Shown: positions 1 through 45,662 of the stretch, in pieces
Layout of the letters: the number at the start of each line of letters is the position of its first letter
How positions within the stretch are numbered: the first letter of the stretch is position 1
From: Anaerolineales bacterium
Lineage (GTDB): Bacteria; Chloroflexota; Anaerolineae; Anaerolineales; DRMV01
Direction: 5' to 3'
Length of the DNA: 45,662 nt
Assembly (NCBI GenBank): GCA_027053355.1
Contig: JALUDX010000084.1
Location: forward strand, 1 to 45,662
Notes under the pieces: model-generated
Database searches by the model: none
Told to the model about the DNA's origin: nothing
What the model saw: the letters and a program-made list of their open reading frames with translations, nothing else
Translations under genes and position numbers: made by a program

Positions 1-47
1 CCCCCTAACATCCTAACTCCCTAACTCCCCCAATCCCCCAATCCCCC

Positions 48-2780
48 ATGCCCTGGCTTACCGCTTTGAAACAACGCCTCCTGGCGCCTCGCCGTGACTT
101 AGGGCTGCGCTTGCTGGCTCTGTACGCCGCGTTCGGCATCCCGCTGATCGGCATGGTGCTCTATTTCGATCACCTGGCGACCCAGCGCCTGCGCGCAGAC
201 GTGGAAACCGCCGACCTGGCCGTGGCCAGCGCCATCGCCCAAGAGACCAACCTCTCGTTGGGGGGCATTTTGGGCATTGCGCGGCGCTTGGGCGAATCGC
301 CGGGCGTGTTGGCCGCGGATCCCAACCAGATGCGCCCGCTTTTTTCGGCGCTCACCCTCAGCCGCAGCGACGTCAACTTGGTCTACCGGCTGGATGCCCA
401 GGGCATCATGCGTTATCACTACCCCGAAGAGGGGACCTCGCATTCCACTGTGGGCTTCGACTTTTCGTTCCGCGATTACTTCCAACGCGCCCAGCACACC
501 CATTTGCCCTTTTTCTCCAAGGGGCGGGTTTCGCCGACCACCAACGAGGCCGTGGTCACCGCGGTGATGCCCCTCTGGCAGTCGGGCAAGTTCTTGGGCA
601 TTGTGGGCATCAACGTGCGGCTGGCTTCGCTCAGCGTCGCGCTGCACAACATCGCCATGGCGCACCAGGCTGACGAAAACTTCGTGGTGTTCATCGTGGA
701 TCACGAGGGGCAGGTGGTTGCTTCCTCCCGGCAGACCACCAAAGGCGAAGTCGCGGGGTTGCTGACCTCGTTGGAAAACTACGCGCCTTCCCTCATGCCC
801 CTGCTGACGCGGGAGGTGGAAGGCACCCAACTGGTGACCATCGCCGGCCAGCCGCCCATGCTTTACAGTTACGCCCCCATTTCCGCGATGGGCTGGGGCG
901 TGGTCGTAGGGCGCTCGGCGCTCAGCGCGTTCATCCCGGTCAACACCTTTCGCCATGCCACCCATTTGGCGCTTTTGCTGGTGGTGGCTGCGGGCGTATT
1001 GTTTTGGTTAGCCCTTTCGCTGCAGGTGTTGCGCCCCATGGAGCAACTGGCCGCGTACAGCCGCGCCATCGGTCAGGAAGGGCCCCATCCCCAACGCCAG
1101 CAGGAAGCCATTGCCCGCCTGGGGCAGCGCAGCGACCAGGTCGGCCACCTGGCGCGCACCCTGTTGCGCATGGAGGCCGACATTGCCGCCCGGATGCAGG
1201 AACTCTACACCCTGCTGGAAACCAGCGCCGCGGTGGTCTCGACGTTGGACTCGCGCACCGTGTTAGCCCGCATCTTGGCCCAGGTGGAGCGCCTCTTGGG
1301 GGTTGAAAAATGCGCGATAATCGCCTGGGATGAGCAAAAACAAGCCTTTGTGGCCCAAGCCAGCCGCGGCCTCTCGCCAAAATATGCCAGCCGTTTGCTG
1401 ATCGAGCGGGAACGGATGGACTCAGTCACCCTGCGGGCGCTCAAGGTCAACCGCCCCCTGCAAATCAGCGACGTGGAAAACGATCCCTCCGCAGCCCACT
1501 TGCGCCCGCGCGCCCGCGCCGAAGGGTATCGCGCATTGTTGGCTGTCCCGTTGCCTACCAAGCATACGCCCCCGGCTGCGTTGGTGGTCTATTACCCCGA
1601 ACCCCACACTTTCAGCAAGCGGGAAATCGACCTGCTGACCTCCTTTGCCAACCACGCGGCCATGGCCATCGAAAACGCCGCGCTCTTTGCCCGTTCAGAC
1701 GCCCGCCTGCAGGAACAAACGCGGCGCCTGGAAGCCCTCATCCAATCCATGAGCGACGGCATTTTGTTGGAAGACCACCACGGCCGTGTGCTCTACGCCA
1801 ACCGCCGCATGGCCGAACTCGCCGACCTGTCGGTCGAAGACTTGGGGCAGGCCGAAGTCGCCCGCATCCTGCGGCGGATAGCCCAGCGCAGTCCCCAGTC
1901 TACCGCTGCCCTGGCCGCATTGCAGCGGGCTTTGGACGAAGGCGCGGCAGAAGTGCACCTGCGCTTGGGCGGCCGGCTCACTTCCTGGCATGTGCAAATC
2001 TTTTCCGTGACCGACGGCCGGGGGGTGCCCATCGGCCGCGGCCAAATCTGGAAGGATATGACCACCTTCCACGAAATCGACCGCATGAAAGCCAGCCTGA
2101 TGTCTACGGTCTCCCACGAATTGCGCACCCCTCTGGCTGCCATCAAGGGTTATGTTTCGACCCTCCTGGCCGAAGATGTCGACTGGGACCCCCAGAGCCA
2201 GCGCGAGTTCCTGCTCACCATTTCCGAAGAAGCCGACCACCTGACCGAACTCATCAGCGATTTGTTGGATCTGTCGCGCATCGAGGGCGGGAACCTGAAG
2301 GTGCACCGCGAGCGCATTGACCTGCCCGATTTGATCGCCCGCGCCGCGGCCCGCGCCCATCCCTCGCCCGGCGACCGCCTGCAAGTCGCCCTGCCCCCGG
2401 AATTGCCCCCCCTGTACGCAGACCCGCGACACATTGAAGTGGTGTTGCGCAACCTGCTCGAAAATGCGGCCAAATACGGCGGCGAAGATTCGCCCGTGCG
2501 GGTGAGCGTGGCCGTGGAAACCGACCACGTGGTGGTGCGGGTGGAAGACGAAGGCCCCGGCATCCCGCCGGAGCACGTGCCCCACATTTTCGAGAGTTTC
2601 TACCGGGTGGAAGACGGGCTTACCCGCCAAACTTCGGGCGCGGGGCTGGGCCTGGCCATCTGCCGCGGTTTCGTGGAGGCGCATGGCGGTAAAATTTGGG
2701 TAGAGCCGCGCGCCCAAGGCGCGTGCCTGGCCTTCTCGCTGCCCCTCACCCCGCCCGACGAAGACGAAACCGCAGATTGA
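48..2780 (+). CDS. Membrane sensor histidine kinase (Cache-HAMP-GAF-PAS-HisKA-HATPase)
   Basis: Senses an extracytoplasmic signal and autophosphorylates, probably passing phosphate to the response regulator encoded at 3121. The 910-residue protein has a membrane helix at about 20-40, an extracytoplasmic Cache-like sensor (about 45-300), a second helix (about 304-325), HAMP (326-385), a GAF domain (395-545), a PAS domain (565-680), HisKA with SHELRTP (phospho-acceptor His690), and a C-terminal HATPase with the N box NLLENAAKYG and the G boxes DEGPGIP and GAGLGLAI. The start is the ATG at 48; no Shine-Dalgarno site is visible upstream, which is only a C-rich low-complexity stretch at the window edge, so the start is less certain. 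The ligand cannot be inferred. The kinase and regulator genes are parted by 340 bp holding a mobile repeat. Confidence 0.93.
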   Translation: MPWLTALKQRLLAPRRDLGLRLLALYAAFGIPLIGMVLYFDHLATQRLRADVETADLAVASAIAQETNLSLGGILGIARRLGESPGVLAADPNQMRPLFSALTLSRSDVNLVYRLDAQGIMRYHYPEEGTSHSTVGFDFSFRDYFQRAQHTHLPFFSKGRVSPTTNEAVVTAVMPLWQSGKFLGIVGINVRLASLSVALHNIAMAHQADENFVVFIVDHEGQVVASSRQTTKGEVAGLLTSLENYAPSLMPLLTREVEGTQLVTIAGQPPMLYSYAPISAMGWGVVVGRSALSAFIPVNTFRHATHLALLLVVAAGVLFWLALSLQVLRPMEQLAAYSRAIGQEGPHPQRQQEAIARLGQRSDQVGHLARTLLRMEADIAARMQELYTLLETSAAVVSTLDSRTVLARILAQVERLLGVEKCAIIAWDEQKQAFVAQASRGLSPKYASRLLIERERMDSVTLRALKVNRPLQISDVENDPSAAHLRPRARAEGYRALLAVPLPTKHTPPAALVVYYPEPHTFSKREIDLLTSFANHAAMAIENAALFARSDARLQEQTRRLEALIQSMSDGILLEDHHGRVLYANRRMAELADLSVEDLGQAEVARILRRIAQRSPQSTAALAALQRALDEGAAEVHLRLGGRLTSWHVQIFSVTDGRGVPIGRGQIWKDMTTFHEIDRMKASLMSTVSHELRTPLAAIKGYVSTLLAEDVDWDPQSQREFLLTISEEADHLTELISDLLDLSRIEGGNLKVHRERIDLPDLIARAAARAHPSPGDRLQVALPPELPPLYADPRHIEVVLRNLLENAAKYGGEDSPVRVSVAVETDHVVVRVEDEGPGIPPEHVPHIFESFYRVEDGLTRQTSGAGLGLAICRGFVEAHGGKIWVEPRAQGACLAFSLPLTPPDEDETAD

Positions 2781-2815
2781 GACGCTTCGTCGAGGGCTTG
2801 GGGTTTCGTGGCGTT

Positions 2816-3057
2816 GAGGAAATGTAACTGTTCAGCCTTGGCAAGAAGAAGAAACCACAGATTACGCAGATTACGCAGATTACGCAGAAAGACATCCACA
2901 GATTTCACAGATGAGCATAGATTGAGCGAAAAACACAAAAAACGCAACGCTTTCCTTCGTTTCTTGGCGACCTTGGCGACCTTGGCGACCTAAAAATCCG
3001 TGGCTATCCGTGTTATCCGTGGTCTATCTCCTTGTGGCTAAATCGTTACGAGGAAAT
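2816..3057. mobile_element. MITE-like element, family I copy a, with perfect 8-bp target duplication
   Basis: A 226-bp non-coding element (2824-3049) has terminal inverted repeats GTAACTGTTCAGCC (2824-2837) and GGCTAAATCGTTAC at the right end. It is flanked by identical 8-bp direct repeats GAGGAAAT (2816-2823 and 3050-3057). Inside are short tandem units: ATTACGCAG three times and CTTGGCGAC three times. There is no transposase. GTAA termini and 8-bp duplications fit the IS66 family, so this is probably a non-autonomous derivative. It fills most of the gap between the sensor kinase and its response regulator. The rest of the gap (2781-2815 and 3058-3120) shows only the Shine-Dalgarno site GGAGG before 3121. 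Confidence 0.85.
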
Positions 3058-3120
3058 TACCTTCGCGTTCTTTGCTCTCTTCGCGCCTTTGTGTTACCCT
3101 GCACTCCCCCGGAGGTGCCC

Positions 3121-3819
3121 ATGCACGCAAACCAAAACACCACCGTGTTGGTAGTCGACGATGCCAAAAGTTTGCGCGAGTTCGTGCGCCGAAATTTGGA
3201 CGTGCGCGGTTATCAGGTGGTGACCGCGACCAACGGTGCGGACGCGCTGGCTAAATTCCGCACCCATGATGTGGATCTGGTCATTCTAGATTTGATCATG
3301 CCGCAAATCGGCGGCCTGGAAGTCATCAAACAATTGCGGCAGGTTTCCAATGTTCCCATCATTGTGCTTTCGGCCTTAGGCGAAGAAAGCACCAAGATTC
3401 AGGCGCTCAATTACGGCGCGGACGATTATCTGACTAAGCCTTTCGGTGTTGGGGAGTTGCTGGCCCGTGTTCAGGCCGTGTTGCGCCGCGCCCAACCTCC
3501 CATAGAGCAGCATGAGCCCAGTGTGTTGGTGCGCGGCCCCATTGTGTTGGATCGCGAACGCCACGAGGTGACCATCGACGGCCAGCCTGTGGATTTAACC
3601 CCTACGGAATTCAACCTGCTGGAATTTCTCATGCGTCACGCGGGCAAGGTGCTTTCCCACCAGACCATTTTGCAGCATGTTTGGGGTACGGGTTATGGGC
3701 AGGAAACGGAATACCTGCGGGTGTACATCGGTCGCCTCCGCCAGAAGATTGAGCCCAACCCCAATCAGCCCCGCTTTTTGCGCACCGAGCGCGGGGTGGG
3801 CTATTTTTTTGATGCGTGA
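3121..3819 (+). CDS. OmpR/PhoB-family response regulator
   Basis: A DNA-binding response regulator of 232 residues, probably the partner of the kinase at 48. The receiver domain (about 8-120) has the acidic pair D13-D14, phospho-acceptor Asp57 in LDLIMP, and Lys106 in TKPF. The C-terminal winged helix (about 135-230) carries the typical LTPTEFNLLEFLM and RVYIGRLRQKIEP segments. The ATG at 3121 is chosen because it has GGAGG 7 bp upstream and begins just before the receiver fold; an in-frame start at 3010 would add 37 residues read from the mobile repeat. Target genes are unknown. Confidence 0.93.
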   Translation: MHANQNTTVLVVDDAKSLREFVRRNLDVRGYQVVTATNGADALAKFRTHDVDLVILDLIMPQIGGLEVIKQLRQVSNVPIIVLSALGEESTKIQALNYGADDYLTKPFGVGELLARVQAVLRRAQPPIEQHEPSVLVRGPIVLDRERHEVTIDGQPVDLTPTEFNLLEFLMRHAGKVLSHQTILQHVWGTGYGQETEYLRVYIGRLRQKIEPNPNQPRFLRTERGVGYFFDA

Positions 3820-3895
3820 CCCCACTTTGTAGAGAAGAGGAGATGGCTTAGGACGATTGCGGCTGAAATACAAGCAAAGCAAGTGGTTCGGTGGG

Positions 3896-4540
3896 TTACG
3901 TTTCCCACACAACCTCTTCTTTGCCGGCCAGTTTTTCTTGAATTTTGTGGACGATGAGTTCCAGATGTCGGGGGTGCGCCACGTAGTCTAGGTTGTCTGC
4001 CGGAACGGCTAAAACAGGGCATAGGGTGAAGTTTTGCCACCAAGTTTCGTAAAGTTGGTTGAGCCGTGCCAGGTAGGCGGCGCTGATGTTGCGCTCGTAG
4101 TCACGCCCCCGACGGGCGATGCGTTCCTGCAGGGTGGCGACCGAAGCCCGTAGGTACACCACTAAGTCGGGCGGGGGCAAGAAGGCCGCGATGGCCTCGT
4201 AGAGCGCCCAGTAGGTTTGCCAATCGCGCTCGGCCATGTGGCCTTGCAGGTAGAGGTTGCGGGCGAAAATTTCCGCATCTTCGTAAACGCTGCGGTCTTG
4301 CACTACGGAACCGGGGTGTTGCCTGACCTGGCGGTGAATGCGCAGGCGGTGGGCTAAAAAGAAGGTTTGAGAGTGAAAGGCCCAGGCCTGCATGTTGCGG
4401 TAAAAATCGGGCAGGTAGGGGTTTTCGGCTTCGGGTTCGAAGAGGGGCGCCCAGCCTAAGTGTTCGCTGAGTAGGGCCACCAAGGTGGATTTCCCCACGC
4501 CGATGTTCCCGGCCACCACGATGAATCGCTTTTGCTGCAT
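3896..4540 (-). CDS. Deoxynucleoside kinase family protein
   Basis: Phosphorylates deoxynucleosides with ATP in the salvage pathway; the exact base preference (dG, dA or dC) is not clear from sequence. The 214-residue protein has the P-loop GNIGVGKST (11-19), the family signature DRSVYED (82-88) and an arginine-rich lid ERIARRGR near 138. Length matches bacterial dGK/dAK/dCK enzymes. The ATG at 4540 has GGAGG 5 bp upstream. It is the second gene of a minus-strand operon; only 15 bp separate it from the phosphatase stop codon upstream. It converges on the response regulator gene. Confidence 0.9.
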   Translation of the reverse strand: MQQKRFIVVAGNIGVGKSTLVALLSEHLGWAPLFEPEAENPYLPDFYRNMQAWAFHSQTFFLAHRLRIHRQVRQHPGSVVQDRSVYEDAEIFARNLYLQGHMAERDWQTYWALYEAIAAFLPPPDLVVYLRASVATLQERIARRGRDYERNISAAYLARLNQLYETWWQNFTLCPVLAVPADNLDYVAHPRHLELIVHKIQEKLAGKEEVVWET

Positions 4541-4555
4541 GGGGGCCTCCGGCGT

Positions 4556-5341
4556 TTAGGGGGTGCCTTTTTCGTGGAGCACGGCGAGGATTTGCGGGTG
4601 CAGGGCGGGGTTGGCCGCGACGATGGATTGCGGCGGCGAGATGTAGTCCGCGCCGCCGTCTAAGTTGGTGACGCGCGCCCCGGCCTCGGCCGCGATCAGC
4701 CCCCCCGCGGCTACATCCCACGGCTGCAGGCGGATTTCCCAATAGCCGTCGAAGCGCGCCGCGGCCACGTAGCACAGATCCAGCGCAGCCGAGCCCAAGC
4801 GCCGCACCCCGTGGCTGCGCACGGCAAAGCGGGCGAAGTTGTCTAAGTTGTTGTCGGGGTTGTGCCACACATCGTAGGGGAAGCCGGTGACCAGCAGCGC
4901 ATCGGCCAGGGTCGCGGTGGCGCTAACGCGCAGGGGTTGCCCGTTGAGGAAGGCGCCTTGCCCCCGTTCGGCAGTGAAGCATTCGTCGCGCATCGGGTCG
5001 TAGACCACGCCCAATTGCACCTGCCCGGCCTGGGCATAGGCGATGGAGACGGCGAAAATGGGCACGCCATGGGCAAAGTTGACCGTGCCATCGAGGGGGT
5101 CGATGTACCAAAGGCCGCCGCGCCCCTGGTGGTCGCCGCTTTCTTCGGCCAAGATGCGGTCTTCGGGCCAGCGTCGGCGGATGGCCTCCAGCAAAAAGGC
5201 TTCGCTGCGGCGGTCAGTCTCGGTGACCAGGTCGATCGCGTGGCTTTTGCTTTCGATGCGCTGGCGGCGGCCGTAGCCAGCGCGCAGCAAAACGCCCGCT
5301 TGGCGGGCTAAAATTTCCAGATCGTGCAAAGTGGGGGGCAT
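4556..5341 (-). CDS. Inositol monophosphatase family protein
   Basis: A Mg2+-dependent sugar- or nucleotide-phosphate phosphatase of 261 residues. Metal ligands are visible: E66-E67, the motif DPLDGT (81-86) and WDVAAG near 208. The start is placed at the ATG at 5341, which opens with MPPTLHDLE and gives the family length; the longer frame to 5623 adds 94 low-complexity residues and crosses the likely promoter. It leads a two-gene operon with the deoxynucleoside kinase. Substrate could be inositol phosphate, fructose-1,6-bisphosphate or 3'-phosphoadenosine phosphate; the sequence does not decide. Confidence 0.9.
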   Translation of the reverse strand: MPPTLHDLEILARQAGVLLRAGYGRRQRIESKSHAIDLVTETDRRSEAFLLEAIRRRWPEDRILAEESGDHQGRGGLWYIDPLDGTVNFAHGVPIFAVSIAYAQAGQVQLGVVYDPMRDECFTAERGQGAFLNGQPLRVSATATLADALLVTGFPYDVWHNPDNNLDNFARFAVRSHGVRRLGSAALDLCYVAAARFDGYWEIRLQPWDVAAGGLIAAEAGARVTNLDGGADYISPPQSIVAANPALHPQILAVLHEKGTP

Positions 5342-5393
5342 GGTGTGTACCTTCGCTGGGGGATGTGCTTTGGCCGGTGGCCGCGGCGGCGTT

Positions 5394-5422
5394 ATTGTAG
5401 CCCCAAGCCCGCCAAAGGGCAA
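5394..5422 (-). promoter_or_regulatory. Predicted sigma-70-type promoter for the phosphatase-kinase operon
   Basis: On the minus strand TTGCCC (5422-5417) is followed after exactly 17 bp by TACAAT (5399-5394), about 52 bp before the start at 5341. Spacing and position are typical. Prediction from sequence only. Confidence 0.5.
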
Positions 5423-5510
5423 GGGGCGCGTTCGCCGCCGCGCTTTGCTCTCTGCATCTCTCGCCGTCTCCTTGCACTTGCGCGCCCAAATATCCGCCCC
5501 TTGTTTGGCG

Positions 5511-5541
5511 TTGCCGCGGGGCCGGGCGTTCGTGTTATACT
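5511..5541 (+). promoter_or_regulatory. Possible promoter for the DUF3592-like gene
   Basis: TTGCCG (5511-5516) and TATACT (5536-5541) lie upstream of the ATG at 5571. The -10 is good but the 19-bp spacer is long, so this is weaker than the divergent promoter. Confidence 0.35.
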
Positions 5542-5570
5542 GCTCATGCATCCTGGCCGAGGAGGCGTTT

Positions 5571-6077
5571 ATGGCCTTTGGCGTGCTTTGCTTTGGCTCT
5601 TTCATCTTGATTTTTGGCGCCATCGCGGCGTGGATACTTTATACCTACTTCCAGCAGCGCCGGGCGGCGGGGGAGAGTGCAGGATGGCCGGCTACTCAGG
5701 GCAAAATCGTACTTTCTACCGTGATGACCAGCACCACCCGCCACCGCACCGACAGCGGCATGTGGGTGGAGCGGACGTCCTATTTCCCCAAAGTGCGCTA
5801 CGAGTATTCGGTGTTGGGGAAAGCCTACACCGGCGAGCGCATTGCGTTTGGCGCGGCCAAAGGCCACAGCGCCCCCGCCGACGCCGAAAAGGTGCTGGCG
5901 CGCTACCCGGTAGGCGCGACGGTGACGGTGTATTACAACCCCCGCGACCCCGCGGAGGCCGTGCTGGAGCGCGAGATGCGCGGCGGCGCCTTCCTCCTTT
6001 TCGTTGGTCTTGCCTTTGCCTTGTCCACTGCCTGCCTGCTCTTGAGCGCCTTGCTGGCCCTTTCATCGGGTTACTGA
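5571..6077 (+). CDS. DUF3592-like membrane protein
   Basis: A small membrane protein of 168 residues with one N-terminal helix (about 4-24), a soluble beta-rich middle (about 30-140) and a C-terminal helix (about 143-163). The middle segment reads like DUF3592: a WPATQGKI strand, then VRYEYSVLGKAYTGERIAFG, then a loop with YPVGATVTVYYNPRDPAEAVLE. Function of the family is unknown. The ATG at 5571 has GAGGAGG about 4 bp upstream. It is transcribed alone, and repeat-rich DNA follows directly. Confidence 0.8.
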   Translation: MAFGVLCFGSFILIFGAIAAWILYTYFQQRRAAGESAGWPATQGKIVLSTVMTSTTRHRTDSGMWVERTSYFPKVRYEYSVLGKAYTGERIAFGAAKGHSAPADAEKVLARYPVGATVTVYYNPRDPAEAVLEREMRGGAFLLFVGLAFALSTACLLLSALLALSSGY

Positions 6078-6399
6078 GATCGGCCTAACTGTTCAGTCTT
6101 GGGAAAACAGCCCACGGATGAGCGCGGATGATGGCGGATAGATGCGGATTTTGGGGTACCGCGGGCACAAGGAGAGGCACCTGAGTAGCCAAGCGCCATT
6201 TGCCCCCATCCTTTAGTGCTCCAACCCTGCCGCCTTCTGTGTTCTCGGTGCCTTCTCTGTGTCTTCTGTGGTTTTTTGCCTGCGTCATCCGTAGCGTTTC
6301 TTTGGGGCTGAACATTTGCGGCCTTGGCGCTTTTTTCGTTCGCCTGATCGTGTCGGGGGAAATGCATCTGCCTGCGCCCCGTCGATTTTGCGCGTGGCC
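6078..6399. repeat. Repeat-rich intergenic DNA with degenerate family I ends
   Basis: No gene is supported. CTAACTGTTCAGTC (6085-6098) matches the left end of family I, and GGCTGAACATTTGC (6306-6319) resembles a right end. Between them lie the genome's dispersed low-complexity words (ACGGATGAGCGCGGATG type and a C/T-rich TTCTGTGTTCTCGGTGCC type). No flanking 8-bp duplication was recognised, so this copy is old or composite. Confidence 0.5.
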
Positions 6400-6857
6400 G
6401 TAACCGTTCGGCCTTGGGGGCCCGGCCGCGGATGACGCGGATGGCAACGGATTCCCGCGGATTTTCGAGACGCCGCTCATCTGTGAGTGTTTTTCTGCGG
6501 AATCGTAATTACCTACCCTGCACCGAAAACGAGGCTGACAATCAAAGTTTCAGTAACTTTGCCATGCCATGAAGCAACATTACGCCTTGCTCGCCCTCAC
6601 CTTACCCCCGCTGCGCGCCCCCTCTCCTCTCCCATTGGGAGAGGAGAGGGGGCTGAGCCGCCACCCTTCGTCTTCGCTCAGGGCAGCGGCTCTGGGGGAG
6701 TGGTGAGGGCGAAAAGCCACTGCTTTGGCCGTGAGAAACACCCAGGGATGATTCACTCAGTCAACTCAGTCAACTTGCTCCTTGTTGCGTAGCAGGTAGG
6801 TAGTTACGCGGAATCTGCGTAATCTGTGGTTTCTCCTCGCCGAGGCGGAACAGTTAC
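6400..6857. repeat. Family I element interrupted by a family II element
   Basis: GTAACCGTTCGGCC (6400-6413) and GGCGGAACAGTTAC (6844-6857) are inverted family I ends. The right part keeps the typical words TGCGTAATCTGTGG. A family II element has landed inside at 6505-6807. Outer flanks do not form a clear 8-bp duplication. The rest of the gap to the mraZ promoter (6858-6957) shows nothing recognisable. Confidence 0.65.
6497..6815. mobile_element. MITE-like element, family II copy a, with perfect 8-bp target duplication
   Basis: The element spans 6505-6807. Its ends are inverted: GTAATTACCTACCCTGC at the left and GCAGGTAGGTAGTTAC at the right. It is flanked by identical direct repeats GCGGAATC (6497-6504 and 6808-6815); removing one copy restores a normal family I sequence. 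Inside is a near-perfect palindrome (arms CCCCCTCTCCTCTCCCA, one-base centre) and one CTTCGTCTTCGCTCAGGGC unit, bounded by TCGCCCTCACC and GGTGAGGGCGA. No transposase is encoded. Confidence 0.85.
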
Positions 6858-6957
6858 CTGAAAAGTTACGGTCAGGGGCAGACGCTTGTCGGGGCTGAAA
6901 CCGTTGGCCGACCAGCCAGATTAGACGCAATTGTCACGAAATTGTGTGGCTTTTTAC

Positions 6958-6986
6958 TTGCTTTTTCCTGGGTTTTCGTTTATACT
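6958..6986 (+). promoter_or_regulatory. Promoter of the dcw cluster (PmraZ)
   Basis: TTGCTT (6958-6963), a 17-bp spacer, then TATACT (6981-6986), 81 bp upstream of the mraZ start. The MraZ-type operator begins at the last base of the -10 element, so bound MraZ would cover the transcription start. Confidence 0.7.
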
Positions 6987-7020
6987 GTGGGTAATTGTGG
7001 GTAGAAGTGTCGCGAAGTGG
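6986..7020 (+). promoter_or_regulatory. MraZ operator: four direct repeats at exactly 10-bp spacing
   Basis: GTG(G/T) cores start at 6987, 6997, 7007 and 7017. The first two repeats are TGTGGGT (6986-6992, 6996-7002); the last two are AGTGT (7006-7010) and AGTGG (7016-7020). MraZ of other bacteria binds arrays of TGGG/GTGG elements with this same 10-bp phasing upstream of its own gene, so negative autoregulation is the likely role. Confidence 0.7.
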
Positions 7021-7066
7021 AACGCCGGCAACGGCGTTTCTGTGCTTAATAAGGAAAGGCGAACAG

Positions 7067-7522
7067 ATGTTCTTAGGGCGCTATCGCCACAATCTGGATC
7101 GCAAGGGGCGGCTGACCATCCCCTCGCGCTTTCGCGAGCCGTTGCAGGGCGGCGCTTATCTGGTGCAGGGGTTCGACCGCAACCTCATGGTGCTCACCCC
7201 GTCCGTGTTTGAGCGCATCTATCGCCGCGTCAACGCCCTGAGCATGACCGACCCCGTGGCCCGCCAACTCAAGCGCCTGATTTTCTCCGCGGCCAGCCCC
7301 GTCGAAGTAGATAGCGCCGGCCGCATCCTCATCCCGCCTTATCTGCGCGACGCCATCGGCCTGGAGGGCGCGGCCGAGGTGGTCGGCGTGGGCGACTACT
7401 TCGAAATTTGGCCTCCCGAGGCCTGGGAGGAGCAAATGGATATTTTGCAAGACGCCGAAGCCAACGCCCGCCGCTTTGCCGCGCTGGACATTTCGCCGGT
7501 AGGCGAGGCGCCTGATGCGTAA
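7067..7522 (+). CDS. mraZ: Transcriptional regulator MraZ
   Basis: A nucleoid-associated transcription factor that in characterised bacteria represses the dcw cluster. The 151-residue protein contains two SpoVT/AbrB-like repeats: LGRYRHNLDRKGRLTIPSRF at the N terminus and VDSAGRILIPPYLRDAIGL in the second half. The ATG at 7067 gives the conserved start MFLGRYRHNLD and follows a purine-rich AAGGAAAGG; longer in-frame starts near 6995 would overlap the operator. It heads the cluster, with the rsmH start only 3 bp after its stop codon. Confidence 0.96.
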   Translation: MFLGRYRHNLDRKGRLTIPSRFREPLQGGAYLVQGFDRNLMVLTPSVFERIYRRVNALSMTDPVARQLKRLIFSAASPVEVDSAGRILIPPYLRDAIGLEGAAEVVGVGDYFEIWPPEAWEEQMDILQDAEANARRFAALDISPVGEAPDA

Positions 7523-7525
7523 GCC

Positions 7526-8452
7526 ATGACCGCTGGCCCGCACCAACCTGTTCTTTACCAAGAGATCATCCAGGCCCTGCAGCCGCGCCCTCGCGGCCGC
7601 TACGTCGACGCCACCCTTGGCGCAGGCGGTCACGCGTGGGGCATTCTGCAAGCCAGCAGCCCCGACGGCCTGCTTTTGGGTTTGGATGTCGACCCTCACG
7701 CGCTGCGCTTGGCTGCAGAACGCCTTGCACCCTTTGGCCGCCGGGCAATCCTCCGCCGCGCTTCGTACACCACCCTGCGCGAGCAGTTGCAAACCTTGGG
7801 CTGGCAACAGGTCGACGGCATCGTGCTCGACCTGGGGCTTTCTTCCATGCAATTGGACACGCCGGCGCGGGGGTTTTCCTTCCGCCACGATGCGCCTTTG
7901 GATATGCGCTTTGACCCTGACCAGCCTCTCACTGCCGCGCATTTGGTCAACACTTTGGAGGAAGCCGCGTTAGCCGATTTGCTCTGGCGCTACGGTGAAG
8001 AGCGCCGTGCCCGCCGGGTGGCGCGGGCCATTGCGCGCCATCGCCCCATCACCACCACTCGCCAACTGGCTGAAATCGTGGCCGCGGTCACCACCTCGGG
8101 CAAGCGTAGGATGCACCCCGCAACCCGCACCTTTCAGGCTTTGCGCATCGCGGTCAACCGCGAACTGGCCAATGTGGAAGCGGTGCTCCCCCAGGCGATA
8201 GAGGCCTTGGCGCCGGGCGGCCGCCTGGCTGTCATTGCCTTCCACTCCCTCGAAGATCGCCTGGTCAAGCACTATCTGCGCTCGGTGAGCGACCGCTGCA
8301 CCTGCCCGCCTGAAATGCCTTTTTGCGATTGCGCGGCCCATGCCCGGGTGCGTCTGCTCAAACCTTTCCCTATGCGCCCTGGCGAGGAAGAAGTTGCCCG
8401 TAACCCGCGCGCTCGCAGCGCTCGCCTGCGGGTAGCCGAGAAATTGGCATAA
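7526..8452 (+). CDS. rsmH: 16S rRNA (cytosine-1402-N4)-methyltransferase RsmH
   Basis: Methylates N4 of C1402 in 16S rRNA using S-adenosylmethionine. The 308-residue protein has the SAM-binding loop VDATLGAGGHA near the N terminus, the DLGLSSMQLD motif, the segment GFSFRHDAPLDMRFD, and the C-terminal IAFHSLEDRLVKHYLR and NPRARSARLRVAEK signatures. Full length. The start is 3 bp after the mraZ stop, so the pair is surely co-transcribed. It is the usual second gene of dcw clusters (also called mraW). Confidence 0.97.
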   Translation: MTAGPHQPVLYQEIIQALQPRPRGRYVDATLGAGGHAWGILQASSPDGLLLGLDVDPHALRLAAERLAPFGRRAILRRASYTTLREQLQTLGWQQVDGIVLDLGLSSMQLDTPARGFSFRHDAPLDMRFDPDQPLTAAHLVNTLEEAALADLLWRYGEERRARRVARAIARHRPITTTRQLAEIVAAVTTSGKRRMHPATRTFQALRIAVNRELANVEAVLPQAIEALAPGGRLAVIAFHSLEDRLVKHYLRSVSDRCTCPPEMPFCDCAAHARVRLLKPFPMRPGEEEVARNPRARSARLRVAEKLA

Positions 8453-8472
8453 GGCTTGCAAGGAAAAGAAGC

Positions 8473-8934
8473 ATGACCCGCAGAAGACGTCCTTCCCTTC
8501 CTCAAGCCTACCGTGAACTCCCTTGGCGGCGCAAAGCGCGCTGGCTTGCCGGCGCGCTGGCAGTGGTCGTGGCCGTGTTGGCCGTGCTCTTGCTGGAAGT
8601 GCACTTCTCTGCCCAGGCTATCGTGCTGGGGTATCAACTGCGCCGGGTCGAGCGGCGTACCGTGCGCCAGCGGCAAGAAAACGCGGAACTTAAAACCCGC
8701 CTGGCCCGCTTGACCAGCGGCGAAATGGTGTGGAAACGCGCCAGGCAGGCGTACCGCCTGCCCGAACCCGACGAAGTGCACTTCGTGCCCGTGCCGGCCG
8801 CGGCAGTGGCTACCCCTTCGCCAATGACGATGGCCGTGCCGCAAGTGTCGGCCGAGCCACCTCTGCCGACAGCGTATCGTGAATCGCTGTTGCATTGGCT
8901 CATGCGCTATTTGCTGCCTGAGGAACAGCCATGA
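8473..8934 (+). CDS. ftsL: FtsL-like cell division protein
   Basis: A small bitopic protein of 153 residues with a basic N terminus, one membrane helix (about 24-46) and a following heptad-rich stretch (about 48-80, VERRTVRQRQENAELKTRLA). This is the build of FtsL, which joins FtsB and FtsQ and activates FtsW-FtsI at the septum. Sequence similarity in this family is always low, so the call rests on topology and on position between rsmH and ftsI. An odd feature is the extra C-terminal 50 residues, rich in Pro, Ala and Thr. It overlaps ftsI by 4 bp (ATGA). Confidence 0.78.
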   Translation: MTRRRRPSLPQAYRELPWRRKARWLAGALAVVVAVLAVLLLEVHFSAQAIVLGYQLRRVERRTVRQRQENAELKTRLARLTSGEMVWKRARQAYRLPEPDEVHFVPVPAAAVATPSPMTMAVPQVSAEPPLPTAYRESLLHWLMRYLLPEEQP

Positions 8935-10778
8935 ATCACCCCGTGACGCCCTCTTCTGCTGGAACCTCTCGCCGCGGGCAAGCCTCCTTCCCCGTCTGGC
9001 GTTATTTGGTGGCCGCGGGTGCGGTGTTGACGTTGGGCGCGGTGGTGTTGGCGCGTTTGGCAATGTTGCAGCTAGGCCCCGACCGCCGGCTTTGGGCCGA
9101 TTTACAGCCTTCGACCTATTCTGAGTACGTGTACATTCCCCGCGGGCTGATCTACGACCGCAACGGCCACCTATTGGCCGGCGATGTGCTGGGCTATGAA
9201 GTGGACCTCAATTTAGCCCTGGTGCCCAAGGCGGAGCTCAGCCGCGTGGCTCGCGATTTAGCCGCAGTGCTCCGCATGGACCCGGCTCAGGTAGAAGTGC
9301 ATCTGCAAGAGGCGCAGGCCAAGGCAGACGCGGGTCGGGGTCCGGTGTTGATTCGGCTTGTGCCGTACGTGAGCGACGAGCAGAAAGACGCGCTGGAACA
9401 AATGGCTTCTTCTTGGTTTTACCTGAACGCCAAAGGGAAGCGCGTCTCTTTCCGCGGTGCATTGCAGATGTACCGTACCGCGCGGCGGGCGCACCCGGCC
9501 GGCGATTTGGCGGCCAACGTGCTGGGTATTGTCTCTGAGTGGGACGGCAAAGGTCATTATGGCGTAGAGGGTTATTACGAAGGTGTATTGCGGGCGCGGC
9601 GGGGTTGGTTCCGCCGGCCTTTTGCCCCCTGGTCGGCTGCTGGTGACCGGCACCTGCGCAAGAGCCCTGCGACTTTGTACCTTACCATTGATAGCGCGTT
9701 ACAAGCCGCTGCCGAAGAAGAGGCCCGACGTGCTCTGGAAAACACGAAATCAGAGAGCGCAGTCATCATTGTTGCCAACCCCCATACCGGCGAGATTTTG
9801 GCCATGGCCGTAGCCCCTCGCCCTACCGATGATGACCGGGACGCGGCGCTGGCTTACAAGGCTAAATACCAAGGCTTCAACTTGGCGATTGAAAAGCCCT
9901 ACGAGCCCGGTTCGGTGTTCAAAGTGATTACCATGGCCGCGGCCATCGACGCCGGAGTGGTCACCCCCGATACGGTGTATCACGACACCGGCGTTTACAA
10001 GGTTTCTGGCCGCGGAATTCCCAACTGGGACCGCGGCGCCTGGGGTGACCAGACCATGGTCGGTTGCTTGGGCTACTCGCTCAATACCTGCCTGGCCGCG
10101 GTGGCTCACGACAAACTGGGCAAGAAGCGCTTTTACACCTACCTGGCGGCCTTCGGCTTTGGCCGGGAGAGCGGTGTAGATCTGGCTGAGGAGCAGCCTG
10201 GCGGCTATCGGCATGATTTCGGCCAGTATAGCGATGGCTGGACTGACTACGACCTGGCCGCCCAAGGGTTTGGCCAAGCCATTCTGGTCAACCCGGTGCA
10301 GATGGTGGCCGCGCTTTCGGTGGTCGCCAACGGCGGTTATTTGATTACGCCCCACGTGCTCAAATACGAGATAGAAGAAGGGCGCACTTACCCCTATCAT
10401 CCTCAGGTGCAGCAACAAGTCATCTCGGCCGAGGCCGCCCGCACCATGCGCCAGATGTTGCACGAGGCGCTGCCCATGGAAACCAAGACCGCCCTGGTGC
10501 CCGGCTATAGCGTGGCCGGGAAGACCGGCACAGCCCAAATTGCCGTGCCGGGGCAGGGCTACAGTTGGAGTGTCACCAACGCCTCTTTTGGCGGTTGGTT
10601 CCCGGCCGATGACCCGCAATATGTGATTTACATTTGGCTGCAACGCCCCCGCACCTCCCCTTGGGCTTCGGTGGTCGCCGCGCCGGTCTTTGCCGAAATG
10701 GTCAAGCGGGTGGCCGTACTGGAAAAAGTGCCCCCCGATGACGTGCGCGCCAAACTGCAGCCCCCGGCCCAGCCATGA
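8931..10778 (+). CDS. ftsI: Peptidoglycan transpeptidase FtsI (class B PBP, PBP3-like)
   Basis: Cross-links septal peptidoglycan. The 615-residue protein has an N-terminal membrane anchor (about 24-46), a dimerisation/pedestal domain beginning PRGLIYDRNGHLLA, and a transpeptidase domain with all three active-site motifs: S328-V-F-K, S383-L-N, and K531-T-G-T. No PASTA repeats follow. The ATG at 8931 overlaps the ftsL stop, which implies translational coupling. Downstream, where murE commonly lies, there is a 126-bp non-coding gap instead. Confidence 0.95.
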   Translation: MNHPVTPSSAGTSRRGQASFPVWRYLVAAGAVLTLGAVVLARLAMLQLGPDRRLWADLQPSTYSEYVYIPRGLIYDRNGHLLAGDVLGYEVDLNLALVPKAELSRVARDLAAVLRMDPAQVEVHLQEAQAKADAGRGPVLIRLVPYVSDEQKDALEQMASSWFYLNAKGKRVSFRGALQMYRTARRAHPAGDLAANVLGIVSEWDGKGHYGVEGYYEGVLRARRGWFRRPFAPWSAAGDRHLRKSPATLYLTIDSALQAAAEEEARRALENTKSESAVIIVANPHTGEILAMAVAPRPTDDDRDAALAYKAKYQGFNLAIEKPYEPGSVFKVITMAAAIDAGVVTPDTVYHDTGVYKVSGRGIPNWDRGAWGDQTMVGCLGYSLNTCLAAVAHDKLGKKRFYTYLAAFGFGRESGVDLAEEQPGGYRHDFGQYSDGWTDYDLAAQGFGQAILVNPVQMVAALSVVANGGYLITPHVLKYEIEEGRTYPYHPQVQQQVISAEAARTMRQMLHEALPMETKTALVPGYSVAGKTGTAQIAVPGQGYSWSVTNASFGGWFPADDPQYVIYIWLQRPRTSPWASVVAAPVFAEMVKRVAVLEKVPPDDVRAKLQPPAQP

Positions 10779-10904
10779 CTGTCGCAATGGTATCGCTGGC
10801 GGGCTGACGTCTCCTCGCTGCGCCTTTGCCTTCTCCGCGTTTATCCGTAACCATCCGCTGGCTATTTCCCAAAGGCCGAACGGTTACGCTACTCTGAGGA
10901 AACC
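10779..10904. repeat. Family I remnant in the usual murE slot
   Basis: This 126-bp gap parts ftsI from murF. It holds the right half of a family I element: the words TTTATCCGTAACCATCCG, GGCTATTTCC and the terminal GGCCGAACGGTTAC (10874-10887). No left end or paired 8-bp duplication is visible, so it is a truncated copy. GAGG just before the murF GTG serves as ribosome binding site. No murE coding remnant was recognised. Confidence 0.6.
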
Positions 10905-12323
10905 GTGCTCACCCTTGCCGACGTGTTAGAAGCCCTGACCGGGCGACGCCCCGACCTGAGCGAGATCATCACCGAAACCGTGGTGGACTCGCGGCAGGCC
11001 ATCCCCGGCGCGCTGTTCGTGGCGCTGCCCGGCGAGCATCACGACGGCCACGACTTCGTGAGCCATGCCTTTGAGCGCGGCGCTACCGTGGCGTTGATTG
11101 CCCGACCGGTGCCCTCGTGCCCCACTTTGGATATTCGCCAAGGCCTGCCGCCCCAACCGTGGGAGGGCTTCCACCTGCCGGGGTGCGTGCTGGTAGACGA
11201 CACCCTCGCCGCACTGCAGCAATTAGCCCGTTTTTGGCGGCAGAAAATGTCCCACGTGCGGGTGGTGGGCATCACGGGCAGCGTAGGTAAGTCTACCACC
11301 AAGGAGTTGGCCGCTCAGGTGCTGAGCAGCCGGTATCGCACCTTGAAAAACGTGGGCAACCTGAACAACGAAATCGGCTTACCGCTGACCCTCTTGCGCC
11401 TGACCGAGGGTTACGAGCGGGCGGTATTAGAGATGGGCTTCTACGTGCCCGGCGATATTGCCTTCCTCTGCGATTTGGCCCGCCCCCAGGTGGGCGTGGT
11501 GACCAACGTGGGGCTGGTGCACGCGGAGCGGGCAGGTTCTCAAGAGACCATCGCTCGCGGCAAGGCCGAACTGGTCGAAGCCCTGCCCCCCGCGCCCGAA
11601 GGCGTGGCCGTGCTCAATTACGACGACCCCTGGGTGCGCGCCATGGCCAAGAAGACCCAGGCGAGCGTCTTTTTCTACGGCCTTTCGCCGCGGGCAGACC
11701 TGTGGGCTGACCGCATTGAGGGTTTGGGACTGGACGGCTTGCGGTTGCGCTTGCACCACGGCCGCGAGACCCTGACCATCAAAGTGCCCCTGCTGGGGCG
11801 GCATTCCGCACACACGGTGTTGCGGGCGGCCGCAGTGGGCCTGGTGGAGGGCCTCTCGTGGGGCGAAATCGTGGGCGGCTTGCGCATGGGGTACGCCCAA
11901 CTGCGCTTGGTGGCCGTGCGGGCTTTCAACGGCGCGCTGTTGTTGGACGATACTTACAACGCTTCGCCCCAATCGACTTTAGCCGCCCTCAACCTGCTGG
12001 CCGACCTGCCGGGGCGCCGGGTGGCCGTGTTGGGCGATATGCTGGAACTGGGCCCCTACGAGCACGAAGGCCACTGGAAGGTGGGGCTGCGGGCTGCAGA
12101 AGTGGCCGATCGCCTGATCACCGTGGGCGAACGCGGGCACATCATCGCCCAGGCTGCCCGCCAATCGGGTATACCCCCCACCGCAGTGCGAGAAACGGCC
12201 GACGTGGACGAGGCTGCCCGTGTGCTACGCGAGATTTTGCAGCCCGACGACGTGGTGTTGGTCAAAGGCTCCCGCGGCGTGCACATGGATCGCCTGGTCG
12301 CCCAGTTGGAGGATGCAGCGTGA
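10905..12323 (+). CDS. murF: UDP-MurNAc-tripeptide--D-Ala-D-Ala ligase MurF
   Basis: Adds D-Ala-D-Ala to UDP-MurNAc-tripeptide in the cytoplasm, using ATP. The 472-residue protein has the N-terminal UDP-binding domain (VVDSRQAIPGALFVALPGE), the P-loop GITGSVGKSTTKE, the central LEMGFYVPGDI segment and the C-terminal DDTYNASPQS motif that marks MurF among Mur ligases. The start is a GTG with GAGG 5 bp upstream. Its stop codon overlaps the GTG start of mraY. It needs the MurE product as substrate, yet murE is not in this window. Confidence 0.96.
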   Translation: MLTLADVLEALTGRRPDLSEIITETVVDSRQAIPGALFVALPGEHHDGHDFVSHAFERGATVALIARPVPSCPTLDIRQGLPPQPWEGFHLPGCVLVDDTLAALQQLARFWRQKMSHVRVVGITGSVGKSTTKELAAQVLSSRYRTLKNVGNLNNEIGLPLTLLRLTEGYERAVLEMGFYVPGDIAFLCDLARPQVGVVTNVGLVHAERAGSQETIARGKAELVEALPPAPEGVAVLNYDDPWVRAMAKKTQASVFFYGLSPRADLWADRIEGLGLDGLRLRLHHGRETLTIKVPLLGRHSAHTVLRAAAVGLVEGLSWGEIVGGLRMGYAQLRLVAVRAFNGALLLDDTYNASPQSTLAALNLLADLPGRRVAVLGDMLELGPYEHEGHWKVGLRAAEVADRLITVGERGHIIAQAARQSGIPPTAVRETADVDEAARVLREILQPDDVVLVKGSRGVHMDRLVAQLEDAA

Positions 12324-13321
12324 TCGTTTCCCCCGCGCCTACCACGTTGGCCTTGAGCCTGGCGGCCTTGAGTTTTGTGCTCACCGTGATTTGGGGCGAC
12401 CCGTTGCTGCAGATTTTGCGCCACTTCAAGGTGGGTAAAATCATTCGCATCGACGGCCCCCAGCGGCACTTTTCCAAATTGGGCACCCCTACCATGGGGG
12501 GGCTGATGATCGTCCTGCCCGTGGTTTTCATGACCTTGCTGCTCAACGCGGGGTGGATTTTGGGCAGAACCTTGGCAGGGCGTTCCGTCCTCTTGCCGGT
12601 GGGCGTGCTCTTGGCCTTTGCCGCGGTGGGAGCGATAGATGATTGGGCTGGCCTGCGAGGTCGCAAAGGTGAAGGTCTACGACCGCGCACCAAATTTGCT
12701 TTGCAGGTGGTCCTGGCTACCTTAGCGGCCGTCGGCTTGCAATATTACCTGCAGGTGCCACATTTGCTTATCCCCGGCCTGGCAACGCCCCTTTCCTTGG
12801 GTTGGTTGTACCTGCCGCTGGCCGTGTTCGTGATTGTGGGCAGCAGCAACGCGGTCAATCTGACCGATGGCCTGGATGGGCTGGCTGGTTTGATTGTGGC
12901 CACGGCCTTCGCGGCCTACGGCGGCATCGCGCTGATGCAAGGGCAGGTGTACTTAGCCCGCTTTGCGTTTGTGTTGGTCGGCAGTTTGTTTGGCTTCTTG
13001 TGGTACAACGTCCACCCCGCGCAACTGTTCATGGGCGATACGGGCTCCCTTTCGTTGGGTGCGACGTTGGGCGTGGTGGCGTTAATGAGCGGCCAATGGT
13101 TGTTGTTGCCTCTGATTGCCATTGTGCCTGTGGCCGAAGCGCTGAGCGTGATGCTGCAGGTTGGCTATTTCAAGATGACCGGAGGTCGGCGGCTGTTCAA
13201 AATGTCGCCCTTGCACCACCATTTCGAACTGTTGGGCTGGAGCGAGACCCAGGTGGTGCAGCGGTTTTGGCTGGTGAGTTTGTTGGCCGCCATGTTGGGC
13301 GTGGCGATTGCGGTGCAATGA
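12320..13321 (+). CDS. mraY: Phospho-MurNAc-pentapeptide transferase MraY
   Basis: Integral membrane enzyme that joins phospho-MurNAc-pentapeptide to undecaprenyl phosphate, forming lipid I. The 333-residue protein has about ten membrane helices and the family motifs: GTPTMGGL near the N terminus, AIDDW, NAVNLTDGLDGLA with the catalytic aspartates, FMGDTGSL, and the histidine cluster SPLHHHFELLGW. The start is the GTG at 12320, which overlaps the murF stop (GTGA); frames reaching upstream to 11858 are read-through of murF in another frame. Confidence 0.96.
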   Translation: MIVSPAPTTLALSLAALSFVLTVIWGDPLLQILRHFKVGKIIRIDGPQRHFSKLGTPTMGGLMIVLPVVFMTLLLNAGWILGRTLAGRSVLLPVGVLLAFAAVGAIDDWAGLRGRKGEGLRPRTKFALQVVLATLAAVGLQYYLQVPHLLIPGLATPLSLGWLYLPLAVFVIVGSSNAVNLTDGLDGLAGLIVATAFAAYGGIALMQGQVYLARFAFVLVGSLFGFLWYNVHPAQLFMGDTGSLSLGATLGVVALMSGQWLLLPLIAIVPVAEALSVMLQVGYFKMTGGRRLFKMSPLHHHFELLGWSETQVVQRFWLVSLLAAMLGVAIAVQ

Positions 13322-13331
13322 GGTGTTGACG

Positions 13332-14759
13332 ATGACGTCTTGGGAAGGTCGGCAAGTGCTCATCATCGGTGCGGGGCGGCAGGGGGTGGCATTGGCCCGC
13401 TATCTCGCGCGCCACGGCGCGCGGGTGGTGCTCAACGACCGGCGCCCTTTAGAGGCGCTGGCGGCTGCCCGCGAGCAACTCGCCGACCTGCCCGTGCAAT
13501 GGGCAGCCGGCGGCCACCCGCTTTCGCTGCTGGAAAACACCGACCTGGTTTGCCCTTCGGGGGGCGTACCCCTGGAACTGCCTCTGATTCGAGAGGCCGT
13601 GCGCCGTGGCATCCCCTTGAGCAACGAGGCGCAAATTTTCATGGAAGCCGCGCCGTGCCCCGTGGCGGGCATCACCGGCTCCGCGGGCAAGACCACCACC
13701 ACCACGTTGGTGGGGCGCATGGCCGCCAGCGCGGCGGAGGCGGCGCGCGCGATTTCGTATAGCCATAATCGTAACGAAAGCCTGCCTCGCCGCTGGCGCA
13801 AAGTGTGGGTGGGCGGCAACATCGGCAACCCCCTCATCGCCGACGTGGACGCCATGTCCCCCGACGACCTGGCCGTGCTGGAACTGTCCAGTTTCCAACT
13901 GGAATTGATGCACCTTTCGCCCGTGGTGGCCGCGGTGCTCAACATCACCCCCAACCACCTCGACCGCCACGGCACCATGGCGGCGTACACCGCGGCCAAA
14001 GCCCGCATTTTGGACTTTCAAACCCCCGCCGATGTCGCCGTTTTGGGCTGGGAAGACCCCGGCGCCTGGGCCCTGCGCGACCGGGTGGCCGGTCGGCTGC
14101 TGGTTTTTGGCCTGACGCCGCCGCCTCCTGGCGTCGACGGTGCGTTCCTGGCGGACGATACCCTAACTTTGCGGCAGGTTGGCCAGACGACGCGGCTCTT
14201 CCCCCGCAGCCTGGTGCGCCTGCGGGGGGAGCACAACCTGCGCAACGTGCTGGCTGCTGCAGCCGTGGCTCATGCCTTGGGCCTGACGCCTGCGCACATG
14301 CGCGCCGGGGTCGAGGGCTTTACCGGCGTGCCCCATCGGCTGGAACTCGTGCGGGTGCTGGATGGTGTGGCCTGGTACAACGATTCCATCGCCACCGCGC
14401 CCGAACGGGCTATGGCCGCGTTGCGCTCCTTCGACGAGCCGTTGGTGCTGCTGGCCGGTGGCCGCGACAAGAAATTGCCGTGGGATGCCTGGGCTGCCCT
14501 GGTACGCCAGCGGGTGCGGGTGCTGGTGCTGTTTGGCGAGGCCGCGGATTTGATCCTGCAGGCCCTCGCGCGGGCCGAAGGCCCGCTTCCCGAAAAGGTG
14601 TTGCGCTGTCACACCCTGGAAGAGGCAGTGCGGGCCGCGTATCACGCGGCCGAGCCGGGCGACGTGGTTTTGCTTTCCCCCGGCGGCACGAGTTACGATG
14701 CGTTTCGCGATTTTGCCGAACGTGGTGAGAGGTTCCGAGCATGGGTGAACGCACTGTGA
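13332..14759 (+). CDS. murD: UDP-MurNAc-L-alanine--D-glutamate ligase MurD
   Basis: Adds D-Glu to UDP-MurNAc-L-Ala. The 475-residue protein starts with a Rossmann-like GAGRQGVALARYLARHG, followed by the P-loop GITGSAGKTTTTTL, ELSSFQLE, NITPNHLDRHG and the C-terminal WYNDSIATAPE and LLAGGRDKK segments. The ATG at 13332 is preferred over 13308 because it has GAGGTG about 6 bp upstream and does not overlap mraY. Its 3' end overlaps ftsW by 19 bp. Confidence 0.96.
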   Translation: MTSWEGRQVLIIGAGRQGVALARYLARHGARVVLNDRRPLEALAAAREQLADLPVQWAAGGHPLSLLENTDLVCPSGGVPLELPLIREAVRRGIPLSNEAQIFMEAAPCPVAGITGSAGKTTTTTLVGRMAASAAEAARAISYSHNRNESLPRRWRKVWVGGNIGNPLIADVDAMSPDDLAVLELSSFQLELMHLSPVVAAVLNITPNHLDRHGTMAAYTAAKARILDFQTPADVAVLGWEDPGAWALRDRVAGRLLVFGLTPPPPGVDGAFLADDTLTLRQVGQTTRLFPRSLVRLRGEHNLRNVLAAAAVAHALGLTPAHMRAGVEGFTGVPHRLELVRVLDGVAWYNDSIATAPERAMAALRSFDEPLVLLAGGRDKKLPWDAWAALVRQRVRVLVLFGEAADLILQALARAEGPLPEKVLRCHTLEEAVRAAYHAAEPGDVVLLSPGGTSYDAFRDFAERGERFRAWVNAL

Positions 14760-15979
14760 GCACATCCCGGATGCCGCGCTGGCTGCAGGGCACCGATGGC
14801 TGGCTACTGCTGGCGGTGGTGATTTTGGCCCTGTGGGGGCTGGTGATGGTGTATTCCACCGGCGCGGAGGTGGAGGTGCTGCGCACGCCCCAGGGTGCGG
14901 CCGTTGACCCCTTGGCGCTGTTCCGCCGGCAAGCGATGTTTGTGGCGATCGGCGCCGCGTTGGCCGTGTTGTTGGCCGCGATAGATTATCGCCGCTGGGA
15001 GCGCTGGGCGCCGTTGGTGCTCATCGGCACTTGGTTGGCGCTGCTCGCGGTGTTGGTGCTCAGCCGCCTTTCCGGCGGGGTGGGACGGTTTTTGCTCGGC
15101 GGTTCCTTTCAGCCCTCGGAGATTGCCAAGGTGGCCACGGTGTTCTACCTCGCGGTCTGGCTGGCGCGGCGGGGCGAGAAAATCAACGACCGGGAGTACG
15201 GCTTGATGCCCTTAGGTTTTTTGGTGGGCGTTAGCGGTGGGCTGGTGATGTTGGAGCCCGATTTCAGCGCCGCGGCCACGATTGTGGGTATCGGTTTTTT
15301 GATGTTTTTCCTCGCTGGCGGCAGCCTGCGGCAGTTGCTGTTGGTGGTGGTGGCCGCGGTGGCCGGCGGGGCGCTGGTGGTGTTGTTTTACCCCCAGGGC
15401 CTCAGCCGCTGGTCGGGCTATGTGGCCGGGCTGCGCGACCCCCGGCAGGCCGCGTATCAGATTCGCCTGGCCATGGCCGCGGTCAGCCGCGGCGGTTTGC
15501 TGGGCGTGGGCCCGGGGCAATCGCAACTCAAGGTGAGCGGTTTGCCCTTGGCGCACACCGATAGCGTGTTTGCTGTGGTGGCCGAAGAATTCGGCCTGGT
15601 GGGCGCGGCAGTGATGATTTTCTTGTTCGGCGTGGTGGTGTGGCGGGGCATCGGCATTGCCCTGCGCGCCCCCGACCGTTACGGCCGTTTGTTGGCTGGC
15701 GGGCTAGCCTTGTGGTTGGGCCTGGAGGCTTTCGCGAATATGGCCATGATCGTCAACGTCTTGCCTTTGGGCGGCAACACTTTGCCGTTGATCAGTTATG
15801 GCGGTTCCAGTTTGGTGACCACGCTGGTTGCTGTGGGCTTGCTGCAGAGCGTGGCGCGGGCTTCCGCACGCGCCCAGCAAGCCGAAAGGAGCGATACGGG
15901 TGCGGTTGTTAGTTTGCGCGGGCGGGACCGGCGGCGGCGTGTATCCCGCGCTGTCCGTTCTGCAAGCGTTAGGCGATGA
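14741..15979 (+). CDS. ftsW: Septal peptidoglycan glycosyltransferase FtsW (SEDS family)
   Basis: Polymerises lipid II at the septum with FtsI. The 412-residue protein has about ten membrane helices and SEDS hallmarks: the segment FLLGGSFQPSEIAKV, LEPDFSAAATI, GVGPGQSQLKVSGLPLAHTD (the extracytoplasmic loop with the catalytic Asp region), and the late motif LPLISYGGSS. The C-terminal tail of about 30 residues is very basic (SLRGRDRRRRVSRAVRS) and is encoded where the gene overlaps murG by 80 bp. The tail may be an accident of that overlap. Confidence 0.95.
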   Translation: MGERTVSTSRMPRWLQGTDGWLLLAVVILALWGLVMVYSTGAEVEVLRTPQGAAVDPLALFRRQAMFVAIGAALAVLLAAIDYRRWERWAPLVLIGTWLALLAVLVLSRLSGGVGRFLLGGSFQPSEIAKVATVFYLAVWLARRGEKINDREYGLMPLGFLVGVSGGLVMLEPDFSAAATIVGIGFLMFFLAGGSLRQLLLVVVAAVAGGALVVLFYPQGLSRWSGYVAGLRDPRQAAYQIRLAMAAVSRGGLLGVGPGQSQLKVSGLPLAHTDSVFAVVAEEFGLVGAAVMIFLFGVVVWRGIGIALRAPDRYGRLLAGGLALWLGLEAFANMAMIVNVLPLGGNTLPLISYGGSSLVTTLVAVGLLQSVARASARAQQAERSDTGAVVSLRGRDRRRRVSRAVRSASVRR

Positions 15980-16991
15980 GGTTGAAGCCGTGCTCTGGGT
16001 CGGTGGTGAAGGCGGCATGGAGGCCGACCTGGTGACCCGTGCGGGTGTGCCCTTTCGGGCGATTGCCGCGGCCGGGGTGCACGGCGTGGGGCTGCGGCGT
16101 CTGCCGGGCAATGCCTGGCAGTTGTTGCGCGGTTATCGCCAGGCGCACCAGGTGCTGCGCGACTTCCGCCCCGACGTGCTCTTCTTCACCGGCGGCTATG
16201 TGGCCGTGCCGGTGGGGCTGGCGGGGCGGCGCATCCCCACCGTGCTGTACGTGCCCGATATCGAGCCGGGCCTGGCGCTGAAAACGTTAGCCCGCCTGGC
16301 CGACCGCATCGCGGTCACAGCCGAAGATTCGCGGCGCTTCTTCCCCCGGCATCGGGGCGTGGAAGTGACCGGCTACCCCCTGCGTCAGGAACTTCTGACC
16401 TGGGAACGCGCCGCGGCCCGCGCCCACTGGGGTCTGCCTGCGGAGGCGCAGGTGTTGTTGGTGTTCGGCGGCAGCAAAGGCGCACGCTCCATCAACCGCA
16501 GCCTGCTGGCCGCGCTGCCCCAACTGCTGCCCCACATGCACATTTTGCACATTACCGGCCGATTGGATTGGCAGGAGGTCGACGCGGCCCGCACCGCCCT
16601 GCCTGACGACCTGAAGGCGCGCTATCGGGCTTTCCCTTATCTGCACGAAACCATGGGCGCCGCCCTGGCCGCGGCCGATTTGGTGGTCTCGCGGGCTGGC
16701 GCGTCGGTTTTGGGCGAGTTCCCCTTTTTTGGTTTGCCCGCGGTGCTGGTGCCTTACCCTTATGCCTGGCGCTACCAGCAGGTCAACGCGGCTTATTTGG
16801 CCGCGCGCGGGGCGGCCAAAATTCTCCCTGATGAACGGTTGGCTGCCGATTTGGCTTCGTCGGTGCTGGCATTGATGGCCGACCGAGCGGCTCGGGCGCG
16901 TATGGCCGAGGCCATGCGCTCGTTGGCGCGGCCCGATGCAGCCCGGCGTATCGCCGCTGTGCTGCGGCAGGCCGCCCGGCAGGAGGTGTAA
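15900..16991 (+). CDS. murG: Lipid II synthase MurG
   Basis: Transfers GlcNAc from UDP-GlcNAc to lipid I on the inner membrane face. The 363-residue protein has the N-terminal glycine loop CAGGTGGGVYPALSVLQ, a second loop GGSKGARSIN, and the C-terminal sugar-nucleotide site VSRAGASVLGEFPFFGLPAVLVPYPYA. The first loop lacks the histidine found in most MurG proteins (GGTGGH), having Gly instead. The start is the GTG at 15900, with AAGGAG about 8 bp upstream, lying inside the 3' end of ftsW. Confidence 0.95.
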   Translation: MRLLVCAGGTGGGVYPALSVLQALGDEVEAVLWVGGEGGMEADLVTRAGVPFRAIAAAGVHGVGLRRLPGNAWQLLRGYRQAHQVLRDFRPDVLFFTGGYVAVPVGLAGRRIPTVLYVPDIEPGLALKTLARLADRIAVTAEDSRRFFPRHRGVEVTGYPLRQELLTWERAAARAHWGLPAEAQVLLVFGGSKGARSINRSLLAALPQLLPHMHILHITGRLDWQEVDAARTALPDDLKARYRAFPYLHETMGAALAAADLVVSRAGASVLGEFPFFGLPAVLVPYPYAWRYQQVNAAYLAARGAAKILPDERLAADLASSVLALMADRAARARMAEAMRSLARPDAARRIAAVLRQAARQEV

Positions 16992-16994
16992 CCC

Positions 16995-17600
16995 ATGTTG
17001 ACCCTCGGCGGTTTTATGGCTCTGAGCATTGGCTTGTTTGCCATCATTGGCCTGCTGCGCGGCGCCTGGAAGGAATTTTTGGTCACCACCAGCGTGCTTG
17101 TGGCTTTATCGTTGCTCGGGCTGGTGGAAAGCAAATGGCCTGAGGCTATGGCTTGGGTGGCCCATAATAACCAATTGCCGCAAACTTTGCTCCCCGGTAA
17201 GGGCCCTTTGTCCGCGCAGATGATGACCTTGGTCAAAGACGCTAAGGCGCTTTTCTGGTTTCGAACGATGGTTTTTGGGACGCTGGTGTTCTTTGGCTAT
17301 CAGACCCCTCGCTTCCGGTTGCAAGGAGGAGGACGCTTCAACCGGATGCAATCTGCGGTGCTTGGTTTGGTGTTCGGTGCAGTGAACGGCTTTCTGATTA
17401 TCGGCACTGTGTGGTATTTTCTGCACGCTGCCCGTTATTTCCCTTTTCACCCTTATTTGCAACCCCCGGGCAGTTGCGGGCATATCGATAGCCTGACGCA
17501 GCATTTCCTGAACGTTTTACCACCCATTTACTTGAAAGGCCATCTGCTCCACGGGCTGCTGATTGTAGCCATGGTTTTGGTTTTAGTGTTTTTCGTTTGA
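16995..17600 (+). CDS. CvpA-like integral membrane protein
   Basis: A 201-residue membrane protein of unknown role with helices at about 5-22, 30-45, 92-105, 120-142 and 182-200. The N terminus (FAIIGLLRGAWKEFLVTTSV) resembles CvpA, where a Gly-rich helix is followed by RG-x-x-KE; the match is by eye and modest. It sits between murG and murC with 3 bp before it and about 10 bp after it, so it belongs to the cluster. AGGAGG inside the murG 3' end is its ribosome binding site. A role in envelope growth is guilt by association. Confidence 0.65.
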   Translation: MLTLGGFMALSIGLFAIIGLLRGAWKEFLVTTSVLVALSLLGLVESKWPEAMAWVAHNNQLPQTLLPGKGPLSAQMMTLVKDAKALFWFRTMVFGTLVFFGYQTPRFRLQGGGRFNRMQSAVLGLVFGAVNGFLIIGTVWYFLHAARYFPFHPYLQPPGSCGHIDSLTQHFLNVLPPIYLKGHLLHGLLIVAMVLVLVFFV

Positions 17601-17610
17601 GGTGATGTCG

Positions 17611-18981
17611 ATGCAGGCACCGTTGCGGGTTCATTTTGTGGGCATTGGCGGCACCGGGCTTTCGGCCATGGCTCGGGTGCTGGCCGAGCGCGGCTGGGTG
17701 GTCACGGGGTCGGATCGCGCGGCTTCCCCCCGCACCCGGTCTTTGTCGGCCCTGGGTGTGGAAGTGGTGGTGGGGCACGCGCCCGACCTGGCCCGCCAGG
17801 CCGACGTGGTGGTGCGCTCTTCTGCCGTGCCCGACGACGACCCCGACGTGCGCGCTGCGCGGCAGGCCGGGGTGCCGGTGCTCAAGCGTCGCGCCTTCCT
17901 CCCCTACCTCACCGCGGGGCAGCAGGTGCTGGCCGTAGCCGGCAGCCACGGCAAGACCACCACCACGGCCATGCTGGCCTGGGTGCTGACCGAATTGGGG
18001 CAAGACCCCTCCTTCATCATCGGCGCCGAGGCGTTAGACCTGGCCGCCAACGCCCACGCAGGCCAAGGTGAGTTTTTCGTGATCGAGGCCGACGAATACG
18101 ATTTCATGTTCCTCGGCTTGCAGCCTTACGCCGCGGTGGTCACGAACATCGAGCACGACCACCCTGACCTCTTCCCCACGCCGGCGGCGTTTTTCGCCGC
18201 GTTTCGGGCTTTCGTAGAGCGCATCCGCCCCGACGGCCTGTTGCTGGCGTGCGCGGACGACGCGGGCAGCCGCCGCCTGGCCGCAGTTTCGCCTCGCCCC
18301 ACTTGGACTTACGGCCTTGCGGCCACCGCGGCTTACCGCGCGGCACGCGTCCGCCCCACGCCTCAGGGCGGCATGGCGTTTGCGGCTTATTTTGGGGAAG
18401 AGCAACTGGCCGAGGTCAGTTTGCGGGTGCCCGGAGAGCACAACGTGCGCAACGCGCTGGCCGCCTTGGCCATGAGCCATCGCCTGGGGCTGGACGTGAC
18501 CGCCGCAGCCGAGGCGTTGAGCCGTTTCCGGGGCACGGGGCGGCGTTTTCAGGTGGTCGGCGAGGCCGCGGGCGTGCTGTTGATCGACGATTACGCCCAC
18601 CACCCCACCGAAATCCGGGCCACGTTGGCCGCGGCACGGCAGCGTTACCCAGAGCGCAGCCTGTGGGCGGTGTGGCAGCCCCACACCTTCAGCCGCACTC
18701 GCACCCTGTTGCCCGATTTCGCCACCGCTTTTGCCGCGGCCGATGGCGTGGTGGTGACGGAGGTCTTCCCCGCGCGCGAAGCCCCGCCGCCCGACTTCGG
18801 CGGCCAGCAGGCAGCCGCGGCCTTGCAGCACCCGCGCGTGCTTTTCGCCCCCACCCTGCGGGACGCCGCGGAACTGCTCCTCGCCCATGTGCGCCCCCCC
18901 GCGGTGGTGCTGGTGCTCTCGGCCGGCGACGCGCCTCAAATCACCCGCTGGGCTTTGGAAGGATGGCAGCATGTGCGCTGA
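17611..18981 (+). CDS. murC: UDP-MurNAc--L-alanine ligase MurC
   Basis: Adds L-Ala to UDP-MurNAc, the first peptide step. The 456-residue protein has VGIGGTGLSAMARVLAERG at the N terminus, the P-loop AGSHGKTTTTAM, the EADEYDFMFLGL segment, NIEHDHPDLF, and the C-terminal DDYAHHPTEI and WQPHTFSRT motifs. Three in-frame starts lie close together (GTG 17602, ATG 17605, ATG 17611); the last has GAGG at 8 bp and is chosen. It overlaps murB by 11 bp. Confidence 0.96.
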   Translation: MQAPLRVHFVGIGGTGLSAMARVLAERGWVVTGSDRAASPRTRSLSALGVEVVVGHAPDLARQADVVVRSSAVPDDDPDVRAARQAGVPVLKRRAFLPYLTAGQQVLAVAGSHGKTTTTAMLAWVLTELGQDPSFIIGAEALDLAANAHAGQGEFFVIEADEYDFMFLGLQPYAAVVTNIEHDHPDLFPTPAAFFAAFRAFVERIRPDGLLLACADDAGSRRLAAVSPRPTWTYGLAATAAYRAARVRPTPQGGMAFAAYFGEEQLAEVSLRVPGEHNVRNALAALAMSHRLGLDVTAAAEALSRFRGTGRRFQVVGEAAGVLLIDDYAHHPTEIRATLAAARQRYPERSLWAVWQPHTFSRTRTLLPDFATAFAAADGVVVTEVFPAREAPPPDFGGQQAAAALQHPRVLFAPTLRDAAELLLAHVRPPAVVLVLSAGDAPQITRWALEGWQHVR

Positions 18982-19975
18982 ACACGACCGCTACCAGCAG
19001 GTGTTGGATTTCTTCGGCCCGCGCGCCCAGCGCCATGCCCCCCTCGCGGCCTACACTTCGGCGCGGGTGGGCGGCCTGGCCGACGTCCTGCTCACGGTGC
19101 GCGATCCCCGCGAGTTGGCGCTGGCAGCCCGTCACCTCTGGGCCTGGAATCTGCCGTTTTGGGTGCTGGGCGGCGGCTCGAACGTCTTGATTGCCGACCA
19201 GGGCGCGCGCGGGGTGGTGGTGCTCAACCGGGCTCGGCAGGCCACTTTCCACACCGCGGGCGAAACGCCCACCCTGTGGGCGGCTTCGGGGGCCAACCTG
19301 GGCAGCCTGGCGCGCCGCGCCGCACAGCAGGGCCTGGCCGGCCTGGAATGGGCGGTGGGCATTCCAGGCACCGTGGGCGGTGCGGTGGTCGGCAACGCGG
19401 GCGCGCATGGCCGCGACACCGCGGCTGCGCTCCAGTTGGCCGAAATCTTGCATAAGGAAGAAGGGCGACGCCGCTACACGCCGCAAGACCTGGGCATGGC
19501 TTACCGCACCAGCCGCCTCAAAACCCGACCGCACCAGGCCGTGGTGCTCAGCGCCACTTTTCGCCTGCAGAAAGACAAACCCCAAGACGTGCAAGCGCGG
19601 CTCGAGGCCTTCAACGAGCAGCGCAAGCGCACCCAGCCGCCGGGCGCCAGCATGGGCTCCATGTTCAAGAACCCGCCGGGCGATTACGCAGGCCGCCTCA
19701 TCGAGGCCGCGGGGCTGAAAGGCGCCACGGTGGGCGATGCTGAAATCAGCACCGTGCACGCCAACTTCTTCCTCAACAAAGGCCAGGCCACGGCACAACA
19801 CATTTGGGCCCTGATGTACCTGGCTCGCACCACCGTGGCCCAAAAGTTTGGCGTGTGGCTGGAGCCGGAAATCCAGTTGTTGGGCGCGTGGCCGCCCGAG
19901 GCCGTGTATGCCCTCTACGAAGAGGAAAATTTGCCGCCCATCACGCCTCTGCCGCGCCCCAAGGAGGCCGCATGA
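18971..19975 (+). CDS. murB: UDP-N-acetylenolpyruvoylglucosamine reductase MurB
   Basis: FAD-dependent reductase that makes UDP-MurNAc. The 334-residue protein has the FAD-binding [10 protein letters not shown] and [17 protein letters not shown], the substrate motif YRTSRLK, the segment SMGSMFKNP with the probable proton-donor serine, HANFFLNKG, and the C-terminal acid in LEPEIQLLG. The lack of the extra loop after YR points to the type II form. The ATG at 18971 overlaps the murC end; the stop overlaps the ddl start (ATGA). Confidence 0.95.
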
Positions 19976-21066
19976 ACGAGAAATTGCGCCTGTTAGTGCT
20001 CTTTGGCGGCCGCTCAGGCGAGCACGAAGTCTCGCTGATGTCGGCGCGCTCGGTGCTCGGCGCCCTCGACCGGGAGAAGTACGACGTCATCCCCGTGGGC
20101 ATCACCAAAGAGGGCCGTTGGCTGGCCGGGCCCCACGCCTTAGAGGCGTTCACCGCCGGCGAGTTCACCGATCTGGTGCCGGTAACCCTGTTGCCCGACC
20201 CGTCGCGGCGAGGGCTTTGGCGCTGGGAAGGTGAGCGCCTGCAGCCTTACGCCGCGGTGGACGTGGTCTTCCCGGTGTTGCACGGCCCCTTCGGCGAAGA
20301 CGGCACTTTGCAAGGCTTGCTGGAATTGGCCGACCTGGCCTACGTGGGCGCTGGGGTGGTGGGCTCGGCCGTGGGCATGGACAAAGGCATTTTCAAAGAC
20401 GTGATGCGCGCCCACGGTTTTGCGGTCAGCCCTTACCTGGTGTTGACTCGTGGGGAAGTGGAGGCCGCCGCGGAGGAAGTGGCTGCCCGCTGTGAAGCGC
20501 AACTGCGCTACCCCATCTTCGTCAAACCGGCCAACCTGGGCTCCTCGGTGGGCATCACCAAAGCCCACAATCGGCAGGAACTGCTGGCCGGGCTGCGCCT
20601 GGCGTCCCTTTACGACCGCCGTTTGGTGGTCGAGCAGGGCGTGGACGCCCGCGAAATCGAGGTCAGCGTGTTGGGCAACGAAGCGCCCGTAGCCTCGGTG
20701 CCGGGCGAAATCATCCCGGCTGCGGCCTTCTATTCTTACGAAGCCAAGTATGAGGATGAAGCCTCGCAACTGGTCATCCCCGCGGCGCTTAGCCCCGCCA
20801 AAACCGAAGAAATCCGCCAACTGGCGGTAGCCATTTATCAGGCCGTCGATTTGGCGGGCATGGCGCGGGTGGACTTCCTGCTGGAAAAGACCACCGGCGT
20901 GTGTTACATCAACGAGGTCAACACCCTTCCGGGCTTTACGCAGATTAGCATGTACCCCAAACTTTGGGAGGCCAGCGGCCTGTCTTATTCGGAATTGTTG
21001 GATCGTCTGATTGCGCTGGCGTTGGCGCGGTACGACACCCGTCGCCGCCTGCGCCGCGAGCGTTAG
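19972..21066 (+). CDS. ddl: D-alanine--D-alanine ligase
   Basis: Makes D-Ala-D-Ala for MurF. The 364-residue ATP-grasp protein has [19 protein letters not shown] at the N terminus, [14 protein letters not shown], the ATP-grasp strand [13 protein letters not shown], and the C-terminal ARVDFLLEK and [11 protein letters not shown] metal/substrate segments. These fit D-Ala-D-Ala ligase; D-Ala-D-Lac specificity cannot be excluded by eye. Coupled to murB by a 4-bp overlap with AAGGAGG upstream. A mobile element begins soon after its stop codon. Confidence 0.95.
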
Positions 21067-21079
21067 CCCTGGTGAGGCA

Positions 21080-21247
21080 TTCCGAGCGTCGTTGTTCAGC
21101 CTTGAGAAAATTGGAGCGATTTAGGATTAGCGATTTAGGATTTAGGATTAGCGGTTTGGGATTAGCGGTTTGCGCCGCCTCCCGCATCCCGCCTCCCTCA
21201 TCCCGCACCCCGCACCCCGCTCTAAGGCTGAAAAGATACTTTCGAGC
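21080..21247. mobile_element. MITE-like element between ddl and ftsQ, 8-bp duplication 7/8
   Basis: The element spans 21088-21239 (152 bp). Its ends GTCGTTGTTCAGCC and GGCTGAAAAGATAC are diverged family I ends. Flanking direct repeats are TTCCGAGC (21080-21087) and TTTCGAGC (21240-21247), seven of eight identical. The inside differs from other family I copies: tandem GATTTAGGATTAGC-type words and then CCCGCATCCCGC-type words. It lies within the dcw cluster, about 20 bp before the ftsQ start. Confidence 0.7.
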
Positions 21248-21268
21248 GTTTTTCAGGAGTAGGTCGTC

Positions 21269-22267
21269 ATGTTTCGTAAGCGAGCGCGCACAACCCTCAG
21301 CCGGGCCGAGATGGTGCGGCAACGGCGGCAAACCAAACAAGCCACTGCGGTAAAGCCGTCGCGAACTCATAAGCGCCGCAGCACGGCAGCAGCCTCACCG
21401 CCTGCATCGGTGGTGGTAAGCCGCTACGGTATGGGTCAGGCGGTAGCCTCGGCCTCTGCGCCGCGGCCACGGGTGGCCGGCGCCCGCCGCCTGCGCGTGA
21501 GCCGCCGTGGTTACACCGAAGTGGTGGCCTCGGTGCCCCTCCCGGCCTTGGGGTGGCGCTGGCTTTCGTTGACCCTTGCCAGCCTGACGCTGTTTTTGCT
21601 CGCCGCGCTGTGGTTCGCACCCTTCTTTCGGGTTGATGTGCCGCAGGTACAGGGCGTGCGTTATCTGCCGGCCGGTGAGGTGGCCGTGGCGTTGCCGGTG
21701 CGCAACCGCCCCGTGGTGGCGCTCAACCCCGCGCGGTTGGCCGCTGACCTGCAGGCGAGTTTCCCCGCAGTGGCCGACGTGCGCGTGCGGGTGGGCTTCC
21801 CGAACCGGGTTGCCGTGGTGGTGCAAGAGCGGCAGCCGGTGTTGGCGTGGCGGGCGGTCTCGCGCACCTGGTGGATCGACGCCCACGGCCTGGCCTTTAC
21901 CCCGCCAGTGACCAAGACCCCTCCTGGGCTGCAGGTGGTGCAGGCCGATGTGTTCCCCCAGGCGGCCACCAAAGTGCGCACGGGGCTGTGGCAGGTGCTT
22001 TCGCCGCAGCAGGTACAATCGTTGCAGGCGTTGAGCCGCGCCGTGCCCCAGGGTACGCCCTTGGTGTTTAGTGCCCGTTATGGCTTGGGCTGGCAAGCGC
22101 CCGAGGGTTGGCAGGTGTTCGTGGGCCGCGAGATGACCGGCCTTCCGCAGCGGCTGGCGCTGTATCAGGCCATTGCCCAATGGCTGCGGAAGGAAGGTGT
22201 CCGCCCGGCAATGATCGACCTGGCTTCACTGCGGACGCCGTATTATCGCCTGAAAATGGAGCCGTAG
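21269..22267 (+). CDS. ftsQ: Cell division protein FtsQ (POTRA domain)
   Basis: Bitopic divisome protein that recruits and restrains FtsL-FtsB and FtsW-FtsI. The 332-residue protein has a long basic, disordered cytoplasmic part (1-95), one membrane helix (about 96-118), a POTRA domain (about 121-190, starting FRVDVPQVQGVRYLPAGEV) and the FtsQ/DivIB beta domain with VVQERQPVLAWRAVSRTWWIDAHG. The ATG at 21269 follows CAGGAG. A mobile element separates it from ddl, so it may need its own transcription start or read-through. Confidence 0.9.
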   Translation: MFRKRARTTLSRAEMVRQRRQTKQATAVKPSRTHKRRSTAAASPPASVVVSRYGMGQAVASASAPRPRVAGARRLRVSRRGYTEVVASVPLPALGWRWLSLTLASLTLFLLAALWFAPFFRVDVPQVQGVRYLPAGEVAVALPVRNRPVVALNPARLAADLQASFPAVADVRVRVGFPNRVAVVVQERQPVLAWRAVSRTWWIDAHGLAFTPPVTKTPPGLQVVQADVFPQAATKVRTGLWQVLSPQQVQSLQALSRAVPQGTPLVFSARYGLGWQAPEGWQVFVGREMTGLPQRLALYQAIAQWLRKEGVRPAMIDLASLRTPYYRLKMEP

Positions 22268-22269
22268 CC

Positions 22270-23502
22270 GTGGAAGAGCAATCTTTGGTAGTGGGTATTG
22301 ACGTCGGCACGACGAAAATCTGTACTTTAGTCGGTCGCCCCGAGACCGATGGGCGGGTGCGGGTGATCGGCGTGGGCATCGAGCCTTCGCGCGGCATGAG
22401 CAAAGGCACGGTGGTGGATATGCGCTCGGCCGCGCAGGCCATCGCCCGCTCGGTAGACAAGGCTGCGCGCACCGCGGGCCTGGAAATCGCTTCCGCGCTG
22501 GTCAGCCTGGCGGCTTCGCACGTTTCGGGCGAAATCAGCCGCGGGGTGGTTGGCGTTTCAGGCGGCGTGGTTGACGCCCGCGACGTGCAGCGGGCTGTGG
22601 AATCGGCGCAGGCCATTGCTGTGCCCCAAGGCCGGGAAATCGTGCACATCATTCAGCGCGCCTTTCGCCTCGACGAGCAGGAAAGCGTGCGTGAGCCCTT
22701 AGGAATGCACGGCTACCGGCTGGAGGCCGAAGTGCACATCATCACAGCGTCGAAGGCTTCAGTGGCCAACCTGCGAGAATGCGTGCAGGCCGCGGGGGTG
22801 GACGTAGCCCACTTTGTGCTCAACCCGCTGGCCGCGGGCGAGGCCGTGCTTACCGATACCGAGCGCGAGATGGGCGTTGCAGTCTGCGACGTGGGCGGCG
22901 GCACTACCGACCTGGCCGTGTATATCGGCGGCGACGTCTGGCATACTGCGGTCATCCCCGTGGGCGGCAATCACATCACCCGCGACCTGGGATATCTGTT
23001 CCACCTGCCCTTGGAGCGGGCTGAAGCCGTCAAACTGCGCCACGGCCACGCCGACCCCGCGGCTGTGCCCGCGGACGAGGTGCTCACGGTGCGTTCCTTT
23101 GGCGACGCAGAGACCGTGCACATCCAGCGCCGCGAGATGGCCGAAGTGATCGAAGCGCGGGTGCGCGAAATTTTGCAGATGGTGCACCACGAGTTACACC
23201 GCTCCGGCTACAGCGGCCTGCTGCCCGCGGGGGTGGTTTTTACCGGCGGCAGCAGCCTGCTGAAGGGCTTTCAGGCCCTGGCGCGCGAAGAGTTGAACTT
23301 GCCGGTGCGCCTGGCCAAGCCCGAACGCGCCTTTGGCATGGTCGACCGCATCCAAAACCCGGCTTTTGCCACCAGCGTGGGCCTGCTGCACTGGGCTTCG
23401 CTGTTCGAGCAATCGGCCATTCCGCCCGAGGAGCGCCGTCGCTCTCACGAAGGCGAATGGGCGGGAAAGGTCAAGCGTTTTTTGCGTTTGCTCTTCCCGT
23501 GA
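22270..23502 (+). CDS. ftsA: Cell division protein FtsA
   Basis: Actin-like ATPase that tethers FtsZ to the membrane. The 410-residue protein has the phosphate-1 loop [15 protein letters not shown], the SHV/1C domain region around [14 protein letters not shown], the phosphate-2 loop [13 protein letters not shown], and the adenosine motif [11 protein letters not shown]. The C terminus ends in a basic amphipathic stretch ([11 protein letters not shown]), the expected membrane-targeting helix. The GTG start at 22270 is 2 bp after the ftsQ stop, with GGAG 8 bp upstream. Confidence 0.95.
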
Positions 23503-23557
23503 GGTGAGCCTCACGATAGAGAAGTTCGTTTCGCCCCACTTATTTGAGGAGGTTGTG

Positions 23558-24700
23558 ATGACCCAACAAGCATTGTTCCCTGAAGGTGAATCCTTCGCCC
23601 GCATCAAGGTGGTGGGCGTGGGTGGCGGCGGTGGAAACGCCGTTAATCGGATGATCGACGAGCAGGTGCAGGGCATTGAGTTCATCGCGGTGAACACCGA
23701 TGCGCAGGCCTTGCTGCTTTCCAAAGCGCCGCTGCGGGTGCATATTGGCGAAAAAGCGACCCGCGGGTTGGGCGCTGGCGGCGACCCCGAGGTGGGGCGC
23801 AAAGCCGCAGAGGAATCGGCCGAAGACCTGTATCAGGCGTTAGAAGGCGCGGACATGGTGTTCATCACCGCGGGGATGGGCGGCGGCACGGGCACCGGCG
23901 CTGCGCCGGTGGTGGCTAAAATCGCCAAGGACATCGGCGCGCTGACCATCGGCGTGGTCACCCGCCCCTTCTCTTTCGAGGGCGCGCGGCGGGCCAAGGT
24001 GGCCAAAGAAGGCATCGAGGCCCTGAAAGACAACGTCGACACCTTGATCGTCATCCCCAACGACCGCCTGCTGCAGATCGTGGATAAGAAAGCCGGTCTG
24101 CAAGAAGCGTTCAAGACCGCAGACGACGTGCTCCGCCAGGGCATCCAGGGCATTTCGGAACTGATCACCGTGCCCGGCTTGATCAACCTGGATTTTGCGG
24201 ATGTCAAAGCCATCATGTCGGAAGGCGGCGCAGCCCTGATGGCTGTGGGTCAGGCCGAAGGCGAAGAGGCGGCGCGCGAGGCAGCCGAGCGGGCGATTTT
24301 CAGCCAGTTGCTGGATATTACCATCGACGGCGCTCGCGGCATCCTCTTCAACATCACCGGCGGCCCCGATTTGACCCTGTATCAGGTGAACCAGGCCGCG
24401 GCGATCATCAAAGAGGCGGCGCACCCCGACGTGAACCTGATTTTCGGCGCGGTCATCGACCCCGAAATGGGCGACGCGGTGCGGGTGACCGTGATTGCCA
24501 CCGGGTTCGATTATTCAGACCGGTCGCTGCCGCGGCGCCGGGCGGCCAGCGCGCCGGCGCGGCAGGAGCGCCCCAAGGCCGCGGTGGCTGCGGAAGTGGG
24601 CGCTGCGGCACCGACCCGCTCGCGCGAATTTCAGCGCACGGTCGATACCGACGACCTGGAAGTGCCGACGTTCATCCGCAAGCGGTTGAATCGGCGGTAA
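23558..24700 (+). CDS. ftsZ: Cell division protein FtsZ
   Basis: Tubulin-like GTPase that forms the division ring. The 380-residue protein has the GTP-binding glycines [12 protein letters not shown] near residue 20, the tubulin signature GGGTGTG (108-114), and the T7 loop NLDFADVK that completes the site of the neighbouring subunit. A short linker follows the globular core, then the C-terminal conserved peptide [16 protein letters not shown], which binds FtsA. The ATG at 23558 has GAGGAGG at ideal spacing. Last gene of the cluster. Confidence 0.98.
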
Positions 24701-24857
24701 GCCAGAGCAGTCTTTGGGCCTTGGCCTGCCAGGAGGAGGCAGCCAAAGGCTGGCGAACGGGTAACCATAGCCGCAGCGGAGGTGAAATGCCCGCGCGTCA
24801 TCGGCCCTCCTCCCGATGGCGCAGGTGAAACGCTGCGGCTTTGGTGGGGCGTTCGCC
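24701..24857 (+). ncRNA. Candidate structured RNA downstream of ftsZ
   Basis: Starting right after the ftsZ stop codon, two stems can form. Stem 1 has CTGCC (24726-24730) with GGCAG (24738-24742), extended by CCTTGG/CCAAAGG, and a loop AGGAGGA (24731-24737). Stem 2 is closed by GGCGAAC (24752-24758) with GTTCGCC (24851-24857). It continues with 14 of 15 pairs (24764-24778 with 24831-24845), an internal loop carrying GGTGAAA on both sides, and a 10-bp top stem (24795-24804 with 24813-24822). Its loop CCCTCCTC can pair with loop 1 over six bases. No known family was recognised; the opposite strand folds too, so strand and transcription are unproven. Confidence 0.4.
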
Positions 24858-24892
24858 ATAGGGGTGCTCGCCACGCGGGCACCCCTATGGCG
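24854..24892. terminator. Perfect 14-bp hairpin between convergent ftsZ and MFS genes
   Basis: CGCCATAGGGGTGC (24854-24867) and GCACCCCTATGGCG (24879-24892) are perfect inverted repeats around an 11-base loop. No T tract follows on either strand. It could slow or end transcription from both sides, or be a REP-like element. Its first four bases are shared with the closing stem of the upstream RNA candidate, so the two folds exclude each other. Confidence 0.45.
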
Positions 24893-24964
24893 CGTGGGCT
24901 CGCGGCCGGCCTGTCGTCGCGTCGGCCGTTGCCTGCGATGCGATGGCGCGGCAGGGTTTTGGGG

Positions 24965-26245
24965 CTATGTGGGGTTTTCCGCTCTGGTTTTGCGGCCTAC
25001 GGGGTCGTTCCAGAAAAACAGCCAATTGAAGAAGATGGCCAGCAGGTAGCACCCCATGGTGATGAGGAAAGGCGGCCCGAAGCCGTAGTGGTCTTGCAGC
25101 CAGCCGGAGAGGGAGGGGCTGAGCATCCAACCAAAACTCCAGGCCATGCTCAACAGGCTGGCGACCGTGGCGCGGGCGTTGCCTTCCACCCGTTCCATCA
25201 CGAAGTTTTGGTACACGGGTGTGCCCATGTTCATCAGCGCCAGGCGCACTAAGTAGGCCGCGGCGCTCAAGGCAAACCACGGGGCGAAGCCCAAAATGGC
25301 CAAAAAAGGGATGGAAAAGGCCTGAGCCAGCACCACAGTGGGGATTTTACCCAACCGATCCGCGATAGGCGGGGCGATCATAAAGCCCAACGCCATGGTT
25401 AGCGACCCCCAGGCGAAGAGGGTGCCGATGGTGGTGTCGGGTTGATGATAAACCTGCCGGAAAAAGAGGTTCATGAAAGGCATGATCATGCCGCCGCCCA
25501 GGGAGATGAAAATGACCGGCAGCAAGAGTTTGCTCAACAGGCGGGGGTGTTGGGCCGCGTAGCGGATGGGGGCAAACACCGAGCGCTCGTGGGGTTTCGC
25601 TGTGCCGCGGCGACCGCGCAGCAAAAGCAGGGGAATCAAAGCCAGGAAGGAAAGGGAGCCGACGACTAACAAGGCGCTCGCGTAGGCTTGGAGCGAGGTG
25701 GGCGACGCGCCATGCCAAGGCGCCAACCAGGTGGGCAGATAGCCGCCGATCCACTTACCGGCAAAGGAGGCCAACATTTGCAGGCCGGTGCCAAAGCCGA
25801 AGAGATAGACCCGCTCGGCCTCGGTGCTGTTTTCGACCAGGAAAGGCGCCATGGTCACGGTCAGCAGACTTTGCCCGATGCCTGAAAGTACGTTCATGGT
25901 GTAAAGCACTCCCAGGAGGGGAAAAATCACCATGCTGAGCACCGCCAGGCTTACGATGGTGGTGCCAGCGAGTAACGATCGTTTGCGCCCCAGTAGGTCG
26001 CCCAGGTAGCCCATGGGCAAGGCGGCCAAGAAAACCGTGGTGTAGTTGACCGTGACCAGTTGGCCTACCAGTTCATTGGTGTAGCCCAGGCTGAGGACGT
26101 AGAAATTGAAGAGCAGATGAAAAACCCCCATCGCCAGGCTGGTAAGCACCACGCTCAACAAAAAGAGACGGGCGTTGTAACCGAACGCGCGGATTCGCTT
26201 CGTATAGTCAAAGATGGCGTTCATGGCTCGTCGGAGCAATTTCAT
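24965..26245 (-). CDS. Major facilitator superfamily transporter
   Basis: A 426-residue membrane transporter with twelve predicted helices in two six-helix halves. The loop between helices 2 and 3 carries the MFS signature GYLGDLLGRKRSL, and a weaker counterpart (IADRLGKIPTVV) lies in the second half. Substrate is unknown; drug efflux or small-molecule export is possible but not shown. The ATG at 26245 follows GAGGG by 6 bp. It is transcribed alone and converges on the dcw cluster. Confidence 0.9.
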   Translation of the reverse strand: MKLLRRAMNAIFDYTKRIRAFGYNARLFLLSVVLTSLAMGVFHLLFNFYVLSLGYTNELVGQLVTVNYTTVFLAALPMGYLGDLLGRKRSLLAGTTIVSLAVLSMVIFPLLGVLYTMNVLSGIGQSLLTVTMAPFLVENSTEAERVYLFGFGTGLQMLASFAGKWIGGYLPTWLAPWHGASPTSLQAYASALLVVGSLSFLALIPLLLLRGRRGTAKPHERSVFAPIRYAAQHPRLLSKLLLPVIFISLGGGMIMPFMNLFFRQVYHQPDTTIGTLFAWGSLTMALGFMIAPPIADRLGKIPTVVLAQAFSIPFLAILGFAPWFALSAAAYLVRLALMNMGTPVYQNFVMERVEGNARATVASLLSMAWSFGWMLSPSLSGWLQDHYGFGPPFLITMGCYLLAIFFNWLFFWNDPVGRKTRAENPT

Positions 26246-26659
26246 TCATCACCCTCTATTTGATGGCTTGTAGATTGATGCATTGATGGTCGAGACTATT
26301 CGGCACAGAGGCGCGGAGCGAAACACAAAGACGCCTAGGCGCAGAGAAAGCAAAGATGCAGCACAGAAGGGTGCAGGGCGGGTAAGGGCGAGGAACGCCT
26401 CGCCCCGGCGCCTTGACAACGTTTGGGAAAGCGGCGCCTCGCCGCCGCACGCCAAAGAAAATCTGCCGATAGAGGCTTTTTGCCACCACGTAGGGAAATC
26501 TCTGCTGTTTGTTGCCGTCAGGCCAGCCGAGAGAGGCGCCCAAGCAACCAGGCGCCAAGTAACCAAGCACAACCAGGTAGCCGCCTCTCTTTTTTTTTTA
26601 CCTTACTCCCTCCATACCTTATTCCAAACAGACGGGCGGGCGTGGGCTCCACAGGGCGT
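26246..26659. other. Non-coding gap with degenerate dispersed repeats
   Basis: No gene is supported. A degenerate family I-like end (ACTATTCGGCAC near 26293) leads into AGACGCCTAGGCGCAGAG-type words shared with the end of the window. Near 26540-26580 there are AACCAGGCGCCAAGTAACC-type repeats, and a run of nine T at about 26588. No flanking duplication was found. Confidence 0.5.
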
Positions 26660-29600
26660 TTAGGATGCTTGTTTAGGTTGCCGCAAGGGGAGTTCCACGT
26701 AAAAGGTGCTGCCTTTCCCCAATTGGCTTTCTACCCAAATGCGGCCGTGGTGGCGCTCGACGATGGACTTGACGATGGCCAACCCCAGCCCCGTGCCTTT
26801 GTTTTTGGGTTGACCACGCTGGACGACTTGGAAGAATTTTTCGAAGAGCCGTTGCTGGTCGATGGGGGCGATGCCGATGCCGTTGTCTTTGACGGCCAAC
26901 ACCAAGTTCCCGTTTTGGGCGGCGCGTCCAATAACGATGATTTCGCCGCCTTCCGGCGTGTATTTGATGGCATTGTCCAGCAGATTGTGCAACATTCGGC
27001 TGAAGAGCATGGGGTCGGCTTCGATGAGTAGCGGCATATCTGGCGCGATGTCGGTGTGCAAGGCAATGTTTTTTTGTTTGGCTTGGGGTTGCCAGTGCCG
27101 TACCACTTCTTCCAGGGCGTCTAACACCGGCATCAATTGTACTTGCAGCCCTACGCCGGCTTCAATGCGTCCCAAGTCAAGCAGATTGTCTACCAGTTGG
27201 CTCATATCGAGCGCGCTTTGTCGAATTTGCGCGACGTATGTTTTTTGCCGCTCGTTGAGTTCGCCGACCAGGTCGAGCATTTCAGCATAGCCTTTGACTA
27301 AAGTGAGGGGTTTTCGCAGGTCGTGGCTGACGGTAGCCACGAATTCAGACTTGAGCGCGTCCAATTCTTTGAATTGGGTGATGTCGCGCAGGATGCAGAC
27401 CCGACCCAGGGGTTGTTGGGCGTCGACGCCGGCCACCGTGGCGAAGTAGACGCGTTTCCCCAAGTTGACCTCTTCGGAGAAAGGCAACGACTCTTCTCGA
27501 CGCAGCAACGTGACCAGTTCGGGAGCCGCGATCACTTCCTCTAACGGCCGGTTTAATGGTTCTTGGATGAGGCGGTGTTCCAGCGCGGCTTTGTTGGCCA
27601 ATATCAGGTGTTCCTGTTGGTCGGTGACCAAGATGGGGTCGGGTGAGGCGTTGAGCACGGCCAACAACCGCTGGCGGCGCACTTCAGCCATGAAGTAGAG
27701 CCGAGCGGTGTAGGCGGCCATGGCCATCTGAAAGCCCAACGTGTTCAGATAGCGCATTTCCTCGTCGGTGAAAAGGTGGGGCGTTGTATAGACCACGAAC
27801 AGCACGCCCAAGAAGCGGCGTTCGTAATGCAGCCCCACAGCCAGTAAGGCGCGAGGGCGGGTGGGTAAGTTGGGGAAGTTGGGGGTTGCTGGCGGGTAGT
27901 GGTCGATGCGGATGATGTGTTGTTTGCGGGCGGTGGCGAGCAAGATGTCGTCTAAGGCGCGGTATTGTTCCGCTATGGCGCCGCGGCCAAAGCGGGTGGG
28001 GTAGTCGTCGGCGTGGTCGTCGGGCAAGGCTTCGGGCGATAGCACGATGCGCGCCGCGGCCGCACCTTTGGTCAGCGCGGCTCCCAGCACCGCCCATGCC
28101 GCTTTTTCTGCATCCAATGAGGCGGCTACGCGCTGGCTGGTGTGCAACAGGCGGTTGAGTTCCTGGATGCGGTCTTGCAGCCGTTGGCGCATGTGTTCTA
28201 AAGCGCGGGCTAACTGGCCGATTTCGTCTTCAGAGGCTAAGGTGACTGGCTGGTCGAGATGGCCTTGGGCGATGCGTTGTGCTGCGCGGGTGAGGGTGTG
28301 GAGCGAGCGGGTGCTGGCGGTGAGCAGCCCATGAATCGCTCCTAATTCGAGCAAGGTGAGCAGTACCACGCTCAAGGTCAGTGGCCATGTGTTTTTCAGC
28401 ACGATGCTTTGTAGGGTGGCTGTCGAAACCGCCGCGGCGATGTGCCACGGGTCGCTTGGAATTTGCGCACTGCGGAACAGATAACGCTGCCCGAAAAAGT
28501 TGGTGATGGTATCTTGGTGATTTTGGATGGCAAGAGGGGCGCTTTCTTGTAGCCAGCCCAAGTTAGGGCTGGTGGCGTAGAGAATGCGGCCTTCCTGGTC
28601 TAAAATGACCGCTCCGCTAAGCACGGTGCCGTTTTTTTCGTCGCGTAGGTTGTCCAGCGCAGTAGTGATGATTTTCGCCCCGGGGCTTTGGCGCAGGTCA
28701 GCATGACCAATGAGAAAACGCGGCTCTTGTGAGAGGTTTTGATTGCTCGTCTGGGGCAGCGGGGCAGCAAAGGCCACCAAGGTGAGATTTGCTTCAGGGA
28801 GGGTCACCGCGCAGTGATAAGAGGGGAAATGGCTTTCTCTGAGAAATCGGATTAGGTTTTGGACTTCGTTGGGGTCTAAGCGGGAAGGCTCTTGGCCTTG
28901 GGTTGAGGGAGAGGGGCTCTTGGCCCTGGGGAATGGTGAGTAAGCGGCTTGTACTTTCCCCTGGGCATCGGTGAGCAGCAAAGCGGTGAAGAAGAAACTT
29001 TGGGTGGTGAGTTGGTGTAACACCTGGGTGAGTTTTTCTTTTGAAGTGTTGCGTAAGCGCGGGTCTTGGGCGAAATCGCGGATGAGTTGCTCACCTTGCT
29101 CGGTGAACAGAGGCACGTTTCTCTTAGCGATGGTGATGTTGTTGTCCAGTTGCGTAAACAGCAAACGCTGTGCTGTGCGCTGTGCCATGAGCCAGTTCCC
29201 CACCAGAATGCTGAGCGCAACCACGGTCATCAGACCGACCATCACCGCGGAAAACTGGCGTCCCAACGAGCGCACTACGGGCGAGGGGCGCAACGGTCCG
29301 CGATGCCCCCAGCCCTCAGGGTGCCAGAACGCGACGCCCTGGGCGATCAAAGCGGCTACCACAAGGGCCGCGAATTCGTAGAAGATGAACGTGACCGCAT
29401 ACGCGGTTACGAAATCCAGCCGCACAGTCAACGGTGTGTGGCTGGGAATCAGCGCAGCCGTTGGCTGCAAGAAGAACAAAATGATCGGTAAGGGCACCAG
29501 CGCACCTAACGGTTGGCGCAGCAGGCGATAGACGCGCCCTTTATAGGGTTGCCAGTAGGCAAAACTAAACACCCACGCCAAAGTGGCCTCTACAAAAGGC

Positions 29601-29974
29601 GTGGTAGGTAGGTGGTTTCCCCACAAGGCTACGATGAGGCCGCTCAGAAAAGCCAGTACCATGGAGGCCGGTGCACCCAGCAGCCCGGCAGCCAACATCC
29701 ACCCGATGGCTGCCAAGGGGGTGAAGGGGATTTCTCCCGTTGCCATGGGCGTGGGCAGGTGAAGCGGCTTCCCCAAGCCGCGCAGGCTGATGGGCGTCAG
29801 CAACAAAGTGAGCGCCAGTAGCGCGACAAAGATTTTCCATTGCCCCCGGCGACTTTCTAAGGGGCGGGTGAGGTAGGCGGCCACCATTAGACCGGCCAGC
29901 CACAGCACGAGCAATCCCCACCCCCACCAGGGGCAGGCGATGAGATAAGCGGGTTGGGTATAAAGCCACTGCAT
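26660..29974 (-). CDS. Large membrane sensor histidine kinase (multi-helix, HAMP-GAF-PAS-HisKA-HATPase)
   Basis: A hybrid-domain sensor kinase of 1104 residues. The first 240 residues form about seven membrane helices, perhaps a membrane-embedded sensor. A further helix (about 247-270) leads to an extracytoplasmic region (about 275-545), then a helix and HAMP (about 560-620), GAF (about 640-790) and PAS (about 795-905). HisKA follows with SHDLRKP (His884), and HATPase with NLLDNAIKYTP and GTGLGLAIVKS. No response regulator lies beside it, so its partner is elsewhere. No Shine-Dalgarno site is seen before the ATG at 29974. Signal unknown. Confidence 0.9.
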   Translation of the reverse strand: MQWLYTQPAYLIACPWWGWGLLVLWLAGLMVAAYLTRPLESRRGQWKIFVALLALTLLLTPISLRGLGKPLHLPTPMATGEIPFTPLAAIGWMLAAGLLGAPASMVLAFLSGLIVALWGNHLPTTPFVEATLAWVFSFAYWQPYKGRVYRLLRQPLGALVPLPIILFFLQPTAALIPSHTPLTVRLDFVTAYAVTFIFYEFAALVVAALIAQGVAFWHPEGWGHRGPLRPSPVVRSLGRQFSAVMVGLMTVVALSILVGNWLMAQRTAQRLLFTQLDNNITIAKRNVPLFTEQGEQLIRDFAQDPRLRNTSKEKLTQVLHQLTTQSFFFTALLLTDAQGKVQAAYSPFPRAKSPSPSTQGQEPSRLDPNEVQNLIRFLRESHFPSYHCAVTLPEANLTLVAFAAPLPQTSNQNLSQEPRFLIGHADLRQSPGAKIITTALDNLRDEKNGTVLSGAVILDQEGRILYATSPNLGWLQESAPLAIQNHQDTITNFFGQRYLFRSAQIPSDPWHIAAAVSTATLQSIVLKNTWPLTLSVVLLTLLELGAIHGLLTASTRSLHTLTRAAQRIAQGHLDQPVTLASEDEIGQLARALEHMRQRLQDRIQELNRLLHTSQRVAASLDAEKAAWAVLGAALTKGAAAARIVLSPEALPDDHADDYPTRFGRGAIAEQYRALDDILLATARKQHIIRIDHYPPATPNFPNLPTRPRALLAVGLHYERRFLGVLFVVYTTPHLFTDEEMRYLNTLGFQMAMAAYTARLYFMAEVRRQRLLAVLNASPDPILVTDQQEHLILANKAALEHRLIQEPLNRPLEEVIAAPELVTLLRREESLPFSEEVNLGKRVYFATVAGVDAQQPLGRVCILRDITQFKELDALKSEFVATVSHDLRKPLTLVKGYAEMLDLVGELNERQKTYVAQIRQSALDMSQLVDNLLDLGRIEAGVGLQVQLMPVLDALEEVVRHWQPQAKQKNIALHTDIAPDMPLLIEADPMLFSRMLHNLLDNAIKYTPEGGEIIVIGRAAQNGNLVLAVKDNGIGIAPIDQQRLFEKFFQVVQRGQPKNKGTGLGLAIVKSIVERHHGRIWVESQLGKGSTFYVELPLRQPKQAS

Positions 29975-30306
29975 GCGGTTTCGTCGTCAGGGGGCAAGGG
30001 AGATGAAAGACGGCCTATTGCGCGGTGGCCGCTCGCCGCGAGGCGAAAAGGTCATGCCACCTGCTGGTTCTCATTGCCCCAGAGAAGGCGACATGGCAGT
30101 CGTTAGGCGAGAAAGACAACATCCCGACGCACGAGTTTTGCTGCGTCGCTTTGCCCATTTTAACACATTCTGCGCCCACAGGGTTTCTCAATAATGCTCA
30201 CCTTTACCCTTTTAACCTTATCCGCCCCCGAGCCTTCGAAGGCGGTTTGGGCGGCGAAGGTGTGAGAAGCAAGATTTTAGAAAAACCTGCTGCGCCCAAC
30301 CGTGGT
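29975..30306. other. Divergent intergenic region
   Basis: No gene is supported between the divergent kinase and membrane-protein genes. A perfect 12-bp palindrome GCCTTCGAAGGC lies at 30232-30243, within a wider inverted arrangement of CCGCC and GGCGG. It is about 65 bp upstream of the promoter at 30307 and could be an operator. Confidence 0.4.
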
Positions 30307-30335
30307 TTGACTTTCTGGGTTGATGGGGATATACT
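30307..30335 (+). promoter_or_regulatory. Near-consensus sigma-70-type promoter
   Basis: TTGACT (30307-30312), a 17-bp spacer, and TATACT (30330-30335). This is the best promoter match in the window. It would give a leader of about 95 bases before the ATG at 30438. Confidence 0.75.
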
Positions 30336-30437
30336 GAAAATAACCAAACTGCTTTAGGATACACAGTACGCCATGGGTAGAGAACAAAACCCGGCGGCAG
30401 TGTGGGTGTCGTCTTACGCTTTTGGGAGGGTTCAGCG

Positions 30438-31526
30438 ATGGATGACCAGCAGCAATTGCACGATGTTGAACCCGCGGTGGGCAAACCGCCGGCGGAAGAT
30501 CACGGCCTGGGCGCGTTGGAGCCGGCGTTAGACAAAGCCGAATACAAGGCCGCGGACGTGGCCTTAGACGAAGGGCGCGGGATGCAAGCCCAAGCACCAT
30601 GGCTTTCAGACGAAGCCGTGGCTGATGAAGTGCCTCTGCCGCCGCCTGAGGCTGTTCGGGGTGCAGCTCTCCCCTGGCCTGAAGACGTTGCCCCGCCCGG
30701 CGATTTCGCTGCCCAGCCGGGAGCCCCACCGGCAGCAGACGCCAACTTCCCTTCTGACCCTGATTTGGCGCGTCACTTTATCACCAACCGCTCGTTAGAA
30801 GCCCTGTGGAAACGAGCGGATACGCTGCAGCAAGAGATTAACCAAGAAATCAACAATCTGGATCTGGCGCGCACGCTCCTCGATCAGATTCAGGTTGCCC
30901 GTAACTACCTCCTCGCTGGTCGTGATAAATATGAAGAGGCTGAGCGCGCCCTCAATGAAGTGGCCTACCGCCTCGCGTTTTACCGCCGCATGCGCAAATG
31001 GTCGTATAGCATAGGCTGTTGGCTGTTGGCCTTCGAGATGGCCGTGGCCGTGGCTTTGGCGGTGTTGATGTTCCTCTTGCCTGTTTGGCTGCAGCAGGGT
31101 GGTCAAATTCCACTGGTGGGTTACCGCATTGCCCCTACTCAGCCCGACATGCTGCAGTGGCTCATCGACGCTTTCAAAGCCATGCTCTGGGGCGGCATCG
31201 GCGGCGTGACCGGCGCACTGCATGCCCTCTGGCGGCATATTGCCCAGAAGCAAGACTTCGACAAGCAATACACCATCTGGTACGTCACCAACCCTCTCAT
31301 GGGGGTAGGGTTGGGGGCGTTTGTCTACTTAGTGATGCAGGCCGGGTTGCTTTCCATGACCGCGGGCACACAGCACACCATGAACTCAGCGGTACTGACC
31401 TTTGTGTTGGCCTGGTTGTCGGGTTATCAGCAAAACGTGGCCTACGACATCATTCGGCGGGTGCTCAAGGTCTTTCAGGTGGATGAACCCGCGACGCCTG
31501 CTTCGCCGCCATCTCATCAGGGCTGA
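30438..31526 (+). CDS. Uncharacterised four-helix membrane protein with acidic N-terminal tail
   Basis: A 362-residue protein I do not recognise. Residues 1-110 are rich in Ala, Pro, Asp and Glu and look disordered. Residues 110-188 are charged and helical, probably coiled coil (QQEINQEINNLDLARTLLDQ). Four membrane helices follow at about 190-217, 245-265, 284-306 and 315-333, with a Gly-rich second helix (WGGIGGVTGALHAL). The ATG at 30438 has GGGAGGG about 7 bp upstream. It lies behind a near-consensus promoter and 80 bp before a second membrane-protein gene, suggesting an operon. Good expression seems likely, function unknown. Confidence 0.8.
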   Translation: MDDQQQLHDVEPAVGKPPAEDHGLGALEPALDKAEYKAADVALDEGRGMQAQAPWLSDEAVADEVPLPPPEAVRGAALPWPEDVAPPGDFAAQPGAPPAADANFPSDPDLARHFITNRSLEALWKRADTLQQEINQEINNLDLARTLLDQIQVARNYLLAGRDKYEEAERALNEVAYRLAFYRRMRKWSYSIGCWLLAFEMAVAVALAVLMFLLPVWLQQGGQIPLVGYRIAPTQPDMLQWLIDAFKAMLWGGIGGVTGALHALWRHIAQKQDFDKQYTIWYVTNPLMGVGLGAFVYLVMQAGLLSMTAGTQHTMNSAVLTFVLAWLSGYQQNVAYDIIRRVLKVFQVDEPATPASPPSHQG

Positions 31527-31606
31527 GCCATGGGAGCGGGGAAGCAGGCGCCCGTGGCCGTCGCGCACTGACTCAAGCGCGTGACGGCTTCAGCCGGAGG
31601 GAAACG

Positions 31607-32122
31607 ATGGCTGGTTTCCGCAAGGTGTGTGAAATTTTGGGGGCTCCTTCCCCCAGGGTGGCGCGCTGGAGCCCTTTGGGAGGCGCGCTGTGGGTGGCTG
31701 CGCTGATGGCTATGCTCGGCTTGGGGCACGTGATGGATGCGTTGCAAACCAAGCCCCAAACGCTCGGTGTAGCGCTGGCGCAGGCCGTGGTCTTTCAAGG
31801 CTGGTTGGCGACCTGGTTGGTGGTTTTTCTGTGGCCGCCGCTCAGCCTTTGGCTGGGCCTGCGGGAGGCGGCGCAGCCGGGCGCGACTTCCCGGCGGGTG
31901 GGGTGGGGGTTGTATACTGCAGTGCTGCCGTGGTTGGTGGCCGCGGCGCTGCTGGTAGCCGTTAGCGCCATCTGGCCTGCTGCGCGGCAGATGGTCTCTT
32001 GGGTGCTGCACGAGCCTTTGCGTTGGCTCAACAGCCTGGCCTCTGGACTTTTGTTCCTCTGGATTTTTTACCGCCAGAGCGAGAAGCGCTTTTGTGGGGC
32101 AACGAAGGGCAACGTATGGTGA
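31607..32122 (+). CDS. Uncharacterised small membrane protein
   Basis: A 171-residue protein with four predicted membrane helices (about 25-45, 62-83, 102-122 and 142-158) and short loops. No motif was recognised. The ATG at 31607 follows GGAGG. It lies 80 bp after the previous membrane-protein gene on the same strand with no terminator between, so the two are probably co-transcribed. A long repeat nest begins just after its stop codon. Confidence 0.7.
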   Translation: MAGFRKVCEILGAPSPRVARWSPLGGALWVAALMAMLGLGHVMDALQTKPQTLGVALAQAVVFQGWLATWLVVFLWPPLSLWLGLREAAQPGATSRRVGWGLYTAVLPWLVAAALLVAVSAIWPAARQMVSWVLHEPLRWLNSLASGLLFLWIFYRQSEKRFCGATKGNVW

Positions 32123-32291
32123 TCAGTGCCTGCCTCGCAGGGGAGTATGCAGAATATAACCGTTCAGCCTCAAAGCGATACTGCGGGTAACGCAGACAGA
32201 AAACCTCAGCAGACCCCGAGAAGGCATGATTGATTGACAAAACTCTGCCTTGGGGCTACTCTCTCTTATCCCCCGATGAGCCTCACTTGGC
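32123..32291. repeat. Start of the second repeat nest
   Basis: No gene is seen. ATAACCGTTCAGCC (32156-32169) matches the left end of family I. The following DNA contains fragments of the dispersed words. The nest continues to the LCP gene at 33375. Confidence 0.45.
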
Positions 32292-32359
32292 CTTCGACTT
32301 CGCTCAGGCTTCGACTTCGCTCAGGCTTCGACTTCGCTCAGGCTTCGACTTCGCTCAGG
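32292..32359 (+). repeat. Tandem repeat, four exact 17-bp units
   Basis: CTTCGACTTCGCTCAGG is repeated four times without change. Seventeen is not a multiple of three, so the reading frame shifts at each unit and coding is excluded. The unit shares CTTCG-x-CTTCGCTCAGG with the 22-bp array at 32769 and with the window end. Confidence 0.9.
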
Positions 32360-32409
32360 CCAGGCGCTCGGCTCATCTGCCTCCTTCTACTAAGGGAAGG
32401 AAGGGGGCG

Positions 32410-32441
32410 GGCTCTGGCGACGCTACTACGTCGCCAGAGCC
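32410..32441. repeat. Perfect 13-bp inverted repeat
   Basis: GGCTCTGGCGACG (32410-32422) and CGTCGCCAGAGCC (32429-32441) flank a 6-base loop. No T tract follows. It could be a REP-like hairpin or a weak terminator for the membrane-protein operon ending at 32122. Confidence 0.6.
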
Positions 32442-32614
32442 GGGGTAGGAGAGATCAAATGCGAGAACCACCAGGTAAGATTTGTCAGTCAACCAACCGC
32501 GAAGGCACAGAAAGTGGGGAGGCGGGAAACGGAGCGTGTCCGTTAGCGTCACCTTGGCGACCCAAAATCCGCGGCTATCAGTCATTATCTGCGTTCATCC
32601 GTGGTCTATTTCCC

Positions 32615-32990
32615 GTTTATTCGTAATTACCTGCGTGGTGGCAAAACGCCTCTGTGGCGTAACTGCCTGCCCTGCGCCAAAAACGAGGTTGACAAGCAAT
32701 ATTCCAATAACTCTGCCATGCCATGAAACAACATTACACCTTGCTCGCCCTCACCATTCCCCCCATGCCCTTCGTCTTCGCTCAGGGCAGCCTTCGTCTT
32801 CGCTCAGGGCAGCCTTCGTCTTCGCTCAGGGCAGCCTTCGTCTTCGCTCAGGGCAGCCTTCGTCTTCGCTCAGGGCGGAGGCTCAGCCCCCTCTCCTCTC
32901 CCATTGGGAGAGGAGAGGGGGCGCGCAGCGGGGGTAAGGTGAGGGCGAAAAGCCACTGCAGCGCTTCTGGGTAGGTAATTACGTTTATTC
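32615..32990. mobile_element. MITE-like element, family II copy b, with perfect 8-bp target duplication
   Basis: The element spans 32623-32982 (360 bp). Its ends are GTAATTACCTGC and GGGTAGGTAATTAC (inverted). Identical direct repeats GTTTATTC flank it (32615-32622 and 32983-32990). Joining the flanks rebuilds a family I right-end sequence (GGTCTATTTCCC ... CCTTGTGGCT). It shares its outer segments with copy a at 6505, but the palindromic core is reversed and the CTTCG units lie on the other side. Confidence 0.85.
32769..32878 (+). repeat. Tandem repeat, five 22-bp units
   Basis: CCTTCGTCTTCGCTCAGGGC plus AG is repeated five times; the last unit ends GG instead of AG. It sits inside family II copy b, while copy a holds a single unit. 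The difference suggests expansion by slippage or recombination after insertion. Confidence 0.9.
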
Positions 32991-33020
32991 CCTTGTGGCT
33001 AAACAGGTGTGAATTTGCGG

Positions 33021-33026
33021 TATAAT
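33021..33026 (+). promoter_or_regulatory. Possible -10 element upstream of the LCP gene
   Basis: TATAAT is present, but no convincing -35 lies at 16-18 bp. The family I element at 33048-33242 lies between this site and the LCP gene start at 33375. Confidence 0.3.
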
Positions 33027-33039
33027 GAGAGCCGTTTTG

Positions 33040-33250
33040 AGATAAACGTAACTATTCAGCCACAAGGAGATAGCGAGATAGCCCACGGATAACACGGATA
33101 GCCACGGATGCGCACAGATTTTAAAGTGCCGCCAAGTGCCAAGAAACGTTTGTGTTTTTCGCTCAATTTGTAAAATCTGTGGATGTCTTTCTGCGTAATC
33201 TGCGTAATCTGTGGTTTCTTCTTGCCAAGGCTGAACAGTTACAGACAAAC
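33040..33250. mobile_element. MITE-like element, family I copy b (reverse orientation)
   Basis: The element spans 33048-33242 (195 bp). Ends are GTAACTATTCAGCC and GGCTGAACAGTTAC, perfect inverted repeats except for one base. Flanking direct repeats AGATAAAC (33040-33047) and AGACAAAC (33243-33250) agree at seven of eight bases. Compared with copies a and c it lies in the opposite orientation and has two GCGTAATCT units. The rest of the gap to 33375 shows only the ribosome binding site. Confidence 0.85.
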
Positions 33251-33374
33251 TTGAATACCTTGGCCAACGATTCGGATGCAGGCCGTCCCTTTCCCCCTAA
33301 GTGCGGGCGCTGCTGCCGTGAAACGAAAACGCTCTCCTTGGAGGCCGAATCGTTGCTTGCCCTGTGAGGTGATT

Positions 33375-34499
33375 ATGAGCATAAAGTGGTTTTCGAGCAA
33401 ACACGCCACGTCGACGCGCCTCGTTGCCGTGGCGGCGGCCAGCGTGGTCGTGGGGATGGCCGTGGGGATAGTGCTTTTCCACTTATGGACAAAGCCTATG
33501 GCGCCGTCGTTGCCCACGTTGGTGCCCACGGCAACCCAAGGCCCTACGGCTACCTCCAGCAAGCCGACTACCGCGGCAACTACGCCTGCGGCTACTTCTG
33601 CCGCGTCGGCCCAACTTACGCCTACCCCCACACCTACCCCTTCGGCGCCGACCCCTACGCCCATGTGCGGCGGCCCTGCGAGCATGACTATCCTTGCCGT
33701 CGGCACCAACCGCGGTTTCTACGACCTGGCCGACGTCATCCGCGTGGTGCGTATTGACTTTGTCCACGGCGAAGTGTACGTGGTCCCGTTACCCCGCGAC
33801 CTCAAAGTAACCTTGCCCTCTCAGGCGACTACTTACCCCAGCCCGCAAAAAATCAATGAGGGCTACTTCTTGGGTACTCCCATTTGGGATTCTAAAGCCA
33901 ACAGCGCTGGCGGCGCGGCTTTGCTGGCCCAAACCTTGGCCTATAATTTCGGCATTTCAGTAGACCATTATGTCGTGGTCAGCGGTCAATCGTTCCAAGA
34001 TCTGGTCGACGCGGTTGGCGGGGTGCAGGTTTATTTGCCCGCACCAGTGAAGGATGAAAATCAGGCCCACGCGGACTTCCCCGCGGGCGCGCAAACCTTG
34101 GATGGCTACCACGCCTGGTTGTTGGCGCGAATCCGTAAAAACGTCGGCGATTTGGGGCGCATCCAGCGCCAGAGCATGATTCTCAAATCGTTGTTGCAGC
34201 GTTTGACCCACCCCAGCGTGTTGCCTCAATTGCCCCAATTGGTTAAACTGTACAAGCGCCTGGTGATGACCGACCTTTCGGCTCAGGATATTTCTTACTT
34301 GCTGTGTTTTGCGCAGCGCGTGCCCAACGTGGCAGACCATGTCCATTTCTACAAAGTGCCGCGCAATTTGCTCAACGAACAGGGCGAGATCATTTACATC
34401 GGCAAAGAAAAATCATCTGTGCCGCAAGATGTATTGCTTTGGGATGAGCGCTACAAACAGTGGCTGCACGACGCGTTAGAAGGACGAGTTCAACCCTGA
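33375..34499 (+). CDS. LytR-CpsA-Psr (LCP) family protein
   Basis: Probably transfers a glycopolymer from an undecaprenyl carrier to peptidoglycan, outside the cytoplasmic membrane. The 374-residue protein has one membrane helix (about 15-37), a Thr/Pro-rich linker (42-98), and an LCP domain (about 103-270). Visible LCP features are ADVIRVVRIDF with D120 and R123, the VPLPRDLKV motif (R141-D142), DHYVVVSGQSFQDLVDAVGG, and ARIRKNVGDLGRIQRQ. The ATG at 33375 has GAGG 5-6 bp upstream; the longer frame to 33276 enters the repeat. It overlaps the next gene by 1 bp. Confidence 0.9.
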   Translation: MSIKWFSSKHATSTRLVAVAAASVVVGMAVGIVLFHLWTKPMAPSLPTLVPTATQGPTATSSKPTTAATTPAATSAASAQLTPTPTPTPSAPTPTPMCGGPASMTILAVGTNRGFYDLADVIRVVRIDFVHGEVYVVPLPRDLKVTLPSQATTYPSPQKINEGYFLGTPIWDSKANSAGGAALLAQTLAYNFGISVDHYVVVSGQSFQDLVDAVGGVQVYLPAPVKDENQAHADFPAGAQTLDGYHAWLLARIRKNVGDLGRIQRQSMILKSLLQRLTHPSVLPQLPQLVKLYKRLVMTDLSAQDISYLLCFAQRVPNVADHVHFYKVPRNLLNEQGEIIYIGKEKSSVPQDVLLWDERYKQWLHDALEGRVQP

Positions 34500-34906
34500 T
34501 GCCAGAACCTTTGTCTTCGGAACCTTGGGTCACCCGTTACGGCCTGCGGCTCTTGTGGATTACCGGAGGCCTGATAGCCATTGCCGCGCTTTTTTCCATT
34601 GCCCAGCGGATGACGACGGTGCATCATCTTTCACAAGCGTTGGCTACGGCTACAGCAGAAAACGCCACAGTGGCGGCTACTCACGCGGCGTTGCAAACGC
34701 AAATTGTTCTGGCAACCCAGGGGGCCAATTTAGATGAGCATGTTCGTGACGCCACCGGTATGATTCGACCGGGCGACGAAGTGCTGGCGCCTGTGCCGGT
34801 AGGCACGCTGCCCTCGCGGGCGACACCGCCCTCGCCATCGCCTGAACTCCAGCCCCAGCAACCCTGGCGGGTGTGGTGGCGGTTGTTCTTTGGCCCCCTC
34901 CCCTGA
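34499..34906 (+). CDS. FtsB/DivIC-like septum formation initiator
   Basis: A bitopic protein of 135 residues with a short cytoplasmic N terminus, one membrane helix (about 15-37), a coiled-coil-like stretch (about 40-75) and a Pro-rich tail. This is the build of FtsB/DivIC, partner of FtsL and FtsQ. The segment GANLDEHVRDATGMIRPGDEV resembles the short domain after the coil in that family. The ATG overlaps the LCP stop (TGATG), implying coupled translation. The call depends on topology and a short match. Confidence 0.7.
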   Translation: MPEPLSSEPWVTRYGLRLLWITGGLIAIAALFSIAQRMTTVHHLSQALATATAENATVAATHAALQTQIVLATQGANLDEHVRDATGMIRPGDEVLAPVPVGTLPSRATPPSPSPELQPQQPWRVWWRLFFGPLP

Positions 34907-34917
34907 GCACGGCCGCC

Positions 34918-35538
34918 ATGCCCTCCAAACGGCTTGCTTCTGCCAGCCCGCGCCAGCAGATCATCGCGTATCTGGCCGCCCATGGCACGGCCACCGCGGC
35001 CGAATTGGCCACGACTTTGGGGGTGACCGCCGCGGCCGCGCGGCATCACTTGCGCCTTTTGCGCAGCGAGGGGTTGGTGGTTGTCGTACCGGGCACGGCC
35101 ACTACGGGCCGCGGCCGCCCAGCGCGGCGCTACCGCCTCAGCCCCGAAGCCTTAGCCCCTCACCTGCTGCCGCTGACCCGGGCTCTGCTGGATCTGCTGC
35201 GCGCGGCTCCCCCCCACCATGCCTTACCCCTCGAAGCCTTGAGCGAATACTTGTGCGCCGATTGCCCCCCCCCTGCCCATGGCAGCCTGCGCCTGCGTTT
35301 GCAGCGAGCCATGCCCTGCTTAGAGGCGTGCGGTTTTTCCCCCCGCTGGGAAGCCCACCATCACGGGCCGCGCGTGCTGTTCCGCCGCTGCCCTTATGCC
35401 GCGCTGGTCGAAGACTACCCCGAACTCTGTGAACTGGATACCGTGCTGCTGGAACATTTGCTCGCCGCGCCGGTGCGGAAAATCCCCGCCGCGCGGCCGT
35501 GCATGTTCGAGGTGCTGACCGACCGCACCCACCCTTGA
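34918..35538 (+). CDS. HTH transcriptional regulator with C-terminal cysteine cluster (SufR/COG2345-like)
   Basis: A 206-residue regulator. Residues 10-60 form a winged helix (ATAAELATTLGVTAAAARHHLR, with the wing near VVPGTATTGRGRPARRYRL). The C-terminal half has Cys158, Cys171 and Cys195 in a C-x12-C-x23-C pattern plus Cys113, Cys116, Cys134 and Cys138. SufR-type regulators of this family use such cysteines to hold an Fe-S cluster, so redox or iron sensing is likely but not proven. It starts 11 bp after the FtsB-like gene. Targets unknown. Confidence 0.8.
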   Translation: MPSKRLASASPRQQIIAYLAAHGTATAAELATTLGVTAAAARHHLRLLRSEGLVVVVPGTATTGRGRPARRYRLSPEALAPHLLPLTRALLDLLRAAPPHHALPLEALSEYLCADCPPPAHGSLRLRLQRAMPCLEACGFSPRWEAHHHGPRVLFRRCPYAALVEDYPELCELDTVLLEHLLAAPVRKIPAARPCMFEVLTDRTHP

Positions 35539-35690
35539 CCCCCCGGCGCGCTCACTGCTCAGCCTCTGCAGAAGGGAACCGTAGATTACGCAGACCAAAA
35601 CGCAGGGCAGGGCCGCCGTCCGTCCCTATGTAACGCCCTTAGCACCCAAAAAATCCGCGGGTATCCGTTGCCATCCGCGTCGTCCGCGGC
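35539..35690. repeat. Truncated family I-like repeat
   Basis: Words typical of family I are present (GTAGATTACGCAGA; AATCCGCGGGTATCCG; GCGGCCTATTCCCTT), but the right terminus is lost. The repeat runs into the 3' end of the hydrolase gene and supplies its stop codon. No flanking duplication was found. Confidence 0.55.
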
Positions 35691-36371
35691 CTATTCCCTT
35701 AGGTCGCCCGCCGCGTAAAATTGCTCCAAGGCCTTGCGGCAGCGCGCGCCCACTTTGTGGGCGGCCTGATCTTCGCAATAGGTGACTTGCGCGCCCGCGG
35801 CTTCTAACAACGCGCTGGCCTGCCGCGCGTAGCGTACAGGGACGATAGGGTCGGCCTGCCCGTGGGCGATGAACGCCCTCTTGCCGCGCAACGGCTGGCC
35901 TGCTACCTGCTGCGCTGTCCCCGTGGGGAGGAAGCCGGCCAGCAAAGCCACCGTAGCCACGCTTTGGGGGTATTGCAGAGCGTACACCCCCGCAGCCGAA
36001 GCGCCCTGACTGAAGCCCATCCAATGCTGCTGGTGCCAACCCGCGTGGGGAAAGCGCGCGGCCAGTGCCCGCAGCGCTCCTTGCAAGGCCAGCAGCGCAG
36101 GCCGGTAGGCCGACCAGGCAGGCAAGCGGTCCGTGGGGGTGCGGGGCAGCCAACTGTAGCCTCCGCGCGGGCTGGCGGCGGGGTAAAGTGCGCGTAACAA
36201 CACCACCCACGCCTGGGGCGGTACGACGGGCACGAACGAGCCCATGAAAAACTCGTCGCCCGTCCAGCCGTGAAGCAGCACCCAGACGCCCGCGGGGTGA
36301 TCTTCGGCGCCTACGCGCACCCGCGCCTGCAGCGCGTCGGCTCGGAGGGTGAGCCAGCGGTCAGGAGCCAT
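35691..36371 (-). CDS. Alpha/beta hydrolase (carboxylesterase/phospholipase type)
   Basis: A 226-residue serine hydrolase. The oxyanion segment LLHGWTGDE is followed by the nucleophile elbow GFSQGA (Ser121), Asp174 in HGQADPIVP, and His205 in AAHKVG, forming a full catalytic triad. Similar proteins act on carboxylesters or lysophospholipids. Its first bases overlap the patatin gene by 11 bp, so it is the third gene of the tetR operon. The last codons (Arg-Glu-stop) come from a repeat remnant, so the original C terminus may have been slightly different. Confidence 0.88.
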   Translation of the reverse strand: MAPDRWLTLRADALQARVRVGAEDHPAGVWVLLHGWTGDEFFMGSFVPVVPPQAWVVLLRALYPAASPRGGYSWLPRTPTDRLPAWSAYRPALLALQGALRALAARFPHAGWHQQHWMGFSQGASAAGVYALQYPQSVATVALLAGFLPTGTAQQVAGQPLRGKRAFIAHGQADPIVPVRYARQASALLEAAGAQVTYCEDQAAHKVGARCRKALEQFYAAGDLRE

Positions 36372-37272
36372 CGTCCACGATCACGTAGCGCAAATCGACC
36401 GGGGGCGTGCGCCGCAGCCAACGGGGCCAGCGGGTGGCCCGCTGCAGCGCGGGGAGGGCTTCGCGCATGGCGGCTTCTCCCGCGGCGACCACCCGTTCTG
36501 CATCGGGGGGCGTGCCCAAAACCTCGACGTCGTGCACCGCGGGCACCACCAGCACCTCAGGCCGATCCACTTCCAGCCGCAGCATGGTCGCATAGCCCAA
36601 CGCGATCTCCGAAGCGCGCACGAACGTGTTGAACGCCTGGGTGTAGCGCAGCCGCGAAATCGCCCGTTGCATCAGCGGTACCCGCAACGGCAGGGGGATG
36701 TCGGAGAAACAATGCACCGCCGGGGGCATCAGCCCCAAACTCGCGGCCACCACCGGCACTCCGGGCGCGAGTAACCGGGCCAGGCGCACGGGCACGTTGT
36801 CGGCCAGGCCGCCGTCGACCAGCAGCCAATCCCCCTTTTTCACCGGGGGAAACATGCCCGGGATGGCGCTGGAAGCCAGCACGGCTTCCACCACCGAGCC
36901 GGAGCGCAAGAAAATGGTGTGCGTGCTCAAAATGTCCAACGCCACCGCGCCAAAAGGGCGGGGCAAATCGGCAAACGTGCGCTGCCCCAAAGCCGCGCGT
37001 AGCGTAGTTTCTATACCTTGCAAACCCAAGATGGATGGCCGGTCGCCGCGGCGGCGGTCGAACAGGTGACGCGGGTCAACGGATTGCAAAAGGGAAAGAA
37101 TCTGCGATGGCGTATAACCCGCCGCGTACAGCGCGCCCACCAACGAACCTATGCTGGTGCCACTGACCGCGACGATGTCGTAACCTTCTTCCTCCAACAC
37201 ACTTAGCGCCCCCAGATGGGCGTAGCCCTTTGCTCCGCCGCCGCTGAGCGCCACTGCGACTGGCTTTTTCAT
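36361..37272 (-). CDS. Patatin-like phospholipase (RssA/YlbK type)
   Basis: A cytoplasmic lipid acyl hydrolase of 303 residues. It has the oxyanion loop GGGAKG (11-16), the nucleophile elbow GTSIG (Ser40) and the catalytic aspartate in DGG (Asp153), which together form the patatin Ser-Asp dyad. Length fits bacterial single-domain patatins. It overlaps tetR by 4 bp and the hydrolase gene by 11 bp. Pairing with an esterase and a TetR regulator suggests controlled lipid turnover; the substrate is unknown. Confidence 0.92.
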   Translation of the reverse strand: MKKPVAVALSGGGAKGYAHLGALSVLEEEGYDIVAVSGTSIGSLVGALYAAGYTPSQILSLLQSVDPRHLFDRRRGDRPSILGLQGIETTLRAALGQRTFADLPRPFGAVALDILSTHTIFLRSGSVVEAVLASSAIPGMFPPVKKGDWLLVDGGLADNVPVRLARLLAPGVPVVAASLGLMPPAVHCFSDIPLPLRVPLMQRAISRLRYTQAFNTFVRASEIALGYATMLRLEVDRPEVLVVPAVHDVEVLGTPPDAERVVAAGEAAMREALPALQRATRWPRWLRRTPPVDLRYVIVDDGS

Positions 37273-37901
37273 GGCGTTGCCTCCGGGCGGCGTGCCTCTA
37301 AGCCTTGCCAGAACACGCGCACCGTCCAGCGGGCTATTTCTTCCAGCATTTCGTCAGGCGGTTCGGCTTTCCCCAGCCCAAACAGCAGGCCGTGCAGCAT
37401 GCCCAACAACATGCTCCCCAACGAAGTGGCGTAAGGGGGGGCGGGCAGCAGGCCGTCGCCGATGGCTTGCTGCAACACCTGGTCGAAGGGGTGAAGCACC
37501 TGGCTGGCAACTTTGCGGAAGGGGCTATCCGGGTGGGTGGGTTCCGTGCTCAAAGCCAAGGCATCACGGCGCACGGCAAAGAAAGAAGCCCGGTGCTCCA
37601 GGGCCCAGCGGGCATAGACGGTGAGCATGGCCGTGAGTTGGGCGCGGGGGTTGGAAGCGGCTGCCTGCTGAGCCTTTTCTAAAGCCTGGGTCAGCCGCGC
37701 CACGTGGGCAAGCAACATTTCGCGAAACAGGGCTTCTTTGCTGGGGAAGTAGTAGTACAGCGCAGCGTTGGTGACCTGGCAGGCCTGGGCAATATCTCGG
37801 ATAGACACCGCCCGATAACCGCGCGCCAAAAAGAGCCGCTCCGCGATCTGCAAAATGCGCTCTTTGCCAACAGGTTGACGGGAAGGAGACTTCTTTTCCA
37901 A
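37269..37901 (-). CDS. TetR-family transcriptional regulator
   Basis: A 210-residue ligand-responsive repressor. The N-terminal HTH (about 14-60: RILQIAERLFLARGYRAVSIRDIAQACQVT in two parts, then NAALYYYFPSKEALF) is typical; the C-terminal helical domain is divergent and its ligand unknown. The start is TTG at 37901, with GGAAAGG about 7 bp upstream; no in-frame ATG is nearby. It heads the operon with patatin and hydrolase and probably represses it, perhaps also the divergent B12-mutase gene. Confidence 0.9.
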   Translation of the reverse strand: MEKKSPSRQPVGKERILQIAERLFLARGYRAVSIRDIAQACQVTNAALYYYFPSKEALFREMLLAHVARLTQALEKAQQAAASNPRAQLTAMLTVYARWALEHRASFFAVRRDALALSTEPTHPDSPFRKVASQVLHPFDQVLQQAIGDGLLPAPPYATSLGSMLLGMLHGLLFGLGKAEPPDEMLEEIARWTVRVFWQGLEARRPEATP

Positions 37902-37939
37902 TGGGGCACCTTTCCTGAGCAGGCGGTAGGTCTATTGTA

Positions 37940-37957
37940 CTACGAAAGCAACCGTAG
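37940..37957. promoter_or_regulatory. Candidate TetR operator
   Basis: CTACG (37940-37944) and CGTAG (37953-37957) form an 18-bp palindrome with an 8-bp centre. It lies between the divergent tetR and mutase genes, just upstream of the TATAAT at 37975 and beside a minus-strand TACAAT. Position and symmetry suit TetR binding; half-sites are short. Confidence 0.35.
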
Positions 37958-37974
37958 GTTGGCGCTGATTAGGG

Positions 37975-37980
37975 TATAAT
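37975..37980 (+). promoter_or_regulatory. -10 element for the B12-mutase gene
   Basis: A perfect TATAAT lies about 94 bp before the ATG at 38074. The expected -35 position (37952-37957) is poor and overlaps the palindrome, so transcription may depend on an activator or be TetR-controlled. Confidence 0.45.
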
Positions 37981-38073
37981 GAAAATACCCTCACCTCAGG
38001 AAACGGCAGGGTGAGCGGTAAAAGCACGTGGGAAGACTACATCAACCCATTCCTTGCATTGAGGAGCACATTC

Positions 38074-38502
38074 ATGGCCGAGCGCAGAATCCGAGTGTTG
38101 ATTGCCAAGCCGGGGTTGGATGGGCACGACCGCGGGGCCAAGGTGGTGGCGCGCGCGCTGCGCGACGCGGGGATGGAGGTCATCTACACCGGCCTCCGCC
38201 AAACGCCCGAGATGATTGCCGAGGCAGCCCTGCAAGAAGATGTGGACGTGGTCGGGCTTTCCATTCTCTCCGGCGCGCACATGGCTTTGGTGCCGCGGGT
38301 GCTGGAACTGTTGCGGGCGAACGGGCAAGAGCACGTTAAGGTTTTCGTGGGCGGCATTATCCCTGACGAAGACGCTCCTGCGTTGTTAGAGATGGGCGTG
38401 CACGCGGTATACGGCCCCGGTACCCTCACCGACGACATTGTGGCCGACATTCGCCGCGCGGTGCTGGGCGGAGAAAACGGCAACCCCACCGACCAATCAT
38501 AG
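38074..38502 (+). CDS. B12-binding subunit of an acyl-CoA mutase (methylmalonyl-CoA mutase small subunit type)
   Basis: A 142-residue stand-alone cobalamin-binding domain. It shows the base-off/His-on signature D16-x-H18-x-x-G21 in [12 protein letters not shown], then LSILSGAH and VGGIIPDED, ending in [10 protein letters not shown]. In two-subunit mutases this protein pairs with a large catalytic subunit, which is not in this window. The ATG at 38074 has GAGGAG 7 bp upstream; the GTG at 38011 would add 21 residues without a clear site. A MeaB-like GTPase follows 9 bp later, as expected for a mutase operon. Confidence 0.92.
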
Positions 38503-38511
38503 GGAGGCGTC

Positions 38512-39546
38512 GTGGAAACCCTGGCAGACCGCGTTTTGGCCGGGCAGCGCTACGCCTTGGCCCGCACCCTGACCTTGATCGAGAACGACGCGCCCGAAGG
38601 GCTGGCTACCTTAGCCTCGCTGTTTCCCCATACCGGGCGGGCGCACCTGATCGGCGTGACCGGCGCACCGGGCACGGGCAAGTCTTCGCTGGTCAATCGC
38701 CTGGCTCATTACTATCGTCACCCGCCCGAAGGCCAGCCGCGGCGGGTGGCCATCGTCGCGGTCGACCCTTCCAGCCCTTTTACCGGCGGTGCGATTTTAG
38801 GCGACCGCATTCGGATGCGTGATTTGAGCGGCGACCCGGGCGTGTTCATCCGCTCCATGGCCTCGCGCGGCGCGTTAGGCGGCCTGGCCCGCACCACTGC
38901 CAATGTGGTGCAGGCGCTGGACGCAGCCGGGTTCGACATCATCTTCATCGAGACCGTGGGCGCAGGCCAGGCCGAGGTGGACATCGCCCGCCTGGCGCAC
39001 ACCACCTTGGTGGTCGAAGCGCCCGGCCTGGGCGACGACGTGCAGGCCATCAAGGCCGGCATTTTAGAAATCGCCGACATTTTGGTCGTCAACAAGGCCG
39101 ACCGACCCGGTGCGGATGCCACCGTGCGCGCGCTCACCGAAATGCTCAAAATGGCGCATCCTACCCAAGAGACTATTATGCACCATGGCCGCCGCATGGT
39201 GATCAACGCGGGGCAGAAAACGCAGAAGAAAGAGGAACACCCGTCGTGGGTTCCCCCGGTGCTCAAAACCGTAGCCGTAGACAACCGCGGCATCCACGAA
39301 TTGGCGCAGGCCATCGCCCGGCACCGCGCCTACCTGGAAGAAACCGGTGAATGGCACGTGCGCGACCGGGTGCGCCTGCAAAGCGAACTGGAAAACATGT
39401 TAGGCGAAGCCCTGATGCAACACTGGCGAGCCCACACTGCAGCCGAACACTACCAAAGCGTGTTGGAAGAGGTCTTCTCCCGACGCCTTGCCCCCACCGA
39501 GGCCGTCGACCGCTTGCTGGCGCAGAGTCTTCCGCCTGCGGCTTGA
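38512..39546 (+). CDS. meaB: MeaB/ArgK-type G3E GTPase, mutase chaperone
   Basis: A GTPase of 344 residues that guards and reloads B12-dependent acyl-CoA mutases. It has the P-loop GAPGTGKSS (51-59), VDPSSPFTGGAILGDRIRM, the Walker B-like IFIETVGAGQAE and the guanine motif NKAD near 194. The start is GTG at 38512 with GGGAGG upstream. It is adjacent to the B12-binding subunit, and together they point to methylmalonyl-CoA/succinyl-CoA or a related isomerisation. Confidence 0.94.
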   Translation: METLADRVLAGQRYALARTLTLIENDAPEGLATLASLFPHTGRAHLIGVTGAPGTGKSSLVNRLAHYYRHPPEGQPRRVAIVAVDPSSPFTGGAILGDRIRMRDLSGDPGVFIRSMASRGALGGLARTTANVVQALDAAGFDIIFIETVGAGQAEVDIARLAHTTLVVEAPGLGDDVQAIKAGILEIADILVVNKADRPGADATVRALTEMLKMAHPTQETIMHHGRRMVINAGQKTQKKEEHPSWVPPVLKTVAVDNRGIHELAQAIARHRAYLEETGEWHVRDRVRLQSELENMLGEALMQHWRAHTAAEHYQSVLEEVFSRRLAPTEAVDRLLAQSLPPAA

Positions 39547-39587
39547 CCGTTTCCACCTGCATTATCAGGTTCTCACGAGGGTCTTTT

Positions 39588-40547
39588 ATGTACGGTTCAA
39601 TTAAACTCTTTACGGGCACTTCTTTCCCTGCTTTGGCTCAACACATTGCCGACTACTTAGGGCTGGCGTTAGAAGGCGTAGACATCATTGAGTTCCCCAA
39701 CGAAAACCTTTTCGTCAAACTGCATCGCAGCGTGCGGGGGCAAGACGTGTTCATCATCCAGACCACGGCCAGCCCGGTGCACCGCAATTTGATGGAATTG
39801 TTGATCATGATTCAGACCGCGCGACTGGATTCTGCGGGGCGGATTACCGCGGTGGTGCCGTATTTGTGTTACGCCCGCTCCGACAAAAAAGACCAGCCGC
39901 GCGTGCCCATCACGGCTCGCCTGATTACCGACATGATCGAAGTCGCTGGCGCCGACCGCTACATCACCTTCGACCTGCACGCGGGGCAAATTCAGGGCTT
40001 TTTCTCCATCCCCGGCGACGTGCTCACGGCTTTCCACCTGTTGGTGGAATACATGCAGCAGAAAAAGCCCGAACTGCACGACCCGGTGGTGGTGACCGCC
40101 GACCTGGGGTTTGCCAAGAAGGGACGTAATTACGCCGAAGCCCTGCACGTGCCCATGGCGTTCATCGAAAAGCGCCGACTGGGGAACCAGGCGCGCGCCG
40201 AAGCCCTGACGATTATCGGCGACGTGGCCGACCGGGACGTCATCATCGTGGACGACGAGGTAGACACCGGCGGCTCCATGGCGCAGGCCGTACAGATCGT
40301 GCGGCGTCACGGCGCGCGGCAGGTGTATCTGGTGTTCGTCCATCCGGTGCTTTCGTCCCCCGCGGCAGAGCGGCTGGCCGCGCTGGATGTGCAAGAAATC
40401 ATCACCACCGATACCATTCCCATCCCGCCGCAGAAGCGGGCGCTGCTGGGCGATCGGTTGCGGGTGGTGTCGATTGCGCCGTTGCTGGGGGAAGTGATTC
40501 GCCGGGCGCACGAGGGCATCAGCGTGGGCGCGCTGTTCAACGAATGA
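39588..40547 (+). CDS. prs: Ribose-phosphate pyrophosphokinase
   Basis: Makes phosphoribosyl pyrophosphate from ribose-5-phosphate and ATP for nucleotide synthesis. The 319-residue protein shows the N-terminal half with FPNENLFVKLHRSVRGQDVF, the flag/loop segment PYLCYARSDKKD, catalytic His131 in DLHAGQIQGFF, and the PRPP-binding motif VIIVDDEVDTGGS (about 218-230). The ATG at 39588 follows GAGGG; the longer frame to 39351 overlaps meaB. It lies 41 bp after meaB, so it may be co-transcribed. Confidence 0.95.
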   Translation: MYGSIKLFTGTSFPALAQHIADYLGLALEGVDIIEFPNENLFVKLHRSVRGQDVFIIQTTASPVHRNLMELLIMIQTARLDSAGRITAVVPYLCYARSDKKDQPRVPITARLITDMIEVAGADRYITFDLHAGQIQGFFSIPGDVLTAFHLLVEYMQQKKPELHDPVVVTADLGFAKKGRNYAEALHVPMAFIEKRRLGNQARAEALTIIGDVADRDVIIVDDEVDTGGSMAQAVQIVRRHGARQVYLVFVHPVLSSPAAERLAALDVQEIITTDTIPIPPQKRALLGDRLRVVSIAPLLGEVIRRAHEGISVGALFNE

Positions 40548-40579
40548 GGCCATGCCGCGGGATGTGAGAAGCGGGCAGG

Positions 40580-40761
40580 AGAAACCACAGATTACGCAGA
40601 AAAACATCCACAGATTTCACAGATTAGCACAGATTGAGCGAAAAACACTAAAAGCCCACTCTCGTCCTCGCTTCTTGGCGGTCTTGGCGTCATCTTGGCG
40701 ACCTTGGCGACCTAAAAATCCGTGCTATCCGCGGTCTATTTCCTTGTGGCTGAGTAGTTAC
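40580..40761. mobile_element. Family I copy d, left end missing
   Basis: This copy has the family words (ACCACAGATTACGCAG; ACATCCACAGATTTCACAG; GACCTAAAAATCCGTG) and the right terminus GGCTGAGTAGTTAC (40748-40761). The left terminal repeat is absent. It carries only one ATTACGCAG unit, against three in copy a and two in copies b and c. GAGAAATC follows the right end but has no clear partner. Confidence 0.7.
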
Positions 40762-40980
40762 GAGAAATCTCAATGTCGCAGACGGAAAAACACAGAAGAC
40801 ACAGAGAAGGCACAGAAAACGCAGAAGATGGGAGGGGTTGAGGCACTGAGGGATTGGGGTAAAAGGCGCTTGGTTACTCGGGTGCCTCTCCCGGCGCCTC
40901 GGCACCTACAAATTCGCGTTTACCCGCCATCATCCGCGTTCATTCGCGGTCGATTTTCTCAAGGCTGAAAAGTACACGCC
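40762..40980. repeat. Dispersed repeat block upstream of fpg
   Basis: No gene is supported. AAACACAGAAGACACAGAGA-type words lead to TCATCCGCGTTCATTCGCGG and then CAAGGCTGAAAAGTAC, similar to a diverged family I right end. The fpg start codon follows this repeat by about 8 bp with no clear Shine-Dalgarno site. Confidence 0.5.
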
Positions 40981-41829
40981 ATGCCCGAACTGCCAGAAGT
41001 AGAGACCATTGCCCGTGCTCTGCGCGCAGGTGGGCGCGGCCACCAGGGGGTGGTCGGCGCGCGTGTGGCGCGGGTGGAGGTGCTGTGGCCCAAGAGCATT
41101 GCCGAGCCCGACGCGGCGGCTTTTGCTCAGGGGTTGCGCGGCGCGGTGTTGGCCCACGTGGGGCGGCGGGGCAAGTTTTTGGTGTTGGCATGGCGCGCCG
41201 CGGGCTTTTTGCTGGTGCATTTGCGCATGAGCGGCGATCTGGTGGTGTTGGAGCCGGGCGAGCCGCTCCCCCGGCACACCCGCTGGGCGCTCTATTTCGA
41301 CGATGGGCGGGTTTTGGCTTTCGACAATCCGCGCAAGTTTGGCCGCGCCTGGTGGGTCGACGACCCGCAGCGGGTGCTCGGCCGGTTGGGGCCTGAGCCC
41401 CTCGACCCGGTCTTGACCCCCGATATCTTTTATCATCGGCTGCAAAAGCACCGTCGGGGCATCAAGCCCTTGCTCATGGAGCAGACGTTCTTGGCCGGTT
41501 TGGGCAACATTTATACCGATGAAGCCTTGCATCGAGCGCGCATCCACCCGCAGACCCCCGCGCACTGCCTGAACCCAAGCCAGGCCGAGCGCCTGCTCAC
41601 CGCCATCCGAGCCGTGCTACACGCCGGCATCGCGGCCAACGGCGCGAGCATCGATTGGATGTATCGCGGCGGCGCATTCCAGAACACTTTTCGGGTGTAT
41701 CATCGTCAGGGGGAACCTTGCCCGGTCTGCGGCACGCCCATCGCTCGGATACGCGTGGGCGGTCGCAGCACCCATTATTGCCCCCAGTGCCAGCCCTGGC
41801 TGCGTTGTGATGGGGAGATTGGGGATTAA
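40981..41829 (+). CDS. fpg: Formamidopyrimidine-DNA glycosylase
   Basis: Base-excision repair enzyme that removes 8-oxoguanine and cuts the abasic site. The 282-residue protein begins with the invariant MPELPEVETI (catalytic Pro2 and Glu3), has Lys65 in GKFL, MSGDL, FDNPRKFG and GNIYTDEALHRARIHP, and ends in a zinc finger (Cys247, Cys250, Cys267, Cys270). The invariant N terminus fixes the start. It is flanked on both sides by mobile repeats; its stop codon overlaps the target duplication of the next one. Confidence 0.96.
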   Translation: MPELPEVETIARALRAGGRGHQGVVGARVARVEVLWPKSIAEPDAAAFAQGLRGAVLAHVGRRGKFLVLAWRAAGFLLVHLRMSGDLVVLEPGEPLPRHTRWALYFDDGRVLAFDNPRKFGRAWWVDDPQRVLGRLGPEPLDPVLTPDIFYHRLQKHRRGIKPLLMEQTFLAGLGNIYTDEALHRARIHPQTPAHCLNPSQAERLLTAIRAVLHAGIAANGASIDWMYRGGAFQNTFRVYHRQGEPCPVCGTPIARIRVGGRSTHYCPQCQPWLRCDGEIGD

Positions 41830-42049
41830 GGAAACGTAACTATTCAGCCTTGGCAAGAAGAAACCACAGATTACGCAGATTACGCAGAAAGAGATCCACA
41901 GATTTCACAGATTAGCACAGATTGGGCGAAAAATACTAAAAAGCCCACTTTCGCCCTCACTTCTTGGCGGTCTTGGCGTCATCTTGGCGACCTAAAAATC
42001 AGTGCTCTCCGTGGTCTATTCCCTTGTGGTTGAATAATTACAGGGAAAC
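41828..42049. mobile_element. MITE-like element, family I copy c
   Basis: The element spans 41836-42041 (206 bp), with ends GTAACTATTCAGCC and GGTTGAATAATTAC. Flanking direct repeats AAGGAAAC (41828-41835) and AGGGAAAC (42042-42049) match at seven of eight bases. It fills the whole gap between the convergent fpg and yggU stop codons. It is in the same orientation as copy a, with two ATTACGCAG units. Confidence 0.85.
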
Positions 42050-42050
42050 T

Positions 42051-42365
42051 TCATTTAGCCTCCAGGCTGGCGATGATTTTCGCCTGCGCGGTGGCCGCGT
42101 CCATGCCGGTGACGGCCACCAGTTTGTCGCGGCCGGTCGTTCCGGCGACGATTTCGATCGCCGAGGGGGCGACGCCCAAAATTTTGGCTAAAAACTTGAC
42201 CAGCGCCTGGTTGGCTTTGCCGTCTACCGGCGGCGCAGTGAGGCGGATGCGGATGGTGCCATCGTCTAACACTTCGGCGATTTCGTTGCGGGAAGCCCGC
42301 GGCGTGACCCGAATGGCTAAGGCCGCGCCCGATTTCCCGTGATGAAAGCGAAACTGACGCCCCAT
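42051..42365 (-). CDS. YggU/DUF167 family protein
   Basis: A small protein of 104 residues of unknown biochemical role, often linked to yggT and yggS. It shows the family core RVTPRASRNEIAEV, IRIRLTAPPVDGKANQALVKFLAK and GRDKLVAVTG. The ATG at 42365 has AAAGGAG 5 bp upstream; the frame to 42407 would overlap yggT. It starts 13 bp after the yggT stop. Confidence 0.9.
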   Translation of the reverse strand: MGRQFRFHHGKSGAALAIRVTPRASRNEIAEVLDDGTIRIRLTAPPVDGKANQALVKFLAKILGVAPSAIEIVAGTTGRDKLVAVTGMDAATAQAKIIASLEAK

Positions 42366-42378
42366 GGTGGCTCCTTTA

Positions 42379-42642
42379 TTAGACCAGCGAGACCAGCAAT
42401 TGAACAATGACGCTCCGCAAAATGGCGATGAGAAAGAGCAGCACTAACGGGCTAAGGTCAAACCCGCCGATCGGCGGCAGCGCGCGCCGGATGGGCGCTA
42501 ACATGGGTTCTACCCAGCGGGCTAAAGTGTGCCGGATGGGATGGTAAGGGCTGAGGAAAAAGGTGGTGATCGCGTACACCACGACCAGCAATTCCAGCAC
42601 GTTGGCGGTGAGGTTGACCAGATAAATCAAGAAACCGATCAT
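42379..42642 (-). CDS. YggT family membrane protein
   Basis: An 87-residue protein with two membrane helices (about 3-28 and 62-84) separated by the family signature FLSPYHPIRHTLARWVEPML and PIGGFDLSPLVLL. YggT proteins are tied by genome context to cell division and osmotic tolerance, without a defined mechanism. The ATG at 42642 is chosen because it begins at the first helix; a TTG start at 42678 would add 12 residues. The Shine-Dalgarno site is poor for either. Confidence 0.85.
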   Translation of the reverse strand: MIGFLIYLVNLTANVLELLVVVYAITTFFLSPYHPIRHTLARWVEPMLAPIRRALPPIGGFDLSPLVLLFLIAILRSVIVQLLVSLV

Positions 42643-42914
42643 GCCTTTTCTCGTAAAGGTGGGATGGTTGTCCGGCAAGCAAGGTTATTTTACCGCATTT
42701 TCTGGCTTGCTTTTGCCCCCTAAGCGATCCCTCTGACGAGCACAATTTCCACGGCGAGAAAATCGGCCACGGATGACGCAGGGCCCGTTGCGAACGAGCC
42801 TGTGGCTTCCCAAGCAACCGAGCACCAGGTGACCAGGTGCCCAAACAACAACAAGCCTCCCCCTTGGCCCCAATGGCTCAGCCCTCTTCTAACGGCCGGG
42901 CTTCGGCGGTCGCC

Positions 42915-43649
42915 TCACAAGCGGGTGCGAGGCCCTAAAATGGCGGTACCGACGCGAACCATGGTAGCGCCTTCTTCGATGGCCACTTCGAAATCCGCGC
43001 TCATGCCCATGGAAAGTTCATCCCAGCGCGCCTGGGGAAAACGCGCGGCCAGAAAGTCGCGCAACTTGCGCAGCCGTTGGAAATAGGGCCGCGCCTGCTC
43101 GGCTTCGGCGACGGGCGGGGGCACGGTCATCAGGCCTTGCACTTGCAAGTGCGCACATTGCAGCACGCTTTCTACCTCGGGCAGCAGGCGAGGCCATTGG
43201 GCTTCGTCCCAGCCGGGCCAGCCAAATTTGCTTGCTTCGCCGCCGACGTTGATTTCCAACAGCACGGGCAGCACCCGGCCCTGCGCAGCGGCCAGGCGCT
43301 CTAAGCGCTGCGCCAGGGTGAGGCGATCCAGAGAATGCAGCATGTCGTAATGGGTGAGCACCAGTTTGGCTTTGCGCCGTTGCACGTGGCCGATCATGTG
43401 CCAGCGGATGTCGGGCTGACCGATGGCTTCCATTTTGGCGACCCCTTCTTCGGGGTAGTTTTCGCCCAAATCTTGGGCGCCGGCCTGGAGCACAGCCTGC
43501 ACCTTGGCGAGGGGCTGACCTTTGGTCACCACTACAAGACGCACGGCCTCGGCCGGGCGGCCGGTGCGCGCCGCGGCGCTGGCCATCCGGGCCAACACGG
43601 CCTGGTAGCGTTCGCGTATGGGCAAGTAAGGGTCGCGCGGTTGGGTCAT
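42915..43649 (-). CDS. YggS-type PLP homeostasis protein
   Basis: A 244-residue fold-type III PLP-binding protein that keeps vitamin B6 and amino-acid pools balanced. Lys43 in VVVTKGQP is the PLP lysine; [21 protein letters not shown] and [24 protein letters not shown] are family hallmarks. It is upstream of yggT and yggU on the same strand, separated by 272 bp that contains only degenerate repeats. Confidence 0.94.
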
Positions 43650-43694
43650 GGGAGGTTCCTTTCGTTCAGGCGCAAAGGCTCGCCGGGGAAGGGC

Positions 43695-43723
43695 TTGCGA
43701 GAGCAGCGCCTCTGGGCTATACT
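43695..43723 (+). promoter_or_regulatory. Predicted promoter of the GNAT gene
   Basis: TTGCGA (43695-43700), a 17-bp spacer and TATACT (43718-43723), 88 bp before the ATG at 43811. It lies in the divergent gap with yggS. Confidence 0.5.
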
Positions 43724-43810
43724 GAAGGCAACAGGCAGCAGACCGACCCCTTCCTCCACCAAAAGCCCTCGAAGCCGCAGCCTCACGAAGCGCGACGCCC
43801 CTTTTTTGCC

Positions 43811-44308
43811 ATGCCCCCCTCGCCCGAAGTGACCATCCGCCGCATTGGCGGCGCCCAAGAGCAGGAAGCGTGTGCCCGCTTGATGGCTCGTTCTGAGCCG
43901 TGGCTGACGCTGCGCCGCGACGCCGCGAGGTTGCGACGCATGCTGGCCGACGAGACGAAAGAGGTCTACGTGGCCGTGGTGGGGGAAGCGGTGGCCGGTC
44001 TGATTGTAATTGATATGCAGGGCGCGTGCTCGGGGTATATCCAGGCGGTGTGCGTGGTGCCGCGTGGGCGCGGGCAGGGGGTAGGGGGGGTGCTGCTGGA
44101 TTTCGCGGAGGCGCGGATTTTTCGGGAGAAGCCCAACGTGTTTTTGTGCGTGTCTTCGTTCAATCAAGGCGCCCGCAGGTTTTATCTGCGGCGGGGGTAC
44201 GAGGAAGTGGGGGTGCTGAAAGATTATATCGTGGCGGGGTATGACGAAATTTTGCTGCGGAAGAGCATCGCGCCGTGGGATGCGTTCGAGCCGCAGCCGA
44301 CCGGCTGA
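43811..44308 (+). CDS. GNAT-family N-acetyltransferase
   Basis: Transfers an acetyl group from acetyl-CoA to an unknown amine. The 165-residue protein has a GNAT fold: the VYVAVVGEAVAGLIVI strand, the acetyl-CoA pyrophosphate loop VVPRGRGQGVGGVLLDFAEA, and the NQGARRFYLRRGYEEVG motif. No Shine-Dalgarno site is clear before the ATG. It ends 5 bp before a bidirectional hairpin terminator. Confidence 0.88.
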   Translation: MPPSPEVTIRRIGGAQEQEACARLMARSEPWLTLRRDAARLRRMLADETKEVYVAVVGEAVAGLIVIDMQGACSGYIQAVCVVPRGRGQGVGGVLLDFAEARIFREKPNVFLCVSSFNQGARRFYLRRGYEEVGVLKDYIVAGYDEILLRKSIAPWDAFEPQPTG

Positions 44309-44313
44309 GAAAA

Positions 44314-44337
44314 AAGCCGCGCTGCTTTGCGCGGCTT
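44314..44337. terminator. Bidirectional terminator between GNAT gene and 6S RNA
   Basis: AAGCCGCGC (44314-44322) and GCGCGGCTT (44329-44337) form a 9-bp stem with a 6-base loop. On the minus strand the stem is followed by a run of six T, so it mainly fits the end of minus-strand transcription from the 6S RNA locus. It could also stop the GNAT transcript. Confidence 0.75.
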
Positions 44338-44382
44338 GGGTGGAGAAAGGGTGTGTCTGCTGCCGCGGGTTAGCGGCAAGGA

Positions 44383-44553
44383 GCCCCGCCGTGCCGTGTG
44401 CTGCCCAGTTTTGCTCCTGCAAACGCAGGTGGGAGTCGTCCCGGACGGTTTCGCCTTGGCTCAGGCCTATCGCGTCCCCGCCCGCTGGTTGACTCCCTCA
44501 CAAAAGGTGTTGGGGCAAAACCGGTCACTGCGGCATCACGAACACGGCAGGGT
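44383..44553 (-). ncRNA. ssrS: Probable 6S RNA
   Basis: Minus-strand RNA of about 170 bases that would bind RNA polymerase by mimicking an open promoter. A 5' sequence CCCTGCCGTGTTCGTGATGC resembles the 6S closing stem. Helices in order are: GCCGTGT (44548-44542) with ACACGGC (44399-44393); ten pairs between 44524-44515 and 44414-44405 (one G-U); GGGAGTC (44497-44491) with GACTCCC (44437-44431). Between the last two lies a large central bubble whose 3' strand has a small hairpin, CCTGC-GTTT-GCAGG. This layout matches 6S RNA. A minus-strand TATAAG (44565-44560) lies just upstream and a terminator downstream. The identity is inferred by eye. Confidence 0.7.
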
Positions 44554-44559
44554 GTTTTT

Positions 44560-44565
44560 CTTATA
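44560..44565 (-). promoter_or_regulatory. -10 element of the 6S RNA
   Basis: TATAAG on the minus strand predicts a start near 44553. No good -35 is seen at the usual spacing; a short inverted repeat (ACCACG/CGTGGT, 44565-44582) occupies the spacer. Confidence 0.45.
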
Positions 44566-44603
44566 CCACGTTTCCGCGTGGTTGGGTAGGGTGAAGTTGG
44601 GCA

Positions 44604-44629
44604 TTTGCGGCCGCAAAGTAGGCTATAAT
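44604..44629 (+). promoter_or_regulatory. HIT gene promoter with embedded palindrome
   Basis: TATAAT (44624-44629) lies 94 bp before the ATG at 44724. The -35 is weak. A perfect 14-bp palindrome TTTGCGGCCGCAAA (44604-44617) covers the -35 and spacer region, so it may be a binding site that controls this promoter or its divergent 6S partner. A second small palindrome GGAAGT-g-ACTTCC is at 44662-44674. Confidence 0.5.
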
Positions 44630-44723
44630 AGACGGTGACGCGGGTGCGGCGGCCGCGGCGGGGAAGTGACTTCCTGCCGGGGTTGTTGCTCCCAGGCCGT
44701 GATCTTGAGCATCGAGGCATAGC

Positions 44724-45239
44724 ATGGAGTATCTTTGGTCTCCCTGGCGCATGGTTTACATCGAGAACCACATTCGCAAACCCGGCTGCGTGTTTTGCAA
44801 GGCTTTGGAACATGAGGACGGGCCGGAGAATTTGATTGTGTACCGCGGGCAGCGGGCTTTTGTAATGCTTAACCGCTACCCTTACACCACCGGGCACTTG
44901 ATGGTGATTCCTTACAAGCACGAATCCGACCTGGCCGCGCTGGAAGCGGCGACGCGCGCGGAAATGATGGAACTCACCGTGCAGGCCATTGCTGTGCTCC
45001 GCAAGGTTTACCACCCGCAAGCGTTCAACGTGGGGATGAACTTGGGCGCGGCCGCGGGCGCGGGCATTGCCGCCCACCTGCACATGCACGTGGTGCCGCG
45101 CTGGTCGGGCGATACCAACTTCATGTCCACCTTAGCGCACACGCGCGTGCTCCCCGAAGCCCTTGAGGATACCTACAAGCGGGTGCATTCCGCGTGGATT
45201 GCTTTGCACGGTGCACCTCAAGAACATGCGGCAACGTAA
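44724..45239 (+). CDS. HIT-family nucleotide hydrolase/transferase
   Basis: A 171-residue histidine-triad protein. The triad HLHMH (118-122) carries the catalytic middle histidine, and Cys22-x-x-Cys25 with two later histidines suggests a zinc site. NRYPYTTGHLMVIPYKH is typical of the Ap4A phosphorylase-like branch. The likely job is cleavage of dinucleoside polyphosphates or nucleotide-phosphate adducts. The last codons lie inside the terminator hairpin. No co-transcribed neighbour. Confidence 0.92.
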   Translation: MEYLWSPWRMVYIENHIRKPGCVFCKALEHEDGPENLIVYRGQRAFVMLNRYPYTTGHLMVIPYKHESDLAALEAATRAEMMELTVQAIAVLRKVYHPQAFNVGMNLGAAAGAGIAAHLHMHVVPRWSGDTNFMSTLAHTRVLPEALEDTYKRVHSAWIALHGAPQEHAAT

Positions 45240-45257
45240 CGCCGCATGTTCTTTTTT
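45220..45257 (+). terminator. Strong intrinsic terminator of the HIT gene
   Basis: AAGAACATGCGGC (45220-45232) and GCCGCATGTTCTT (45241-45253) pair perfectly over 13 bp with an 8-base loop, followed by a T run (45252-45257). The left arm encodes the last residues of the HIT protein and the stop codon lies in the loop. Confidence 0.9.
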
Positions 45258-45259
45258 GT

Positions 45260-45662
45260 CAAAGATGAAAACCACGGATTGCACGGATTAGCGCAGAGGG
45301 TAACGCCAAGGACGCCGAGGGTAACGCAGAGACGCAGAGAGAGTAACGCAGAGGCGCAGAGGAAACGGAGGCGCAGAGAGCGCAAAGGGTTAACGCCAAG
45401 GTCGCCAAGGTCGCAAAGGACGCCAAGGGTAACGCAGAGACGCAGAGGAGGCAAAGAGCGCAAAGAGAAAATTTTTTCTGATTACCCGACACAAAATCAA
45501 TCGTGCCCTGGCCGTTGTCTCATTGGCCGGCAGAACTCATCTCGTCATGCCAAATCTTTACAAAAATCTTGCTTTTCACACCCTCTCCTCTCCCCCCAAG
45601 CCGCCCCCTTCGACTTCGCTCAGGGCAGCCTTCGTCTTTGCTCAGGGCGGCGGCTTTCCCCC
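45260..45662. repeat. Dispersed low-complexity repeats at the window end
   Basis: 45265-45470 is made of short near-tandem words ACGCAGAGACGCAGAG and ACGCCAAGGTCGCCAAGG. Translations in all frames are Leu/Arg/Cys-rich and shift frame between units, so no gene is called. After a plain stretch, 45577-45662 holds CCCTCTCCTCTCCCC and two CTTCG-x-CTTCGCTCAGGGC units, a third partial copy of the family II core, cut by the window edge. Confidence 0.7.

What the first reader, a model, noticed from the sequence alone, without database searches (positions are those of the whole stretch)
2816..3057. Family I elements are mobile: inverted ends plus 8-bp duplications at several sites
Copies at 2824-3049 (GAGGAAAT/GAGGAAAT, 8/8), 33048-33242 (AGATAAAC/AGACAAAC, 7/8) and 41836-42041 (AAGGAAAC/AGGGAAAC, 7/8) share ends GTAACT-x-TTCAGCC. 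The target sites are alike (A/G-rich, GAAA or TAAA near the end). Such ACAGATTACGCAG-type intergenic DNA is seen widely in bacterial genomes and usually dismissed as low complexity; here its ends and duplications can be read directly.
Basis: partly seen in the sequence, partly recalled or inferred. Interest (0 to 1): 0.7.

Follow-up and report, generated by a model that had tools for sequence, protein, structure and literature searches.

The report
Miniature transposons with IS66-type ends
Short, gene-less DNA elements have hopped into many places in this bacterial genome, using the same end sequences and leaving the same 8-base scars as the known IS66 (ISBst12-type) jumping genes, although no IS66 gene was found in this genome.

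Summary
All three copies lie where stated, with the stated 8-bp flanking repeats. Genome-wide, GTAACTNTTCAGCC occurs 153 times (reversed control 0). Of 64 convergent end pairs, 28 have an 8/8 and 13 a 7/8 flanking repeat (chance 0.04 and 0.15). The duplication is exactly 8 bp and abuts the GTAAC/GTTAC terminus. Congeners show empty sites: the kinase-regulator spacer holding copy 2824-3049 is far shorter and element-free in five species. A 421-bp composite insertion flanked by GCCATGCC/GCCATGCC sits between two genes adjacent in four species, one of which keeps the unduplicated site.

The elements are non-autonomous MITEs. Ends and duplication length match the IS66 family, single-ORF ISBst12 type. 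Intact ~1.55-kb IS66 elements of the same order carry 11-13 of these 14 end bases plus 8-bp duplications; two degraded IS66 copies carry all 14. This genome has no detectable IS66 transposase.

Two reader claims fail. The target shows no real motif, only AT-rich neighbours. The ACAGATTACGCAG DNA is not defined by these ends: in a sister genus and in other phyla it stands alone. What spreads that phrase remains unexplained.

Verdict: real, well-supported MITE family; new member of a known kind.

The parts
2816..2823 (.). left 8-bp target duplication GAGGAAAT
2824..3049 (+). Family I MITE, 226 bp, between histidine kinase (48-2780) and response regulator (3121-3819) genes
   Evidence: absent from the same spacer in 5 congeners
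3050..3057 (.). right 8-bp target duplication GAGGAAAT
33040..33047 (.). left duplication AGATAAAC
33048..33242 (-). Family I MITE, 195 bp, reverse orientation, upstream of a LytR_cpsA_psr gene
33243..33250 (.). right duplication AGACAAAC (7/8)
41828..41835 (.). left duplication AAGGAAAC, overlapping the stop codon of the mutM-like gene (ORF ends 41829)
41836..42041 (+). Family I MITE, 206 bp
42042..42049 (.). right duplication AGGGAAAC (7/8)
40549..40556 (.). left duplication GCCATGCC of the composite insertion
40557..40977 (+). 421-bp composite of two fused, decayed family I-type elements, inserted between the phosphoribosyl pyrophosphokinase-like gene (39351-40547) and the mutM-like gene (40981-41829)
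   Evidence: genes directly adjacent in 4 congeners
40978..40985 (.). right duplication GCCATGCC, contains the mutM-like gene's start codon
6400..6857 (-). older family I element carrying a nested family II element; 147 bp once the insert and one duplication are removed
6505..6807 (+). nested family II MITE, 303 bp, ends GTAATTACCTACCC / GTAACTACCTACC, duplication GCGGAATC 8/8 at 6497-6504 and 6808-6815
6085..6319 (+). decayed family I-type copy, no duplication readable
32659..32982 (+). second family II copy, no duplication readable
35551..35706 (+). decayed relative (left end CTCACTGCTCAGCC; right boundary approximate)

Best explanation
Family I is a large group of non-autonomous miniature transposons (MITEs) moved in trans by an IS66-family transposase of the single-ORF ISBst12 type. 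Shown: 14-bp inverted ends GTAACTRTTCAGCC, insertion at a fixed base with an exactly 8-bp target duplication, many copies with unlike bodies, empty sites in congeners, nested insertions. Inferred: the transposase recognises the 14-bp ends, cuts the target with an 8-bp stagger in AT-bordered DNA and gap repair makes the duplication; the body is passenger DNA. The autonomous partner is now missing from this genome, so the family is probably stranded or mostly inactive.
For: 153 exact ends against 0 control. Exact 8-bp duplication, 41 of 64 pairs at 7/8 or better. Empty sites: the kinase-regulator spacer, 341 bp here, holds no element and at most about 90 bp between the aligned proteins in 5 congeners; the neighbouring gene pair is directly adjacent in 4 congeners, with the sequence GGCCATGCCCGAACTG in G003 against GGCCATGCC..insert..GCCATGCCCGAACTG here. 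A nested family II insertion whose removal restores a sequence present in sister copies. A nested family I insertion in L011 whose removal leaves a 184-bp element. IS66 link: intact single-ORF IS66 elements in the same order with ends of the type GTAACTRYTCAGSC and 8-bp duplications (L159 CATTATTT 8/8; L158, ends GTAACAACTCAG, GATTTTTA 8/8; L160 7/8; L161 has a perfect 14-bp inverted repeat GTAACTACTCAGCC, 13/14 to family I, duplication not readable); Pfam DDE_Tnp_IS66 and zf-IS66. Exact GTAACTATTCAGCC beside IS66 C-termini in L095 and L097; in L097 the transposase stop codon falls inside the end. The active ISBst12-group element ISDge4 has ends GTGACTACTCAGCA / GTAACTGCTCAGCA and an 8-bp repeat (PMC12898284). 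Family II ends match a second IS66 type (L087, L088).
Against: No IS66 transposase was detected in this genome or in the two congeners rich in copies, so the partner is inferred from relatives; metagenome assemblies can lose multi-copy IS. No intact IS66 with exactly GTAACTRTTCAGCC at both ends was found; intact ones differ at 1-3 of 14 positions. Only the 14-bp ends are shared with IS66, the body is not. Copies of the main subfamily are only about 88% alike at the median, so current movement is not shown.
Confidence: 0.88

Rival explanations
1. The elements are MITEs with these ends and 8-bp duplications, but were moved by a transposase of another family (several families also make 8-bp duplications) that happens to have similar ends.
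For: No IS66 transposase in the host genome; intact IS66 ends in relatives match only 11-13 of 14 positions.
Against: Two separate MITE families in the window (GTAACTRTTCAGCC and GTAACTACCTACCC) each find their end on an IS66 transposase of the same order. GTAA termini and 8-bp repeats are described for IS66 (PMC11946415; PMC12898284).
Confidence: 0.08
2. The repeats are low-complexity, tandem-repeat or hairpin DNA that grew in place by slippage, and the flanking duplications are coincidental.
For: Bodies are phrase-like, with 9-bp tandem units; the phrase exists without these ends elsewhere.
Against: 28 of 64 perfect 8-bp repeats against 0.04 expected, at one length only; empty sites; unlike bodies behind the same ends.
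Confidence: 0.01
3. About the cargo, and compatible with the best explanation: the phrase DNA inside the elements is an older hairpin repeat that IS66-type ends captured more than once, rather than part of the MITE's own ancestry.
For: G020, another family of the order, has a 123-bp MITE with ends GTAACTGCTCAGCC..GCCTGAGCAGTTAC and perfect duplications GCTTGTTG and CATGAAAC, holding the G020-style hairpin (TTATCCACAG..CTGCGGAT), while G000 elements hold the G000-style AAACCACAG form; both styles also stand alone. Stand-alone phrase in other phyla.
Against: Common descent with loss of ends in some copies was not excluded by a tree; the stand-alone phrase shows no obvious duplication or fixed boundary by eye, and this was not tested statistically.
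Confidence: 0.45

Closest known systems
IS66 family, ISBst12 group (e.g. ISDge4 of Deinococcus geothermalis, PMC12898284)
   Same: GTAACTRYTCAGC-type 14-bp ends (ISDge4 GTAACTGCTCAGCA is 12/14 to family I), 8-bp target duplication
   Different: Family I has no transposase gene, is about 150-300 bp rather than about 1.5 kb, and its body shows no resemblance to IS66
Bacterial MITEs such as MITEPsy1 (PMC3189936) and MITECca01 (PMC9769881)
   Same: Short, gene-less, inverted ends shared with an IS, target duplication of fixed length (4 bp for MITEPsy1); MITECca01 is also mostly intergenic or inside other mobile elements
   Different: Those resemble other IS (ISPsy2, IS982-family ISCca4) present in the same genome; here the partner family is IS66 and is missing from the genome. 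The held library gave no IS66-partnered MITE in the searches made
REP / REPIN palindromes (PMC3116915, PMC3733652; seen as search hits only, not read)
   Same: The stand-alone ACAGATTACGCAG hairpins are short intergenic palindromes in many copies
   Different: Family I has 14-bp ends and 8-bp duplications; a REP-type transposase link was not tested for the stand-alone hairpins

Membership tests
MITE (miniature inverted-repeat transposable element) | Terminal inverted repeats at a fixed base | tested here: met
   GTAACTNTTCAGCC ends, sharp boundary of the duplication profile
MITE (miniature inverted-repeat transposable element) | Fixed-length target-site duplication | tested here: met
   exactly 8 bp, 28/64 perfect
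MITE (miniature inverted-repeat transposable element) | Short and without a transposase gene | tested here: met
   147-296 bp in the 41-copy set, which was limited to 300 bp by the pairing rule; bodies of phrase-like repeats
MITE (miniature inverted-repeat transposable element) | Ends shared with an autonomous element | tested here: met
   IS66 elements of the same order; not found in the same genome
MITE (miniature inverted-repeat transposable element) | Empty sites in relatives | tested here: met
   two orthologous sites and nested insertions
MITE (miniature inverted-repeat transposable element) | Observed transposition | not testable with these tools
   needs an experiment
IS66 family (proposed partner, not the element itself) | Ends starting GTAA and 8-bp direct repeats | tested here: met
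   literature
IS66 family (proposed partner, not the element itself) | Encodes a DDE_Tnp_IS66 transposase | tested here: not met
   the genome, the elements included, has no PF03050 match; hence the elements are IS66-dependent by inference, not IS66 members
ISBst12 group (of the IS elements compared) | Single transposase ORF without accessory TnpA/TnpB | tested here: met
   L158, L159, L161: one ORF of 490-520 aa fills the element

The most novel reading that the evidence does not exclude
ACAGATTACGCAG-type phrase DNA is a cross-phylum, modular repeat that spreads by an undescribed route and has been captured as cargo by IS66-type ends independently in separate lineages; the MITEs then re-disperse it, so their bodies are species-specific mosaics of the local phrase set.
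Probability: 0.3. Interest if true: 0.7.

Novelty: new member of a known kind. Interest (0 to 1): 0.5.

Why it matters
It turns what looks like low-complexity intergenic DNA into a readable record of insertions: ends, scars and empty sites can be read base by base, and the partner transposase family is named. It is a well-documented case of MITEs using IS66/ISBst12-type ends (none was found in the held papers) and separates a largely solved question (how these bounded copies moved) from an open one (why the same phrase stands alone in unrelated phyla).

Tried and rejected
GAAA/TAAA or purine target consensus: weak at best, replaced by AT-rich immediate flanks. IS66 transposase in the own genome: none. 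Long-range pairs of ends as a hidden autonomous element in G000 (C73, C104, C117) and G002 (C14, C46, C81, C121): these places resolved into short elements, some nested or side by side; the largest pair with a duplication was 653 bp, and no transposase was looked for there by ORF or family scan. Whole-element DNA hairpin as a conserved structure: folding no better than shuffles (z +1.74 and -1.24). Rfam: no match at the elements. Empty-site test at 41836 and 33048: gene order not shared with congeners in the loci fetched, so uninformative. Literature search by phrase sequence: no relevant paper.

Full report
Observation. In the whole genome (2.45 Mb, 215 contigs) the end GTAACTNTTCAGCC occurs 153 times without mismatch, against 0 for the same pattern read backwards. 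I read the surroundings of the first ~100 of these. Pairing each left end with the nearest convergent right end within 300 bp gave 64 testable pairs: 28 have identical 8-bp flanks and 13 differ at one base, where shuffled pairing expects 0.04 and 0.15. Position by position, identity is 0.73-0.81 at exactly the 8 bases abutting the ends and falls to 0.16-0.43 outside; no other length from 5 to 11 gives a single perfect repeat.

Target. Over 41 copies with a repeat of at least 7/8 the duplicated bases show no consensus and average 47% A+T. [GT]AAA is present in 6 of 41 against 2.5 expected (P 0.03), purine or pyrimidine tracts in 9 against 3.3. The strong feature lies just outside: the two bases on each side of the duplicated 8 bp are A/T in 122 of 164 cases against 46% in the neighbouring flanks (P 2e-13).

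Empty sites. In five congeners with orthologous proteins (74-79% identity for the kinase, 78-83% for the regulator) the aligned ends of the same histidine kinase and response regulator are 15-92 bp apart with no element, whereas here 343 bp lie between them, holding copy 2824-3049. The exact target bases cannot be aligned there because the spacer has diverged. The second site can be read to the base. In four congeners the phosphoribosyl-pyrophosphokinase-like gene and the mutM-like gene are directly adjacent; one of them reads GAATAGGCCATGCCCGAACTG. In the window the same junction reads GAATGAGGCCATGCC, 421 bp of insertion, GCCATGCCCGAACTG, i.e. an exact 8-bp duplication GCCATGCC that includes the mutM-like start codon. 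The insertion is a fusion of two decayed elements of the same type. Nested insertions give further empty sites: family II element 6505-6807 with duplication GCGGAATC sits in a family I element, and taking it out restores the sequence CCACAGATTACGCAGATTCCGCAGAAAAA that sister copy L002 has unbroken; the nested copy in L011 behaves alike.

What moved them. GTAA termini and 8-bp repeats are described for the IS66 family (PMC11946415). The genome itself has no PF03050 match. In relatives of the same order, intact single-ORF IS66 elements of about 1.55 kb have ends such as GTAACTACTCAGCC (L161, perfect 14-bp inverted repeat, 13/14 to family I, its own duplication not readable); others with 11-12 matching bases have 8-bp duplications GATTTTTA (L158), CATTATTT (L159) and a 7/8 repeat (L160). 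Their proteins match DDE_Tnp_IS66 and zf-IS66. Two degraded IS66 copies (L095, L097) carry the exact sequence GTAACTATTCAGCC next to the transposase C-terminus, and in L097 the reading frame stops inside that end. The experimentally active ISBst12-group element ISDge4 has ends GTGACTACTCAGCA and GTAACTGCTCAGCA and an 8-bp repeat (PMC12898284). The second MITE family in the window, with GTAACTACCTACCC-type ends, likewise finds its end on IS66 transposases L087 and L088. The simplest account is that an ISBst12-type IS66 transposase recognised the 14-bp ends and inserted the elements; recognition and cutting are inferred, not shown. The absence of a transposase, and a median identity of about 88% between copies of the main subfamily, suggest that movement is past or rare.

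Bodies. Elements with these ends have several unlike bodies in G000 and other bodies again in congeners G002 and G003, all built of short phrases such as CCACAGATTACGCAG, CACAGAAGACACAGA, CTTGGCGACCTTGGCG and ATCCGCGTTCATCCGTGG. The ACAGATTACGCAG phrase is not tied to these ends: 44 of 52 examined G000 sites have such an end (at most 4 mismatches) within 40 bp upstream (a sample partly chosen by ends), but only 2 of 31 in G009 and 0 of 16 in contigs of Aminicenantes, NC10/Methylomirabilota, Eisenbacteria, Ignavibacteria, Holophagaceae and Bacteroidaceae. Its stand-alone form is often a hairpin AAACCACAGATTACGCAGATT..AATCTGCGGTTT; one copy is kept upstream of the same gene in G000 and G004 (L145, L207). 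In G020 a 123-bp MITE with ISBst12-type ends and perfect duplications (GCTTGTTG, CATGAAAC) encloses the phrase in the form that stands alone in that same genome, which favours repeated capture.

Verdict. A real, well-bounded MITE family with an identified partner family: ordinary in mechanism, well documented here, and new as far as the held literature shows. The unexplained part is the phrase cargo.

Noticed in passing
window 44379-44556 (-): 6S RNA (RF00013, 73.2 bits).
   Followed up: no
window 6505-6807 and 32659-32982: A second IS66-type MITE family (GTAACTACCTACCC-type ends) with CTTCGTCTTCGCTCAGGGCAG-type repeats inside; ends of this family also appear inside family I copies L129, L130 and L136.
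   Followed up: partly
window 32769-32890 and 45607-45662: Tandem CCTTCGTCTTCGCTCAGGGCAG 22-bp units, the first array lying inside a family II element.
   Followed up: no
G009 loci L227-L252: Intergenic chains of phrase modules (CCACAGATTACGCAG, AACGCAGAGGCGCAGAG, AACGCCAAGGACGCCAAGG, AATCGGTGTAAATCTGTGTCAATCGGTGG) mostly without transposon ends.
   Followed up: partly
L111, L113, L118, L119, L121, L125, L126 (one Aminicenantes MAG): A short hairpin repeat with the same ACAGATTACGCAG phrase, in several copies extended by ATGAAAAA..TTTTTCAT flanks, in an unrelated phylum.
   Followed up: partly
L028 and L043: Two places share an element copy (99%), its duplication and about 110 + 80 bp of flanking phrase DNA but differ beyond: a larger composite unit seems to have been duplicated.
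   Followed up: partly

What the first reader, a model, noticed from the sequence alone, without database searches (positions are those of the whole stretch)
6497..6815. Family II MITE inserted into a family I MITE with a perfect 8-bp target duplication
GCGGAATC stands directly on both sides of an element with inverted ends GTAATTACCTACC / GGTAGGTAGTTAC. Deleting the element and one copy of GCGGAATC gives TTTCTGCGGAATCTGCGTAATC, the normal interior of family I seen at 33190-33220. This shows a real transposition event and its order (II after I). IS66-family elements are known for GTAA ends and 8-bp duplications, so an IS66-type transposase in the same genome is the likely driver (inference).
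Basis: partly seen in the sequence, partly recalled or inferred. Interest (0 to 1): 0.75.

Follow-up and report, generated by a model that had tools for sequence, protein, structure and literature searches.

The report
IS66-type miniature transposon nested in another
A 303-base non-coding jumping element sits inside an older repeat with a clean 8-base target duplication; it belongs to a large family whose ends match one lineage of IS66-type transposases, but no such transposase gene was found in this genome, so it is a real but fairly ordinary transposition record.

Summary
Window 6505-6807 (303 bp) has inverted ends (12 of 13 bases) and is flanked by GCGGAATC at 6497-6504 and 6808-6815. Pairing ends without using the flanks gave 52 pairs in the stretches fetched from this genome: 40 of 52 have a perfect 8-bp duplication, 48 of 52 at most one mismatch. 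The joined flanks match a family I repeat (88.9% over 72 bp), so family II did land in family I. This recurs in 19 of 62 joined sites, only modestly above non-ORF control positions (573 of 3000). The IS66 guess is right in kind: the exact ends GTAACTACCTACC bound an intact 1506-bp single-gene IS66 element (L206), and among 90 IS66 locus ids the 14-mer end occurs only in that lineage (4 distinct places). 'In the same genome' is not supported: no PF03050 match in this assembly; the whole TnpC finds only weak matches (best E 0.0012). Near-3' codons of such a gene with its end survive in one member of the same family (L221). Verdict: an IS66/ISBst12-type MITE family inserted into another, its transposase lost, transient or unassembled. 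New member of a known kind.

The parts
6497..6504 (.). Left copy of the 8-bp target duplication, GCGGAATC
   Evidence: Sequence; 40 of 52 blind-paired copies have a perfect 8-bp duplication
6505..6807 (+). Family II MITE, 303 bp; belongs to the class of about 270-303 bp (relatives at 91-97%)
6505..6517 (+). Left inverted end GTAATTACCTACC
   Evidence: same 13-mer 178 times in the assembly with up to 2 mismatches
6795..6807 (-). Right inverted end, GTAACTACCTACC read inward (12 of 13 equal to the left end); identical to the ends of the IS66 element of L206
6617..6653 (.). 37-bp near-palindromic core (36 of 37 positions self-complementary)
   Evidence: whole element folds with z -7.31 as single-stranded DNA
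6808..6815 (.). Right copy of the 8-bp target duplication, GCGGAATC
6400..6857 (.). Older, divergent family I MITE that hosts the insertion (6400-6504 and 6816-6857 after removing element and one duplicate); its outer ends are read by eye and have no duplication of their own
   Evidence: Joined flanks match family I of L237 at 88.9% over 72 bp across the junction; ends
32615..32990 (.). Second family II copy of the window, 32623-32982 (360 bp, with a 22-bp tandem array inside), with duplication GTTTATTC on both sides
2824..3049 (.). Family I copy, 226 bp, perfect duplication GAGGAAAT
33048..33242 (.).
41836..42041 (.). Family I copy, 206 bp, duplication AAGGAAAC / AGGGAAAC (1 mismatch)

Best explanation
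The element is a non-autonomous miniature transposon (MITE). A DDE transposase of the IS66 family with the single-gene (ISBst12-like) layout recognises the 13-14 bp ends GTAAYTACCTACCC and inserts the element at a staggered 8-bp cut, with a preference for A+T-rich sites of the form CA|GAnnAnnC; repair of the gaps gives the 8-bp duplication. Here the site was GATTCCGC (GCGGAATC on the + strand) inside an older family I MITE, itself an IS66-type element. Shown: ends, duplications, copy number, nesting, and identity of the ends with one IS66 lineage. Inferred: that this lineage's TnpC moved the MITE, and that its gene was since lost from this lineage, came and went, or is missing from the assembly.
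For: 40 of 52 blind-paired copies with a perfect 8-bp duplication. Both ends of the intact 1506-bp IS66 element in L206 are GTAACTACCTACC, with a 485-aa TnpC (PF03050 E 8.5e-41). Of 90 IS66 locus ids, only 8 ids (4 distinct places, TnpC 70-100% identical to L206 in their best pieces) carry GTAAYTACCTACCC. That 14-mer occurs in 10 of 61 relatives, reversed control 2 hits in all; outside the family it occurs in G037 (1, beside the gene), G060 (3, one beside the gene) and G022 (1, unexplained). G060 holds both a remnant of this IS66 and a 172-bp MITE with perfect duplication CTCTGATC. G008, of the window's own family, has 28 codons near the 3' end of such a gene beside the end GCAACTACCTACCC at a contig end.
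Against: No IS66 transposase found in this assembly or in the other MITE-bearing genomes of the family, except the short remnant in G008. The intact L206 element has no duplication (7 of 8 bases differ). MITE and IS share only the ends. 4 of 52 pairs lack a duplication. Other transposase families were not searched for genome-wide.
Confidence: 0.82

Rival explanations
1. A MITE moved by a transposase of another family that also makes 8-bp duplications (for example IS6, ISL3, ISAs1, IS256 or IS1595; family traits recalled, from no call) and is resident in this genome.
For: No IS66 gene was found in this assembly, yet 22 of 24 aligned copies of the 241-bp class lie within 7% of their consensus, which suggests fairly recent movement.
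Against: The 14-mer end is tied to one IS66 lineage (4 distinct places, none in the other IS66 loci); 10 ORFs from 5 loci with unpaired ends gave no transposase in Pfam; no pair of ends longer than 737 bp was accepted. Other families were not searched genome-wide.
Confidence: 0.12
2. Not a transposition of the whole element: a palindromic (REP-like) repeat next to pre-existing 9-bp tandem units (TGCGTAATC) that imitate a duplication.
For: The site lies in a TGCGTAATC tandem, and the palindromic core matches elsewhere in the order without the ends.
Against: 8-bp duplications of many different sequences flank the same ends, and sliding the flank by one base destroys the match (0 or 1 of 52). The unit flanked by duplications is the whole element.
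Confidence: 0.02
3. The IS66 driver is resident but was lost in assembly because it is a multi-copy repeat.
For: The assembly has 215 contigs; in G008 the contig ends inside such a gene, as collapsed repeats do.
Against: A collapsed IS should leave gene pieces at contig ends; the whole TnpC found only weak matches here, E 0.0012 and 0.157. G002, G003, G009 and G012 also show no PF03050 match.
Confidence: 0.2

Closest known systems
IS66 family, ISBst12 group (single tnpC), e.g. ISDge4 of Deinococcus geothermalis (PMC12898284, passages read)
   Same: GTAA-type ends and an 8-bp direct repeat; single gene in the related element of L206. ISDge4 ends are given as GTGACTACTCAGCA and GTAACTGCTCAGCA, close to the family I ends GTAACTRTTCAGCC.
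   Different: The window element has no gene, and its ends after GTAAYTAC differ (CTACC in place of a CAG-type sequence).
IS66 lineage of L206, L207, L100/L205 and L101/L208 (found here)
   Same: Ends GTAACTACCTACCC identical to the family II right end.
   Different: Full-length element of 1506 bp with a 485-aa TnpC in L206; no sequence shared with the MITE beyond the ends; not found in the window's genome.
Bacterial MITEs with a separate parent IS, e.g. MITEPsy1 / ISPsy2 of Pseudomonas syringae (PMC3189936, passages read)
   Same: Short, non-coding, inverted ends like those of a separate IS, target duplication; MITEPsy1 was shown to transpose.
   Different: MITEPsy1 is 100 nt, duplicates 4 nt and is listed as 'IS5?'; here 8 bp and IS66-type, and the parent IS was not found in the same genome.
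Nezha MITE of cyanobacteria (recalled; one mention read in PMC3049150)
   Same: A MITE ascribed to an IS by likeness of ends (ISNpu3-like).
   Different: Its details were not seen in any call, so no closer comparison is made.

Membership tests
MITE (non-autonomous transposon) | Short element with inverted ends | tested here: met
   303 bp, 12 of 13 end bases
MITE (non-autonomous transposon) | Target duplication of fixed length | tested here: met
   8 bp in 40 of 52 blind-paired copies
MITE (non-autonomous transposon) | Many copies in the genome | tested here: met
   62 pairs recovered from the stretches fetched; 88 exact 14-mer ends in the assembly
MITE (non-autonomous transposon) | No transposase gene inside | tested here: met
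   303 bp; the only ORF of 100 aa or more overlapping it that one search lists within it is a 101-aa frame (6487-6792 +) starting outside the element, taken as spurious; no Pfam search of it was made
MITE (non-autonomous transposon) | A related autonomous element with the same ends | tested here: met
   L206, both ends 13 of 13; in other genomes, not in this one
IS66 family | Ends beginning GTAA | tested here: met
   the trait itself is recalled and agrees with IS66 loci
IS66 family | 8-bp target duplication | tested here: met
   perfect duplications also at IS66 loci L098, L117, L118, L119, L120, L124, L136, L140, L179, L193 and L210, found by a search that partly selected for them
IS66 family | Carries a PF03050 transposase gene | tested here: not met
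   None in the element or in this assembly; hence filed as an IS66-type MITE, not as an IS66
MITE driven by an IS66 of the same genome | tnpC with matching ends in the same genome | tested here: not met
   the assembly is fragmentary
MITE driven by the L206 IS66 lineage | TnpC binds and moves these ends | not testable with these tools
   Needs a transposition assay

The most novel reading that the evidence does not exclude
Two IS66-type MITE families amplified to dozens of copies in small-genome lineages that keep no IS66 transposase: the MITEs were moved in bursts by briefly visiting IS66 elements that were then lost, leaving layered, datable insertions (II into I).
Probability: 0.3. Interest if true: 0.45.

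Novelty: new member of a known kind. Interest (0 to 1): 0.32.

Why it matters
It ties a high-copy MITE family of one bacterial family to a specific IS66 lineage by exact ends, gives a target-site preference for it, and shows an order of insertion between two MITE families. In the searches made I saw no description of an IS66-derived MITE, but most of the listed papers were seen as listings only and subscription papers are not held.

Tried and rejected
IS66 transposase in the same genome: searched with PF03050, with a TnpC fragment of L101 and with the full TnpC of L206. The last gave two weak stretches here: C64:5903-6025 (E 0.0012, 37%, one stop inside), which overlaps the start of the family II copy C64:6000-6156 by 26 bases, and C156 (E 0.157, a coiled-coil-type region). 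I treat both as chance but could not exclude that the first is a fossil. The IS66 of the congener G001 (L095) was considered: no GTAA-ended pair was found in its locus and G001 has no 14-mer ends.

A long gene-bearing element between family II ends in this genome: pairs up to 3500 bp were allowed; the longest accepted was 737 bp (C214), which has an extra internal stretch; its ORFs were not scanned. ORFs near unpaired ends: 10 proteins from 5 of the 9 loci listed were given to Pfam; no transposase.

Empty site at mraZ: 5 of 5 congeners align only from window 6944-6976 onward, so the predicted junction could not be tested; the empty site rests on family I paralogues.

Preference of family II for family I: 19 of 62 spanning sites against 573 of 3000 non-ORF control positions (19%) and 132 of 3000 positions of all kinds. 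The control comes from the same stretches and counts any hit rather than the best hit, so it is rough; I do not claim a hotspot. Whether insertions avoid genes was not tested. One search used the duplication in choosing some of its 62 pairs; the unbiased figure is. One search had the strands of some loci inverted and was redone. In one search two of 24 aligned copies of the 241-bp class differ from the consensus by 0.52, probably through wrong orientation; they were left in the mean identity of 0.875.

Full report
What is there. Window 6505-6807 is a 303-bp element with ends GTAATTACCTACC and (read inward from the right) GTAACTACCTACC, between two copies of GCGGAATC at 6497-6504 and 6808-6815. 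Its comparison site near 33190-33220 differs from the restored site by one base in the 8-mer.

Is it more than chance. The window lies in an assembly of 2.45 Mb in 215 contigs. The end 13-mer with up to two mismatches occurs 178 times there against 7 for the reversed control (which lists the first 100 places). I fetched stretches round listed matches. One search found 62 pairs of ends, 46 of 62 with a perfect 8-bp duplication and 56 of 62 with at most one mismatch, but used the duplication in choosing some pairs. Pairing adjacent ends blind to the flanks gave 52 pairs: 40 perfect, 48 with at most one mismatch, 4 without. Swapping flanks between elements gives at most one mismatch in 21 of 2652 comparisons, and sliding one flank by 1-3 bases gives 0 or 1 of 52. 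This is transposition with 8-bp duplication.

Anatomy. The 62 copies range from 157 to 737 bp, with peaks at 217, 240-242 and about 293-307 bp. The best relatives of the window copy are C211 (97%), C104 (96%), C163 (95%), C8 (92%) and C174 (91%). In the class of 240-242 bp, 22 of 24 copies lie within 7% of the consensus; two at 52% are probably misoriented. In 47 of 62 pairs position 5 is T at one end and C at the other. The core holds a 37-bp near-palindrome (36 of 37), and the element folds far better than 100 shuffles as single-stranded DNA (z -7.31).

Target. Over the 56 sites with at most one mismatch, the duplicated 8-mers are 42% G+C against 62% for the fetched stretches, with a bias of the form CA|GAnnAnnC; GATTACGC is the commonest (5 of 56). 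The window's site read on the other strand, GATTCCGC, fits it.

Nesting. The joined flanks of the window copy match a family I repeat at 88.9% over 72 bp across the junction. 35 of 62 joined sites hit family I and 19 of 62 across the junction; the best case, C7:11381-11621, matches family I at 98% over 110 bp. Controls: 573 of 3000 non-ORF positions and 132 of 3000 positions of all kinds span family I, so the excess over non-ORF DNA is modest. In C173 and C206 an outer family I copy with its own duplication (1 mismatch each) holds a paired family II copy (1 mismatch and perfect). C43 seems to be a third: outer family I with perfect TTTTCGTC, and inside it a family II end whose flank CACAGATT recurs 209 bases on beside a worn end. 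Of 12 family I pairs on family II stretches, none lies inside a family II pair. So 'II after I' holds for this copy and others.

Family I is IS66-type too. Its ends are GTAACTRTTCAGCC. Three window copies have duplications with 0, 1 and 1 mismatches. One search lists 27 pairs (12 with 0, 14 with 1, 1 with 2 mismatches), but that list was selected by the duplication and includes at least one weak pair (C84:21088). An IS66 element of Desulfopila (L210) has ends GTAACTATTCAGC and a perfect duplication AAACAAAT. The published ISDge4 of the ISBst12 group has GTGACTACTCAGCA / GTAACTGCTCAGCA and the direct repeat CCTCGATG (PMC12898284, passages).

Which transposase. PF03050 (IS66 DDE domain) has no match in this assembly. 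In 61 relatives it matches in 10, one of them the congener G001, whose element lacks these ends. In a class-wide sample 85 of 298 genomes match. Two order-level loci, L100 (G060) and L101 (G037), carry GTAACTACCTACCC just after the gene. A scan of named genomes with the L100 fragment found 10 loci, among them L206: an intact 1506-bp element, both ends GTAACTACCTACC, one 485-aa TnpC with PF03050 at E 8.5e-41. Its record is titled an uncultured archaeon MAG, which may be mis-binned (inference). L207 has the same right end. Of 90 IS66 locus ids (279 kb; 76 with a TnpC hit at 1e-5) only 8 ids, which are 4 distinct places, carry the 14-mer; their TnpC is 70-100% identical to L206 in the best pieces. 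The next best locus, L209 at 52%, has no such end within 2 mismatches. L205 and L208 are taken as the named records of L100 and L101, by identical protein and ends.

Distribution. The 14-mer GTAAYTACCTACCC occurs in 10 of 61 relatives: G000 88, G002 72, G009 9, G012 4, G003 3, G004 3, G008 1, and outside the family G060 3, G037 1, G022 1; the reversed control has 2 hits in all. G060 holds both the remnant of the IS66 gene and a 172-bp MITE with perfect duplication CTCTGATC. G008, of the window's own family, keeps 28 codons near the 3' end of such a gene (68% identical, E 3.1e-5) beside the end GCAACTACCTACCC at a contig end. The other end-bearing genomes of the family (G002, G003, G004, G009, G012) show no PF03050 match.

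Reading. Best supported: a MITE family moved by an IS66 transposase of the L206 lineage, with the gene now absent or unassembled here. Shown: ends, duplications, nesting, lineage-specific match of ends. Inferred: the actual use of that transposase and its loss. Against: no resident gene, L206 itself without a duplication, no shared sequence seen beyond the ends, and no genome-wide search for other transposase families.

Place in the genome. The element ends 259 bases before the ATG at 7067 of an MraZ gene (PF02381, E 7.9e-30), followed by an MraW gene (PF01795, E 3.7e-110). The block aligned with 5 of 5 congeners starts at 6944-6976, downstream of the insert, so the promoter was probably spared (inference).

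Literature. Listings for IS66 with MITE, 'miniature inverted' or nonautonomous, and for ISBst12 with MITE, and passages of PMC3189936, PMC9769881, PMC3281130, PMC12888890, PMC12898284 and PMC3049150 gave no description of an IS66-derived MITE. The library is open-access only and most listed papers were not opened, so this is weak evidence of absence. In kind the finding is ordinary: a new MITE family of a known sort with a well-supported parent lineage.

Noticed in passing
window 6617-6653 and 32886-32922: The same 37-bp GC-rich near-palindrome forms the core of both family II copies and matches (as query 95-157 of the element) in genomes of the order that lack the ends, so the core may be an independent REP-like repeat captured by the MITE.
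   Followed up: partly
window 32769-32890: A 22-bp tandem array (CCTTCGTCTTCGCTCAGGGCAG units) lies inside the second family II copy and explains its 360-bp length; related units recur at 32283-32367 and at the window's end 45607-45662.
   Followed up: no
L257 1501-1672: A 172-bp MITE with family II ends and a perfect duplication in the genome (G060) that also holds a remnant of the IS66 gene; its interior starts with a CCTCACCCTAACCCCTCT sequence directly after the end.
   Followed up: partly
L103 958-2069: A 1112-bp shortened IS66 element in G046 with identical 14-base ends GTAACTGCTCACGA but no duplication.
   Followed up: no
G022, one exact GTAAYTACCTACCC: One match in a genome with another IS66 type; probably the locus L265, where no good partner end was seen; unexplained.
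   Followed up: no
window 6944-7066: Stretch before mraZ conserved in 5 of 5 congeners, with GTGGG-type repeats that recall MraZ binding sites (recalled).
   Followed up: no

Follow-up and report, generated by a model that had tools for sequence, protein, structure and literature searches.

The window, a 45,662-nucleotide stretch of Anaerolineales DNA, contains short repeated elements of two families, here termed I and II. Its segment at 32615–32990 raises the question of why family II should be found inside family I DNA. The first-pass annotation read this segment as an independent second insertion of family II into a family I element and, as both copies known to it were nested in this way, proposed a target preference or a protected landing zone. 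The explanation we favor, with a probability of roughly 0.78, is that family II consists of MITEs mobilized in trans by an IS66-type transposase and that the present copy inserted in family I-derived DNA, with intergenic bias and a target motif making such nesting common. This reading draws on the observed ends, duplications, copy number, target motif, enrichment and relative divergence of the elements.

The 360-bp element and its surroundings

At 32623–32982 lies a family II element of 360 bp, without a transposase gene, with inverted ends GTAATTACCT...AGGTAATTAC. It is bordered by a perfect 8-bp duplication, GTTTATTC, 32615–32622 being identical to 32983–32990 as the annotation had said. The features that bear on the analysis are as follows.

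6505–6807, + strand: second family II copy, 303 bp, inside family I sequence
32503–32614, + strand: family I-derived, corresponding to the body of the subfamily whose copies normally end ..TATTTCCC-(C)AAGGCTGAACAGTTAC
32615–32622, no strand: left copy of the target duplication GTTTATTC, from the sequence
32623–32982, + strand: family II MITE, 360 bp, inverted ends GTAATTACCT and AGGTAATTAC
32623–32658, + strand: outer 36 bp, the end of the other family II subfamily (GTAATTACCTGCGTGGTGGCAAAACGCCTCTGTGGC), shared with copies of 196–219 bp
32659–32982, + strand: family II unit of the main subfamily, bearing an inner end of its own, GTAACTGCCTGCCCTGCGCC, from alignment with 241-bp copies and search
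32769–32876, + strand: five 22-bp tandem repeats, CCTTCGTCTTCGCTCAGGGCAG, within the element
32886–32922, no strand: G+C-rich palindrome, CCCCCTCTCCTCTCCCATTGGGAGAGGAGAGGGGG, from its self-match on the opposite strand
32983–32990, no strand: right copy of the target duplication GTTTATTC, from the sequence
32991–33007, + strand: family I right-end remnant (CCTTGTGGCTAAACAGG) from the other subfamily, with decay of the outermost bases
33048–33242, + strand: complete neighboring family I element of 195 bp, flanked by the 8-bp duplication AGATAAAC / AGACAAAC

The 360-bp copy is a mosaic, in which the 36-bp outer end of one subfamily is followed by a main-subfamily unit carrying the five 22-bp repeats; the 196–219-bp copies with the same outer end include those at L025:5075-5291 and L032:2506-2724. 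Because the duplication is found at the outermost ends of the mosaic, these are presumably the ends that were used in the jump. The single open reading frame of at least 100 codons that covers most of the copy (32482–32937) starts outside the element, and an Rfam search returned no match. The CCTTCGTCTTCGCTCAGGGCAG repeats are present both inside family II and at the right edge of the window (45607–45662), and a related repeat is located just upstream of the insertion, at 32300–32360. Relatives also contain the G+C-rich palindrome outside complete family II elements, as though an independent repeat had been captured.

The DNA on either side is derived from family I, and it is here that the annotation was only partly confirmed: the insertion and its duplication stand, while the claim that removing the element restores a family I right end does not hold in its clean form. 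On the left, the flank derives from the body of one family I subfamily; on the right, CCTTGTGGCTAAACAGG corresponds to the tail ..CCTTGTGGCT.. of a second ('GGTCTATT(T/C)CCTTGTGGCTGAACAGTTAC'). The rejoined site, GGTCTATTTCCCGTTTATTCCCTTGTGGCTAAACAGGTGTG, thus joins two subfamilies, exceeds every family I end in the sample by ~10 bp and contains no intact end, which argues that the host was family I-derived DNA rather than a still intact family I copy offering a clean empty site. A search of the genus for an orthologous empty site found none, the region upstream of the downstream gene being rearranged. Between the insertion and the next family I copy, at 33015–33047, is a TATAAT-like box (GGTATAATGAG), positioned upstream of a LytR-CpsA-Psr gene (33276–34499); in relatives, a tRNA-like sequence instead precedes the orthologue of this gene.

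The existence of a separate further family II copy in family I DNA was borne out. The element at 6505–6807 has a perfect duplication, GCGGAATC, at 6497–6504 and 6808–6815 within the family I motif TCTGCGGAATCTGCG. As its empty site matches family I directly, it provides a better example of nesting than 32615–32990.

Two MITE families in the genome

The host genome is a 2.45-Mb draft in 215 contigs. A search with the 360-bp element gave 85 matches, and the exact end pattern of family II was found at 77 ends compared to none for a reversed control pattern. Our sample comprised stretches around family II copies together with 40 picked irrespective of family II, 12 of which consisted mostly of N and were left out. 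In the sampled stretches, 52 family II elements of 157–423 bp had both ends and 8-bp flanks that agree with at most one mismatch. Among 61 two-ended copies in these stretches, the 8-bp flanks agreed perfectly in 41 and with a single mismatch in a further 10, whereas flanks paired across different copies matched perfectly in only 12 of 3660 pairings, indicating that the duplication is far beyond chance. Family II is therefore a MITE: its short, multi-copy members have inverted ends, are flanked by an 8-bp duplication and lack a transposase gene, for which none of them is long enough. A search of the sampled stretches for an autonomous family II element found none; one long end pair (L057, 1348 bp) was rejected as a chance pairing.

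Another 33 family II copies, of several subtypes, were found in relatives and share both the ends and the 8-bp duplications. In named records, a family II end is matched exactly in Anaerolineales MAGs, and the nearest relatives also carry the elements. A distant relative in the same order (G241) contains MITEs of 121–122 bp whose ends are of the family II type and which have 8-bp duplications, with interiors that differ (L205:3054-3175, L207:3002-3122 and L209:2743-2864).

Family I, which has GTAACTGTTCAGCC ends and 37 candidate copies with 8-bp duplications in the sample, is a second, and probably older, MITE family. The median pairwise identity is 95% in the main class of family II compared to 88% and 71% in two family I subfamilies, so that family II is probably younger. 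Three family I copies with their own duplications contain family II (L050:579-1063, L057:2342-2925 and L061:974-1470); in the sampled copies, the reverse arrangement was limited to 30-bp matches, with no family I copy lying within family II. The direction of nesting thus likewise marks family II as the later of the two to arrive.

IS66-like ends and a probable helper

IS66 ends begin GTAA. A GTAA-type start is found in both families (GTAAYTACCTACC in family II and GTAACTGTTCAGCC in family I) and likewise in the intact TnpC elements of the order. The latter are TnpC-only IS66 elements of 1.56–1.62 kb, at loci L090, L091, L110, L218 and L226, with 8-bp duplications and GTAACTGCTCAG/GTAACTACTCAG-type ends of the same kind as those of family I. 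In the order, GTAACTACCTACCC, the exact end of family II, is rare, being present in 17 of 301 genomes. In two genomes (G060 and G037) it adjoins a remnant of an IS66 TnpC gene (PF03050), and in a third (G253) a one-base variant is located ~36 bp from a TnpC match that is 74% identical to the G060 protein; the family II-type ends beside these remnants are at L095 (1114 and 2136), L096 (202) and L243 (1451, ~36 bp off the TnpC match). The G060 locus has both family II-type ends and no duplication. In all three genomes the TnpC loci with such ends are broken or truncated, and none shows an 8-bp duplication.

Duplications of 8 bp have been described for the IS66 members ISPpa5a and ISPpa7 (PMC3281130). 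Taken together with the shared end types and the TnpC-adjacent family II ends, they make IS66-type mobilization the best explanation, from which we infer a helper that acted in trans and is now absent. In this mechanism, an IS66-family (TnpC-type DDE) transposase would recognize the GTAAYTACCTACCC ends, move family II in trans and duplicate 8 bp of target. Family I would be an earlier MITE family whose GTAACTGTTCAGCC ends were recognized by a related IS66 transposase. Neither the Pfam DDE_Tnp_IS66 profile (PF03050) nor the G060 TnpC as query detected an IS66 transposase in the host genome, which suggests that the helper is missing, unassembled or extinct. One IS66 TnpC gene, in G001 (L081:830-2377), was not used, as it has pseudomonad-like neighbors and TnpA/B/C-like genes and is probably MAG contamination.

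The elements thus resemble the single-gene TnpC (ISBst12-like) group of IS66 in their GTAA ends and 8-bp duplications, and the GTAACTGCTCAG-type TnpC ends are very like those of family I. Families I and II differ from this group in having no transposase gene, and a TnpC (PF03050) was found neither within the elements nor alongside them in the genome. We therefore describe them as having IS66-like ends and probably IS66-type mobilization, rather than as IS66 members. A further parallel is MITEPsy1 of Pseudomonas syringae, a 100-nt element with ISPsy2-like ends and a 4-nt duplication, which is likewise short and transposase-free, with inverted ends, a target duplication and some copies within other transposable elements (PMC3189936). 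The elements described here, by contrast, are 157–423 bp and have 8-bp duplications and IS66-like ends. Our literature search, incomplete in coverage and hence weak evidence of novelty, found no report of MITEs in Anaerolineae or of an IS66-derived MITE.

Target motif and nesting in family I

The insertion sites of family II are symmetric: they are A/T-rich at positions 5–8 outside the duplication and contain CA immediately ahead of the duplication, a core like GAWTAWTC, and TG immediately behind it. The target motif is thus a palindrome, composed of an A/T tract, CA-GAWTAWTC-TG and a second A/T tract. The same pattern is found in relatives and is weak but recognizable in 38 sites away from family I; the target sites of family I itself do not show it.

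To quantify nesting, one strict and one loose classification were applied to real and simulated sites alike, with the motif learned solely from family I-free sites. Strict nesting in family I was observed for 19 of the 52 copies (37%; 17 by a slightly different strict count) and loose nesting, the class to which the 32615–32990 copy belongs, for 30 (58%). The strict expectation is 3.4% for uniform placement, 16% for non-coding placement, 11% for motif-weighted placement genome-wide and 19% for motif-weighted placement in non-coding DNA; the corresponding loose values are 6.4%, 26%, 24% and 41%. Nesting is therefore enriched approximately tenfold over uniform placement, and target preference, as the annotation had proposed, is supported by this excess and by the motif. 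Its "two out of two" overstated the pattern: in the sampled genome, where the count was set against chance, the strict classification leaves 33 of the 52 copies outside family I and the loose one leaves 22. Nor is a specific protected zone needed for most of the effect, given the non-coding and motif-weighted expectations, so that the annotation's interpretation holds in part.

What the residual means depends on how far the null can be trusted. The excess over motif-weighted non-coding placement has a nominal P of 0.002 (strict) and 0.012 (loose), and is uncertain because this null has ~61 effective sites, draws on a sample of 258 kb and approximates coding DNA crudely from ORFs. A motif derived from the sites furthest from family I predicts 12–14% nesting genome-wide and 20–23% in non-coding DNA, which is below the observed value and suggests that target preference and intergenic bias may not cover all of it. 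That the motif explains all nesting had been suggested by a version trained partly on sites touching family I, and retraining on family I-free sites weakened the claim.

This residual is what a true preferred landing zone would produce, whereby family I sequence, or a protein bound to it, is recognized beyond the motif in a homing strategy that spares genes. In keeping with such a zone, 7 of the 52 insertions share, within one mismatch, a single register in the family I repeat (GCGTAATC/GATTACGC), and in relatives 11 of 33 family II copies are strictly nested. However, the nested sites rank in about the top 1–2% of family I positions when scored by the motif learned outside family I, which is what ordinary target preference would give. 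As, in addition, between 22 and 33 of the 52 copies have inserted elsewhere and the small null may have generated the residual as an artefact, we regard a landing zone as doubtful. Nesting might also be passive, with insertion anywhere and survival in non-coding DNA only. Family I makes up 3–4% of the genome and ~14–22% of non-coding positions, which alone raises the strict expectation from 3.4% to 16%. This falls well short of the observed nesting (19/52 against 16%, P = 0.0002; 30/52 against 26%, P = 1e-6), and the palindromic motif is visible even at sites off family I; a purely passive origin is thus disfavored and distinctly unlikely. That the 360-bp unit arose by recombination or slippage between repeats, with incidental 8-bp flanks, is highly improbable: although the unit combines two family II subfamilies, contains five 22-bp repeats and lies in surroundings chimeric for two family I subfamilies, its perfect duplication directly abuts the outer ends, and 40 other copies show the same arrangement at different sites.

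Under the favored reading of a MITE moved by an IS66-type transposase, family II would have entered older family I-derived intergenic DNA at 32615–32990. Nesting would be common for two reasons: insertions are mainly intergenic, where family I accounts for about one fifth of the sequence, and the target preference is often satisfied within family I, by sequences such as CTGCGTAATCTGCG. The nesting itself is real, and intergenic bias and the target motif account for most of it.

Families I and II are new MITEs of a known kind, and the nesting event is real and fairly ordinary. They record two abundant MITE families in uncultured Anaerolineales, tied to IS66-type transposition by their ends, and provide a measurable target motif for family II. 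The locus also offers a caution for "two out of two" cases, as abundance in non-coding DNA and a short motif can mimic deliberate nesting. It seems unlikely that the older MITE family is a recurrent landing site of a second IS66-type MITE family beyond what motif and intergenic bias provide; if it were, such safe-haven targeting would mean that insertions accumulate within each other and genes are spared.
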